A DNA stretch of 64,000 nucleotides from contig CP126191.1 in NCBI GenBank assembly GCA_030272155.1, forward strand, positions 6,284,501-6,348,500. Reading direction: 5' to 3'. The stretch comes from Tetradesmus obliquus. Taxonomy: Eukaryota; Chlorophyta; Chlorophyceae; Sphaeropleales; Scenedesmaceae. A program made the translations under genes and the position numbers. The notes below the pieces were generated by a model that worked only from the letters and a program-made list of their open reading frames with translations, had not been told where the DNA came from and did not search any database. Positions 1 through 64,000 of this stretch are shown here, piece after piece (position 1 is the first letter of the stretch; each line of letters opens with the position of its first letter).

Positions 1-132
1 ATACCTGCCAAGCGTAGATATGTAATAGTTCACAGTTTGTGCGCTTGATGCTGCATCCATATGAATACCATACCGCGGTTTTGCTGGCTCTCCCGCACAA
101 TGCTGCTGATGTGCCGCACTGACTGCATCCAG

Positions 133-1497
133 GCGCTCAGAGCTGGAGGCCCTCAAGTCTGCTGAGGCAGCGCGCCAGGCAGCAGCAGCGGAGCTCACGT
201 CAGCCTGTGCTGCCAGCTGCCTGGCCCTCATCGCCAGCCAGACCGGCCAGCTGTCTGCCGCGCAGGCGGAGCTGTGCCGGCTGCTGCTGGGCCTGCTAGA
301 CGGCTGCGCCATGCCTGCGGACCTGGTGGAGGCGGCTGGCGGCCCTGCTGATGGCCTGGATGGCCTGGAGCAGCGCAGCATGCTGCAGCTGGAGCGGCTG
401 GCGCTGGCACAGGAGGAGGCGGCGCCCACAGGTGCGGGTTGTCTCTGAAAGCCAGCAACAGCGAATAAGCTGCGGCTTTGGGCATGGCTGTGTTGCCGCG
501 GCTTGCTGCATGCGAAGAAGATGTCTTCTGCTGGGTGCAGTGCTGTGCTATGTGTAGGCACCTCGGTAGTTCAGCACCATGTCACAACGAGCGAATTGCA
601 GCAAGCCCGCCATAGCAGCATTATGTGCTCACATCCCAGGCAGGGCATGAAGGCAGCAGTGATGATGATGTGCGCTGGGAACTCGCTGCTGCTCTGCGCA
701 GGCCCAGCACCCAGCCCAGCGCCTGCAGCAGGGGCCAAGGCAGCAAGCAAGCCCGCAAAGCCAGGTGACGCCAGCAGCGAGGCAGCAGCAGCTGCAGCAT
801 CCTCTGCGAGGTCCTACGCATACGTGTGCTGGAGCCTGGCCCCGGGTGCTGTCAGCCTGAGCAGCCTAGGCTGGCAGCCAGCTGACCAGCAGGCTGTTGG
901 TGCCTCTGCCAGTGGGGCTGCGGCAGCGGCCGTGGGAGGCGCTCCTGCAGGTGAGCTGTACTAGCGTGCGGCATGGTACTGCAGATTGCTGAGCGTGCAG
1001 CTGCTGAGTGCACTTGTCACGCAGGCAAGCAGTAAAATGTCGCATGCTTTTGTCACCGTCATCCATAGGCCAGCGCTGGCAGCGGCATCAGTCAGGCTGC
1101 ATGGCCTACTCCTGGCCTGGGCTATTCCAAGTCGCATCAGCGTAGCTTGCCGGTGTGAAGCGCACCTGACTTGGGTGCACTTGTCTGTCTGCTTTCAGGG
1201 CTCGGTAGCGTGGCGCCAGCTGCACAGCAGAAGGGAGTTGCTGCAACTGCTGCTGCAAATGCCGCGGCAGCGCCAGCACAAATTGCAGCAACTGATACTG
1301 GGCCAGTCGTCGTGGGCTACGATACCCCCTGCCAGCGGGCGGTGATCAGAGCGCAGAAGGCCACCATGTGCCTTACAGAGCAAGCACTGGCAGCAGCTGT
1401 AGCGCAGCTGAAGCAACAGCTGTGGCAGTGGCTGGGGCAGGAAAGGCAGTGGGCTCCTGCGTGGAGCAGGATGGTCGAGGAGCTGGACGAGGTCTAG
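133..1497 (+). CDS. 3' part of an unidentified Ala/Leu-rich helical protein (5' end outside window)
   Basis: Three exons join in frame: 133-431, 702-950 and 1199-1497, ending in TAG. The first exon follows a clear acceptor at 131-132 and starts mid-codon, so the gene continues upstream of the window. The visible 282 residues begin with a Leu/Ala/Glu-rich stretch that looks alpha-helical or coiled coil, continue with an Ala/Ser/Pro-rich linker, and end in a second helical piece rich in Gln, Leu and Trp that finishes in acidic residues (ELDEV). Both introns interrupt codons after the first base, which supports the model. I recognise no family, catalytic motif or membrane segment. The gene runs in the same direction as the WNK kinase 494 bp downstream. 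Confidence 0.6.
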
Positions 1498-1990
1498 GGG
1501 CTTTGCGGTGGCGGGCCATACCTGTGACCTAGTTAGGGTCGGGGCAACCTAAAGATGTCAGCACGTGGCAGGGGTTATGTACTGCCGCTGAAGGGGTTAG
1601 GGGTCTGCGTAGTCACGGCTCTCCTGCAGCAACATACTGTCAAAGCACCACCAGCCACTTGAAACAAGATTACGCGCTCGGATCGCAAAGTTCGTGACTT
1701 CGTCGTTGTACCAGCTTTGGCCTCTTGGTTGCTGCTGGTACCCATCAACTTGTTAATGATTATACGTCAAACTGTTGCAGATTGAATTGTGACGAAACGA
1801 AAGCAAGAAAACAACCAGAAGTGCGGAGGCTGCATGTGTCGCGTGTCGTGTGGGAACTTACGCCCGGTACCATCAATTTCCAACCTTTGATCGTTTGTAA
1901 GAAGCCATAAAAGGGGCTGACGCCCCGGGAGAGGCTTTGGCCTGACCCAGCGAATCGTGCTCTTGGGCAAGTCGGAGGCAGGCAAGAAGA
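1498..1990. other. intergenic region before the WNK kinase
   Basis: These 493 bases lie between the stop of the unidentified gene and the WNK start codon. They must hold the 3' UTR of the first gene and the promoter and 5' UTR of the second. I see no coding exon, tRNA or repeat here. Confidence 0.5.
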
Positions 1991-4900
1991 ATGCCCAGCG
2001 ATGGGCCTGCGTCCATTCCTCAGCCACGATCGCGCTACACCAAGGTAAGGCAAGCATGATGCGGTGCCTTGCCTTGCCAGGCATGATGATGCGTCTTGGC
2101 CAGCGTCACTGCACTGTCTTTGCACCCCTACGTTCCCTGGCATTGCAATGAGCCAAGCAGCGTCAGCAAACGCATGGGGGCCTGGATTTGCCCTGCAACT
2201 GCTGTCGCACATCCTAAAACAGCTTGGATGAGCTGCCATGGGTGATGATGTAGCCGGCTGCAAACAGCGGAGCTGCATGGCTGTCCCTGCCTGGTCCCTG
2301 CTGTCAGCAATTGCGGCCCAGGTTCCCTTGCAATGGTGTACTGCACATCACCACGTGTTTGGATGCTTGCAGGCGGAATGCATTGGCAGAGGCGCAAGCA
2401 AGGTGGTTTACAAGGCCTTCGATGAGGTGCGTGCAGCAGTTGTGTAGCACAGCAGCAGCAGCACAGCACAGCAGCACAGACCAAAACTCTGGGTCGGCAG
2501 GGTACTCTTGCGCCTGCACCAAGTGTATGCGGCGTAACTTGTGGCATGGCGCTGCAGGTGGAGGGCATTGAGGTGGCATGGAACGAGGTAGTGTGCTCGG
2601 ACGTATGCCTGGGCAGGTGAGCGGCTGCAGCGGACTGGCACAACACGCAATTGGATTGCCTGCACAGCTAGCAGGTAGCTGGTGGGCTTGAGCACGAGAG
2701 CGACGGGCGTGCACAGCAATGAAAACTCGTTTGCGCTTCAACACCTCACACTTGCAGCGAATCAGCAGTGAAAGTCACACTCAGCTGTCCCCAGCATGCT
2801 GGTGCGAGGCGGTGTTGAGGACTGTGCAGGCACCTTTGTCACTGCCGGATCTGCTGGCTGTTGTGCTGCTATTGGTGCTGCAGCGGCAAGGAGCGTGCGC
2901 GCATGCTGGGCGAGATCACCATGCTGCAGCAGCTGAAGCACCGCAACATCATGCGCCTGTACGACTGGTGGTTTGACAAGCAGCATCAGGTGCGCAACAG
3001 CAAGGATTGCACGGGGCTAGCCTGTGGCAAGCTGCACAAAGCACAGCAGCAGCAGCACTAACGCAATCACAAAGCTAATGTACCACGCTGCGGTTTGAGT
3101 TGCGCTGCGCAGTGCAGAGCAACGGCATCGCTGATGTGCCTGCTAGAGCAGCTGTCAGGGGTGGCGTCACGCACGTCCCTGCAACAGCGCTGCCACGCAC
3201 CCTGCAATTGAGCAGTACTGGCAGCCACATGTACAGTTCTCATCCTCTTGCTTGCCTCCATAGCTGGGCACATGTACTGCTCCAACTCACCTGTCGCCCA
3301 CACATGCTGCTGCTGCTGCCGCTGCTGCTGCTGCTGTCGGCCACCAGGTGCTGGTGTTCATCACGGAGCTGCTCACTGACGGCTCGCTGCGGCGCTTCAT
3401 CCGGCGCAAGCACAGCGCGGGCATCAGCCTGTCGGCGCTGAAGCGCTACGCGTGGCAGATCCTGCAGGGCCTGGTCTACCTGCACGGCCACTACCCGGCA
3501 ATCATCCACAGGTGCGGCTGGGTGCACACACAGCTGAGGCGGCTGCGGCGTGCGCTGATGCTGGCAATAGCTATCTGTGGCTCGAAGCAGCTGCATGGGT
3601 TCGCGGTGCTGCCGGCGGCATCTTGCCGCTGTATGAGGTCGGCCACGGATCGCGGCAGTTGCACAGTCAGGGCAGAAGCTGTGCAAGTGCGCCTGCATGC
3701 TGTTGATGCTGCGCAGGCCGTGGTGCTGCAGTGTTGCTCCTGGCGCTGACTGGCTGCATGTTGCCTGCTGCAGGGACCTCAAGTGCGACAACATCTTCGT
3801 GAACGGCTCCTCGGGGGAGCTCAAGCTGGGCGACCTGGGCTTTGCCACGCTGCTGCGCGGCATGAGCGCGCCGCTGAGCGTGATCGGCACGCCTGAGTTC
3901 ATGGCCCCGGAGCTGTACGATGAGCACTACGATGAGAAGGTGGGCGGCAGTGTGTTTGAAGCAACAGCAGTGTGGTAAATGTGTTGCGTGTGTCAGAATT
4001 TGTTTGCAGCCAAGCTAGTGCTGGGGCTGATGGAGGGAGTGCTTGTTGGTTTTGTTGTGAGGATCAGTCAGCAGGGTGTCGGCGTTGTGTGTTTGTGTGT
4101 CGCCAGGGTACTGCTGCTGCTGCTGTGGCGCTGTCACACGTAAGTAAGTACTGACCTGCGTGTGCTGTGCCTGCAGGTGGACATCTACAGCTTTGGCATG
4201 TGCCTGCTGGAGCTGGCCACGATGCAGTACCCCTACAGCGAGTGCACCAACCCGGCGCAGATCTACCGCAAAGTAACGCGCGGCATCCCGCCAGCAGCAC
4301 TCGCAGAGGTGCAGAACACAGCGCTGCGGGAACTCATCACCCTCACCACCAACCCTGAGCCGAGGCTGCGGCCAGACGCGCGGCAGCTGCTGGTGCATCC
4401 GTTCTTTGCGGATGTGGTGCAAGCCATTCGTGCTAAAGGCTGGGCCAAGGGCCCAGCGCCAGCGCTGGGGGCGGCAGCAGCAGCGGCTGCTGCTGCCAGT
4501 GGCCCCAGGGGAGCTGCGCAGGCTGCAGCGCAGGCAGCAGCAGCTGCGGCAGCGAATGGCACGCCTGTTAATAACGATGAGCTGCTGCTGATGCCTGCCG
4601 GTGCTGCTGCTGGCGGGCCACACCGGGTGCCGCTGTCAGCACCAGACGGAGGCCTGGCAGCAATCGCAGCCGCTGCCGAAGAAGCAGCAGTGGCAGCAGC
4701 AGCAGCTGAATATGACGCCGGCGGCGGCGGCGCGCCCTTGACTGGCCTGCAGTCTGCCGGCGGTTCGGAGCCTGTGCAGAGCACTGTCACAGATGGCCTG
4801 CTGCAGTTAGACGCAGCAAGCAGCAGCTCAACCTCGGCTGAGGTGGCGCGTTCCTGGCCCAAGGACAGCAGCAGCGGAGCCTCGCCGCTGCTGCTGCATG

Positions 4901-5029
4901 TGTGCAAGATGTCGGACGTCGCGCAGCAGTCAGACCAGCAGGATCACAGCAGCAGTAGTAGAGCAGCCGGCGATGCGGCTAGTGTACAGTATCAGCAGCA
5001 GCAGCAGGCCGACAGCCAGCAGCATAGTG

Positions 5030-5064
<35 letters not shown>

Positions 5065-6402
5065 CAGCTTTCTAGTGATGGCAGCTACCCAGAGGTGCAG
5101 ACTGCCTCCATCAGTTGGCCTCCTCAGGATGCCAGCACACTTGCCATTCCTGCTGCTGCTCGCACCCGCAGCAGCAGCAGCACCTGTGCCTGCTCCTGCT
5201 CATCCACGGTCATGCACAGCCCATTTGAAGCTGCCAGCCAGAGCAGCTTTGCAAGCAACAGCAGCTGGGGCAGCGGCAGGGGCAGGCAGGCAGGCAGCAG
5301 CACCAGCACGGTGGGTGCAGCTGGCAGCGGCGATGTGGCTGCGCATGCGGCGGCAGCAGCAGCGCATTGGCGGCAGCAGCGTGGGCGTCCGCCCTCACTG
5401 GATGAGATGAGTGAGGAGGATGTGCTGTTTGATGCTGACAGCCAGGTGGGTTGTGCTGGAATGGCGAAGATGTTTTGCGCTGTATTGATGCTTGTAACAC
5501 GCTGGCTTGCTGCTGCTCAGTAGCAGCAGCCATATGGTGGAACGTACTCGCAGCACGCCTTTCTGATGTGCTACAGGTGTGGTGGCGGGGCCTGTGCTTG
5601 TGCGGCCGGTATCACACGCAGTGCTGTAGGGTTGCATGGCGGCTGAATGCTGGCGTGTTGCTGCTGATCGCTGGTGCTGCTGCTGCTGTTGCATACATGC
5701 AGGGCACGCACACCGAGGAGGAGGAGTACAGTGAGCATGAGGATGGCAGCAGCTCACCCCATGCGCAGACCATCACCGGTGTGTGGCAGAACATCCACCA
5801 CCACGGCCCGCCAGGCCATGCGCACGGCAAGCAGCACGCGCAGCACCAGCAGCAGCTGTTGCAGCAGCAGCAGCAGCAGCAGCGCTACCTGGATCCCATC
5901 CGCGAGGATGGTGATGATGATGACGTGGACTGCGTGTGCAGGCAGATTGACCAGCAGCAGCTCAGCTTCAACGTGGGCTTCTTCAATACCAAGGTGGGCA
6001 CGGCGCAGCTGCAGCGGGCGGTGTGCAGAGATATCAGGGCAACGCTGCAGGTGCAACCTCAGATCTGGGCCCATGTGTGTAGTTGCCTTTCCTTGCTACT
6101 GTGCGAAGTTGCTGTTCATGTGGTGCGATTGCTGATCGTGCGATTGCTGCTGGTGCCTGTTGCTGTCTCCCTGCGTCTTTTGTTGGCAGTAAGCCACATA
6201 TGTGCTGTTGAGGACTTGCTTAGGCTCTGCAGCGTTGTGTGCGAGCAGCTGAGCTAATTGCTCTGTGTTGCTGCACGCAAAACACTGCTGCTGCAGGGCA
6301 TGCGCAAGCGCGTGGGCTTCCAGTACAACGCTGACGAGGACACCGTGGATGACATCACCATGGAGATGCTGGAGAACCTCAGCCTCATGCCGCAGCAGGT
6401 GC

Positions 6403-6459
<57 letters not shown>

Positions 6460-7353
6460 TGCTTTCCTTCTGCCAGCAGCACAAGTACCCAGCCTGTTGC
6501 GTGGGAGGCAGCACGACTGTCAGCTCTGTTTGATGTATGGCGCATGCATGCAGAATCCTGCTGGCCCTGCTTCTCTTTCTTGGGGACCTGCTGTGAACAC
6601 AAGCGACTGTTTGTGCACTGCTTTGCTCTGCTGCAGGCCAACGCCATCGCTGAGAAGATCAAGGCGGCGCTCGAGGCGCTGGGGCTGCCGCACAGCACCA
6701 ACACAGCAGCCGCAGCAGCGGCAGCAGCAGCGGCGGCAGCCAGCACTTCTGGCAGCACGCCTCCACACGCGCAGGTCACTGGCGAGAGCGCCGCCATCGC
6801 CATTGTGGCCACTGCAGCAGCCAGTGCAGCGATAGAGAGCTGTGGCACGCCGCAGCCGCCGGGCTCTGTTGAGGCAGATGGCGGGGCAGCAAGTGCCAGC
6901 ACTGGCACCCCCTGCTCATTTGGTATGCTTGGGCTGCCTGATGCGCCAGGCAGCGCTGCTGCTGGGGCCTCACCTGCTGCCTCGCGCAGTGGGTCTGGCG
7001 TGCTTGCTGCAGCAGCAGCGCTAGCAGCGGCGGCAGCAGCAGCAGCGCCGCTGGGCTCCAGCCCAGCTGGCAGCAGCAGCGGCTACCTCGCCAACGGGGA
7101 TGCTGCTGGTGTGAATGCAAACAATTCAAGCAGCAATGCAGGTGCTGGTGACGTGCTGGGCCAGCTGGTGTGCACGCAGCAGCTGGTGCGTGAGCTGTCT
7201 ATGCTGGATAGGGAGGCTGGCACTGCGCTGCTGGCCAACCTGCAGGAGGAGCTGCTGGTGCAGTCATTGGCAATGCCTGAGGCTGCTGCTGCTGTTGGTG
7301 TGGAGCTGGGGGTGTCACTGTCAGGGCCAGGGCCTGCTGCTGATGCTACTTGA
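1991..7353 (+). CDS. WNK: WNK-family (with-no-lysine) serine/threonine protein kinase
   Basis: Ten exons join in frame to 993 residues: 1991-2044, 2373-2426, 2558-2616, 2884-2989, 3348-3511, 3774-3939, 4177-5445, 5703-5993, 6297-6398, 6637-7353. The kinase domain spans about residues 19-275. The WNK hallmark is visible: the glycine loop GRGASK supplies the catalytic Lys (K28), while the usual beta-3 Lys is replaced (VAWNEV, Asn45). HRDLKCDN (D147), DLGF (D166) and PEFMAPE follow. A stretch at about 705-772 ([17 protein letters not shown], then an Ile/Ala helix) resembles the OSR1-C/PF2 domain that binds RFxV motifs in this family. Between and after these lie long Ala-, Ser- and Gln-rich linkers, including a 10-Gln run. 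WNKs act in the cytosol in osmotic and ion signalling. The start is chosen because the short first exon (PRSRYTK) joins directly to the kinase fold as in plant WNKs. Confidence 0.92.
6404..6459 (+). repeat. (AGC)n microsatellite inside WNK intron 9
   Basis: About 18 tandem AGC units begin a few bases after the GTGCGC donor of intron 9 (6399-6636). The preceding exon also ends in CAGCAG, so the repeat reaches up to the splice site. Similar but shorter CAG tracts occur in the coding part of this gene near 5030-5060 and 5860-5882, where they encode Gln. Confidence 0.9.
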
Positions 7354-9674
7354 AGAGGTGGCAATGCGTGCCCAGGCAGAGGCGAGGTGCTGTGCAGGAC
7401 CGAACAGCAGATTGCTGGTGTTGCTGCTGGGTGCTGCTGTGCCGGCTGACCAGGTGTTCGGCTAGCGTCCAGCGCAGTGTACTTGTACGAGCTGTGCAGT
7501 TGCTTCAGACGTGGTGCTGCGGTGTGGCTGCCTGCATTCGGGCAGCACAGCTGCTGGCTGGGCTTCTGGTGTGTGCGGGGGTGCGGCAGTGGTTGCCGAG
7601 GGAGCAGAGCGGGTGGGTGGTGGGCACAGGGCGTAATTTTTAAAATGGAGAAGGCCCTTACATTTCAAGCTGTTTTGCTGCCATCTGACGCAAATGTGCG
7701 CCCTGGCCTTGTGCTGCTTGTCGCATCTCGGCCTGTGTTGCCGCCGTGTGATGTTCAGGCGTTGGTTCCTGTGTATGGTGTGCGGCCTCAGGCCTGCCTG
7801 CCTGCTGCCACCCCCTGTGGCTAGCTGCTGAACGCAGGTAGTTTTCAACTATTATGCTTCTACAGAGCCGGAATGACTTGAGCAGGACTGACTGGGAATG
7901 CGCGTACAGAAAGCCTCGCGAATGCTTTTCTTTGATTGATCTGCATCACGATCGCAGCTGCACTTGAGCCCGACATACCCTGATTCGTGTGATTTCAGCA
8001 TGGCCCATCCTTCTGATGACGCTTGCTGAGCAGGTCAGGCAGTCGGCTGATTGCATGTTGTCTGCAGTTGCAGGACTAACAAGCACACATCCTTTGTGTT
8101 GCTGTTTGATTGTTGCATCGTTGTCTTGTTGCTTGATGCATGCATGCCATGCACGTGTTGCCGCCATTTTGTGTTGCTGCAGCCGTCTCACTATCTTTGC
8201 CAGCAGGTGCATCTACTTGTATAGTTGTCACAGCAGTGCAGCAGACTTCCTGCATACGTATTTGTTGCTGCATCTTCAGTAGATGCATACCTGGCTTTGA
8301 CCATTGTTGTCGCCATTGTTGTTATTATCGTGCTGAAGTTTGCATCGTCATTCGTGTCGTGGCCTGTCTCCGCAGGGCAATGCAGCCGTGTGGTGCGCAC
8401 CGCCTTGCTTGTTTGCCAGGTTTTGCCAGGTTTTTGAGCATCAGGTCTGGCGCTTAGTTCACAGCTGCTGCTGTGTTTGCTGGTCGGGATCTGTCACCGC
8501 CAGCATAGTTATGGGGGCAGTTATAAGCACTGAGATAGCGCTGCCCACCCAGGCAGCACCAGTGCAGCACCCTCACGGCAGAGCTCTGCAGCAGGCAATG
8601 CAGTACGTTGTCTAAGATGTGCCATAAGCCGCGCCAGGCTCTGCAGCCTCATCTGGCTTGTGTCTCCTCTTGCATCCTGCTGCATGATAGATGTGGCAAT
8701 GGAGCGCAATGAATGCATAAGCATTCTGGTGCTGCGCCCGTGATATCAACGGGGGCTGTCACCACACTGTGCAGACTGTGTGCATGGCCCAAGGCATTGC
8801 GGTCGTTGCAACGTATGCAGCACTGACCCAGCCTTTGCCGACTGTATCATATTGACATGTGTATGTGACAGTCTATGTGTGATCAGGAGCAGCGTGCACA
8901 AGGCGTTGAAGGTGCTGCGCACAGGGCTTACCTGTGTAGCCCCTAGCACCGCCAGTATGGAGCAACCCAGGGCCACCCTGTCCTTGTGTAGGGAGTTGCC
9001 AGGGCGGTGTGCGCCTTGTGTTCTCAGACACGTTGCTGGGTGATTCTAACAAATGCTGTGTGTGCATTGGGATGTTCAGGAAGCAGTCATTGCTGTATGT
9101 CGCGTTTGTGTAAGGCTGACTGACTGCAGGAACTAGCGGTGCTGAAGCAGAGGTCCAGGGTTCAGTGGGTGTCCAGCCGTGTAGTGCGGGTCCCTTAGAT
9201 CCGTGAGACTGCTGCACATGCCGTGGTGTGCTTTCCAGGGTAAAATTCTTTGCCATTTCACCTGTCTGACTTCAAACCAAGCTGTGCACATCTTGTCCAA
9301 AGAAAGCCTTCAGCAGGGGCACCTCAGCCAGGTTGAACCCGCTTTGCCGTGTCGAAAGGAGGAGTAGATAAGATCACAGCAACTTGAAGTCTTGATCTGC
9401 GGTGCACGACACATTGCAGGCTGCTGCGAGCCGGAGTGTGCCCTGGGCACCCAAAACCTGTCACCTGTCATGTTGCCCACTGTTGCCATGCTTTCGGGTA
9501 GGGCACACGCTCTCGCATACACGGTATAAGGTTGTTGCAAGTTTGACATCGGAAGTTTGCCTAGGCTGCTTGTCGCTCGCTCAAACTCGCTTGCTTCTGT
9601 CTTGCCGCACCGAGTTTGTTCCGCATCGACACCCAACAGCTCTTGATCCCAGTAACGGGAGCGGCAGCAGCACC
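7354..9674. other. long intergenic region between WNK and SNW1
   Basis: This 2.3-kb stretch should contain the WNK 3' UTR and the SNW1 promoter and 5' UTR. It is richer in T and in TTG/GTT words than the flanking genes. Several open frames of 60-150 codons exist on both strands, but none has recognisable domain content or splice partners, so I treat them as chance. No tRNA or repeat was seen. Confidence 0.5.
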
Positions 9675-12600
9675 ATGTCGCTGCTTGCAACGCTGCCCGC
9701 TCCCAGGCACCAGCCTGCAGCAGCAGCACCAGCTGCTCCGGGCCCAGCAGCAGGCAGTGGCAGCACCGCACTAGCTACCACGGGGCCCCCGCCGTATCCC
9801 AGGCGCAAGGGCTTCGTGCCACGCAGGCAGGATGACTTTGCAGATGGTGGGGCCTACCCAGAGCTGCCTCTGCTGCAGTATCCGCTGGACATGGGCCGTC
9901 CAGATGAGCAGAAGGGTGGCAAGACGCTGGCAGTCAGTGTAGACATCAATGGGGCAGCAAATTATGATGCTATCCTGCGGCAGGGGCAGCGTGCCAACAA
10001 GGTCATCCACAGCGGGCACAAGGCGCTGGTGCCAAAGGTGGACCTGCTGGATCCACAGGTGAGACAGCACAACAGCAATGAAACTGTTGTGGCAGTGTTT
10101 TGGTTGCGTGAAGGGCCGCCTGCAGCAGTGGCACTTGCATGTGTGCGGGTAGGTGCAGTGCAGCAAAGCACATGCTGCATGTGACAGCGTGGTGACCAGC
10201 AGCTAATGTGTGCACTGGTGAACATGGGCAGCAGCGGCACAGCAGCACATGCAGCAGCAACAGCACTTGATTGTGTCTAGCCCTGCATGTTGCTTCACAG
10301 CAGACACCGGCTGCGCGCGCATGGTGCATGCATGGCAGTTTGGCCGAGACATGCCAGTTGCAGCTGGTTGCGGCAGTTACTGTGCAGCTAGTTGCTGCAT
10401 GCGCAGGATGCTTCAGCACATGCATGGTGGCATGATGTAGCAAAAGTAGCAGTGGAGCTGTCGCACATTATCAGCAGGCAGCAGATGCCGATTTGCCCAC
10501 TGACAGAGCAGCAGTCGCAGCGGCAGCAGCAGTGTCTGCCAGGACGCTCACCATGGCCCTGCCTGCCGTCCACGGCATGTGCGCATGTGCCTGCCTTTAG
10601 TCCCATGCTCCCCTTCCCTGCTGCCCTGCACCTGTGCTGCGCAACACACCAACCAACTTCAACCCTTATCATACCCCGCAGAACCTGGCGCGGCCTGATG
10701 AGGAGGAGGTGGAGCGCACCGCGCGGGAGACGCTGGAGGCGCTGAACAAGCGCGTGAACAGCAAGCTGGCCACGCAGAACCCCAGCACACTGCCAGAGCA
10801 GCCCGGCGCGCCCACCTACATCAAATACACGCCTAGCCAGCAGGGCGCAGCATACGCCTCAGGTGCTAAGCAGCGCATCATCAAGCTGCAGGACATGCCA
10901 GTCGATCCGCTGGAGCCGCCAAAGTTCAGGCACACCAAGGTGCCGCGTGGCACAGGCAGCCCGCCTGTGCCGGTGATGCACAGCCCGCCGCGGCCGGTGA
11001 CTGCTGAGGATCACGCCAACTGGAAGATCCCGCCCTGCATCAGCAACTGGAAGAACGCCAAGGGTTACACCATCCCGCTGGACAAGCGCCTGGCGGCAGA
11101 CGGGCGCGGGCTGCAGGTGCGGCGCTGGGTTGTTTGGTTGCTGCTTTGTTTGGTTAGTGTTATGTGGTGATGAGGTTAGGGTCAGGGAGATGGCCTGCAC
11201 GCAGCAAAGCTAGCAGCCATGTTGTTGGTTGGCCGGCCGGCAGCAGCAGCGGTGCAGCAGCTGGTGGGTGCATTGTGCAGGTGACTGGGCTGTGCAGGGA
11301 TGTGTATGACTGCCATGCACAGCGCCTGGCTGCATGTCGTCCGCTGTTGCACGCGCTTGCTGCTGTTCACCACCTGCTTGCCGCCGGATGGCCTGCTCAC
11401 CTGTCCTGCTGACCCTTCTGCTGCACCCCCGCGGCCTCACTCCCGCAGGAGCAAACCATCAGCGACAAGTTTGCGTCGCTGAGCGAGGCGCTGCAGGTGG
11501 CGGAGTCCAAGGCGCGCGAGGCCACGGAGATGCGCAAGCACGTGGCGCTGGAGATGGCGCGCCGCCAGAAGCAGGCTAAGGACGAGGCGCTGCGCAAGCT
11601 GGCGCAGCAGGCGCGCATGGAGCGCGGCGGCCCGCTGGCGGCAGCAGCAGCAGCAGGCGGCGGCGGCGGCGGGCTGGCCTCGCGCCTGGATGCGGGCGGC
11701 GCACCAGCAGCAGCAGCGGAGATGCCGCGCTATCCCGGGCCGCCTGGTGCTGGCGGCGGCGGCGGCGGCGGTGGTGGTTACAGGGGTGACGATTCGCCTG
11801 GCAGCAGCGAAGATGAGGAGCGGCGGCGCGGCAGCAGGCGGCGTGACGAGGGCGGCAGCAGGGGCAGGGAGCGTGACGAGTACCAGGAGACTGCGCAGGT
11901 GAGCTGGTGCGGCTGTGGGTGTGGCGGCGTGGGCAGGGCAGGAGCTGGGGTGGCTGGCAGCAGCAGGGCAGGGGGCAGGAGGAAGTGACATGGTTGTGTC
12001 TGGCCAATGTTGCATGGCGGCAGCAGAGCAGCAGCAGAACAGGGTGGCTGCTGCGTTTGCTGGAGGTGCGGCTGAGCTGTTGGCTGAGTTTCAATGCAAA
12101 GCTGTTGATGCTCAGCTCTGTGCATTGGTCACAGAACAGGTAAAACTGCTTGTCGCTTGACTGCCAAAGCCGATTTACGGTCATGTGTCCTTGTCTGCCT
12201 CATCTGCCGTATCCGCCTGCAGGAGCGCGAGGAGCGCCGGCGGCGTGACGAGCTGCGTGAGGAGCGGCGCCGCGAGCGTGAGCGTGAGCGCCGCCTGGAG
12301 GCCAAGGAGGGGGGCGGCCCTGCCAAGAAGTCCAAGCTCACACGGGACCGTGAGCGCGACGTGGGCGAGAAGATTGCGCTGGGCATGGCCAATGTTGGGG
12401 CAACCGGCGAGGTGGCGTATGACTCGCGGCTGTTCAACCAGGAGCAGGGCATGGGCACAGGCTTTGGCGCAGAGGACAGCTACAGCTTGTATGACAAGCC
12501 GCTGTTCACCAGCCGCGAGAGCAACCTGTTCAAGCCAATCAAGAACCGGGATGAGGAGGTGTACGCGGGGGCGGCTGGTGACGACGGCGATGTTCGCACC

Positions 12601-12876
12601 GAGAAGTTCAAGGCGGACAGAGGGTTCAGCGGAGCAGAGCGGGACGGTGCTGCGGCTGCTGGGGGGAAGCGTGGCGCTGGCGTGGAGTATGAGCATGCTG
12701 CTGTTGAGGCGGATCCCTTTGGGCTTGAGCAGTTCATGCAGAATGTGGATAAGGGACGGCGGCCGCTGGATGGCATTGGGCAGAAGGGCGGCATGGCTGC
12801 GGGTGCGGGGGGTGGCGGCTATGATGGCGAGGGCAGCGGGCGGCGCATGCAGTTCACTTCGGGCAGCCAGCAATGA
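9675..12876 (+). CDS. SNW1: SNW domain splicing factor (SNW1/SKIP/Prp45 homologue)
   Basis: Four exons join in frame to 640 residues: 9675-10058, 10682-11116, 11449-11898, 12223-12876. Exon 1 carries the Pro-rich N terminus and the conserved region around NYDAILRQGQ. Exon 2 holds the family core: YIKYTPSQQGAAY, DPLEPPKFRHTKVP, SPPVPVMHSPPRPVT and the signature CISNWKNAKGYTIPLDKRL, with S-N-W at residues 249-251. Exon 3 is helical and charged, then Gly-rich and Arg/Ser/Glu-rich; exon 4 continues the RE-rich segment and ends in the LFNQEQGMGTGFG region. Known family members join the spliceosome at the Prp19-complex/activation stage and also act as transcription co-regulators in the nucleus. Intron 1 is 623 bp. 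Length fits the family (about 540-610) plus an algal Gly/Ala insertion near residue 330-380. Confidence 0.96.
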
Positions 12877-13541
12877 GGGCGTGGCAAGCTGGCTGCTGTT
12901 GCGCTTTGCTGGGCTGGGCTGGTGTGGTTGAGCTGTTGCTTGGGGGGTGTTGTGGGCGGCAGCTTGATGCAGGCTGCCGCATGTATCGCAGCTGCGGCAG
13001 CACTGGATGTCATGGCGACGCACAGGATGCACGCCTATCTGCAGGTGCAGCGGGTGTTGTGCACCTCTGAGCAGCGCATCTATGGCCTGGAGCCTGCTGC
13101 TGTGGCTTTAGCTTGCTGAGTTTTACTTACTGCCGGGTTGTGTGCTCAGGGCGATCATGTTGTTGCTTGTGGCTGCAGCAGCAGCTGTGCATGCAATGTG
13201 TTTTCCGGCATGCTGCGACATGCGTGATGTCTTGATTGTGGTTGGATGTGTCTTGTACCTATGCTGCACCACCTGTGTGGCCGTACTCAGAGCTTCATGC
13301 CAGTGACAGCCAGTCTGTAAGCCAGTTTTGTGGCCAGTTGTGTTGTGAGGCACTGCAGCAGTGCGCACATCTGTTACATGCCAGTCACTGACATTGTTTG
13401 TATAGGCAACAGGAATGCTCAAGTTCGGGAACTGCTGTCGAACAGTGTTCGTTTTGACTGCGTTTTGTGCCTGTTGTCTATCGAAGCAGCATTTAAACTC
13501 AAAGGCTTGTTGTTGAGCTTGTCCAATGCTTCAGCAGCACG
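12877..13541. other. intergenic region between SNW1 and WSS1
   Basis: This holds the SNW1 3' UTR and the WSS1 promoter. A TGTAA motif at 13316-13320 is a plausible algal polyadenylation signal for SNW1, and would leave roughly 220 bp for the WSS1 promoter. No ORF with family similarity was seen. Confidence 0.5.
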
Positions 13542-15654
13542 ATGCCTGTGGCTCAGACAGATGAGTACAAGGTGCTGGAGATCAAAACGTTAGGCAAAGA
13601 TAGAGATGCTGAAGCCAGGCAGATGCTCGAGCGCGTAGCGAAGCAGGTGCAGCCCATCATGCGCAAGAGGCAATGGACCGTTCGCAAGCTGTCAGAATTC
13701 GTCCCTCGTTCGCCGAATTTGCTGGGACTTAATGTAAACAGGTGTGATGTTTCATTGGCTCTCAAGGCAGCGAAGGAATGGGCAAACAGCCACAGCCTGC
13801 AGAGCAGCAACAACAGCAGATACGCTTTGCTCCTGCTGCTGCTGTGCACTTCCACCGCTCCATATGCATCATGGAGTTGCAGAACTACTGGATTGAATCA
13901 CCCTATCTATGGATGTTATGCATGCTAGCTTGCGCAAATGTGAATTTGAGCACCAGACATGGCATGCCAAAAGCAGCAGCTACACGCTGGGCAAAAGCAG
14001 CAGCAGCTCACACACAGCATGCACGTGGCTCTTACCACCCCGTGCACCCCCATGCACAGGGGCCAGGAGGTGAAGATCCGGCTGCGCCCTGCCGGCAGCC
14101 AGGCAGCCTTTTACGACTGGAACCATGTGCTGGGCACTATGCTGCACGAGCTGTGCCACAACCGCATAGGGCCGCACAACGCAGAGTTTTACAAGCTGCT
14201 GGATGACCTGTGGACTGAGGCAGAAGAGCTGATGGACAAAGGCATAACAGGCACAGCACAGGGCTTTGACGCGGCGTCTGCAGGCAGGCTGGGTGCGCAC
14301 GGCTTCATCCCCACACACAACCCGCCAGAGCACAAGATGGCTGATGCCATCCGCAAGGTGAGGGGCGGGGTGGGGTTGGCTGCTGCAGGACGGCGCTGGT
14401 GTAGACCAGCAGGGTATGCGTGCGCAGCCGGAAGCGTCATGTGGGCAAGCCAGTGCCGATGATCATGTGCAGCAGGTGCTCGTCAGGCACACAACGCATG
14501 TGGTCAAGCTGTGCAAGGACAGCAAGCAAGCAAGCATGCACACCGGCTGCTGGTAATACCAGCCCCAGCAGTGAGCTGTGCATGCTGCAGCAGAAGTGCT
14601 GTTGTTCTCTGTGCGTTGTGCAGCCGGTGGACGTGCCAAAGTTAACCTCTGGTGTCCAAGTCACGCTGCTCCCGCTGCTGCTCTGCTGTTTGCCTTTCGT
14701 GCTGGCCAGGCTGCCGAGGCGCGTGCGCGGCAGCAGGCCCTGATGCCGTCAGGGCCGTGCAAGCTGGGCGGCAGCAGCAGCTACAGGCACATGACCCCGG
14801 CACAGGCAGCTGCAGCAGCAGCAGAGCGGCGGGCGCGCGACAACCTGTGGTGTGGGGCGGAGCACAGCGCAGAGGAGGTGGCGCGGGAGGTGGGCAGTGG
14901 GGCAGGTGGGGCCAGCAGCAGCAGCAACAGCAGCAGAGGCACCACCCCACCAGCGGGCAGTGCAGGAGCAGCAGCGGCAGCAGCAGGATCTGAGCGTGTC
15001 CAGACTGCAGCAGTGGCTGCCTCAGCAGCTGCTGCAGCTGTCGCTAGGCCTGCCGCCAAGCAGTCTGGACAGCAGGCACTAGCGCAGCCTGTGGTGCAAG
15101 CAGCGTCGGATGAGCAGCAGCAGCAGCAGGTGGGTGCCCTGCAACCTATGCCTGCCCAGCTGGGGCAGCAGCAGCAGCAGCAGCAGGTGCAGCTTCCGCC
15201 GCTGCCGCAGCAACCGCAACAATTGCAGCAAACACAGCAGGCTGCAGCCCTGCAGCAGGAGTGGCAGCAGCACCTGGAGCGTCAGCGGCAGCAGCGGCAG
15301 CAGCAGCAGAGGAAGAAGCGGCCGGCAGCAGACACCATTGACCTCACCGTCAGCGACAGTGATGACGAAGGTGCTGCAATGCAGCATGGCGATGCTGCTG
15401 CCAGCGATGGCTGCCCCTGCTGCTCAGGGCTTTTGGGCTTATTGGATGCTGGTGGTGCAGCAGCGGCAGCAGATGCACAGGAGAGAGAGGTGGCTGGGTG
15501 GCGGTCCTGGTGTGCACGGCATCAGCAGCTGCGGCAGCAGCAGCTGACAAAGCAGCGGCAGGGCGGCACTTGGGTGTGTGCAGCTTGCACGCTGGTCAAT
15601 GGCCCGCTGGTGCTGCAGTGTGAGGCGTGCCTGACTGTGCGCAGCAACTTGTAA
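13542..15654 (+). CDS. WSS1: WLM-domain DNA-dependent metalloprotease (WSS1/SPRTN-like)
   Basis: Three exons join in frame to 480 residues: 13542-13741, 14060-14357, 14710-15654. The WLM domain occupies about residues 1-175. It contains LGLNVNRGQEVKIRLR and the zinc protease motif HELCHNRIGPH with H95, E96, H99 and H105. The third exon carries MRHMT-like YRHMTPAQ and then a long Gln/Ala-rich disordered linker. A SUMO-interacting motif follows at about 375-386 (TIDLTVSDSDDE, hydrophobic core plus acidic tail). The last 29 residues are a RanBP2-type zinc finger with cysteines at 456, 459, 470 and 473. Wss1 cleaves proteins cross-linked to DNA and is recruited through SUMO, so this one should act in nuclear DNA-protein-crosslink repair. 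Confidence 0.94.
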
Positions 15655-15985
15655 CGGTGCAAGACTGCTTTGCAGTGCTTTGAGGCGACCTGGTTGGCGA
15701 GTTACGTGTTGGCACACTGGTCACTTTTCCAGGGTGCATGACGTCAGTTGCGCCTGTACCCTAGCCTGATGGTAGTAGTGAGTGTGAGTAGGTTCAATCG
15801 CTGCATTTGCTCCTAGGTGCGCTGCTAAAACACACCAGGCTTTATATGTACATAGATCGAGCAATCCGGATACGACTAGAGCGACCTCCTTGTGCATCCA
15901 GCTCACGTGCGACCTTGAACAGAACGCTTTCGCTCGCCCATCACGTGGCACACCGCGGTTGCATCTCCGACGACTCTGTGCACTC
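15655..15985. promoter_or_regulatory. short intergenic region / putative promoter of the TauE-type gene
   Basis: 331 bp separate WSS1 from the next start codon. A TTATATGTA word at about 15841-15849 could serve as a TATA-like element about 140 bp before the ATG. The WSS1 stop codon overlaps a TGTAA at 15650-15654. No coding content was seen. Confidence 0.3.
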
Positions 15986-18691
15986 ATGGCACACACATCT
16001 TTCGTCAGGCTAGCAGCTGTGCTAGCGCTAGGGTTGGCAGCAGCAGCTGTGTGCAGTGCTGACAGGTGCGAAATCCAGTTCTTCCTCCTCTGCAGCAGGG
16101 CAGACGCTGCTGGGGCTTGACTTACTTTTTGTCAACATAATTGCAGGCTTGAATCTAGCAATGCACGTGCAGCATGGCCCCTCAGCGCCTCTGCAGCTCA
16201 AGGCAGCAGCATCCTGCAGGCATCCGTCCAGGCCAGTGCTGTTGCAGCTGAGCAGCAGCAGTTTGTGCTGGACACCCGCAACATCGTCGCCCTCATGGTG
16301 GCATTCTTGGTGAGAAACGAGTTTGCCTTGCACCTTAAGATCGTAGCTGTGTGCAGCACACAGTACCTGCAAGCGACCTGAGCTGCTGTGGTGACATGTC
16401 AGGCCTCAATGCGTCACATGATGCACCCCATGCAATGCTGCAGGCTTACTCAGACACACGTGCAAACAGGACCTTCATCAGGCGTTGGTCGTTGCTGAGC
16501 CTCCAGTACATCTGCAAACAGGGACCTTCATCAGTCGTATGTGCGTGGTGCTGCAGGTGGCGTCACTGGCTGCATCAGCTGGTGTTGGCGGTGGGGCCTT
16601 CTTTGTGCCGCTGGCCATGGTCTGCCTCAGCATGAGTGAGCGCCTTACTGGCAGCTGCTGCCGTCGGCGCCGTGTTGGTGCATTCACAGCAAGACTGGTG
16701 CACAGGCTGAGTAGTACTGAGTTCACTTCACTCTGCAATGACCCTGGTCTAGTAGTGCATTGCTGCATGTTAGGCAGCAGCACTCTGGCATCGCAGCAAT
16801 GCCTGCAACTGCAGCAGCACCGCTAGTCAGCTGGATGCTATTGCGTCATGTGCATGTGCTGCCGTTTGCCTTCCCCCCTTCATCCTTTTCCTGCAGGCCT
16901 CAAGGAGGCCACTGTGCTGTCCCAGGCCAGCATTGCAGCGGTGTCACTGGCCAGCATCGGCTTCAACCTGCGCAAGCGCCACCCGCTGCACCCTGACAGC
17001 AAAACCCTCATCGACTATGAGATGTGCCTCACCATGACGCCTGCACTGGTGAGCACGCAGGCTGCCGCTGCGGTGGTTTGGTTGTGTTGCTGGTCAGCAT
17101 GGCTGATGCCCAGCTTGCTGAACACTGCTGTGCAGCAACGCACGCTGCTGCTGCGGTGTTGCTTGTGCTGCCAGCTGAGCTGAATGCATGTCCAGCTCGA
17201 GGACAACCGCCAGCTGGTGCGCATGGCCGATTGCAGTAGCATGCAGCACAGCAAGATACTGACGCTTGATTGCACGCGTTTATGACATTACACCTTCAAC
17301 AGAAAGTACGATTCTTCCTCCTCGTTCCGCATGGGCCAATGGCGGTGTTGCCGTAGTTTGCAATTGGTGACATGTTGATGTAAACCTCTGCTGGTGCTGC
17401 TGCTGCTGCCGCCAGCTGCTGGGCGTGTCCATTGGCGTGCTGTTCAACGCTGCCTTCCCCACCTGGCTCATCACCAGCCTGCTCATCGCCATGCTGGCCT
17501 TCATGAGCGTCAAGACGGGACAAAAAGGGGCCTCACTCTGGCGCACTGACACCACAGCGCTGCAGCGCCGCCAGCAGCAGCAGCAGCAGCAGCAGGCTCC
17601 AGCAGCAAACAGCAACAGCAGCGCTGATGCAGGCGTGCTGCCTGTGTCATCCACTGGTGCAGCGCCTGCTGCTGTGGTGGTGTCAGATGGCGCTGCTGCT
17701 GATGCAGATGTCAAGCCGCGGCGCGCACCCTACCCCTGGTCTCTTGCGGTGGGGGTCCTGCTGCTGTGGGTAGGCTTCTCAGGGCTGCAGCTGCTGCGCC
17801 AGACCACGGAGCGCTGCTCCCCCGCCTACTTCGCAGTTACAGCTGCAGAGGTGAGCGCTGCTGCGGCTGCCAGGATGCCTGCTGCAGAGAGTAGCTCATG
17901 CCGCACTCACTTGTCCATGGGCGGGGCACAGGCAGGATGATGTCATTGGCAGCAAAATGCATTTGTTTGCATTCGGCAGGCAAGGCTGGCTGTGTTTTTG
18001 AGGAATGCACGGTCGTGCTGATCACCAGCCAGTCTGCATTTGCTCGCGCAGTCATCCGCCCAATCTGGCGGTGTGCTCTTTGTGCATGCTGCCGCAGGTT
18101 GTGTTTGGCGCTGGCGCCAGCCTGATGTTTGCCTACTACTGCATTGCGCGGCCTGCCAGGCAGCAAACGGCCCCAGACAGCCTCACCGCTCCGCTGCTAG
18201 GCGGCCAGCAGCCCTCACTCCCGACCCTGATGCAGCAGCAGCAGCAGCACATGCAGCAGAGCATGCAGCAGCTCTCAGTGCAGGCTGCCAAGGTGGCGGC
18301 TGCTGGAGTGCTGGCTGGCGTGCTGGGCATTGGAGGTGGCATGCTGATGGCACCCATGATGCTGGCGGCTGGGGTGCACCCGCAGGCAGCATCTGCCACC
18401 AGCAACATCCTTGTCTTCTTTTGCTCCAGCTCTGCTACGCTTGCATTCTTCCTAGCTGGCAGGGTCAACCTGCAGCTGTCGGCAGTGTATTGTTTGGTGT
18501 GCGGGGTTGCGTCACTGGTGGGCCTGACGCTGTTTGGCCGGCTGGTCAAGGCGTCTGGCCGGCCGTCCATTGTGGTGCTGCTGCTGGCGTTCATCATGGT
18601 GTCTGGCGCGGTGTGCAGCGGCGTGTTTGGGTACCTGGATGCATGGCGGCAGTGGCAGGAGGGCACCGGCGGCTGGAAGAGCGTGTGCTGA
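15986..18691 (+). CDS. TauE/SafE-family multi-pass membrane transporter (anion/sulfite exporter type)
   Basis: Six exons join in frame to 500 residues: 15986-16065, 16147-16309, 16557-16635, 16897-17048, 17416-17850, 18098-18691. Exon 1 encodes a hydrophobic signal peptide (LAAVLALGLAAAAVCS). The two family half-repeats are recognisable. The first is VASLAASAGVGGGAFFVPL followed by SLKEATVLSQASIAAVSLAS; the second is AAGVLAGVLGIGGGMLMAPM followed by HPQAASATSNILVFFCSSSA. Gly-rich GxGGG turns occur in both. About ten membrane segments are expected. The two halves are joined by Gln- and Ser/Ala-rich loops. Family members export sulfite, sulfoacetate or other organic anions; the substrate here is unknown. 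The Ser at the exon 3/4 junction (usually less conserved) depends on a split codon. Confidence 0.9.
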
Positions 18692-20742
18692 GAGGTAGCA
18701 GCGGCATGACACGACTGTACTACAGTCGTGTGGTACACGACTGCGACAGGTAGCAGCCGCTTGCGGCAAGCACTAGGGATGCGATGCCTGGGAGGCATTG
18801 AAAGAGTCGTTCTAGACAGGTGTGCTGTATGTTTCTGTTGCGCTGCATCATCTTGTAGCGGGCCAGCATGGCACCACAGCTGCAGCAGCAGTCGTGCAGT
18901 TTATTGCTGCACTCTGCAGGCCAGCCAGCGTCCCCTAGGGGTCAGCAGCTGTTGTTTTGCTGGGCCGGGGCTGTTTTTGGCATGCTGTCAACGCTTTGAA
19001 CCACGTTATATGGTGTCAAGCATCCTGCAAAGACTGTTTGCAAACCAAGTGGTACTGCAAGGGCTCGCACTTGCTAATGTCGAGACCAAGATGCTCTCTA
19101 GAGAGACAGATCTGTTATGGACACGCCAGCTGCCGTCACCCATCCCTGCCATTGTGTGCCAGCTTCCAACAGTATGAAGCAGAGCTGTTGGTTACCCCAA
19201 GACCTTGACAGAGCCAACGCTAACAATGCGAGCTGTCGCCAGGCCAAAGACAAAATAGGCAGCAGCGCTCACTGACCACACTGAGATATGTTCAGCGCAC
19301 GTTGGCTGCATAACCAGGCTGACGGATGCATTCAAGCAGCATGTTGCGGCCCATGCTGGATCGAGTGTAAAAAATGTAACACAATATTGCCAGCTGGGTT
19401 GCTCAGGCCGTGCAGGGAGGATGCGAGAGAGCCGGCAGCGTAACCCCACCAGCACGCTGTTCAGAAGAAAGCAACACCCGAAAGATGCTGCGTTGAACAC
19501 AGCAGTACTGCAAGCGCACGCTCTGAAGACGTATAAGAGACTATGCGCTGCAAAACCACCATACAAAGAGATGGTGCCAATTGCGCAACATGCCGCATGT
19601 TACACGCGTGTCATGCACAGCAACCAGTTAAGCACGTTGCACTGCTGACAGCTTGCCTGCTGCTCACAGCTTGTGCCAGATAATCAATGACAAGGCATGA
19701 CACAACAGCGCATGCCTGCATAAAGCCACAGCAACTGCTGGCGCAAGTTTCAATGCATGCGCCGTGCACGCATGCATGAGGACATCACCCGCAAGACACA
19801 GAAGGCAAGGCACTAGCAGCGGGCACAGCCTGTGCATGGGATACGACTCATGGACAACCCTGGACAAAGAAAGACCTCTGGAGGCTAAACACAGCCTTGT
19901 TTGAAGGCCGTAAAACCCAGCATTGCAGGATATGCCTTACAACACAGTCACCAAAAGAACCCTCTTGTGTAACGCTCCCAACAAGCAGTTGTCACTGCTG
20001 AGATCTGCCAAGCTATACCTAATGCAGCAGACCAGGCAATGCACCGCCCAAACACACCCAGGTGACTGCTACCTGCACCATAACATGCCTATGCTAAGCG
20101 CGTAACCGCCAATCCTTGGCACGCCCTGACAATCACTGCACCATGCAGCAGCAACAGCAGGTCTAGGGTGCCTGGCATGCTGAACGCTTGCCAGCTATTG
20201 GCGGCGGCCACATATCTATGCCCAGGCATGCTGCGGGTGAACTGCCGGCTAATATCAGCCAAGGCATTCAGAAGGTGCGCCATGCATGCAAACAATCGCC
20301 GATCATTTGTGCGCGTGGACCTGCGCCTCACAGCTTTGCAACAACGAGATCCACACCAATGCGGCAGAGCACCAGTGCCGCATCTGCCTGAGCAGCAGCA
20401 TCAGACATGCACAGCTCAAGCAAGCCACAACCAGCCCTGCACATGTCGATCAAGCATGCGGTGTCCCCTGTACCCCACGCACCCCACCAGCAAACTATCT
20501 GCCTGCCTACCCACCCACACCAACACCAACCCTTATCCCAGCTCGCCACTGCACACACCAGCACCGACATAGCTGATGCATGCGGCAGCGCCAACGGCAC
20601 CACTGCGGCGTGTTGGCGCTGCTGCTGCCCCGGCAGCAGCGCCTGCTCAGGCCTGCCTCCACCAGCAGCGCGCCCCGCAGCGCTGCTGGCCCAGCAGCAG
20701 CGCCCACAGCTGCAGCCACGCAGCACCCGCCTGCTCTGCGGC
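18692..20742. other. convergent intergenic region between the TauE-type gene and PPKL
   Basis: The two flanking genes point at each other, so this 2-kb stretch should be mostly 3' UTR from both strands plus a spacer. TGTAA motifs on the + strand lie at 19366-19370 and 19375-19379, and the reverse-strand equivalent (TTACA) occurs near 19937. No coding exon was recognised. Confidence 0.5.
18709..18731 (+). repeat. perfect inverted repeat (hairpin) just after the TauE-type stop codon
   Basis: ACACGACTGTA is followed by a single C and then its exact reverse complement TACAGTCGTGT. The 11-bp stem begins 18 bases after the TGA. A partial third copy (ACACGACTG) follows at about 18735-18743. It should lie in the 3' UTR of the transporter mRNA. 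Confidence 0.85.
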
Positions 20743-23700
20743 TTAGAAGTACTCTAAGCTAGAGCCAGGTGTGTGTGGCCGGCCGCGCGGCGGCGTCGGC
20801 GGCCGCTCCTCATTGACCTGCGTCATCCAGGTGTCCGCGCCGTGTGTGCCGGGCTCCTCATCAAGAGGGCCGCCGCTGCTGTCTGGTGTGTGTGGCGTGG
20901 TGGGCGGCACTGGGTGGATGAGCTTGGGCACCATGACCAGGTCCCTGCCCAGCACCAAGATGGCGCCTGCATTGCCCGCTGTGCCGCAGTAGTTGGTGGC
21001 GCTGAAGAGCGTGATGAGGTGGCCCTGCGCAAAGCGCTCGAAGCCGTCCATCACGCACTCGTGCGCGCGCACGATCATCTGCAGGTTGTTGGTCTGCGAG
21101 GCAGCAGCAGCGCAAGCAGTGCACGTGCAAGGCGAGTCAGCAAGGAGACGAACGGAGCGGCACAAATTGCACGGAGACATGCCCATGCGCACACGAGCTG
21201 ACTGATCATTCCCAGCATGCACGCACAAGTGCCGCTGCGCAAGCCCGCCAGCCCGCCGCGCACCTTGCAGAAGTCCTTCACCCTGTCTGGCCCGAACGTG
21301 ACCAGGCCTGGCCCCCTGGGGCTGGGCTGCACGCCCTGCACGCTGTCGTTGGTGGTAGGGTCGCTCCACAGCAGGTCCATCAGCACAGGGCCGCCATCCT
21401 GTATGCAGCGCAGCAGCAGCACGCAGCAGCAGGCAGCTTCATCCGTCACCGTTGCCTATTTCAAGCACGACGCTGACTAGATTATGGTGTAAGGACTGCA
21501 GTGCCCTGGCTGACGCTTGCTGCGGCACTTGCTGCAGCACCTACGCGCCCAACGCACTTCTCTGCCCCTGCTGTTGCCACACTACCCGTATGCTGCAGCA
21601 GCCAGCAGTTGTGTGTGCTTTGCTCACCTCCATGGTGATGGGCCGCTCCAGCTCCGCGATCTGCTCGATGCGGTTGATGCAGCGCCCGATGCCGCCGTGC
21701 ATGCACAGGATCTTGCCCTCAATCAGCGCGGCCAGCGGCAGCCAGTTGAACAGTGCGTTGATGCGCTTCCACACCCAGATGCCGTCCTCGTCGCCCAGCC
21801 GCTCTAGGCACTCCAGCCTGTACGCACAACAGGCGCCAGTGAGAAAAAGGTGCAACAGATGAGACAGAGAACAAGCAACAGTTTTTGCACACAGCAGTGC
21901 AACGCAGTGCATACAGGGCTCACCGCAACAACGGCGAGTGCACGACTCCACCATTCTTGCCAGAGCCAAGCACACCTGAAGCCAAACAGTGCGTTGATGT
22001 CTGCTGCTTCGTGGTTGCCGCGGATGAGGTGCACGCTGCGCGGGTGCTCGATCTTCAGCGCCAGCAGCAGGCACATCGTCTCCAAGCTGTGGCTGCCCCT
22101 GCAGACCCACGAGCAACATGCGCAGGCCACGCAGGCGTCAGCAGCACGTCCTGAGGCTGTTAATGGGACAAAGAAGCCCAAATACTACGCCGGCAAAACA
22201 CAACCATATGCTTTGTATCCACACATGCCAGCAGCTACAGTCAACAAGGAAGACTGACACAAAGGGCGGCGCCAAGACTGTCCCAAGCATCAATGAGCCC
22301 CCCAGGCGCCGCTGCACGCCGCACCTGTCCACGTAGTCGCCTAAGAACAGGTAGTCGATGTAGGTGATGTCGCCCGCTGTGTTTGGTGCGCCGTACTCCT
22401 CAAACAGCCGCATGAGGTCCCCAAACTGGCCGTGCAGGTCGCCAAAGATCTTGATGGGCGCCTGCAGGCATGAGAGAGGTCACACAGTAAGCAGCCATGA
22501 AGCACCAGCCAGCATCCATTTGCTGCAGCACTTGAAAGCAGAGCACAATGCAAGGAAACCAGCCAGGTGGAAGGCAGTTGCAGCCTAGCTAGCTAGAAGC
22601 TGCTAGCCGCATGATCAATGCTTGCCATGGTACAGCTGCCTGGGTACTGCCCGCTGCAGCTGCCAGTGTGCCACGTGTTGCTGCAGGCTGCGCACCTTCA
22701 GCTCCAGCACGCTCTTCTCCTGCTTGAACAGCTTCTCTGCATTGTCGCACAGCTCCACAATCTCCTCAGCCTACAGCGCAGCAGCAGCAGCACAATCATG
22801 GCACAGAATGCGCTGTGTCGGTTGGTCAACACGTTGATAAGCCCCATGACGCAATCCTGGCCAGTCCAGACACATGAAAAATCTGCTCGAGTGGCAATTT
22901 GAGTGCTGATCACATAGCATGTACTTGTAAGACACTGCATGCAGGGTGCAAGCCAGGAAAGCAATATACACCGCCATGGCTGTTGCCGAGTAAAGGAGCA
23001 TGGCGCAACAAGTAATCCACTTCTGCAGCTGCTGCAGCCACACTGCTGCCGGTCACGCACCGCCAGCATGAAGCGCCGGTCCTCGTGGTTGGGCTTCCAC
23101 TGGCGTGGCCGCAGCAGCTCATTAATCACGCGCTTGTGCACGCCCGGCATGCTGACGGTGCGCTGGAACAGCGGCGTCTTGCCCTCGGGCGTGCCCTTGT
23201 CGTAGATGCTGACGCGCCTGCCCTCGTTGTCCAGCTGGTCTATTGACAGCTGCCGCACCAGGCCCCTGCACGCACACCACCAGGCGCACTGAACACCCAA
23301 GATAGCGCAGAAGTCTTCCAGCTAATGCAGTGTCAACCTATGGCTGCAGAGTTGCCAGGCTCAGAGCACAACTAAATCCTCAACAGGCCCCAAGCTGCTC
23401 ACGCAATCTTGCTGTGCCAGCATCCAGCAACCCACCTCAGCGGCGGCTCCATGGGCGCCACGACTGCTCTGTGGTACAGCCGCACATCAGGCGTGGGCGG
23501 TGACGCGCCTGCCCTGTGGTGCTGGTTTAGTGTGAGTGTGGGGCTCTCATCCCGTGCGGGACTGCTCATGGCTCTGTCATCAACCTGCTCAGGGCTGCCG
23601 CCTTGGCTGTTGCTTCTGCTAGCCACTGCTGCTGCTACTGCTGCTTCTGCTGCTGCTGCTTCTGCCAGCATCTGTGCTGCGCTGGCGCTGCCGTGAACAC

Positions 23701-26251
23701 TATTGAGGTATTGGCTCCACGCTGGCGCGCGCGGGTCGCAGATGGTGAGCTCAGCACCACCAGCGTCGTCTGCAGCAGGCGGAAGCAACAGCGTACAACA
23801 GAGAGCAGGTTTGTAATAAACTCCAACGCCCCCCTTCAGCAGGCAGCAGCACTGTGAAAGCAGCACATGTGGTGGCGTACGTTTACAAGGCAGCGGTGTG
23901 TTGCTGAACGTGTGCACAGCAGTGCTGCTGCAATGCGTGGAGTCAATGTCTGCTGAACGTATGTACAGCACTGCTGCTGCAATGCACGGATTCAATGTCT
24001 GCAGAACCTGCTGTCACCCAAGCCTGCTTCCCACCCACCTGCCAGCAGCAGGTCGTCCAGCAGCTGGCTGCCCTTCAGCCCGCCGTAGATGAACACAAAG
24101 GGCCCCACGCTGGTCACTGCGTGCCTGCAGCGCCGTGTGACGTCCTCGCCTGCTAGTGTGCCGGGGGCGGGGGTGATCCACGCACCACCTGATGTGTCCA
24201 GCATCACTGTGCTGGTGCTCTCGTCCACCTGCGCATGAACAGCCAGAGCTCAACATGTGCCAGATGCCTTGCTGTGAAGGTTGTGCCGTTGCTGGGCACT
24301 TGGTGCCAATATTCTGAGGTCAAATGCAGCTGCATGTGCACTGGTTGCTTGCGATACAACGACTCGCATTTGCTGAAGCACTTGTGTGTGTGCACAGGCA
24401 GACCACGGCATTGACAACACTGCCGCCAAACCTTGCGCTGCTGCGCAGCTCACCATCCTGCCGCCTCCTACTGCTCCGCCCGAGATGTGCAGCCGCGTGC
24501 CCACAAACACTGCCCCATGCTGGTAGCGGCCTGCGGGCATGCTGCCTGGCGCTGCGTGCCACTCCCAGCGGCCATCCCTGTGGCGCGCAAAGCCAAACGC
24601 ATCTGCCAGCGGCGTGCCGTGCACGTCGCGCCCGCCACACAGCAGCAGCAGGCCGTCTGAGCGGGCAGCTGCTGTTGCGTACATCCTGCAGGCATGCAGG
24701 AGCAGCAGAACAAGGCCGACACCAGCATTAGTTGCGGAAGCTGGCTGTGAATCTTGTGCCCCTCAAGGTAGCACGCCAGGCATGCATTATAGAGAGGGCC
24801 ATTGCGGGCCAGCCAACACAAACACTCCTGCAAGCATACGCCAAGAGCCGTATGCCATGTGCTGCTGCTCACCGTGGGCAAGGCATCTCGCCAGCGTCTG
24901 TGATTTTGCGCCACTGGTAAGGCTTTTCGCTGGTGTCCAGCGCCCAGGCATCGCCCAGCGTGGACTTGCCGTCATTGCCACCCATTGCCACGAGGAAACG
25001 GTTGGCCACTAGGCTCAGCGTGTGTGCGTACCGCGCACTGGGGCCTGCACCCTGCACCAGCACCCTGCAAGAAGACAGGCAGCCGGCAGCTTATTAGTCG
25101 CTGCATGCACAAAAGCACAGCTCAGCTGCAGCAAATCCTAGTTGCTGCTTTCTTGCAAGACAGGTGACTCAGTCATTAGAACTGGGCTGTGCATCAGCTG
25201 CTGCACCCTAGCTCACCACCAAGCTGGGTCAAACTGCATGTAGGGGCTGGCAAGCTGCATGCCAAGCATGCACCAGACATAGCTGGTGCACGGCAGGTGC
25301 ACGGCCCTGCTGCTGCTGCTGCTGCAGCGGCTTCGATTGCTGCATGTACTGCAAGACTCCGCACCTGTGCCACCTCGGCCGCTCCATGTCTGTGAAGTCC
25401 AGCACGTGCAAGTCCTCAGAGGCCAGGCCTGCTGGTCCGATGCCTCCCTGCAGGACCAGACAGCACACCAAACACAGGTCAGCCAGCATGCACGACAGCT
25501 GTGTGGCAGCAGCGTCAGCAACACAATCAGTCAGCCCACAGCTGGATTGTAGGTGCATATAACATGCATGACAGCAGCACCCATCCAGCTTAATTGTTCG
25601 AGGCGTGCCCTGGCTGGATCAGCGTCCCCCCAGCGCTGCTGAGCTGCGCACCTGCACCACCACCATGTTGCCCACTGCCGCAGCTGCGTGTGCCGCGCGC
25701 GGCGAGGGTGGCTCGCCCATGGGTGTGATTTTGGCCCATGTGCCCGACCGGATGTCAAAGATGTGCACGTCGTTGGTTGCTCCCGCAAGGCGGATGCCTG
25801 CATGCATGGAAAGAGCAAAGTTCAGCCGGGGATCAGGCTGCAACCACTGTACTGCCCACCTGCCATGCTCCAAGCAGCTGCAGCTCACCTGATGCTGCTG
25901 GCCCTGGTGACCCAGAGGGTGTTCCATCTGGGTTCTTTGCCGCGGAGCCCTCTAGCGCTGTTGCTCCACCTGCGGGGTGCAGAGCGGGAGTTTTGCACAG
26001 CAGGGATCAGCAAAGGAGCATGTTCCACCTACTGCAGCTGCATGCCGGCCCTGACGCTTCGTACCAAACAGCACTAGCTTTGCTTTGTTGACATCCCCAT
26101 CAGGCCCGGTGATCGTGGTGAGCGTGTGACCACATCTAGGACCCGGAGCAGCTTCACCGATGATAGGAAAAGGCCGAGGTCTGCTGACCCCCACAGATGG
26201 TACTGAAGATGGTCGCTGCGCGAGAACGCCAGGCTGGTCGTCTACTTGCAT
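20743..26251 (-). CDS. BSL: Kelch-repeat Ser/Thr protein phosphatase (PPKL; BSU1/BSL family)
   Basis: Fifteen exons join in frame to 886 residues (reverse order): 26065-26251, 25889-25969, 25652-25797, 25365-25447, 24873-25064, 24454-24685, 24039-24228, 23436-23769, 23061-23265, 22696-22770, 22325-22461, 21976-22098, 21628-21817, 21264-21398, 20743-21093. The N-terminal half is a Kelch propeller, for example [47 protein letters not shown] and [18 protein letters not shown] Ser/Ala-rich hinge follows, then a PP1-like catalytic domain with GDLHGQ (582-587), GDYVDR (616-621), RGNHE (to 651), CMHGG, LLWSDP, RAHE (779-782) and FSATNYCG. All metal-ligand motifs are intact. Land-plant members dephosphorylate the GSK3-like kinase BIN2 in brassinosteroid signalling, but algae lack that hormone pathway. 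Chlamydomonas-type PPKLs are therefore more likely general cell-cycle or morphogenesis phosphatases. The gene diverges from the thioredoxin gene. Confidence 0.96.
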
Positions 26252-26538
26252 TGCAGTGCTCTCAGGAGGAGACTGAAAGTCTCAGCGCTGAGAGTCTCAG
26301 TGCACAGCTGTTGTCTCACGCACAGCGCATCTTAAACGCTTTAACGATATGTTCAGCCAAGCAAAAGGCAATGGGAAGCGGGCGATCATGACCCTTCCTT
26401 TCCAGGGTACTGTACTTGAAACTGGGTAACAAAGCGTGGGTTGGGTTGTGACTATCGTATCCACACTGGCGAATGCACCAGACAACTCTGCAAACTGTAA
26501 CTCCATACACATTTTGTTGAGGTCTTCACGTACATACG
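26252..26538. promoter_or_regulatory. bidirectional promoter region between PPKL (-) and thioredoxin (+)
   Basis: Only 287 bp separate the two start codons, which point away from each other, so both promoters and 5' UTRs must fit here. A perfect 12-bp palindrome, CTCAGCGCTGAG, lies at 26281-26292 and is flanked by further GTCTCAG words, giving a small cluster of related motifs. No TATA box is obvious. Confidence 0.5.
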
Positions 26539-27624
26539 ATGGCGCTGGCTGGTGTACACCGTGTGAATGTCTCGGGCTCTCGCTGCCTGCCCCAGAAGCA
26601 AGCGCAGCTAGCGCCTAGGGCTACACGTTACGGATGCCGGGGCCCGGGACGGCGCATGCTGCCAATCGTGGCGGTGACTGACCTTACGGAGGCACAGTGG
26701 GAGACGGAAGTGCTCCAGGTGTGATGTCAGGGATGCAGCCCCCGTTCAGATGCATGCACGAAGTGTCAAAGAAATTCCCTTTGTGTTGTGTATGCTGCAT
26801 GTGTCTAGCGCCCTGGATGGTTGAAAGGGACAGCAAACAGCAACTCTTAGCGCTGCCTTGAGTGGTGTAGCAAAATCACTCATTGACACTGCTGGTGGCC
26901 TGCAGTGTGACAAGACTGTGCTGGTTGACTTTTGGGCCCCTTGGTGCGGCCCATGCAAGCTTGTGGCACCTCTGATGACCTGGGCCGAGAAGGTATGGCC
27001 TGACCAGTCATGTAGCTGGCAGCTGCTCCCTAGCACCGCAGCAGCTGCTCTTGCTGCAGCGCACGTTGCTCCTTTCGGCCTGTGACGTGGGTTATGCATA
27101 GCGATCGGCATCTGGAACAGGTTGTGCAGCTGTTGGCATCGTACAGGCAGTTTCGCTGCGGTTGGAAGTAACTGCTGCTGTGGTGCTGCTACGGTTCTGG
27201 CTGTAGGAGTACCCGGACATCAAGGTGGTCAAGGTGGAGCATGACGCCAACAAGGGGATTGTGGAGCAGTACAAGGTGCGCAGAGCAGCACATGAACGTT
27301 TAGCATCAAGAGTTCAAATCAGCATAATGAAGCAGCGCAACCTGTATGCATGCAAGCAGGCCCCGGGACACCACCAGGCAGGCACAGCGCAGCTGATACG
27401 CGTAGGCAAGCGCGAGTACTAGTACTGCATTTAGCGATGGAAGAGCTGACTGCTGAGATTTAAGCATTGTCCGGTTGTATGCTGCGCAGGTGTATGGGCT
27501 GCCAACGCTGATGGTGTTCAAGGATGGCAAGGAGGTGGAGGGCAGCAAGACTGAGGGTGCAGTGACAAAGGCCAAGCTTGCGGACTACATCAAGAAGTAT
27601 GCAGCTGCCAAGGTGTCAGCATAG
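26539..27624 (+). CDS. TRX-x: plastid thioredoxin, x-type
   Basis: Four exons join in frame to 156 residues: 26539-26718, 26906-26992, 27207-27275, 27490-27624. Residues 1-45 are basic, Arg-rich and poor in acidic residues, as in a chloroplast transit peptide. The thioredoxin fold follows with [18 protein letters not shown] (redox cysteines C74 and C77), KVEHDAN and the cis-Pro loop YGLPTL. The sequence [21 protein letters not shown] is closest to plant Trx x, which donates electrons to 2-Cys peroxiredoxin in the stroma; types m and y fit less well. The gene is complete and of normal length. Confidence 0.93.
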
Positions 27625-28685
27625 AGCAGAGACAGCTGACGTTAGCGCGCATGCCGCTTGCATGGCGTGCGGAGAGCAGCAGAGCTGTCCAGGAGGCTGG
27701 TTTGATGGAGCGAGTTGTGAGTGCTGAGTGGTCTGTAGTGCGGCCCAGAGAGTATGCAACGAGAACATCAGGAGGCAGCGCACAAAAATGAAACAGCACA
27801 ACTTGTTGCTGGCAGAGGTTCCCTTCTGTTATTGGTGGCTGCACATGTCGTGGCAGAGTTCTGGTGGTATCCGCAGTTGCTACGGCGGCGGGCCTGCAGC
27901 AGCAGAGTGCATGCTGCGTGGCACGCTGATGAGCAGAATAGAAAACAACAGAACCGGCGTGTTACTGAGTCGCACTCATCGAGTCACGCTTAACAGCAGC
28001 TGCCATGTTGTTGGCACATGCTTTTGGTGTTGTGTGTCGCCAGTGTTGAGATCAAGGCTGTGTGCGTTGTTGAATCAAAAGCCTCAGGGAGATGCAGCCA
28101 TTCATCATCTCTTTTTTGAAAAAGTTGTAGCTGGTGCGAAGCGCTGTTTGTTGTGTAGAACTGTGTACAGCTGGCAGCTGTGGGCTGTCTTGTGTGCATT
28201 CCTTGCAGCTTTGCAGCAGCTATGGGCTGTAAAGCACGACACGGCAGTACAAGCACACGTGGAATCAACTTGTGTGCTGGAAGTATCAGTTGTCATGACT
28301 TGCCAAGTGCCGGCGCTGCCCATGGTGATGCTGTTCTGCTACTAGCAGAACTTCTTTAGTATGCCGCAGGCTGTGTGTGCAGATGCAATAGCATCTGTGC
28401 TACGTAATGATCTTGATAGCAGTAACTGCTGCCACAGGTGGTGTGAGTTTTCAGCTGAGCTGGAAGCATTGGTGCTCGTGCCCTGCTGCACCGGCCCCGG
28501 TGGCCGGGCGGTTACGTGTCTGTCACATGACATGCATACTTTCCTCTTGGCTTCTGGTTTGCCAGCCCACTTGTTTGTTTGTCACGTTGCTTGTGTTCTG
28601 GTGCAGTAGCCATGGCTACGGTAGCTGGCCAAGGCAGTGCCCACTCGGCCTCTCAATTTGTGTAACAGGGCAACATGCATGGCCT
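27625..28685. other. intergenic region after thioredoxin, no gene recognised
   Basis: This begins with the thioredoxin 3' UTR. The longest open frame (205 codons, + strand, from 27728) has no domain-like features, is compositionally odd (Cys/Trp-rich) and lacks support, so I do not call it. The stretch leads into a repeat-rich block. Confidence 0.45.
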
Positions 28686-28697
28686 TGCATTGCACTT

Positions 28698-28860
28698 TGC
28701 AAAGAGAGAGAGGCTTGTTACAGGAGAAGGCAAGCTATCACCCGAGAGTGAGTCACTCGCCCTACTTTCAGCTCACATATGCAAAGAGAGAGGCTTGTTA
28801 CAGGAGAAGGCAAGCTATCACCCGAGAGTGAGTCACTCGCCCTACTTTCAGCTCACATAT
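28698..28860. repeat. 80-bp tandem direct repeat, two copies
   Basis: The word AGGCTTGTTACAGGAGAAGG starts at 28711 and again at 28791, and the following 60 bases are repeated without visible change up to 28780 and 28860. The period is 80 bp. The copies differ only by one AG at the left edge of the first. Confidence 0.93.
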
Positions 28861-29475
28861 CGTATGAACTCGAAAGCAAGCCACAAGACGCCACCAAAGA
28901 AAACTCCAGAGGCGTCTCGCAGCCCCTACCTCCCCATGCACGAACATGTACATGCAGGGCAGCAAGTGCGAAATGCAGCACGAAAAGCAGCATGTGCTCC
29001 ACGCACTAGGCACAAAGCGCACAGGGAAGTTGGTCCAAACAGCAAGCGGGGTGCACAAAGGTGCTGCTCACCATAAATGTCTGGCATGATTGCATCAAGG
29101 CACTGCTGTACTCACCAGACTGCAGCAAGCAGGAGCATGCATAACTGACGCGGCGTACGACTGACAGGCAAATCAAAGCAAACTAAGGCAAACTAAGGCA
29201 AACTAGGGCTCTGCTGCTTCTGCACTCCTTACTGCTGACAAGGACAGAAACATGCAGCACGGAGCAAAGAGCTGAGAAACCAGCGCTGCGACACCCACCA
29301 CATGCAACATGCCCTTGACAGAAACTGGAAAATCGACAACTGCTGACAGCACAACATGCAAAGGCAGGAAGGTCAACCAGAGCGGGGCGCCAGTACAATG
29401 CGCAGCTGTGCTGGATCAGAGCACAGAAACGGGTGATTGCCAGGCACCGCAACCCATGCAAATGTCTTTGCTTGA

Positions 29476-30767
29476 CATTTGTTTGTGTTTGTTACACATG
29501 GGGACCAGGCCATTCCAGCCTCTTGAACTGGCATATCATACCAGCCAGGTAGGGTTTCAAGTCCAACTCCGTCCCCCACCACCATCACGACGAACAGCAA
29601 GTCTGCAGCCTCACTGCCCGCCTAGCAAAATGACCACAATGCTGCAGCAGAACGGAGTGGTCGCCGCCAAGGAACAGCATGGCATGGCAAGCAAGCATGC
29701 AAGCGCAGGGCATGATAAGGCATGCAAGCAACACTTACAGAGACCTGGCTGCAACACCACACTGCTGTTGCTGCATGACAAACACTAAGCTGCACTACAA
29801 GCAAGCAAAAAGAAAACCTTTCCTACCGCTGCAACTAGCTAAGCTGACCTACAAAAAAACAAAAAAACACTCCTGCCACTGACTACATGCAGCAACTCCA
29901 CTGTGTGGCTACACCGTCACCACAAGAATGGGCACCACCACCGCCCTAGGTAGCTGCCCGACCAACAATGCAGTTGACAACCGGCTGATGTGAGTGCAGC
30001 AATATGAATGCAAGCACATTGCTGCTCCCTACGCACAGCAGAGAACCAACCAAGTAGTATACAACGCCCACACAACCTTAATGGCAGGTAATCCACTGGT
30101 CCAGCTGTTGTCCAGAGGTGTGCTGCAGGCACAGCTGCAGCACTGCTGAGTGAACAGCTGACACGGAGAGAGGCTGACACCAAATGTAACAAGCATGTTT
30201 GTGTTTGTTACACATGGGGGCCAGGCAATTCCAGCCTCTTGAACTGGCGTATCATACCAGCCAGGTAGGGTTTCAATTCCAACTCCGTCCCCCACCACCA
30301 TCACGACGGAACAGCAAGTCTGCAGCCTTACTGCCCGCCTAGCAAATTGACCACAATGCTGCAGCAGAACGGAGTGGCCGCCTCCAAGGAACAGCATGGC
30401 ATGGCAAGCAAGCATGCAAGCGCACGGCATGATAGGGCATGCAAGCATACACACTTACAGAGACCTGGCTGCAACACCACACTGCTGTTGCTGCACGACA
30501 AGCACTAGGCTGTACTACATCCAAGCAAGAAGAAAACCACTCCTACCGCTGCGGCTAGCTAACCTGACCTACAAAAACAAAAACCACTCCTACCGCTACC
30601 TACATGCAGCAACTCCACCAGATGGCTACACTGTCGCCACAAGTAAGGGCACCACCACAGCCCCAGGTAGCTGCCCAGACACGTAATGCATTTGACAACG
30701 GCTGATGTGAGAACAGCAATGCGAATGCAAGCACATTGCTGCTCCCTACGCGCAGCAGACACAAACC
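29476..30767. repeat. direct duplication of a ~570-bp unit (29476-30045 and 30192-30767)
   Basis: The two units align along their length, both opening with GTGTTTGTTACACATGGGG and both ending near GCAAGCACATTGCTGCTCCC. Scattered substitutions and small indels separate them, roughly one in ten by eye. A unique spacer of about 145 bp lies between. Neither unit has a protein-like frame. On the minus strand the outer edge of each reads TGTAACAAACAC, which could be a polyadenylation signal, so the unit may be a duplicated non-coding transcript end or a decayed transposon piece. Confidence 0.85.
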
Positions 30768-30833
30768 ATTCTTATGCTTACACCGGGGAGAGGCTTGCAC
30801 CTCAACATGCCTGCTGCTCCTGTCAGTCGCCTC

Positions 30834-31672
30834 AAAGTGAGACAATTAACACGTGGCGCAGTGGTAATGATGGTCGACTTGTGGCCCAAAGGTTGCAGGT
30901 TCGTAACGGCTACCGTCTGCTGCATGTAATGTTCTTGCAATGGACACTTTGACCATTTGTATGCCTCACGTTCTGTATGTGGTGCCTCCAGCAGCAATGG
31001 ACAGCAGTACCTTGCAGGTAACTGTGCAAGTGGGTCGCTCAAGATCTTGATCACGCTGGGGCAGCCGATCGCACCGCTTCTTGCTTAACGAAGTGCAGCC
31101 TTCAAAAATTGAAATTATTATACAGCAAGAAACTTACATGGCGGTCGATTGACGACGGCAGCAACCTCAGGAGCAGCAGGTTGACCGGCAGTCAAGCAAC
31201 CGCACTCGGGTGAATGAAAGTGACCAGGCAAGCGAGAGGCAGGTGCAAGGCTGACCGCTATGTTTGATTGTTTCTTCCGCCGAAGTTATCAGGGGCGCCA
31301 TTGACCTGCTGACCAACATCTGCTGTTCATCTGACACACTACTTCATTGCCGAGTTCTGAAGGCTGCGATCGCCGACACATGTGCATTCGTATGTGTAGT
31401 CTGTAACGGTGACAGCTAGCTGGGATTGTGCCATGTCAGAGCATAGCGTTGTGCTCGATTCTGAGCCAAAGCCACCCTGGATTCAGGGAAACGTCGGTGA
31501 AACCGAAGGAAGGATACTGCTATGTCCTCGCGGCTCTCCGCAGGATTCCGTTGATTGCTGGCTACGAGAGGCAATATTAGTCGTAGTTTCCGCTCCGTAC
31601 GGGGCGCGGTTGCCGATGCCGATGACAAGGTATGGCTTACAAGAAGACTATTATTATAAAAGTGAGACAATT
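30834..31672 (+). mobile_element. candidate tRNA-derived SINE (retroposon) with 14-bp target-site duplication
   Basis: The 14-mer AAAGTGAGACAATT occurs at 30834-30847 and again at 31659-31672. It encloses an 811-bp unit. Six bases inside the left copy is TGGCGCAGTGG (30854-30864), a match to the RNA polymerase III A box. GGTTGCAGGTTCGTAAC follows, with a B-box-like core GGTTCG at 30899. The A/B spacing fits a tRNA head, but the acceptor and T stems do not pair, so it is not a functional tRNA. The right end is CTTACAAGAAGACTATTATT plus a short AT tail, as expected of a LINE-mobilised retroposon. A truncated relative of this end sits at 43345-43395. The body has no recognised coding content; 811 bp is long for a SINE, so a composite or nested structure is possible (an internal ATTATTATA at 31114). 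Confidence 0.65.
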
Positions 31673-31855
31673 GCAGCATCACAAAGCTTCTTACACAGCT
31701 TGGTAAGCTCAGAACAAGGGTGTCCCCGACAGATCCTGGTGTGATACAACTAGCACGCTGAGCCTGGGGCTGCTTGTACATGCAGCGTACACTAATAATG
31801 TACATTGTTACACTGTTACACGTAACAGCATCTGCACTTGGCTGTTAAATAGATC

Positions 31856-31893
31856 ACCGACACGTGTGCTAGCTACCGACACGTGTGCTAGCT
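31856..31893. repeat. 19-bp tandem repeat containing CACGTG
   Basis: ACCGACACGTGTGCTAGCT is present twice head to tail. Each copy contains the G-box core CACGTG. It lies about 100 bp beyond the stop codon of the FAM241-like gene, so a promoter role is doubtful. Confidence 0.8.
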
Positions 31894-31988
31894 GCCTGCT
31901 GCAACTACAGTTGGACATGGACAGCTTGCTGTCACCTGGTGTTCAGCTTCAGGCTACGTCTGCTCTCCACAACTCATCAAGGCTTGCC

Positions 31989-33322
31989 TCAATTGCTGCC
32001 CAGCTTCCTGCCTTTGCCCGCCCATGCGCCTGCTGGCCGTGCCGAGCCTGCTGCCTGCCCCCGGCTGTCAGGCGAAGCGCCGCCACTGCCCATCATGCTG
32101 CCGAATGCCTGCTGCATGAAGTTGTCGCCGCCGCCGCCACCTGCTGCTGCTGCTGCTCCAGCTGCTCCTGCTGGCCTGCCCTGCCCAGCTGCACCAGCAG
32201 CCGCGCCCTGGCCATAGGTGAGGTACAGGTAGCCTGCAGCACAAGCAGCACAGCCAGCAGCAGCAGCCAGAGTGGCACCGTGTGAGTACTCGCTTGCGGG
32301 CCTCACAACCCTTAGGCGGCACGATATCACTGCACGAGCTTTGCTGGCGAAATCCATATGCAATACTGTGCAAGTGCAACAGGACAGGTGCACAGCAGAC
32401 TGCATTTGCAGTGACGCCACCCACGCACAACCTGTTGCGTGCAGTTTACTTGCAGCTTCACTTGCACGTGCTGCTGTTGGTGCGTGCTGTGCGTAGGCGG
32501 GGCTCTCACCAAAGATCAGGCCGCCTAGTAAACCGCGCCATCCGAAGAACATGCCCAGTGCTGCCACAGCCACCAGCCCTACACCTGGCACCTTCAACCC
32601 ATAGATCTCAACATCCGGCAGCATGCTGCCAAACTCGTTTGGGATGGCTTTGAATGGCGGCGCACTCCAATCAAAGCCCCCAACTGGCGCTGCTTGCTGC
32701 GATGCTGGCGGAGGTCCTCTCGCTGAAAACTGTGTGAACCCAGCATGCTGCTGCTCCACTGGCAGTGGCCTGCAAAGGGGAGCAGCAGCACACAGCAAGC
32801 AAATGAGAACTGAGCATGCAGCATAATCATGCTGTGCACAGCCCAGGTGACTGGACAGACACCCTGTGACATTGACATGTGACATTGTTCAGCACGGAGT
32901 GCAAGGCAGTTGCAGCATCTGAAATGTCCCGCATGTATCGTTCCAGCAGCAGACAGCCAAGCAGGGAGCTTCTATAGCTACGGCAGTTTTACCGGCAGGC
33001 TTGTGTATCGACAGAGCTGATGTGACATGAACAAGCACGAAGTATGTAGCAGGAATGCCTGGCAGCACGTACGCCTGACCTGCTTGCTGATGGCCGTTGT
33101 CTGGCCTGCAGACGTGGGTCATCATCTGCAATAGGACAGCCGTATTTACCGCCAGCACACCATCGACCTGCATAGACCATCCATGATGCACTCGGTGTGC
33201 ATGCTGGTGCTCCTGCTGCTGCTGCTGCTGTTGCTGTTGAGTTGGTTGGTTGAGCTGCTGCTGTCGTGCTTGCCTGCCACTACCTCACCTTGAACGATTT
33301 CTCCGTCAATGATTCGTACCAT
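31989..33322 (-). CDS. FAM241-like (DUF4605) small membrane protein
   Basis: Four exons join in frame to 226 residues (reverse order): 33289-33322, 33080-33125, 32510-32769, 31989-32329. The N terminus reads MVRIIDGEIVQ, then DDDPRLQARQRPSASR, closely like animal FAM241B, which starts with a similar MVRI..GEIVQDDDPR. A Pro/Gln-rich stretch leads to WSAPPFKAIPNEFGSMLP and one strong membrane segment (VGLVAVAALGMFFGWRGLLGGL), again matching the family's GxRGLL helix. The C-terminal exon adds an Ala/Gly-rich tail ending in DNFMQQAFGSMMGSGG. Function of the family is poorly known; human members are linked to the ER and endolysosomes. The last exon's acceptor is the least certain part: another frame would give a second hydrophobic helix. 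Confidence 0.72.
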
Positions 33323-35342
33323 CTTGCAGACAACGCAAAGCAACTGTAGTGTCGTCAACAGCGCCTGGTACACGTGGTATTCAACTGCGCCGCGGGTGCT
33401 TGCCTCGTGGCGTGCTCGTGATCAGCTGTGACTGAAGATTTTCGGAATCTTCAGTAACCAACGCGCACGCAGTTGGCAGTGGCCTTTCCACCCGCTTGAC
33501 ATGACAACCCTGCCTACCCCACCCCCAGAACCCCAGACTTGGAGAAGCCCATCTTTGTCAGCCGATGTCAGCTGCCTAAACATGAGGTAGACGGCAGCTT
33601 GTCATCAGCAGGCAGCACCCACAACAGGTGGCCTGCACATCTCATGCGCTGGTAGAGGATCTGCATGCAGCCTGCAGCCGCCCGGATCTCATGCTGGTTT
33701 ACAAGATGCGTCACTGTGTCGGACAAGCCCTGAGCTGCCTCCTGAGACTGCATGCAACCTCTTCGCAACATGCTTCTTTGCTTAACCTAATCGGGATGGA
33801 GAGGCGGGGTTAGTCCAACATGTACGGCACAACCTGCTTTGACATCCAATGTTACGTTTGACCAGGCCACAGTGGTGCGGCCATCCAGGCTCCGATGACA
33901 AAGCTTGCTATTGGTGCCAAGCCAAGCAACTGCCAGGCTCAGCGCAACCACTCTGATGCTGCTTCCGCTGTTGAGGATGCGGCATGCATTATTTGCAGCA
34001 GCTGCGTAGCTGCTGCGCACAGCCATGCTTGCCTTGAGAGCTTGCCACATCAAGTTGCTGTGCAACATCTCTTGGCCTGGTTAATGGACAGCAGGACTGG
34101 CGCAAGGTGGTGGCCGAATACGGCTAATCAGGACATTCAGCAGCTCTGGCGTTTGGTGTGAAACAGCACCAACCGTCTCACACCTTATGTTTTTGTGGTG
34201 GGGTTGGCTGCTGATCAGCAGTCACGGGTGCTACCCAAAGCAGCTACCGTCAATGAGGAGATGCCAGCAGTTGTTCAGCATGTACCTGAAGGCCGCAGCC
34301 GGTGCCTTGCACAGACTATTCTTTCAGGCATACTGTCAATACTGTGCACGGAAACAGGCTGCTGCAGCGGCTGCTGAACCAAGCGGGAGAAGATGCTATA
34401 TTTCAGGGCAACATTTGTTGAGAAGATGGTGCGACATGTGTGTAGCCAGCATAAACTGAACAGCAATGGTGTCTTTGCTGCATCGCCAGCATCATGCAGA
34501 CGCGTGCTGCGAGGTATGCTGGATAACCAAAGCTGCTTTATCAACAACATATTCCAGCATGTCAAACTCGACAACATATACTACAGAGATCATGTATGGG
34601 CCCTTGTGTCTGGTGTGTCTGGTTGCAACACTCGCTTTAGAGTTGAGATGTTAAATTTACGCCGCCCAGCACTGTCTCAAGAACTTTATGTCTGCCAGTA
34701 ATTGATGCATAGCAGATCCACACATGTTTTGTGCAGTACAAGTGGAAATTGTTGACATGTTTGCTACTTGAGCTTGAGGGTGGCGCGGGTTTTTCAAGGG
34801 CATCACACTTGGTGCTGGGATGGTGAGAGGGTGTGGCACTACATGTACTGTGCCAACAGGCACACCAGATGACCACTGCGGGGTGATTGCCCGTGAGTCG
34901 AGATGAAATGTTATTGCTGCCACAAATATGCACCTGTTCCGCATTTCACCGACATGGAAGCTGCTGCAGGTCAGATACCGCTGACCTCACTGTAATAGCA
35001 GTAGTAGAGTCGAGCGCGCAGCTGTCTCAAGGCTTTGACTACGACACCAAACATTTGAACGGTTGATGTTGCAACTTAATATGCATTATCAAACATGCAG
35101 TTGCGTTGGTGGGCTTTCGCCTTGCCGTTTGTCATGACAGGGCCACGTCGACAACACCCACATATCCTCCTGCGCGCTATGTAGGCCAGCTTCAGCTCCT
35201 GAACGTTGTCTAGCACTCTCTGCATGTGATACATATTTCTGTCACACTTTACGCTCACCTCGACAGCATCAGAGCTTGCAAGCACTCCAAGGCACTCATC
35301 TCTGTTGACGTGTTTGACAGCCACTCGTCCGCACAAGCAACA
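33323..35342. other. divergent intergenic region between the FAM241-like gene and LarB
   Basis: These 2 kb lie between two start codons that point apart, so both promoters are here. The middle part (about 33800-35100) is less GC-rich than the genes. An open frame of 102 codons at 34393-34701 (+) shows no recognisable domain. No transposon ends were found, and a 10-bp hairpin is listed separately. Confidence 0.45.
33431..33455. repeat. 10-bp perfect hairpin with TTCGG loop
   Basis: ACTGAAGATT, loop TTCGG, then AATCTTCAGT form an uninterrupted stem. It lies 109 bp upstream of the FAM241-like start codon, so it may be in that gene's 5' UTR or promoter. As RNA of the + strand the loop contains UUCG, known to form very stable tetraloops. 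Confidence 0.85.
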
Positions 35343-36821
35343 ATGTCGGCACTGATGCAGCCTGGTTTCAAGTCTGTGCAGCAAGCTGGACGGCCCTGCA
35401 GGGCTGGTCGCAGCAGGACACGGCAGGCCACGGTGCAGGCGACAATGCTGCGCTCTCACCCAGAGCTGGAACAGTCATATGCAAAGAGTGCCCCCATCAA
35501 TGCTTTTGCGGTAAGCTGCGGTCCAATGGAGACGCCTAGCCGAAACACGTGCCGGCGGGCTAGCACACCACCATAGCACCTTCCTTGCTCGATCCCAGCC
35601 GACTGCCTGCTGACCGGCTTCGAACCTCTGATCCTTGCTTCTTGCAGGCTCCTCAGGCCGTCAGCAGTAGGCCTGTTGCAAGCAGGGCCTTCCCTCCCAT
35701 CATCTCCAGCACAGCCAGGTCTGCTGATGATGTGGCCAATGATGTCGCTGCACAGCTGGAGCAGCACCCGCAGGCGCTGGTCAGTGGGGTGGAGCCCGAC
35801 ATGTATGCCTCCCTGCGCAAGCTGGTGCCCGGCGTGCAGTACCACGCGCGCGCAAAGATGCTCATCATCAAGCCTCAGGACAGCCCTGCACCAAAGCAGC
35901 AGCGCCTGCCGGGCAGCGTGTGCGTGATCAGCGCAGGGCCCGAGGACCAGGCTGCTGCTGACCAGGTCAAAGTGGCAGCAGAGCACATGGGCTGCTACGT
36001 GATGAGCAAGCAGAACATCAGCACCCGCAACATGCCCCAGCTCATGGAGCAGATGCAAGGTGAGCCTGCTCAAGGGCTAAGTGGTGGGCGCTGTATGCCT
36101 GCATCGGCCGCCAGAGTGCTGCCAGAATGTGCCAAAGCCCTCAGTCTGGTGCCAACATGACGTGGACCTTTCATGACCAGGTTTTGATGCATTCTGGCGC
36201 TGGGTGCCTGCTGGCCTGCCTTGCCGCCGCAGCGTGTCCTTTGCTTGCACTACATGCTGCAATGCAGGCTCAACACACAGCTTAAGAGCTGTGGCATCTT
36301 GTGCCTACTTGCATCAGCGGTACTCTGCCACACCTGTTCAACCTGTCAATGTGCACTAACCCAGATCTGCTCCCGCGCTCTGCGACTTTTGCTCTGCCTT
36401 TCCTGCAGCCCTTCAAGCTGCTGATGTGGTGGTGGTCATTGCTGGCCTGGACAGTGGCCTGCCTGGTGTGGTCTGCGGCCTGGTGGACGCGCCAGTCATC
36501 GCTGTGCCCACTTCCAATGGAGCATCCAACGGCCTGCAGGGCCTGGGCAACCTGGTGGCTGCTGTCAGCAGCTGCGCCCCTGGCGTGTCAGTTGTCAACA
36601 TCGACGGCACTGTATCTGCCGCAGTCATGGCTTCACGCATCCTGCGCACAGCAGCTGCACGCGTGGAGAAGCTGACTGCCGCTGCTGCGGCTGCTGCTGC
36701 TGCCGCGCCGTCGAACGGAAATGGTGCGCCTCGGGGTGCAGTGGCCAACAACGTGGTGCCCGCTTTTGAGGCGCTGACACTGCCCACAGCTCAGGCTGCT
36801 GCTGCTGCGGCGGCTGTGTAA
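35343..36821 (+). CDS. larB: LarB-type AIR-carboxylase family protein (NCAIR mutase-like)
   Basis: Three exons join in frame to 330 residues: 35343-35510, 35648-36059, 36409-36821. Residues 1-55 are Arg/Ser/Ala/Gln-rich and fit an organelle transit peptide. The PurE-like core contains VCVISAGPEDQAAADQVKVA, ADVVVVIAGLDSGLPGVVCG, LVDAPVIAVPTSNG, LGNLVAAVSSCAPGVSVVNI and DGTVSAAVMASRILR, the signature of LarB/CpmA rather than purine-pathway PurE. In bacteria LarB carboxylates and hydrolyses nicotinate adenine dinucleotide in the first step of the nickel-pincer nucleotide cofactor; cyanobacterial CpmA affects circadian phase. An Ala/Asn-rich C-terminal tail is extra. The plastid location and the reaction in this alga are inference. 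Split-codon agreement at both introns supports the model. Confidence 0.9.
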
Positions 36822-39111
36822 GAGCTTGGCGGGATCAGGCTGGCCCCTGGCTACAGGGCTGCATCGACATGCACAAACCCTGCAGCATTTTGGCTGTTGC
36901 TGCCCAGTTTTGGCGGTGTGTGGCACTACTGGCTGCTGCCGATTAAACAGCACGGGGGAGTATTGCGGCAGCTTTTTGCGTGCAGCAATGCACAGCCTCT
37001 ATGTATTGATTGTCTTGGCGCAACTGTGATGCAGGTTGTTTCATGCACGGCCAGCAGCTGTGCTGTTTGCTGCACCCTGCTGCGTGCAGCTGGTGCATTG
37101 TTGAGCACCGGCTTAGGTACACTTTTGTTGAACTGCGGTACGTGTTGAACTGCGGTACGTGAATGTGTCCTGCATCTACTGCAGCAGGGCTGTGCACAAC
37201 CAGCACAGCCAGTGCCGGGCCGATCACACATCATTTGTGTAATGCGGCATCTCTGAGCAGGCCGTAGTGTGCCCCTCTCTTACAGCTGCAACAAAGGCTC
37301 CTTTGGGAGCTGTACTGGGCTCTTCATGAGCCTCTTGACTTGTCTGACACTCGACGGTAGTACTGGGTGTGTCAGGCTGATTGTGGACTAGCAAAACTTA
37401 TGGAGCCGTACTTATTTGCATGGACAGCCGCCGCGTTGGCCGGCTGACCACAGGCTGTCAGCTGCGCTCGTGTAACCACACCAGCGCAGCACCTATGGGC
37501 TGCAGTTCTTTTGGTTGTGTGCGTCGAGGGAAGACTACTTCTGCATCTGCTGGCATGCGTCCCGGAGGGGTGTGGCTGTTGCAGCCCCTTGTGTGCTTGG
37601 AGCCTTGCGTCTGCCTGTGTGGGCAGCTTGTATACTAGTTCCACTGCGATTGCATGTGCAGCAGCTGGGTCTGGACTGAATGCCGGGGCCCAGGTGTCCT
37701 TTGGATGTACAGCAGGAGCGTACTCAAGCAGCGTGTGTGGATGCAGGAAGAGCAGGCAGGCCGGATGAGGCTGGGAAAGAAATCTGCACGGCAGCTGCTG
37801 CCTGGCTGCAGCAGTGGTGGTTGCACAACAGTGCTGCATCTATGCGCACCAGGCAGCAGTGCCTGGCAGACTGATCTATTGTATAGGGTTGTGTGTGTAC
37901 ACCTGCTGGTTTCAGGCCTGCTGTGGAGCATGCACTGGGAAGGGGAGTTTTGGGATGGCCTAATGTCGCAGACTAGGCTGCTGCATCACAGCAGCACATT
38001 TTGAACATAAACAGATGGCGGCAAAGGCAGTTACACTGAGTTTTGAGCGAAGGCGGCATGTCAGTGTAGCAGAGCCATTGTGTTGTGATGTTGCAAGACA
38101 GGATGAAAGCGACAGTATTGCACGCATGTTGCATTGTCGCTGTTCTTTTGGTTGGAAGCACCAGAGAGCGGTGTTGTGCTGGGATGGTAGGAACAGCGTG
38201 AGCAGGGCCTGTGGCTTTGGAAGGTGTGTTGGGAGCGGAGCAGGGCAGATGATGCATTCCAAGCTGTATGCCTCTTCTGCCGTGGTTGAGATGAGCGGCC
38301 AGGACTCTCGATGTTCCGGTGTTTGACAGTGATATGCCATGGTTCTGTGTCTTCAGGAAAGCAGGGGTCAAGCCCTGCCAGGATTGTCGTGCAGTAGACG
38401 GTGTTGGACACTGCAGGCAGTGGCGGTGTGGTCTATGGTGTCGGGGAGCCAGACGGTGTGCCGAGCAGTAATGGGAACAGCGCCACACCTGGAAGGAGGT
38501 GTTGTTTGTGGTTCTTATCCCCGCGCAATGTGTGCGGACCAGGCATGCATGATATGGATGTGCACCCATCATGTTTGGACTAGCAGCACCAGATCCCCAT
38601 GCTGGCCTGCGTTGCAAAATGATTGGTGTGTGCTGGGGGGTGCAGTTGCATGCCCGGTGTTGTAACAGATTGTGATGACATGTCAACGCCCGCAAACATT
38701 CTATACTCGCGGCCGTGGTGGCCTGGGGGGACCACTTACTAGCCATGTGGGTACTCACTATGTTGCCTTGTGCTTGTAATGTGTGACCTGCAACTATCTC
38801 AACTATAACCCACCGTGTAATTTAACTGCAACCGTGCTGGTTCGATGCTGAACGTCTGCTAGGGTTTTGGCGCTACCACTGCCGAGCCTGCGCTATCACA
38901 AAGGTACGCGACCTCTCTGCGTTCACGGCAGTAATCGTCGCATCTCAGCCTTTATTGGTCGTCCTTCAAGCTGCAGGCAAGCAGTCTGAAGGCAGTACTC
39001 AACTTCAAACTTCAACAGTTGCTGCACCCTCGCTGGATCCTTGGGTCAGCAACTTCCGCGCTCGTTGAATGTAGTATCTGAGTCAATATTCAGGCAAACG
39101 TACGCGACACT
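36822..39111. other. intergenic region between LarB and the 5'-3' exonuclease
   Basis: The first ~420 bp are probably the LarB 3' UTR, ending near a TGTAA at 37238-37242. Within it TTGAACTGCGGTACGTG is tandemly repeated around 37128-37161. Beyond lies 1.8 kb without a convincing gene. Open frames overlap on both strands at 37973-38758 (261 codons, -) and 38015-38326 (103 codons, +), but they show no domain and are likely chance. Confidence 0.45.
37238..37242 (+). terminator. putative TGTAA polyadenylation signal of LarB
   Basis: TGTAA is the usual polyadenylation signal of chlorophyte genes. This one is 417 bp after the LarB stop. The motif is short, so the call rests on position. Confidence 0.35.
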
Positions 39112-41640
39112 ATGCAGGCACTGCATGGGACAAGCAGGGCGCGTATGTTGCAGCAAATGCTGCTGCCACGCTTGCTGTGGCATGCAGCAAGCGCCAGCGC
39201 TGCCCGTGGCACTGTACATCCTTGTGCCAGAAGAGGTGTTGTAACAGCTGCTGTAGCAGGGCAGCAAAGGTGCGCTTGCCCTGCTACTGGCAGTCCTGCA
39301 AGCGGTCTGTTGCTTGGCACATGCAGCAGCTGCAGCGTCGTGCCCCTGCACTGCTGTTGCCTCATCTCGCTCAGTTGCCGTGCCAATACTGTGGCGTAAC
39401 TGTGCTAGCCGTTTTGTCTTTTTGTCTTTGTCTGCGTCTGCTTCTGTGCCGCAGGCTGTACATTGTTGACATGCTGCCCATGATCCACAAAGCAGTAGCA
39501 CTGGCTGCCAGCAACGCAGCAGCGATCAACCAGCAGTACCAGCAGCAGCAGTACCAGCATGCTGGCGGTGAGCAGGGTGCGGCGCACCAGGTCATGGCCT
39601 CACTGCTGGACCTGCTGCGGCGCAGTCAGGAGCCGCCCACACACATGGCTGTGGTGGTGGATGTGCCAGGGCCTACCTTCAGGTGCGTGCTGCCCAGGGC
39701 GTGGCCGCAGGCTGCGCCGTGGCTGCACACAACCATTGTGTCTTTGACTGCCGCAGCTGGTAGTGTGCATATGTTGCACTCACTGTGTGTGTAATTGCTA
39801 AACTCGCCCATGGAATGCCGCAGCGTGCCTGTTCTGAATTTATTTCCGGCGCGCAACGCCTTGTTTTCAGACATTGCCGACGCTTCTGCAGGCGGCCACT
39901 AGCCAGCAGCAGTGCTCCGCTCTCTTGCTGCTCCGCTCTCTTGCTGCAACCCTGCTGCTGCACTGCAACTTGGGTGTGCTGCAGGCAGCTCAAGTACCCC
40001 CAGTACAAGGGCAAGCGGCCGCCCACCCCGCCAGGCCTGCACCAGCAGCTGGCGTGTGTGCTGGCGCTGGTGGATGCAGCAGGCATCCCCATCCTGGCAG
40101 TGCCTGGCGTGGAAGCGGATGATGTGCTGGGCAGCCTGGCTGCAAGGGCAGCACGCGGCGGCTTTGACGTGATGCTGGTGTCACCTGACAAGGTGAGAGT
40201 GCAGGGTGACGCGCCGTTGACAGGTGCCATGCATGGTGGGTCGTGGTTAGCACAACGGAAGGTGGACAGCTGGCGCTTGCTACACCTGCTGATGTATAAC
40301 TAGTGAAGTGCGCGCCATCGCGTACGTAGGACGGCGCTTCTGTGACTGCCACTGGCTGCCAACCTGTGTATGCTTCACCTGTTGCTTTGTGCACACATGA
40401 GCACGCTTGTGTAGCAACTACAATGCCGCGTGCCGCATCCTTGCCCTGATGCCAACGACCCTAACGTCACCAAGCGCAGCAACACAGTGTCATTCTGCAC
40501 GTGCTGCTGGCCTCCTGCAGGACATGTACCAGCTGCTGCAGCCCCGCGTGCGCATCCTGCGCAGCATCTCAGGCAGCTGGGCACCCTACAGCTGTGAAGA
40601 CTTTGCAGCAGAGTATGGCCTGCAGCCGGGCCAGGAGCGGCTGTGGGTGGATGTGAAGGCGCTTGCAGGAGACCCCGCAGACAACATCCCGGGCGTGAAA
40701 AGCATCGGGCAGAAGACAGCGCTGCAGCTGGTGCAGCAGCTGGGCAGCGTGGATAGCATCCTGCAAAGCTGCCAGGCGCAGCAGCAACCGGAGCAGCTGC
40801 AGCAGGTGAGCCAAGAGGGCAGGAGTCAGCCCACTGCTACCTGGTGCCATGCTAGTGATGAGTGTCTTATTGGTGCTGTTGACTAGCAGGTACCAGCATG
40901 TTGAGCAGCATTAGCTGTGCGGCAGCAGGACAGCGCTGCTCCTGCGGGCGGCAAGTGCTGATTAACTGCATGCCGTGGGTGCTGCACATGATGTGCACTG
41001 GCTGGCACCGCATGCCTAGCTGCATGCCTGTCTTGTTCCGCGCGTTGCCTGCATGCGTGCAGGTAAAGCTGCGCAAGCAGCAGCTGCAGATACTGGCCAG
41101 TGCTGAGGGTGCAGCAGCAGCCACGTTTGCCAAGCAGCTGGTGACGATTGTGACCGACCTGAAGCACCCGCCTGTGTGGTGAGCTGCGGCTGTGCACCTG
41201 CCATGAACAGAGATACATGCTCTTGTATATTCTGCAAGCTGCTGGTTTCCAAGCTCCAACACTACAGCTGCAAGGTAGCTTTCCTAGGGATTGTCTCCAG
41301 CTTAGCCGGGCAGTTTCCAGGCAACGCTGCACATTTTCCTGCAGCCAGCACAATTTACAGATGCGGTGTGCTCTGCCTCACGGTTGATTATTATATGGAT
41401 GTATGTATATGCACATGTGTCGCTAGGCGCGCGCTGCTTGACAAAACATGTTTGTTTTTGCCCACTCGCAGGCAGCCCTGGAGCAACTTCGAGCTGCGGG
41501 TGCCCCCTGATGGTGGTGAACTGGCAGTGCAGCGCGCAGTCAACATGAAATTGACCTGGACAGCAGCGCGGCTGAGAGACCTGTTTCAACAATGGGCCAA
41601 GCAGGACAGCCAACAAGCTGCAATGGCACAGCACTGGTAG
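39112..41640 (+). CDS. OEX: organellar 5'-3' exonuclease (PolI 5'-nuclease / FEN family)
   Basis: Six exons join in frame to 387 residues: 39112-39269, 39455-39682, 39985-40192, 40521-40805, 41063-41178, 41472-41640. The first 52 residues are Arg/Ala-rich without acidic residues and suit an organelle targeting peptide. The nuclease core has YIVDML (D58), VVDVPGPTFRQLKYPQYKGKR, VEADDVLG (E172, D174, D175), VSPDKDMYQLL (D197, D199) and the helix-hairpin-helix metal/DNA motif LAGDPADNIPGVKSIGQKTA (D249, D252). Plant OEX1/2 and the bacterial PolI N-terminal domain share this order. They remove RNA primers and flaps; here the likely site is mitochondrion or plastid. The polymerase domain is absent, as in plant OEX. 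A poly-Gln insertion (QQYQQQQYQ) sits between the first two motifs. Confidence 0.93.
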
Positions 41641-41996
41641 CGTGCGGGCTAGATGCTACGGAGCAAGGGTCTAGGTCACAGTCACAGTGACATGGTCATA
41701 GTTGTAACAGCACAGCCGTGTCCTGCAAGTAACATACCTTGACAGCATCAGGCTTGTATAAGTCAGCTGCTTCGTGATTGTACCTTGAGTTGCGGTGTGG
41801 ACTTGGTTTGCACGTCATCAACAAGCCCTTGCTGTTCTTGCCTTCTAGCAAAGAACTTACTTGAGCCAAGCAAAGCGATAATCCACAAGGAAACCGTGCA
41901 ACGTACAGATACAAGAGATCAATCGATACAGATACGACGGGCGCTGCTTGATTCCGCCAGCACCGTCCTAAACAGCGCTGATAAGCTGCAGCAGCT
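41641..41996. other. short intergenic region between OEX and mL43
   Basis: 356 bp on the same strand hold the OEX 3' UTR, with a TGTAA at 41703-41707, and the mL43 promoter. No other structure was seen. Confidence 0.45.
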
Positions 41997-42979
41997 ATGG
42001 CTCGCTACGGCAAGGTGCTGCTTCAAAGGCTAACATTTCAGTACTGCGACCGCATGGGTAGCTCAAGGGGCATGAGGTGGGTGGCAGCAGTAGCACAGCA
42101 GCAGCAGCAGCAGCAGCAGCAGGACGGCAAGAGCAACTGCAGCGCTGGGAGCTGTGGTACATGCTAGTGCAAATTAAGCGTGTGATGCTGTTTTATGCAT
42201 GTTAGCAACTTGTGTGATTGGTGCTTGCAACTGCAGGGAGTACCTCGACCAGCTGCTGCCAGCCTTTACCAAGCAGCATCCCAACGTGCAGATAACCACA
42301 GTGCAGAAGCGCAATCAGTTCCCATACGTCAAAGCAGAGTATGGTAAGGACAGATTCCATGAATCTTGCATTGTTTTGCCATTCTGGTGACGTATTTATT
42401 ATGGCATGCAGCAGAGTGGGTGCTTGAGCACCATGATGACGCCTCAGGAGCAGCTCACAGCAAAGCCTGCACACATTGTAGACATTCCGCCTTGCACCAT
42501 TTGACTATCCCTTGGGCTATTGCATGTGCTTGTCAGTCACGGCCTGCAGCACGTTGGCCAAGCAGGAGTAGCAAGTCATTTCACGCCTGGGACGATGGAC
42601 TCAACTAGTCGCTGCTGTGTGGTTCTATCACCGCGCAGCTCTCTTGCCAAATGACGCAGCCCACTTGGAGCGGCAGCTATGGCAGCAGGCGCAAGAAGCA
42701 GCCCAGCAGCAGCCGCTCCGCACTGCTGCAAAGGCAAAGCAGCGCACACAAGCAGCAGGGGCAGCAGCAGCAGCAGCAGCAGCAGGGCCAGCACGGCTGA
42801 ACAGTAACGTGATAGGTGTGAAGCATTTAGAGCCTGAGGCTATCAAGCAGGTGGTGTGGTGGCTGAGCCAGAGTCAGGGCAGGCCCAAGACCAGCCGCAT
42901 ACCCAGCAAGCACATCGTCAGCAAGCAGCCCAGCATACAGGGGGCCTGGACAGCCAGCACCTTTCCCACACAGCAATGA
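41997..42979 (+). CDS. MRPL43: mitochondrial large ribosomal subunit protein mL43
   Basis: Three exons join in frame to 185 residues: 41997-42076, 42237-42343, 42609-42979. The thioredoxin-like L51/S25/CI-B8 fold is evident: YCDRMGSSRGMREYLDQLLP, AFTKQHPNVQITTVQKRN, FPYVKAEY, then after an insertion VIGVKHLEPEAIKQVVWWL and SKHIVSKQPSIQGAWTAST, matching plant mL43. The order and spacing of these blocks agree with the family, except for a Gln/Ala-rich insertion of about 45 residues just before VIGVKHL. Complex I subunit NDUFA2 shares the fold, but the C terminus (KHPSVQG-like) points to mL43. The acceptor of exon 3 at 42607-42608 is TAG and is less certain than the rest; a small additional exon cannot be excluded. 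Confidence 0.85.
42092..42121 (+). repeat. (CAG)n microsatellite in mL43 intron 1
   Basis: About nine consecutive CAG/GCA units lie 15 bases inside the intron, close to the GTGGGT donor. Confidence 0.8.
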
Positions 42980-44016
42980 TACGGTTGTTGAATGCAGTGC
43001 AGCCGTAAGCTGGGGACGGGTGCTTGATGGGTGCAACGGGTTCATGCCACGCAAACTGTTGTGCAGGGAGGCACTTATGAGAGCAAGTGACGGGCAGCAG
43101 CAGTTGCATCTGGTGTCTGCCAGGCCGTCTCATGGTCAATGGCTGGTTCTTGTCAGAGTTGTGACAACATACGCATACTCTAAGTGCTAGGTGTGCGTAT
43201 GCCATCTGCATGTCAGCATTAAGTAGGTTGCATGATCGCCTTGTCACTTGGCACATTCTGAACACTGCCAGGTCCTACTAGGATAGTATCAGTGGTAGGG
43301 GATGCAGCTGACCAGCAGTGTGTTGCGTCCGTTGTTTATGGTAATAATAATAATAGTCTTCTTGTAAGCCATACCTTGTCATTGGCATCGGCAATCGTTG
43401 TTTATGGTAAACATTGTTGAAGTTCATGGCGATACTTGACACCACCCACCGGCGTGCACGTACATCTGCAAACACTCACAAAAACACGGGACACGCTCAG
43501 TGAACCAGTGTGACACGTACGCACACCAGTGTGCGTACAGTGAGTTGAGCAGCTGGCCGCCAATGACGCCCGTCATAGACGGGTGAGAGCTGCATGTTTG
43601 GCATGGTGGCACTGGTGTGCTAAATTGGCCATCCAGCTTGGGCCAAGCTGGACCAGCTAGCTGGCAGCTGAGAGCAAGCGGCAACAGCACAGCAGTGAAA
43701 TCATGCGTAAGACCTACTGTTGCAGGTACACCAAAGTTTTCAACCGTCATATGCCCAGGAGTGTTGCCAACACCAGGTGCTGTGGAAGCAATTCGATGCA
43801 ATCTGGCGATTGTTGGCAAAGAAAGCAAAGTCACGTTGATCCACTGTGGATCATCCACTCCATTGAAGGGGTTCTTCACCCGGGTCTCAGAACAGTGTTT
43901 GTTGCCAGCTGCTGGTTCACTGCCTTGCTTTGCACCATCGAGCATTGTGCTAAGTAAAAATAAACGGGCTAAAAGGCCACTCAGCACGTTGGGTGGGGAC
44001 AGTTGCAGAATTCGCG
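42980..44016. other. intergenic region between mL43 and DCP2
   Basis: The first part is the mL43 3' UTR and contains a 51-bp retroposon fragment (listed separately). The second part has long open frames on both strands: 200 codons on - (43424-44026) and 158 on + (43617-44093, overlapping the DCP2 start in another frame). The minus frame is compositionally balanced but has no known domain, so it is not called as a gene. Confidence 0.45.
43330..43410 (-). mobile_element. 5'-truncated retroposon fragment with 15-bp target-site duplication
   Basis: CGTTGTTTATGGTAA occurs at 43330-43344 and 43396-43410, exactly flanking 51 bp. On the minus strand these 51 bp read from GCCGATGCCAATGACAAGG through CTTACAAGAAGACTATTATT to a (TTA)n tail. 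The same 3' end occurs at about 31611-31658 with only two or three visible differences. Loss of the 5' part, a simple-repeat tail and a perfect duplication of the target are the signs of LINE-type target-primed insertion. Confidence 0.75.
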
Positions 44017-46587
44017 ATGGCGTCAAACAAAACTCCTGGCAAGGAATTGATCCAGGATATCACAACCAGATTCATACTTACAGCTCCCGCTGAACAGCTC
44101 ACGTAAGCAGAGCAGGTGATAGGCAGGAAACGGGCTGCTCCGCTTCGGAACAGCATCTGATGTCTTTTGCAATGCCGTTCAGGGCCTTCGAGAGCATCAT
44201 GTTCCTGGTGGAACAGGCGCACTGGTACTATGAGGTGAGGGCTGTGGAGGGTGGAGGCCTGCGACTGCAACCACCTGTCGACAGCAGATACCTGCCAGCT
44301 GCTGTGTATCGCCGGCTGCTACTGAGGTGCTTGTGTGGAAGCCCTGGTGCCACACTGCTGCGTCAAGCTATTTGTCTTGGCAGCTTGTAGATTGACATGG
44401 CACAAGCACAACATATGCTTGCTGCTGCCACATGGAAACTGCTGGTCTGCAGGATTTTGCGCGAGAGCAGGACAGCTCCCTCAGGTCATTGAGCCTGAAG
44501 GACTTTGCTGTGGTGGTGTTTCAGAACTGCCCTGAGCTGCGCACTTACCTGGTGAGGAGCACAGCAACCGGTGTGATGTGCTAGCTTGGGGCTGTTGTGT
44601 GCGCCAGTTCACCTGGCTTTGCAGCAGGTGCTCCTGTTTGCAGCTCCATGCTGCCGCATGTTGCCAATGCGTGGCACAATGCGGCTTTGCTGCCATGGTA
44701 CAGTGTTTCTTTGTGTTTTGCCCTCTGTGGCGCAGCACATGGGGGGACGTCACAGGGGGTATCTTGTGTTGCACATTGTGTCTGCCCGAATGTCTGTGTG
44801 ACAAAGCAGCTTGTATCTCCCGATCCTGCAGGACGACATCGAGCAGATCATGGAGCACTTCAAGGCCTTCAAGAAGAACGTGCCTGTGATGGGAGGCATC
44901 CTGCTGGACAGGACGCTGCAGCGCGTGCTGCTGGTCAAGGGCTGGAAGAACACCGCCTGCTGGGGCTTCCCGCGCGGCAAGATCCACAAGAACGAGACAG
45001 ACGCGCAGTGCGCAGTGCGCGAGGTGCGCTGCGCAGCATGAAGCAGTAGCATTAATAGATTGCAGGAAAGCACTTGCAGAGATGCACTGCTGTTGGTGCA
45101 CAGGCAGTCCATTTGTTAGTAACAACTTGCGGCATAATGCAGCAACAGGGCAGGTTTGCAGCAGGATAGGGTACTCCTGCACCATGTCCCTGTTGTGCTT
45201 GTAATCTCTGCGCTCTTTGTGCACTTGTTGTGTGGCCCCATTACAGTTACTTCCACCCCTCTTACCGCCCCGCTTTGTCTGTGCTGTTCCTGCAGGTGCT
45301 TGAGGAGACCGGGTACGACATCGAGGACCTGGTGGTGGAGGAGGACTTCATCGAGCTCACCCTGGACGGCAAGCGCAACAAGCTGTACATCGTGGCGGGG
45401 CTGGACCCCGACAGCGCGCAGTTTGCGCCCAAGTGCAAGGGGGTGAGCGGGCGCTGCTGCTGGGGTGGGATATTTGGCGATCTTGCTGAGTGTCGGCAGG
45501 AGGCAAAGTGTCGGCAGGAGGCGACGCTGCTCTTTTGTCAAATGCGAACAACTGGCCTACGCACATGTGTATATGGGGTGGCGAGTTGTGGGTAGCTTGC
45601 GTCGTGCTTGTTGAGGGCCATGTATGCGCAAGTGCCATGCAGAGCTGGTAGGGGTGTATGTGACTGCTGTTGACCGCAACTTTGCGTCTGCTCGGAACTT
45701 CTTGTGCCTGCAGGAAATCGGTGGCTATGCGTGGCACAAGGTTGCTGACCTGCCTGCCACGCGCGACGAGGGCAACCAGACGTTCCTGTCAGAGGATGGC
45801 GTCAAGCACAAGTTCTTCATGGTGAGGCCCGACTTTGAAGCTCTGCGCTTGCACGCCTAAACTAGTGTTGCTGCTGTGTCAGCATGCAGGTGTGACCTGT
45901 GTGCGTGATATGAACTCGAGCTCTGTGACTGAGTTGTGGTTTGCTTGCCTGTAGCAGTTTTGGTATGCTGCTCTTGTATGCTCATCCTGCACCTTGCCGC
46001 CACTGCCTGCTGCGTGCTGCCAGGTGTGGCCCTACATGAAGCCATTGCGCAGGTGGATCAAGAAGCGCCTGTACAACAACCCCACATGGGACATGCCCGT
46101 GGCAAACAGCACACCTGAGCAGGCTCGCCCGCCCCAGCAGCAGCACCAGCAGCACATGCAGCAGCAGGGCAGTGATGGCGCTGGCATCAATGTTCACATG
46201 CCGTACTACCCCCAGCAGGTGCAGCAGCTGCTTGGAAGTGACCAGCCTCAGCAGCAGGCAGCAGCCTCCCCGCAGCACCGGCAGCAGCAGCAGCCAGGCC
46301 AGCAGCAGGGCGCACGCCCGGCTGGGCCTAACGCTCTGCAGCAGCTGCTCAACTCTGCCAGCAAGGGTGCAAGCAGCAGCAGAGCTGCCAACGGCTCCAT
46401 GTCTGGCAGCTACTGTGGCCCTCTGGCAGCCTTGTTTGGCGCTGCTGCAGCAGCAACTGGTGCTGCTGCTATGGATGCTGCAGTTGCCGCTCGTGCTGCT
46501 GTCGACTGCCCCAGGCAGTTCAGGTTTGACTCTGGATCGATCATGCATGCACTGCAGCCTGCTGCAGCTACAGCTGCACAGCGCTGA
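44017..46587 (+). CDS. DCP2: mRNA decapping enzyme subunit 2 (Nudix hydrolase DCP2)
   Basis: Seven exons join in frame to 415 residues: 44017-44102, 44183-44234, 44453-44551, 44832-45023, 45296-45442, 45714-45821, 46024-46587. The N-terminal helical DCP2 domain is clear (LIQDITTRFILTAP, FLVEQAHWYYEDFA, LKDFAVVVFQNCPELRTYL). The Nudix domain starts near residue 95. Its box GX5EX7REUXEEXGU is intact: GFPRGKIHKNETDAQCAVRE plus VLEETGYD (124-151), with the metal-binding Glu of REVLEE present. Box B-like VWPYMKPLRRWIKKRLY follows. The C-terminal ~150 residues are Gln/Ala-rich and disordered, as in other DCP2 tails that bind decapping activators. The enzyme removes the m7G cap from cytoplasmic mRNA in P-bodies. 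Every exon boundary keeps the frame. Confidence 0.96.
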
Positions 46588-46885
46588 TTGGGCTGGTTGC
46601 AGCTGCGACCTTGGCAACCCGCACAGGCTGATTGTATGTCTGTGGCAGACATCCTGTACGCTCAGCCTGCAGCTGCTCCCTTCCTTGGGGACAGCAGTCC
46701 TGATTGACCGCTTGACTGCAGCACACGGTGTTGGCTGGTTGTTGGTGGTAGTACACGCTTCTGACTACACGCATGCAACCGCACCACACTGCATTGAGTT
46801 TGAGTTTGAGTTTGGTTTATCTGTACCACTAGGTGCTCTGCACCTCATTCAGTGCTGTATCACGTGCTTTGCTGACATGGTTTCC

Positions 46886-46890
46886 TGTAA
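46886..46890 (+). terminator. putative TGTAA polyadenylation signal of DCP2
   Basis: TGTAA located 299 bp after the DCP2 stop; called on motif and position only. Confidence 0.35.
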
Positions 46891-49777
46891 TGGGTCGCCC
46901 CAATTTTGTGGCTTTGTACAGCAGCAGATAAGTGCACAGCACTTGTATGACTGACCATAATCAAACCTTGGGGGTGCACGCTTCCCGATCATGGCAGTTG
47001 CGAGCACGAAAATACGTCACTTGTGGCGCGGGTTAATACTTGACCTCGACAACCCTGAGTTGGGTGCAGTGTTGGGTGCAGATACGCTCCCGGAGGAGTG
47101 GCTCTGCCGTTGTGCTTCAGTTGGGCGTCAGGCGTGTGTTACATGGTGCCGCACCTCACCTCAGTGGCAGCGGCTTGGTCGTCAATGTGATTGCTGATGT
47201 CATGCAGCATGCCCGCACAAGTGCCATGTTGCGCTGTGCAGCTCGGCCATCTATTAGCGCTGCATCTGTTGAACTGAGTATGGTGTGAGTGTGGTGCATG
47301 CAGGCGTGTGCTGTCGCTGCACAGTCAGCAGTGCTCTGCTGGGCGCGCAAGGCAGGGGTGCGCTTGTGCGCAGGAGTGGCTAGAGTTGGCAACGGCCCAC
47401 ACTTCCGCAAATTCAGTGTAGCAGGCAATGGTGGTGCTGCTGTGGTGTGGCAGTTCACATGCACCTGCAGTGTTCACCAGCATGGCAGCTTTCTGGTATA
47501 TAAGTCTACATATGGTGTGCACCGTGTGTATTTAGTGCAGAATGCAGTCTGAGTGTGTTTGCATGTTGATTGTGGGTGCGGGTGTGGGTGGGCGTGGGTT
47601 GGTGTGTTGGTGGCCCTTGCGGGTGCGCGTAGTGTGTGCATACGCTACTGGCATCTTGCATTCCCTTCAATATTTCTTTATTCCTTCCTCCTCAGGTGGT
47701 TCAGCACAAGTTGCAAACCGTGCTGCAGACTGCTGGTGTCCAGGTAGTGTGGTTGCTGTTCAATATGAGCTGGCTTGGAATATCTGGATGATGCAAGCCC
47801 GCACCATAGCATGGTGGCACATCGGCTACATGCTGCCTGTACACCAGGACAGGTGGTCTGCTGTTGGACATCAGATATGTGCTGAGCTTGCACGACTTGA
47901 TGCGTGCTGGAGCAGCAAGGAATGCGGCTCAGCATTCTAAGCAGGCTAGAGCACGATAAGCAGCTACATAGCACAAATTGGTAGTCAGGCAGCGCAGGTT
48001 GTTGGTGTTGATCACGTTGAGACTGCATCCTGGTCTGCACATGTCTGCTGCACAGTTTGTCGGTGCTGTGTGTGTGCAATTGGTTTGGTGTGACATGTCA
48101 TTCCATCCGCCTGCAACACCGGCTGTATGGCACAGTCGGCTTGGTTGAGAGCAGTCGTGGCAAGTATCTGTTGCTTGCATTTTTGTGCAGCAGCCGAGCG
48201 TACGTGTGCCAGTGGAATGCTTTGTGGTGCCGCAGCAGACACCCGTACAGCATGCACCAGCAATGACAGCAGACCGGCCATTCAGGGCATGTCTGCATGA
48301 CACAACACATTGCAACTGTTGCATTAGTATTCACTGGTGAAGGCAGCAGACTGACTGTAAGATCAAGGCGCAGTCCCGTTACTGGATTGTGCTGGCCTGT
48401 CATTTTATTTTATGTGGTTGCTGTGGCAGCTGTGCGGTGCATTTCGCACGTAACCAACCAGTGCAGTCTTCTGACCAGAAGCCCGCAAGTGGCAAGTGGG
48501 TGGGCTTGTGCCAGGGGAATGCTTTGTGGTTGGCGTGGCGCCTGGTGTGCTCAGCTTCTGGCGGGCTGGGTGTGCCATGACCTGTGTGGGCGTCGTGGAG
48601 TGTGCAGTGTTGGCTGCGCTTCGGCCAAAGGGCGGTGTGTGTTGAAGGCTGGCGGGGTGTAGGCGACCATGGCCAAGATGTGGTTTTGGCGTTGAAGAAC
48701 GGCTGTGCAGCCGATGGTGTACCGCAGTTTGGGCATGCATTGGCTGTTGATGACATGGGGCACAGTGTTCAACCTCGGCATGAGGGACTTTGCGTGCAAG
48801 GACACAATTGTTTGATGCAGCAATATCTATCTGCAGCTGTGTCTTTCCATGTGCACGTGTTGCGCTATCAGATGGTATTGGGGAGGCCTGAAATGGCCGT
48901 GCTTCTGATCTTTTCAACAGGTTACGTTACTGATATCGGCGCCCATTGCTATCGACAGCTGGAGGGTATTTGGGCTGAGTCGTACGTGCGCAGGGGAATG
49001 AATGGTCAGGAGTGGATGGTGAGCCTGCTTGAACGCCTGCTGTTGGTGTGGGGCCAGCAGAAGCAGAAGCTGCAGCTGGGCTTCGCAGCAGGTGCATGCT
49101 ATGCCATGGCAGTGCTGGTGCAGTATACCAGCTACGCTATTGAGCCTTATGCTTGGTTTGGCGCGGTTGCCCTCGCATGATGTCAGGTGTGCTTTTATTT
49201 TACCAAGTGGTGGAGGTTGCATCAACAGGGTGAATGCAGCATCCTGGGTATTTGCAAGTCCACTGGACGTTCACCAAGGCGTAATATGCAGCAGCATAAC
49301 ACCCAGCAAGCTCCTGAGGCAGGATAGGCTTGTCTGCTCAAGCAGGACACAGCATCATGTTCAAACTCTTCACCAGTCGCAAGCTAGTCTGAAACATTAC
49401 TCGACTATACCTCGCTGGATATGAAAGGGGAAAGCATTGCATGCCTGCACAGTAGACCCACAGCCCAAACACCCACCAGCTGATGGGGACAACGTTGCCA
49501 TTGCAAATGCCCAACCCAATAAGCCATGCCACTGAGCTACACCCTACACGATGTAGAACACTATCAATGGCAATGGCCCATACGTGTAGCAGCAGACCGA
49601 CAACAGGCTCAACTGCACCTATGCTGATCTGCAAAGAACATTCCCAAGTAACCAACGATGGTACTTGTTGGATCAGGTGACAGTTGACATTGCCCCTGCA
49701 GCAGGCAGTGCGCACAGCAGCTGCCGCAACAGCCACTAAAGCCACCCATCCACACACACCCTCCCCCATGTATAATA

Positions 49778-49782
49778 TTACA
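49778..49782 (-). terminator. putative TGTAA polyadenylation signal of RNase T2
   Basis: Reverse-strand TGTAA (TTACA on +), 240 bp beyond the RNase T2 stop; called on motif and position only. Confidence 0.35.
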
Positions 49783-50021
49783 AGCACTGTGTACATGTGC
49801 TCAGCATGATACAAGAAGAATGCACCGGGGTTGCGATGCACGGCACATTGAACACGGCACAGCATGCACCACATAGGAGAGCACGCTGGCTGCACGTGTG
49901 CTGATCACAGGCAACTGCACACGGCCCAAAACTGCCACAAAATCTACACTGCCTGTTGACATAATATGTTGTTGTTGAGCGTACATCATGACAAATAACA
50001 GTAAAGCCACAGATCCACCGG

Positions 50022-52374
50022 CTACACAGATGTGTCAGCAATGAGGGGACTGCGCTCTTCAGTGCTGCTGCCACCATCAGGTGCCTCCTTGCCAGGGGCC
50101 CTGGCCTTGCTGAACCACACCGCCAGCTGCAGAGCAACTGCTGCCACCATGGCAGCTGCAGCAGCCACCAGCAGCACCAGAGTCACCCACCCAGGGACCT
50201 GCCCCTGCCTGCTGCCATCAGCAGCAGCTGCAGGTGGCGTGGTGGCTGCTGCTGCAGCTGCTGCCAGCGCAGCATCATTTGCCGCAATGCCGAATGATCG
50301 CAGCTGCTGGGCATTGTTGCGGGGGGCAGGTGTTGTGGGCTGCTGCTGCTGCAGCAGCTCTGCCTTGCCACTGCTGACAGCTTGAACCTCGCCCTGCTGA
50401 GCAGCAGCATCATGCTGCGCTGCTGCCTCCTGCTCCTCCTCGTGGCACTTGGCCTTCTTTGCTGCCTCCTTTGCCGCTTTCTTTGCTGCTTTCTTGCCTG
50501 CCTTCTTTGCTGCTTTCTTTGATTCTTTGGTTGATTCCTTGAAATCCTTGGGCTCAAGCTTGGGTATCTTCACCAGGTTGCAGTTGAAGTTGGGTGGCGC
50601 AGGTGCAGCAGCTGTGACTGATGAATCATGAGCACTGCCTGCAGGGCTGCCTGAGCTGGCTGCGAGCTTTGCAGCGCGGTGCGGGTGTGGACCCTCCACG
50701 CAGTCGATGGGCCGCAGCTTTTTGTCGATGCACATCCACACCTGCAGAAACAGACAGCGACAAGGCGATGTGCAGCACACATCCGCAGAAGAAAGGGTCG
50801 GCCGTGTGCTGGGCGCAGCGCGACAGCGCTTTAGCAGCAGGCCACCGCTTGTGCACACTTGCAGGTGGCACGGGCATCACATGCCGGCAGCACCTCTTGG
50901 CAGCATCATATAAAGGCAGGCTGCTACTCTGCGTTTTGGTGATGCGTCAGCCAGTGTGTGGTCAAATCACTAGCCTAACAACTCAAAGGCTGCCCAGTTG
51001 GCCCTGTCGGTGGCTAAGATCCCTTGAAACCAAACATACTAGTCGAGCAGGTCGAAGTACTTTAACCACACACACGCCTGCAAGTGTCCGTCCCTTCGGT
51101 GCCGTGCCACAGACCCCTGCCTTAGCCCTTTGCCTCACCTCTGCCAGCTCGCCCTTGTCATCGCAGGTGATGTGCGGCATCACGCCATACGCATCGTCCA
51201 GTGCGTGGTGCAGCGCCTGGACGTGGTAGCGCGCATAGTTGGAGGGCACAATGCCGCGCGCCTCAAACGCTTCCTGCGGCACCATGACGCGCAACAGCAG
51301 GAGCAGCAGCGGGTGTCAGCACGCATGTGCAGCTCTGCCTTGCGCTGCGGTGACTAGGGGTGCTTTGCTCTCAAGCAGGTGTGGGGTGTTGCTTGCCCAC
51401 AAGGAGACTGCAGGATTCACACCGTGTTGCTGTGTGCATGCATACGTAGTCAGTATGCACAATGCCCGATGGCCCTTGCAGGACGCACTTGCTGCACTTT
51501 TGTGCAGCGCAGCTGTCTTCAGGGCAGGTGCCAAGCTGCTGCTGCTGCCTCACGCTATCATTGCGCACCTGGATGTTCAGCTTGTTGTGCAGGCTGAGCA
51601 CTGCCTTGAAGAACGCGTGCTGCTGGCCCACAACGCCCTCAGCGCATGTGCCGTGCCGCGTCCACTCGTGGTTCCAGAAGGTCTCATCATCGCTGGACCA
51701 GCTGGGCCACACTTTCTCCAGCTCAGGCAGCAAGTCCTCAATTTCATCCATGTCCAGCTCGCTGGAGGAGTCACAGAACTGAGGCCAGGTGCCATCACGG
51801 CGCTGTGGCCACAGGCCATGCACTGTAAAGGCATACCTGCAGGGAGTACATGTGAAGGCGGTTGAGGACAGTGGGGCGTTTGGCAGGAGACAGCAGCAGT
51901 GGTTATCTTGTGACTATAACTGCTTCAAGGACGGGCGCATGCCTGCTCACAATGCCTAATTGGAGGTTGTTGGTGCAGGATGTTAGCTTGACGTCGAGGT
52001 AATGCGGTCAGGGCTAGTGAGGCGCGTCTCAGGGACAAGCAACAGCACTCACTTCTTGGGAGGCCGGTGAGTGCAGAAGTGGTCGTTGCAGAAGGTAGCT
52101 GGCCATTGCCTGCAGAAAAGCAGCATAGATTTAGATATCTCGCGGTTTGGCAAGAGGATCAAGGCAGGCAATGCCAGCACAGTTCCTCCTTGCCCCTTGT
52201 TGTTCCACTGCGAGAACCTAAACGATTACGGTCGGAGGTCTATGGTCAATCTCACCGGACAAGATAGAAGTAGTCGAAGTCTACTTTGCTGTTATCTTCC
52301 ACTTGCGAGGTTGCTGAGGCAGCAAGCACGGCTCCAAGCAGAATCAGCACACTCAGAGCCCGTGTTGTTGCCAT
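50022..52374 (-). CDS. RNase T2-family ribonuclease with C-terminal membrane anchor
   Basis: Five exons join in frame to 432 residues (reverse order): 52256-52374, 52053-52109, 51569-51836, 51139-51273, 50022-50741. Residues 1-22 are a signal peptide (LSVLILLGAVLAASA). The T2 catalytic motifs are intact: CAS I HGLWPQ (H65) and CAS II WNHEWTRHGTC (H115, E116, H120), plus QWPATFC and several paired cysteines. The enzyme should cleave RNA to 2',3'-cyclic phosphates in the secretory or vacuolar lumen. After the normal end of the family (about residue 230) there is an Ala/Lys-rich stretch with repeated KKAAKKA units, a Gln/Ala linker, one membrane helix (378-403, VTLVLLVAAAAAMVAAVAL) and a short tail ending in EERSPLIADTSV. 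Most T2 enzymes are soluble, so the anchor is unusual. Confidence 0.93.
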
Positions 52375-53676
52375 GTTGTGCGAATCAAAACATGGATCAG
52401 CTGTGACGTGAATCCAACTACGCTGTGGACGTGGACAAGCTTGTAGCTTGTGGAGTACAGTTGGCATATGCCCCTGAAGCCTGTTCTTGTACCCTCGCAT
52501 AACTGCCACATTTTGGTTGACCACAGCCAACAGCTGGCCAAAAGAGCACAGGACCCACGCCCGGACCGAGAAGAGGAAGCCGTTAACGGTACCAGGTTCA
52601 ACACACAAACAGCCCAACCTGAATTACCACAGTTGCTCCAGATTTTCGTGTTACCAACCCATCATCGTACCACCTTGGCTTGGTATCAAGCTGGGGCCTG
52701 CGCCAGGCAGCAGTGTCAACTGGCTGCAGCTGAGCACACTGCAGGACCAAACATGTATCCAAAGCTGCAGGTCAGCGCAGCATCTGCACAACTGCTCAGC
52801 AGAGCGCCAAAATATATGGCCGGCATGCGAACCAGCTTGAAAACCAACAACTCGACAGTTAACAAGATACTTCGAGTCCAGCTCACCGCAGCCGAGCCGC
52901 CCCACAGCCATGACATCCTCAACATTAAGACAGTGTTGCTCATTGTAAAATGCAACCTGTACACCACCACACCTGCACACCACCATGTATTCCTGCCAGC
53001 AATCCACCAGTGGCGGATGTTGCTTGCCCAGCTGGCTGCAGCACGCCACGCTGGTTGGGCGGCCATTTTGGCATGCCAGGGTTGAACCCTGCACCACCCG
53101 CATGCAACTGAGGTGCACTGCTCCAAAACCATACGATTGTTCCTTTCTGACACATCTGAAGTGGTGATGTATGCATGCATGAGCGGCAACAGTGGCCTGC
53201 CGCAATGATACACAAAGAGCTTCACCCATCTGCCTCTCCTGTAGCTTGCTGTGGTGCATGTCATACATGCAGTGCTCGCTGCTCGTTTCGACACCTCTCC
53301 GACACCCACATGTTCTGCGGTGCAACACAATAGCCAATTCACACCACCACGTGCTTTCATCAAGAGTTTGAAGCACAGCAGCCCACGATGCAAATGCACA
53401 TGCATGCACAATTAATGTACAGGGTCATGCAGTGCACATGACAATCGTCCTGAGAGCAGCAAGTCAGCCAAAACTATAATCACGATCGAAAGCAAGGCAT
53501 GAATTGGCAGATACCGCTCCCTTCCTACGCAATGCTTGGTTATGGTACACATACTATGCAAGCTTGCTTGCATTGCGCAGTTGCTGCCGACCAGTAGAAA
53601 CAATAGGACACCACTTGCAACCCAAACTCGACATCACTGTTTTAACCAATTTGTGTCTCATACCTTGCCTTGAGCA
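52375..53676. other. intergenic region upstream of RNase T2
   Basis: Both neighbours are on the - strand, so this holds the RNase T2 promoter and the 3' UTR of the membrane-protein gene. It is less GC-rich than the genes. Open frames on - (252 codons, 52651-53409) have no recognisable content. No repeat or tRNA was confirmed. Confidence 0.45.
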
Positions 53677-55496
53677 TCACTCATTGTCGCTGCGCTGCCA
53701 CTTCTGCTTGTGCTGCAGCTTGCTCACCCACGCGCTGCCCACATGCACCAGCTGCACCACCGCGCCAATGCTGGAAAAGTAACACTCCCAGAACAGCCAC
53801 GTCATCATCAGCAGCGCAGACAGCGCGCCCTGGTCCAGCGTCTCCAGCTGCATCTGCAAGTTGTCAGGGCCCCCTTTCATGATCAGCAGCACGCCCAGCA
53901 GCGTGCTGGCCAGCGCAAACCCCACGTAGCATTTGTTGGCGCGGTTGTCATACGTTATCAGCTGCTCCTGCAGCTGCCAGTATGCCCTGCGCTGGTGCTG
54001 ACTCTGCAGGAAAGGGATAGGCAAAGCACAAGCAGATCCGATCGGGTGGGACAGGGCCAAGGCCAAACAAGACACCGTGCATTGAACACACCTTGGAGAT
54101 TGCGTGACGGGTGCGCCCCCCGTCTGCAGCAGCTGACGTGCACATGCTGCCAAGCCAGGAGCAGGCAGCCAGCCCTCTGCTCATCTTGTTAGACATGTGT
54201 TAACAGGTGTGTCTTCAGGTCACCACACATTTTTTTCCTGAAACCCAACCCTGTGCCCCCAGTCAGGCTGCGCAGCCCTCACCTTGAGCTGCTCCAGCTG
54301 CTGCAGCTGCTCCGGCTCAGCACTGCGTGCCGCCAGCGCGCGCCAGCCAGTGGCCACACTCATCACGCCACACTTGGTGGTGTAGTACACCAGCAGCAGC
54401 AGCCACACAAACGTCAGGTTGTCTGTGGCAGCGCCGTCCTGTGTGACTGCTTGGATGAGGTGGTTGTAGGCGGCGGAGCCTCCCAGGGGTGTGACCAGGC
54501 CTGCTCCCAGGCTGAGCCAAACTGAGGCAGCCAGCAGGTCAACCTTGGCCTGAGCCAGTGAGCTGTCTAGCCTGGCAGCACAACGGGTGTGGGCACAAGG
54601 TGATCAGGACAAGGAAGTAAATTGTTAGCCAGTAGGTTGAGAGTGGGAAAGAAGGTAGGGAGCAGCTGAGCTGAGCAGTGGTGACCAGGGCAGAGGTGCT
54701 GAAAGGGCAGAGACTCTACACAGGCCAAGATACCGCTGGCTGGCCAGGCTTGCAGGATATGTTACATGCAGGTGGCTCCGAGGCGTGGTATGAGCTGCTG
54801 CGTCACGAGCTGCGGCACACGAGCTACTTGCAGCAGCTGTGCGCGCCTGCACTCACTTGTGATGCAGGTACTGCGCCACTGATGTAAAGCCCATCAGGTC
54901 CAGCAGCATGGGGTCGTAGTCAACAGCAGATTCGTCCTCATACAGGCTGCCAGGCTGCTCCTGGACGTCCCTGCTGCTGTTGCTGCTGCTGCTGACGGCA
55001 TGAGACTGAGCAACAGGCTGCCTCTGCGTGTTAGGGTGATGCTGCCCTCGGTATGCTGCATTACTGCTGCTGGTGCTGCTGCTGGCGCTGCTTTGAAGGT
55101 GTGAAAACGTCGTTATATCATCACCGTCTAGCGAGTCGGTGCTGCTTACGCTGCTGAGCTGCAGCAGCTGCTTCAGCAGCTGTGTCTGGGACTGGGCACT
55201 GCTGTTGGTCTGCCTGATGGCAGCAGCGGCATCTGCTGCAGAGCTTCCAGCTGCAGCTGCTGCAGGTCCAGTTGATGTAGATGCAGGTACATGTGGCACT
55301 GCAGTTGCTGGCTTGCTGGGTTCCTGCAACAACAGCGACAAGGTCTGGCTGTGAAAAGCTGGGTGCCAGCTCAGCAAACAATGCACTTGCAGCACACTGT
55401 GTCAGCAGCGACAGTATGCATCAGGTCACATCGCCTGCAGCACCAGCTTACCAACACAGGTTGCTGTCTTGCTGCTGCTGCTTGCCACAGCTCCAT
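53677..55496 (-). CDS. unrecognised membrane protein with about four helices
   Basis: Four exons join in frame to 375 residues (reverse order): 55452-55496, 54857-55323, 54283-54571, 53677-54003. The N-terminal ~150 residues are Ala/Ser/Gln-rich and low in complexity. A short acidic motif, YEDESAVDYDPMLLDLMGFT, precedes the membrane part. Four hydrophobic segments follow: around LLAASVWLSLGAGLVTPLGG, LTFVWLLLLVYYTTKCGVMS, CYVGFALASTLLGVLLIM and ALSALLMMTWLFWECYFSSI. A charged helix (LAARSAEPEQLQQLEQLK) lies between the second and third. I do not recognise the family. The start is the first ATG in the open frame after a plausible acceptor (ending at 55497-55499), so a 5' UTR exon, possibly near 55930-55950, is likely and an extended N terminus is possible. 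Confidence 0.68.
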
Positions 55497-56839
55497 ACCT
55501 GGGGTGTGTGTCCTGCAAGGCACTGTGTCGCCAGGCTACGTCTTGCTGCTGCTTTGCACAACATTTGCCTGGCCAGACCGATGTTACAGTGTACGTACGT
55601 GTCTTTCACGCGTCCTGCTGAGATGCGCGCTGCTGGTTTCATCCTCTGCATGCTGTTGTCATCTGTGGCACTAAAGCCACGACACTGCACACTCAGCCAA
55701 CGCAGTTGCTTTGAGCGTTGGCACGTCCAAACGGGAAGCATATACCTTCGGTAATACGTGATACGTGCACGAGCTAGCCGGTGCGATAAACGCTTGCACA
55801 ATGCAGCCACGGGATAATCGTGCTTTGCTAAAGCGCCGTGCCGAAGTGTGTAGCTGTGCTTAGAAGTTGCAGGAAACAACCATAAGTCTGCTGCGGGCAG
55901 TGACGTTTGATGCATCATGCCGACATGACGCGCATGCCCACTCACATTCTTCATCCTGCGTCGGTCACTGCAACGTTAACTAGAATATTATTGTTTGTCA
56001 ATCTCACGCACTAACACTTGACACCTCCCATACAGGAGTGACGCAACTTGCACAAACATATCAACAGCTGTATCTCGAGGGCCCTGTGTAAAGAGTTGCA
56101 GGCTGGCAGCAGACACCAACATGCTATCGGACGGGAAAACGCTTTAACACATATCAATGAGAGCCACACGTGCAGGCCTGCCCACCAGCATACCTTGGAC
56201 ATCATTGCAGGAGGCAGGTATCCATTCATGCACTGCGCAGCACTGCTGCGGTGGCACCACGGTTGGGGGCAAGTTCAGAGCAACACCCGCACGAAGCACA
56301 CAATTCACAGCTGGTCTGCTTTGTCTCAAGCTGTTGCAATCGCACATCGCCACAAGGCTCTACACTAGGCATTCACACACCGGCATACACACGCTCAACA
56401 TTGCATGCACCCAGCCTGTGTGACGGCATACTTCTGGCACACACGCACAGTGTGTTCAACCCATTGCTCAACAGCACCACCATATGTACAGCACACACAT
56501 GCTCACTCAGGGCTGGACCAGCCAGCTGACCATCACCGCCAAAACATTCAACAGTAACTGCCACGAGGTGAACTTGTGCTTTCTATCTATACCACGCGGA
56601 CTGTGCTGCTGTCACACACCACTCACGCACAAGCTGGCACACAGTACGCCACACTGGCGCAGAAGCAGCAAGGGAGCAGAGCACAGCGCTGCTTGTCCAG
56701 CAGCATGCATTGTAACGCTGCCTGCCCAGCCCTCCTGCATCCTTCAAGCCCCAATCATAAGCTGCCTGCTGCCTGTGGGGCTGTGAACCCCTGAGACTGC
56801 TGGTCCAGCAGCAGCAGCCGCAGCCGCAGCCGCAGCAGC
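55497..56839. other. intergenic region between the membrane protein and ABCF genes
   Basis: Both flanking genes are on the - strand, so the left part should hold promoter and 5' UTR exons of the membrane-protein gene and the right part the ABCF 3' UTR. A 168-codon open frame at 55448-55954 (-) overlaps the first exon in another frame and looks like chance. No repeats were noted. Confidence 0.45.
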
Positions 56840-59800
56840 TCACTCCTCATCCTCGTCCAGCTCTGCGTTGATCTCCTTGACCAGCTCGTTCCTGTAGTCG
56901 TCAAAGTCGCCGTTGTAGAAGGTGATCTTGCCGTCATCCACGATCCACACCTGGACAGCAGGCCAGGGCAATGTTGCGGGGCACCAGGCAGCGGCAAGAC
57001 GCAGATAGATGTTTGGCTTGGTTCACTACAGCGCCGGTGTGTTAGAGGGATCACTGGCACAGCTGGTGGTGAGCTACAACGCACAGACTAAAACTGTCAT
57101 AATACAGATACAGCACGAATGCAGGTGCGGTGCTGCCGCAGCAGCTCCCGATTCCCACGCGGCAACGCTGAGGCACGTACATGCACACTGCCATTCACCA
57201 CCACCCTGCAGCGTACGAACATGCTGATAACTAGCAGTCATCCTGCTGACAAGCAACGTGTTTGAGCGGCTGATGCTCAAGCAGTACGCCAGGCCCCAGG
57301 CCTCACCTCGCTGCGCTCCTCATCCGCGCACAGCCGTGACAGCAGCTGGCTGTCGTGGCTGATGACCACCACGCCGCCCTGGAACTCGTCCAGCGCGTCA
57401 CACAGCGCGTCGATGGACTGCATGTCCAAGTGGTTGGTGGGCTCGTCCAGCAGCAGGATGTGCGGGTTGCTCAGGCAGATGGCCGTGAACACCACGCGCG
57501 CCTTCTGGCCACCTGCGTCAAGCAGCGCATTGTGGGCAACACGTGAGCACATGGCAGGCCACTGAATGCGCCTGACACGCGGCAAGGCACGCTCGTTACA
57601 CTGCACTGGCAAATGTATCAGCCTCAGCAGCAGCAACACCGTTGCCCGTCCAGCCGTGCCGATTGTCGTCCCGCCATGCACGCAAGCTGTGAATTCACCA
57701 CATAGCCCCCAGCCTGACTTGATCCACAACTCGCCTGTCAGCCGCTGCAACAACATACAAACACAAACACAGCACACCACGCGCAGCTGCAGCATGCTTC
57801 AGCACAGCGCCGCCCGCCATCTCCTCCTCACCAGAGAGCTTCACGATGGGTGTGAGGTGGTGGTGCCCGCTCAGCCCGAAGCGGCCCAGCATGGCGCGCA
57901 TGCCCTCCGGCTTGAGCCCGGCCTCGGGGAACTTGTTGAGCAGGTACTCCACGGGGTTCTCGTCAAAGGCCAGTGCATCCACAAAGTGCTGGTTGTAGCG
58001 CCCGATGCGCAGCTTGTGGCTGCGGCGCGACTCGCCAGACGTGGGCTCCAGGTCGCCTGAGGGGGAGGGGGCCGAGGTTGTGTGAGGCGGGCGAATTAGA
58101 AATAGTGGGTGAGGAGTGGGGAAGTAATGGTGAGCGGCTGGCTAGGGTGTTAGATGGCTGCTGAACGTCAAAAGAGCTGCATCTGCAAGCAAGCACGCCT
58201 TCAGCTGCGGCGTACAACCAAAAGCTGCCACACACATGGCTGACACATCAGAGCTGCAGGAGAGCTCTGACCCACCTGACAGCAGGTTCATGAGCGTGGT
58301 CTTGCCAGCACCGTTGGGCCCTGCGATAGCGATCCTGCTGCCCATGTCAATGCCGATGTTGATGTTGTTCAGCCCAAAGTCGTCGCGGCCTGGCAGGCAC
58401 AACCACAGCAAAGGCAGCGCAGACAGGGCACGCGTCAGCATGTCACACAGCAGGCTGATGCGTGTGAGCCTGGGAACTAAAGACACCCACTACCTGTGCT
58501 CACCTATGATCAAGTTGCAGTGGCCAGACCAGCACTGTGCATCCGCCAGCCCCATCAATTTCCAAAGCAGACAAACTCCCCAGATGCAGCTGCCAAAAGC
58601 CGACACTGATCAAATGCAGCACAATGCAGCCTCACCACCCCACCGGCCACCGCTTTTGTTGATCACCAACCCAGCCGTACCCCCAAGCAGCCGCTCACCG
58701 GGGTACTTGAAGTCTGCGTCGATCAGCTGCATAAGCGGCGGCGGCAGCTCCGTAGGCTCGGGGAAGTGGAAGGCCACGCTGTAGTCGCTCCACTTCTGCG
58801 GCGCGCTGCTGGCGCTGCTGCCCGCGTCATCGATCGGCTCGCCCGCGCGCCCGCCGCGCTTCTTGGCCTGGCGCTGCGCCGTGGCCAGGATCTTGTCCTG
58901 CGTGGCCTTGGTGTTCTTGCCGCTGCTCTTGGCCGCCTTGAGCTGCTTCTCGTACTTCTCGTACGCCTTGTTCACCTGCGGCGCGGCGCGGCAAGGGGGC
59001 GGCAGGATGTAATGTGATGACAGGTCGGGTTTGATGTACGGCGTGTGCGTGGCAACTCAAAGTTGTAGTGACGTAGGTGCACAGAGCCGAGATCACTTGT
59101 CTGCTCCTGGGCATTGTTAAACAAGACAGCAGGCGGCTGGTTGTGCAGGAGCTTCCCCCGCGCGCACCTCTCGCCGCTTCTGCTCGTACATCTCCTCGAA
59201 CTGCGCGAAATTGCCCCTGTAGAAGTGCAGCTTGAGGTCATGCAGGTGGATGATGTCGGTGGTCACGCTGTTGAGGAAGTCGCGGTCATGGCTCACCACG
59301 ATCAGCGTCTTCTTCCAACTGCAAGCAATATACGCAAAAGCATGTCGCTTGAGACGTGTTTCGACCGCTGCGACTCTGTCAACAGCAGCGTAAGCACAGT
59401 TGCCAGGCAGCTGTGTGCAGGTGCTGTTGTCGTGATGTCATCCGCGCCACCCGGCGGGGCCCGCACCGCGCGGCCCTGCGTGTGGTGGCGGCTGGCTGTG
59501 GGGTGTGTTGTGCGCACCGCCATGCCGCTGCCTGGGCTACAGAGCCAGTGCAGTGGAGGTTGTGGTGCGGTTTGAACAACAAAGGAGTGTAGTGCACTGC
59601 ACGCCCTCCGTAGCGACCTGCTCTTGAAGTAAATGAAATGGGCTTGCAGACACAGCACTGTGTAACCGATGTAACCACCAAAGAACTGGCCGCTGCACAA
59701 CACAACCACTCCTGTTCTTCCCCCCTTACCGCATGAGGTACTCCTCCAGCCACAGCACCGCGCGCAGGTCCAGGTGGTTGGTGGGCTCGTCCAGCAGCAG

Positions 59801-60175
59801 CAGCGTGGGCTGGATGTACAGCGCGCGCGCCAGGCTGATGCGCATGCGCCAGCCGCCGGAGAAGCTGCTGGTGGCGCGCCGCTGCATGGCCGGGGTGAAG
59901 CCCAGGCCGTGCAGGATCTTACTGGCGCGGCTCTCCGCGGTGGACGCGCCCACCTGTGCGCGGCAGCAGCAGGGTGGGGGACAGAAGGTGTTGACGCATG
60001 AGTGAGAAGTACGGGTGAGCTGCTTGGCAAACAACGCAGTTTGTGCCGGACCCATGCTGAAGGAGGCACGTTCTAGTGGCTGGCAGCATGTAGCGCGATA
60101 ATGGCAGTACGTGGCATTGTACACACGACAACACAGTGGCTTGGAATTTTGTGTGCTGCACAACATAGTTGAGCC

Positions 60176-60225
<50 letters not shown>

Positions 60226-61870
60226 GGCCGGCCAGCCAGCCAGCCTGTTATGATGTGTGCCGCACCTCCTGCATGCGCTCGTAGATCTCGTTGAGCCTGT
60301 GTGAGGCCTCGTCCATGTCAAAGCGCGCCTCATGGTGATCGGCCTGCATCTTGTCCTGCAGCTGCTGCTCCTCAACGCTGCGGCCCAGCAGGGCAGCATG
60401 ACAGGAGGCAGCAGCAGCAGCATGGTCAGGACATTGCAATGCTGTGCAGAAGGATAATGCATACACAGACGCTGCATGCCCTGTACTCCTCGCAGGCCCT
60501 CTTGCCAACACCGCACAGCATCAGCACTGCAATCCCTCCACCATGGCACCACACTGATCAATTCCCTCCTTGCCGGCAACAGCACAGCAATGCATCAATC
60601 CCTTCAACACGCCAGGCCCCCACCGGCGCCTCACCGCAGCTCCATCAGCTCCACATCAGCCGCCACCACTGCCGCCAGCGCTGTCTGGTCGTCCATGCCC
60701 ACCACCTCCTGCTCCACCAGCAGCACGTCAATGTTATCAGGCACTGGGATCTGCCGCCGCGCCATGAGCTTGAGCAGCGTGGACTTGCCCTTGCCGTTGG
60801 GCCCGGCCAGGCCGTAGCGGCGGCCTGCTGCGATGGTGAGGCTGGTGTTCTCCAGCAGCACCTTGCCCTTGGCGCGGATGGTCAGGTTGTGCACCTGCGG
60901 GGCGGGGAGGCATGTGAGCACAGTGGAGTGATAGATGTATGTGACAAGATGCGTGCAACTGCGGTGATGCGACATGCAGTTGGTTTGCCAGGTGGGAGGG
61001 CACATGTGATTGCATGTTGAAAGTAGACAGCAGGTTTGTGCGGACAGCTGCATGTGGTGCTCACCCGCTGCTCATCCCGCTCATCCCGCTAGCTGGCTGC
61101 ATGTGTAGTGCGTGCAATCCTACGCACTGTGCGTGGTGCAGACATTGCTATCATGGAAGTGCTTGCACCACAGCCAGCTGCAAGTGAGGCGCCACAAAAG
61201 CAGTGTGGTGGTCCAGATGGAACCACTCCCTGCGCGCGCACCTTGACATCGCTTGCCGTTGCTGCTGGCTCGTCACCACCCATGCCCTCAAAGGCAACAT
61301 CAAACACGTTCTCATCGTCACGCATCGCCTCAGCCTTCATCCTGCAAGAAAGTACAGGAAAATACATCACAGTGTCAGCACTGCGACGCTTGACTGGCAC
61401 AGGTGCATGCATATGCATGCATGTACGTCCGGCCACACCAAGCCGCTGCTGCAGCATGCACCAGCACGCTGCTCAACACAGCAGCGCCAACGCCGCAGCA
61501 GCCCACCACAGCCTGGAATACCACTTGCAGTGTCACAGCAGCCCTCTGCTGTCACAGCTGCTGCTGCCGCTGCTGCCGCTGCCACTGCAACTGGAGTGCG
61601 CCCCGCTGGCATCTCCAGGATCTATCCAGCAGCGCGCTGCTGCCTGCTGTCACCTGAGCGCCTTCTCCATGGCTTGCCGCTCCTTGTCAGCCAGCTTCTT
61701 CGCCTCACGGTCAGTGGCCTGCACACCCAGCCAAGTTCACAGCAGCCAGATAGTTGCATGAGCTGGTCTGGTGGCGAGCACACAAAGGAGACCACAACGC
61801 GCAGCCATGGACTACATACGACTGCTGACACAGCACGCCAGCAGGCACGCTATTACAGCTGCGACTCAGC

Positions 61871-61905
<35 letters not shown>

Positions 61906-62795
61906 GTGTGGTCAACCACGCACCTGCACCATGAGGGGCCCCTTGTCAATCTCCCTCTTCTCAGTCTCCTCCTCCTCCTCTTCACTGGGCGGCAGGTCCA
62001 GCCCAGCCAGGTAGTCGTCTGAGGGCGCTGCTGCTGCTTTCTTGGCTGGCTTCTTCAGCTGCGGCGGCGGCCTGCTGGTGACTGCCGGCTGCGGCTTGCC
62101 GCTGCTGCCGCCTGCTGTCTTGCTGCTGCTGCTGGAGTGGCTCTTCTTTGCATCGCTGCTGCTGTGTTTGAGCTCCTTTTTAGGGTCCTTGTCTTTGTGC
62201 TCCTTGTGCTCCTTCTTGTCCTTCTTGTCGCCATCCTTGTCCTGCAAGCATGTTGAAAGCATTGGGCGCGGTACAGCAGCAGCTGACTCGCCAGGCTTGC
62301 AGAGCGCGCTGGCCGCGGTAGTGCAACTGCCAGTGCCACCACGCCGGCAGGCACGCTACATGACAGGATTGTGCATGCAACACAGTAGCTGCCGCTGCTG
62401 CATGCAACGGCAGGCAGTCACTTTAAGCCACTGTAAGATGCACGGCAGGGTAACACTTGATGGGTGCTACACAGCACCCAGCCAAGATCCGCATGGGTGT
62501 CACACAGCCAGCACGGCACTGCACTGCTCTGCAGCATCCAAGGCTGAAGCATTGCTGCTGCTGACCTTTTTATCCTTCTTGTCCTTGCTATCCTTCTCTT
62601 TCTTTTCCTTTTTCTCGCTGGGGTCCTTGTCCTGCAGATGCAGCAGCTCACAACAGTTCAGCCAGGCTGTCCCTTTGGCAGCACAGGCGGTGCATGGCAT
62701 CAGATGCATCCCTCTTGAGGCCCAGCCCTGCTACCCCCTCACACCTTCTTCTCCTTTTTCTCCTTCTTTTCCTTCTTTACTTCGTCCCCGGCCAT
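56840..62795 (-). CDS. ABCF4: ABCF-type ATPase, plant ABCF4/GCN-like (ribosome-associated)
   Basis: Fourteen exons join in frame to 759 residues (reverse order): 62745-62795, 62566-62631, 61924-62241, 61654-61718, 61242-61341, 60635-60894, 60266-60377, 59730-59953, 59168-59318, 58699-58975, 58276-58389, 57832-58056, 57307-57512, 56840-56950. The N-terminal 110 residues are a Lys/Asp/Glu-rich tail, followed by the ABCF4-like [12 protein letters not shown]. Two ATPase domains follow. Domain 1 has GPNGKGKST (231-239), SFSGGWRMR (355-) and [12 protein letters not shown] (375-386). The interdomain linker is a charged helix ([16 protein letters not shown]). Domain 2 has GPNGAGKTT (565-573), KLSGGQKARV and [12 protein letters not shown]. 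There are no membrane segments: ABCF proteins bind ribosomes and act in translation control. The C terminus (NAELDEDEE) ends as in plant ABCF4. Confidence 0.96.
60175..60246. repeat. (CAGC)n tetranucleotide repeat in ABCF intron 7
   Basis: About 17 tandem CAGC/CCAG units, interrupted near the right end by CCGGCCGG, lie about 20 bp from the donor of intron 7 (59954-60265). Confidence 0.92.
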
Positions 62796-63251
62796 TGCAA
62801 CCAGCTGCTAAGAATTGAACAGATGTAGAGCCGTCACACAGCAGAGTTCCAGCCGTTGCACTCGGCGGATGCAAGCGCTTTTGTTATGCAGACAATTGAT
62901 CGTTGCAGATGTGAGACACTGGTGGTGCTGGTGTGTGAAGTTGTCCTCTACAAATGCGAACGGACTCTGGCATAACATTGTTCTGCGACTTTTTACGAAG
63001 CGCAACGCTAATTGCTTCAGTAAGCACCCCAGTGAAGCAAATTAATCGATTATCCGCAGGTGCTCAGCTTGTTGTCGAGACACTACGAGCCCCATGCAAA
63101 CACTTTGAGCAGCTGGGCTTGCTTTGCTGCTTGTGCATACTCTTCATACTTACCTTTAGGCTGTAGCATTTATTTACAGCACCCCAGCCTTAAGCACAGC
63201 CACCGCGGGCTTGGGTGTGAACACATCAGCACACCGGCAGCTGCCACCTCC
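62796..63251. promoter_or_regulatory. divergent promoter region between ABCF4 (-) and a DEAD-box gene (+)
   Basis: 456 bp separate start codons that point apart. Both promoters and 5' UTRs must lie here. It is notably less GC-rich than the genes. The + strand frame is open into part of it (from 63060), so an N-terminal extension of the helicase cannot be fully excluded. Confidence 0.5.
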
Positions 63252-64000
63252 ATGCTTGCACAGAGGTGCCTCCATGCCGTATGGCATGGCGGCAGCCTGC
63301 ATACCGCACCAAAACACATGGTTAGGCTGGCTCGCATGGCGTGCAGGCCTACAGTAGACAGGCTGCTGCTGCAGCAGCATCTGCAGCCAGCGCCGCGGCT
63401 GGGTGTTGCGTGCTCAGCCGGCCTGCAGATTGGCAAGCCATACACAGCGCCTGCCGACAGGCCAGTCAGCTTTGAGGAAATGGGTCTTATTCCTACACTG
63501 ATGGATGCGCTGCGGGCAGCTGGCTTTAGCAAGCCGACAGAGATTCAGGTGCGCCCAAGTGTCAGGCAGCAACTGTGCCAGCACATGTAGCCAGTCACCG
63601 CGTCGAGCACTCAGCCCACAGCAGCACCGGCATCTACTCGACGCTTTGCTGATGGTGTTGCAGCTGTGGCTAAACTGCCAGGCAGTGCACGGCATGCTTG
63701 TGCGGTGGCCTGCACATTGCTGTGCAGCGCTGCCGCCCTGCAGCTCTGGTGTGGCATGTCTTCTGGATTTGTAGATTGACCACCTGCTGAAATGCTCACA
63801 CTTAACTTTAACCAAATGCATTGCATGCTCTGCTGCACTTACTGCTGCAGAGCATGTCGGTGCCAGCCATCCTGTCAGGTGGCGACTTCCTGCTGTGCTC
63901 TCAGACTGGGTCAGGCAAGACCATGGCCTACCTTCTGCCAGTGGTGCACATGCTCAAGCAGCGGGAGCAGGAGGAGGGCTACATGCGGCGTGCAAAGCGG
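63252..64000 (+). CDS. DEAD-box ATP-dependent RNA helicase, 5' part (continues past window)
   Basis: Two exons are visible: 63252-63548 and 63851-64000, giving 149 residues before the window ends in mid-exon. Residues 1-60 are basic and Leu/Ala/His-rich, suggesting an organelle targeting peptide. The helicase begins with the upstream aromatic and Q motif (SFEEMGLIPTLMDALRAAGF, then SKPTEIQ at 93-99, with the Gln conserved) and then motif I, CSQTGSGKT (115-123), followed by MAYLLPVVHML. The split between Q motif and motif I falls exactly at the intron. The sequence after motif I (KQREQEEGYMRRAKR) resembles organellar plant DEAD-box proteins such as RH39, but the remaining motifs lie outside the window. 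Its role is likely RNA or ribosome assembly in an organelle. An earlier in-frame start is possible. Confidence 0.9.

Follow-up and report, generated by a model that had tools for sequence, protein, structure and literature searches.

A nested and internally deleted copy of SINE-A, a young SINE-type retroposon family, at an 811-bp locus of a green algal genome

The question raised by this locus is whether 811 bp of DNA, enclosed by an exact target-site duplication, constitute one complete retroposon of a kind not described before, which is how a first-pass annotation of the window (the whole stretch of DNA analysed, 64,000 nucleotides of contig C1) had read them. The answer is very probably that they are one copy, no longer intact, of a short and non-autonomous family of retroposons, named SINE-A here (~385 bp), which would be mobilised in trans by a LINE; the copy is interrupted in its B box by a 551-bp insert and has lost 105 nt.

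The outline of the locus was drawn correctly. Both 14-bp copies of AAAGTGAGACAATT are exact (coordinates of all features are collected in Table 1), and they are not part of a longer duplication: a search of the entire window for exact 14-mer pairs spaced 600-1000 bp apart, with low-complexity words removed, returned 15 runs, among which the AAAGTGAGACAATT pair is the single run at its own spacing, 13 runs have a spacing of 716-720 bp, and one lies at 50354/51329. (The 13 runs have their source in a tandem duplication of ~716-720 bp, 29482-30034 / 30198-30751, which lies to the left of the SINE and ends before 30834.) An A box begins six bases inside the left end, as proposed, and the right end of the enclosed DNA is CTTACAAGAAGACTATTATT. 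Both boxes were judged against the pol III consensus. The B-box core at tRNA spacing is half right: its left half, GGTTCG, is in place, with box starts 44 nt apart, and the remainder is found on the far side of the 551-bp insert. This pairing of A box and GGTTCG is unique in the window on either strand. The claim that the 811 bp lack coding capacity is borne out by a longest stop-free frame of 86 codons. (A Pfam search of ten frames from the window gave weak matches in three of the ten, and one kinase match above the cut-off.) The conserved 3' motif, at up to three mismatches, occurs twice in the window, once in the 811-bp stretch and once at 43349-43370 on the minus strand, vs no occurrence in 100 shuffles. 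The latter belongs to the severely truncated second insertion already suspected near 43 kb: it consists of ~51 bp, corresponding to the terminal 51 nt of SINE-A, and is bounded by its own exact 15-bp duplication, TTACCATAAACAACG.

Table 1. Features of the 811-bp locus and of the second SINE-A copy (window coordinates)
Feature	Position	Strand	Basis
Left target-site duplication AAAGTGAGACAATT, 14 bp	30834..30847	.	exact isolated direct repeat
SINE head: 6 nt, A box, to left B-box half; 18 nt of leader absent 5'	30848..30903	+	alignment with full copies L007, L009, L028, L058
Pol III A box TGGCGCAGTGG	30854..30864	+	sequence
Left B-box half GGTTCG of GGTTCGATTCT, cut by insert	30898..30903	+	GGTTCGATTCT read in L007, L009, L028
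Nested insert, 551 bp, TCG on each side (30901-30903, 31455-31457)	30904..31454	.	two genomic places; missing from other aligned copies
SINE body, family positions ~71-188, beginning with right B-box half	31455..31565	+	90-92% match to other full-length matches
Junction of 105-nt internal deletion, family positions 189-293 gone	31565..31566	+	alignment
SINE 3' domain, terminating CTTACAAGAAGACTATTATTATA	31566..31658	+	96-99% match to many copies; 69 exact 24-mer tails
Conserved 3' end motif GGCTTACAAGAAGACTATTATT	31634..31655	+	motif search
Right target-site duplication AAAGTGAGACAATT	31659..31672	.	exact direct repeat
Second copy, severely 5'-truncated, last 51 nt	43345..43395	-	motif search and alignment
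43-kb target-site duplication TTACCATAAACAACG, 5' side in minus-strand sense	43396..43410	.	exact repeat
43-kb target-site duplication TTACCATAAACAACG, 3' side	43330..43344	.	exact repeat

That a family exists is evident from the genome (104.66 Mb in 17 contigs). The 811-bp query has 57 matches among the best 40 of 156 candidates, and in these query positions 1-56, 608-718 and 719-811 recur jointly without 57-607, with ~105 bp lying between 718 and 719. Copies that reach the leader (L007, L009, L028 and L058) measure 381-387 bp to the first tail repeats. The exact 24-mer tail is found at 69 places (36 forward and 33 reverse; none for the reversed control), and a 20-mer of the tail, at up to three mismatches, at 170 (control, four). 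A 91-bp head query gives 11 matches: six SINE-A copies that start within the first three bases, three partial SINE-A copies, the window copy among them, and two members of another family. Head and tail do occur together elsewhere: six SINE-A copies other than that of the window reach the leader, the tail is also seen in five of them, and C5:5179935 is represented by head and body only. At 385 bp the full unit is within SINE size (< ~700 bp), and it is non-coding as judged from frame length (between stops there are at most 125 codons on the minus strand and 97 on the plus strand).

SINE-A is young, since 37 of the 42 matches to a 185-bp body query (best 40 of 45 candidates) are at least 94% identical; 13 of the 42 extend to the first base of the query and the others start at graded later points. 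With copies so nearly identical and their duplications intact, strains can be compared directly for insertion polymorphism. Few SINEs have been described from green algae, to which SINE-A adds a young family. Word searches of the literature, as opposed to sequence comparison with Repbase, found no description of SINE-A, and as far as searched it is a new SINE-type family, of which the 811-bp copy is a nested, partly deleted representative rather than a new element of 811 bp.

The head of SINE-A carries TGGCGCAGTGG and GGTTCGATTCT as its two boxes in L007 and L009; the A box of L028 shows a single change, and the B box of L058 a 5-nt deletion. A real tRNA gene in this place was considered and is unsupported, ARAGORN finding no gene in the SINE-A head and Rfam no tRNA match up to E 10; boxes and spacing alone weakly favour descent from a tRNA. 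At the other end, 43 of 48 copies have three or more TAT units (range 1-23; TATT already closes the motif used in the search). No match to the SINE-A tail was found in viral contigs. Some tails lie within tandem arrays: six places in C8:246454-310762, with three of five spacings equal to 10568 bp, and four places in C17:384322-395812, spaced 3830 bp. In the C17 array the longest frame in the 3.9 kb that precede the first tail is 167 aa, and the SINE there is a truncated fragment.

Measured against the full unit, the reading of the locus as a complete element of 811 bp fails: 551 bp are foreign, and 18 nt of the 5' leader and the 105 nt at family positions 189-293 are missing. The contiguity created by the deletion, across 31565/31566, has no other match among the best 40 of 156 candidates. 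The insert is missing from the other aligned SINE-A copies. Where the intact site reads GGTTCGATTC, the window copy reads GGT-TCG-insert-TCG-ATTC, and taking out the insert together with one TCG restores ...GGTTCGATTCTGAGCC..., the B box as it stands in L007, L009 and L028. (What this means operationally is that a nested insert and a deletion can make a single SINE copy resemble a novel element of 811 bp.) An internal ATTATTATA at ~31114, previously taken as a sign of a composite, is part of the insert and bears no relation to the tail; as the tail of a second retroposon it is rejected on the evidence of the only other genomic copy of the insert, which does not contain it.

That other copy, at C13:2862754-2863297, is 87% identical over the full length of the insert (two places found, two of two candidates scored), has no SINE around it, and ceases to be similar at both insert ends. 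The insert is a discrete unit with identical borders in two unrelated contexts, and it is flanked by TCG at the window site, features that would suit a low-copy DNA transposon or another mobile element making 3-bp duplications. We entertain this origin only tentatively, as somewhat the weaker side of the matter, because no evident terminal inverted repeats are seen, because only two places are known, the one on C13 showing no clean 3-bp duplication, and because genomic DNA patched in by templated repair would fit equally well. (The insert contains no stop-free frame longer than 63 codons.) Repair-templated insertion is the only reading with which this one competes; the identification of the surrounding DNA as a SINE is unaffected by the choice.

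How SINE-A copies come to be inserted can be read from their ends. Forty-eight distinct copies were compared, made up of the best matches to the 811 bp and the first 30 exact tail places, with identical contexts collapsed; this is a non-random sample, found through its tails. In 40 of the 48, exact repeats of 9 bp or more are found close to the two ends of the SINE match, whose start is graded from position 1 to position 357. The leader is present in four copies and absent from 44. As a control, the left flank of one copy was paired with the right flank of another; 26 of 2256 such pairs pass, corresponding to 0.55 expected per 48. Among the full copies, L009, L028 and L007 (385-387 bp) are flanked by exact duplications whose lengths are 12, 13 and 15 bp, respectively, and L058 has a low-complexity 9-mer. 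The eight copies in which the script saw no duplication of at least 9 bp are L013, L021, L023, L043, L048, the edge-cut L030 on the plus strand, L091 in a tandem array, and the window copy, which was missed because its match is split (its 14 bp are seen by eye). Graded 5' truncation together with duplications implies that insertion of SINE-A begins at the 3' end and often halts early, as in target-primed reverse transcription; the best fit is this process carried out in trans by a LINE. Heavy 5' truncation is uncommon among SINEs.

A different reading of the family takes each copy for the 5'-truncated end of a LINE, the SINE body being the LINE's 3' UTR and the tRNA-like head a rare fusion: graded truncation is LINE-typical, and 44 of the 48 copies (in a sample found by its tails) are without leader. 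It is nonetheless an improbable reading. In 40 of the 48 the start of the SINE match coincides, or nearly so, with the duplication belonging to that copy; leader and head are present together in six copies; and no listed copy has any of 150 reverse transcriptase domains on its 5' side within a distance of 9.6 kb. When 47 upstream flanks were intercompared, nine pairs showed some similarity, and in no pair was the common stretch directly next to the SINE in each of the two copies, so that no LINE 3' UTR is visible in the upstream flanks. That the whole 811 bp move as a composite of insert and SINE together, as the 14-bp duplication surrounding all of it might suggest, is less credible still, since the two are joined only at this locus among the 57 matches (best 40 of 156 candidates), the insert by itself is known from a second place without SINE (two of two candidates scored), and it breaks the B box.

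As first supposed, the locus is a retroposon insertion: its head is a promoter of tRNA type, its 3' end is fixed and LINE-like, and it has a duplication of its own. SINE-A can be thought of as follows. A pol III-type internal promoter, made up of the A and B boxes behind a leader of ~24-25 nt, would direct transcription of an RNA that continues through a family-specific body and a 3' domain to (ATT)n. A LINE reverse transcriptase would recognise this RNA in trans through its 3' end; the target would be nicked and cDNA synthesised from the 3' end, frequently stopping early and leaving a duplication of 9-17 bp. In the window copy, the 551-bp segment entered the B box, with duplication of TCG, and the 105 nt were lost, probably after that copy had landed; the reverse order is less likely.

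What the reverse transcriptase recognises may be a feature of the 3' domain. On folding the last 92 nt, z = -2.25 was obtained for L009 and z = -1.21 for the window copy. Complementarity between the 3'-terminal GACTATTATT and AATAATAGTC, which lies at position 301, closes the domain. The 10-mer AATAATAGTC does not occur in 2000 shuffles of the SINE; it is intact in 30 of the 33 copies that reach position 301, but not in the window copy. On the hypothesis that the predicted GACTATTATT/AATAATAGTC pairing is the recognised element, it should be borne in mind that the pairing was noticed after folding, that covariation cannot be looked for among copies so similar, and that dead copies are under no selection.

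A LINE with a matching 3' end, which the first-pass annotation had expected, was not found: of 150 reverse transcriptase domains (PF00078; 150 of 267 candidates scored), none has SINE-A downstream in the same orientation at a distance of up to 9.6 kb, for 129 listed SINE-A places (inexact tails entering with 100 of 170 places). The only same-strand pair within 15 kb, on C4 and 9.67 kb apart, is not credible as a partner, and comparison by eye of zf-RVT and Exo_endo_phos_2 matches with the tails disclosed nothing closer than this pair. LINE family A (L083, L086, L087 and L090) is excluded as partner by its (ATGTA)n-type 3' repeats. A reverse transcriptase copy with a large ORF at C11:3148112 has no SINE-A tail in nine short pieces, which stop short of covering its 3' end; its frame is open in three pieces up to 3152499 and stopped in four of six later pieces. 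In Chlamydomonas the 3' ends of SINEX families with (ATT)n match LINEs of the RandI/Dualen type, and SINEX-3 matches L1-1_CR, according to PMC3747384. It is because of that pairing that our guess for the likeliest partner clade of SINE-A, made by analogy, falls on RandI/Dualen; a partner of this type would carry a 3' end of the form ...CTTACAAGAAGAC(TAT)n. LINE-type reverse transcriptase or zf-RVT matches are clustered on C1 at ~4.95-5.02 and 7.98-8.06 Mb, on C8 at ~1.47-1.54 Mb and on C14 at ~1.38-1.50 Mb, and these clusters resemble the Zepp-like centromeric LINE clusters of other green algae as described in PMC8226300.

The two head matches outside SINE-A belong to a second family, SINE-B, with 327 bp and (TTC)n, represented by L093 (C8:5038027-5038353), L094 (C8:1490599-1490925) and L095 (C1:8012081-8012407). 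These two matches, C8:5038281 and C8:1490877, lie beside reverse transcriptase domains and were considered as LINE/SINE fusions, an interpretation rejected when reading of the sequence revealed SINE-B. Several SINE-B copies share stretches with LINE-type reverse transcriptase domains (C1 ~8.0 Mb, C8 ~1.5 and 5.04 Mb). The first 25 nt of SINE-B are identical to those of SINE-A; a different tRNA-like part (TGGTGTAGTGG...GTTTCGAGCCC) and a different body follow, with the (TTC)n end seen in L095. A SINE-B query has 30 matches (28 of 28 candidates), four of which are SINE-A heads. SINE-B is likewise mostly 5'-truncated, since 24 of the other 26 end at 326-327 and only three start at 1. Both ends of L095 carry an exact repeat of 19 nt, part of which falls inside the TTC run. 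L093 sits between two copies of a 63-bp repeat, which provides no evidence of target duplication because this repeat occurs elsewhere too. A 69-bp repeat (with GAGAGAGGCTTGTTACAGGAGAAGGCAAGCTATCACCCGAGAGTGAGTCACTCGCCC) also flanks L093, lies near SINE-A copies (L009/L017, L018), is present in L067, and has two copies in the window, 80 bp apart (28708-28776 and 28788-28856).

The leader pattern, at up to three mismatches, occurs at 11 places (control, none): six are SINE-A, three are SINE-B and two are neither. One of these two, L096 (C1:9344461-9344486), was read directly and has neither SINE behind the leader; the other, C8:5040123-5040148, is probably also without either, to go by its absence from the head and SINE-B searches. 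In L095 an inverted copy of the leader precedes the leader (CCACGTGTTTAA...TTAAACACGTGG; 384-421, reverse complement 21-58), forming a near-perfect hairpin that resembles a reverse transcriptase snap-back. Since SINE-A and SINE-B, which differ in tRNA-like part, body and 3' end, have an identical leader that is also found alone at least once, this leader might conceivably be a module in its own right, attached to the 5' ends of new retroposon RNAs, for example by template switching of the reverse transcriptase, SINEs then being built from three exchangeable parts. This seems to us a doubtful proposition at present; shared descent, with the tRNA-like part changed later, is one reading of the same identity. 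Central and 3' domains of SINEs are known to be shared between families. Different heads sharing the stretch before the A box would, if true, be unusual, and a leader common to two families could inform how new SINEs acquire their 5' ends.

Comparison with known systems places SINE-A as follows. SINE-B is its closest counterpart in the same genome, with the same 25-nt leader, the same placement of A/B-like boxes and the same graded 5' truncation, and with another tRNA-like part, body and 3' repeat. In Chlamydomonas reinhardtii, SINEX-1, -4, -5 and -6 have (ATT)n ends and SINEX-5 and -6 are of tRNA type, and the 3' repeats of RandI-clade LINEs are (ATT)n or (CTATTT)n (PMC3747384). SINE-A is like SINEX in being a green-algal SINE with an (ATT)n end, a likeness drawn from descriptions and not from sequence comparison; it differs in that no partner LINE has been found for it, vs the RandI-clade partners that PMC3747384 gives for SINEX. 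Among tRNA-derived SINEs of the stringent 3'-end type, such as those in the LINE/SINE pairs reviewed in PMC3747384, SINE-A stands apart in that its head goes unrecognised as tRNA by ARAGORN and Rfam and in that most of the copies read are 5'-truncated, and it resembles them in its tRNA-spaced A and B boxes, its conserved 3' domain with predicted hairpins, its short 3' repeat and its target-site duplications.
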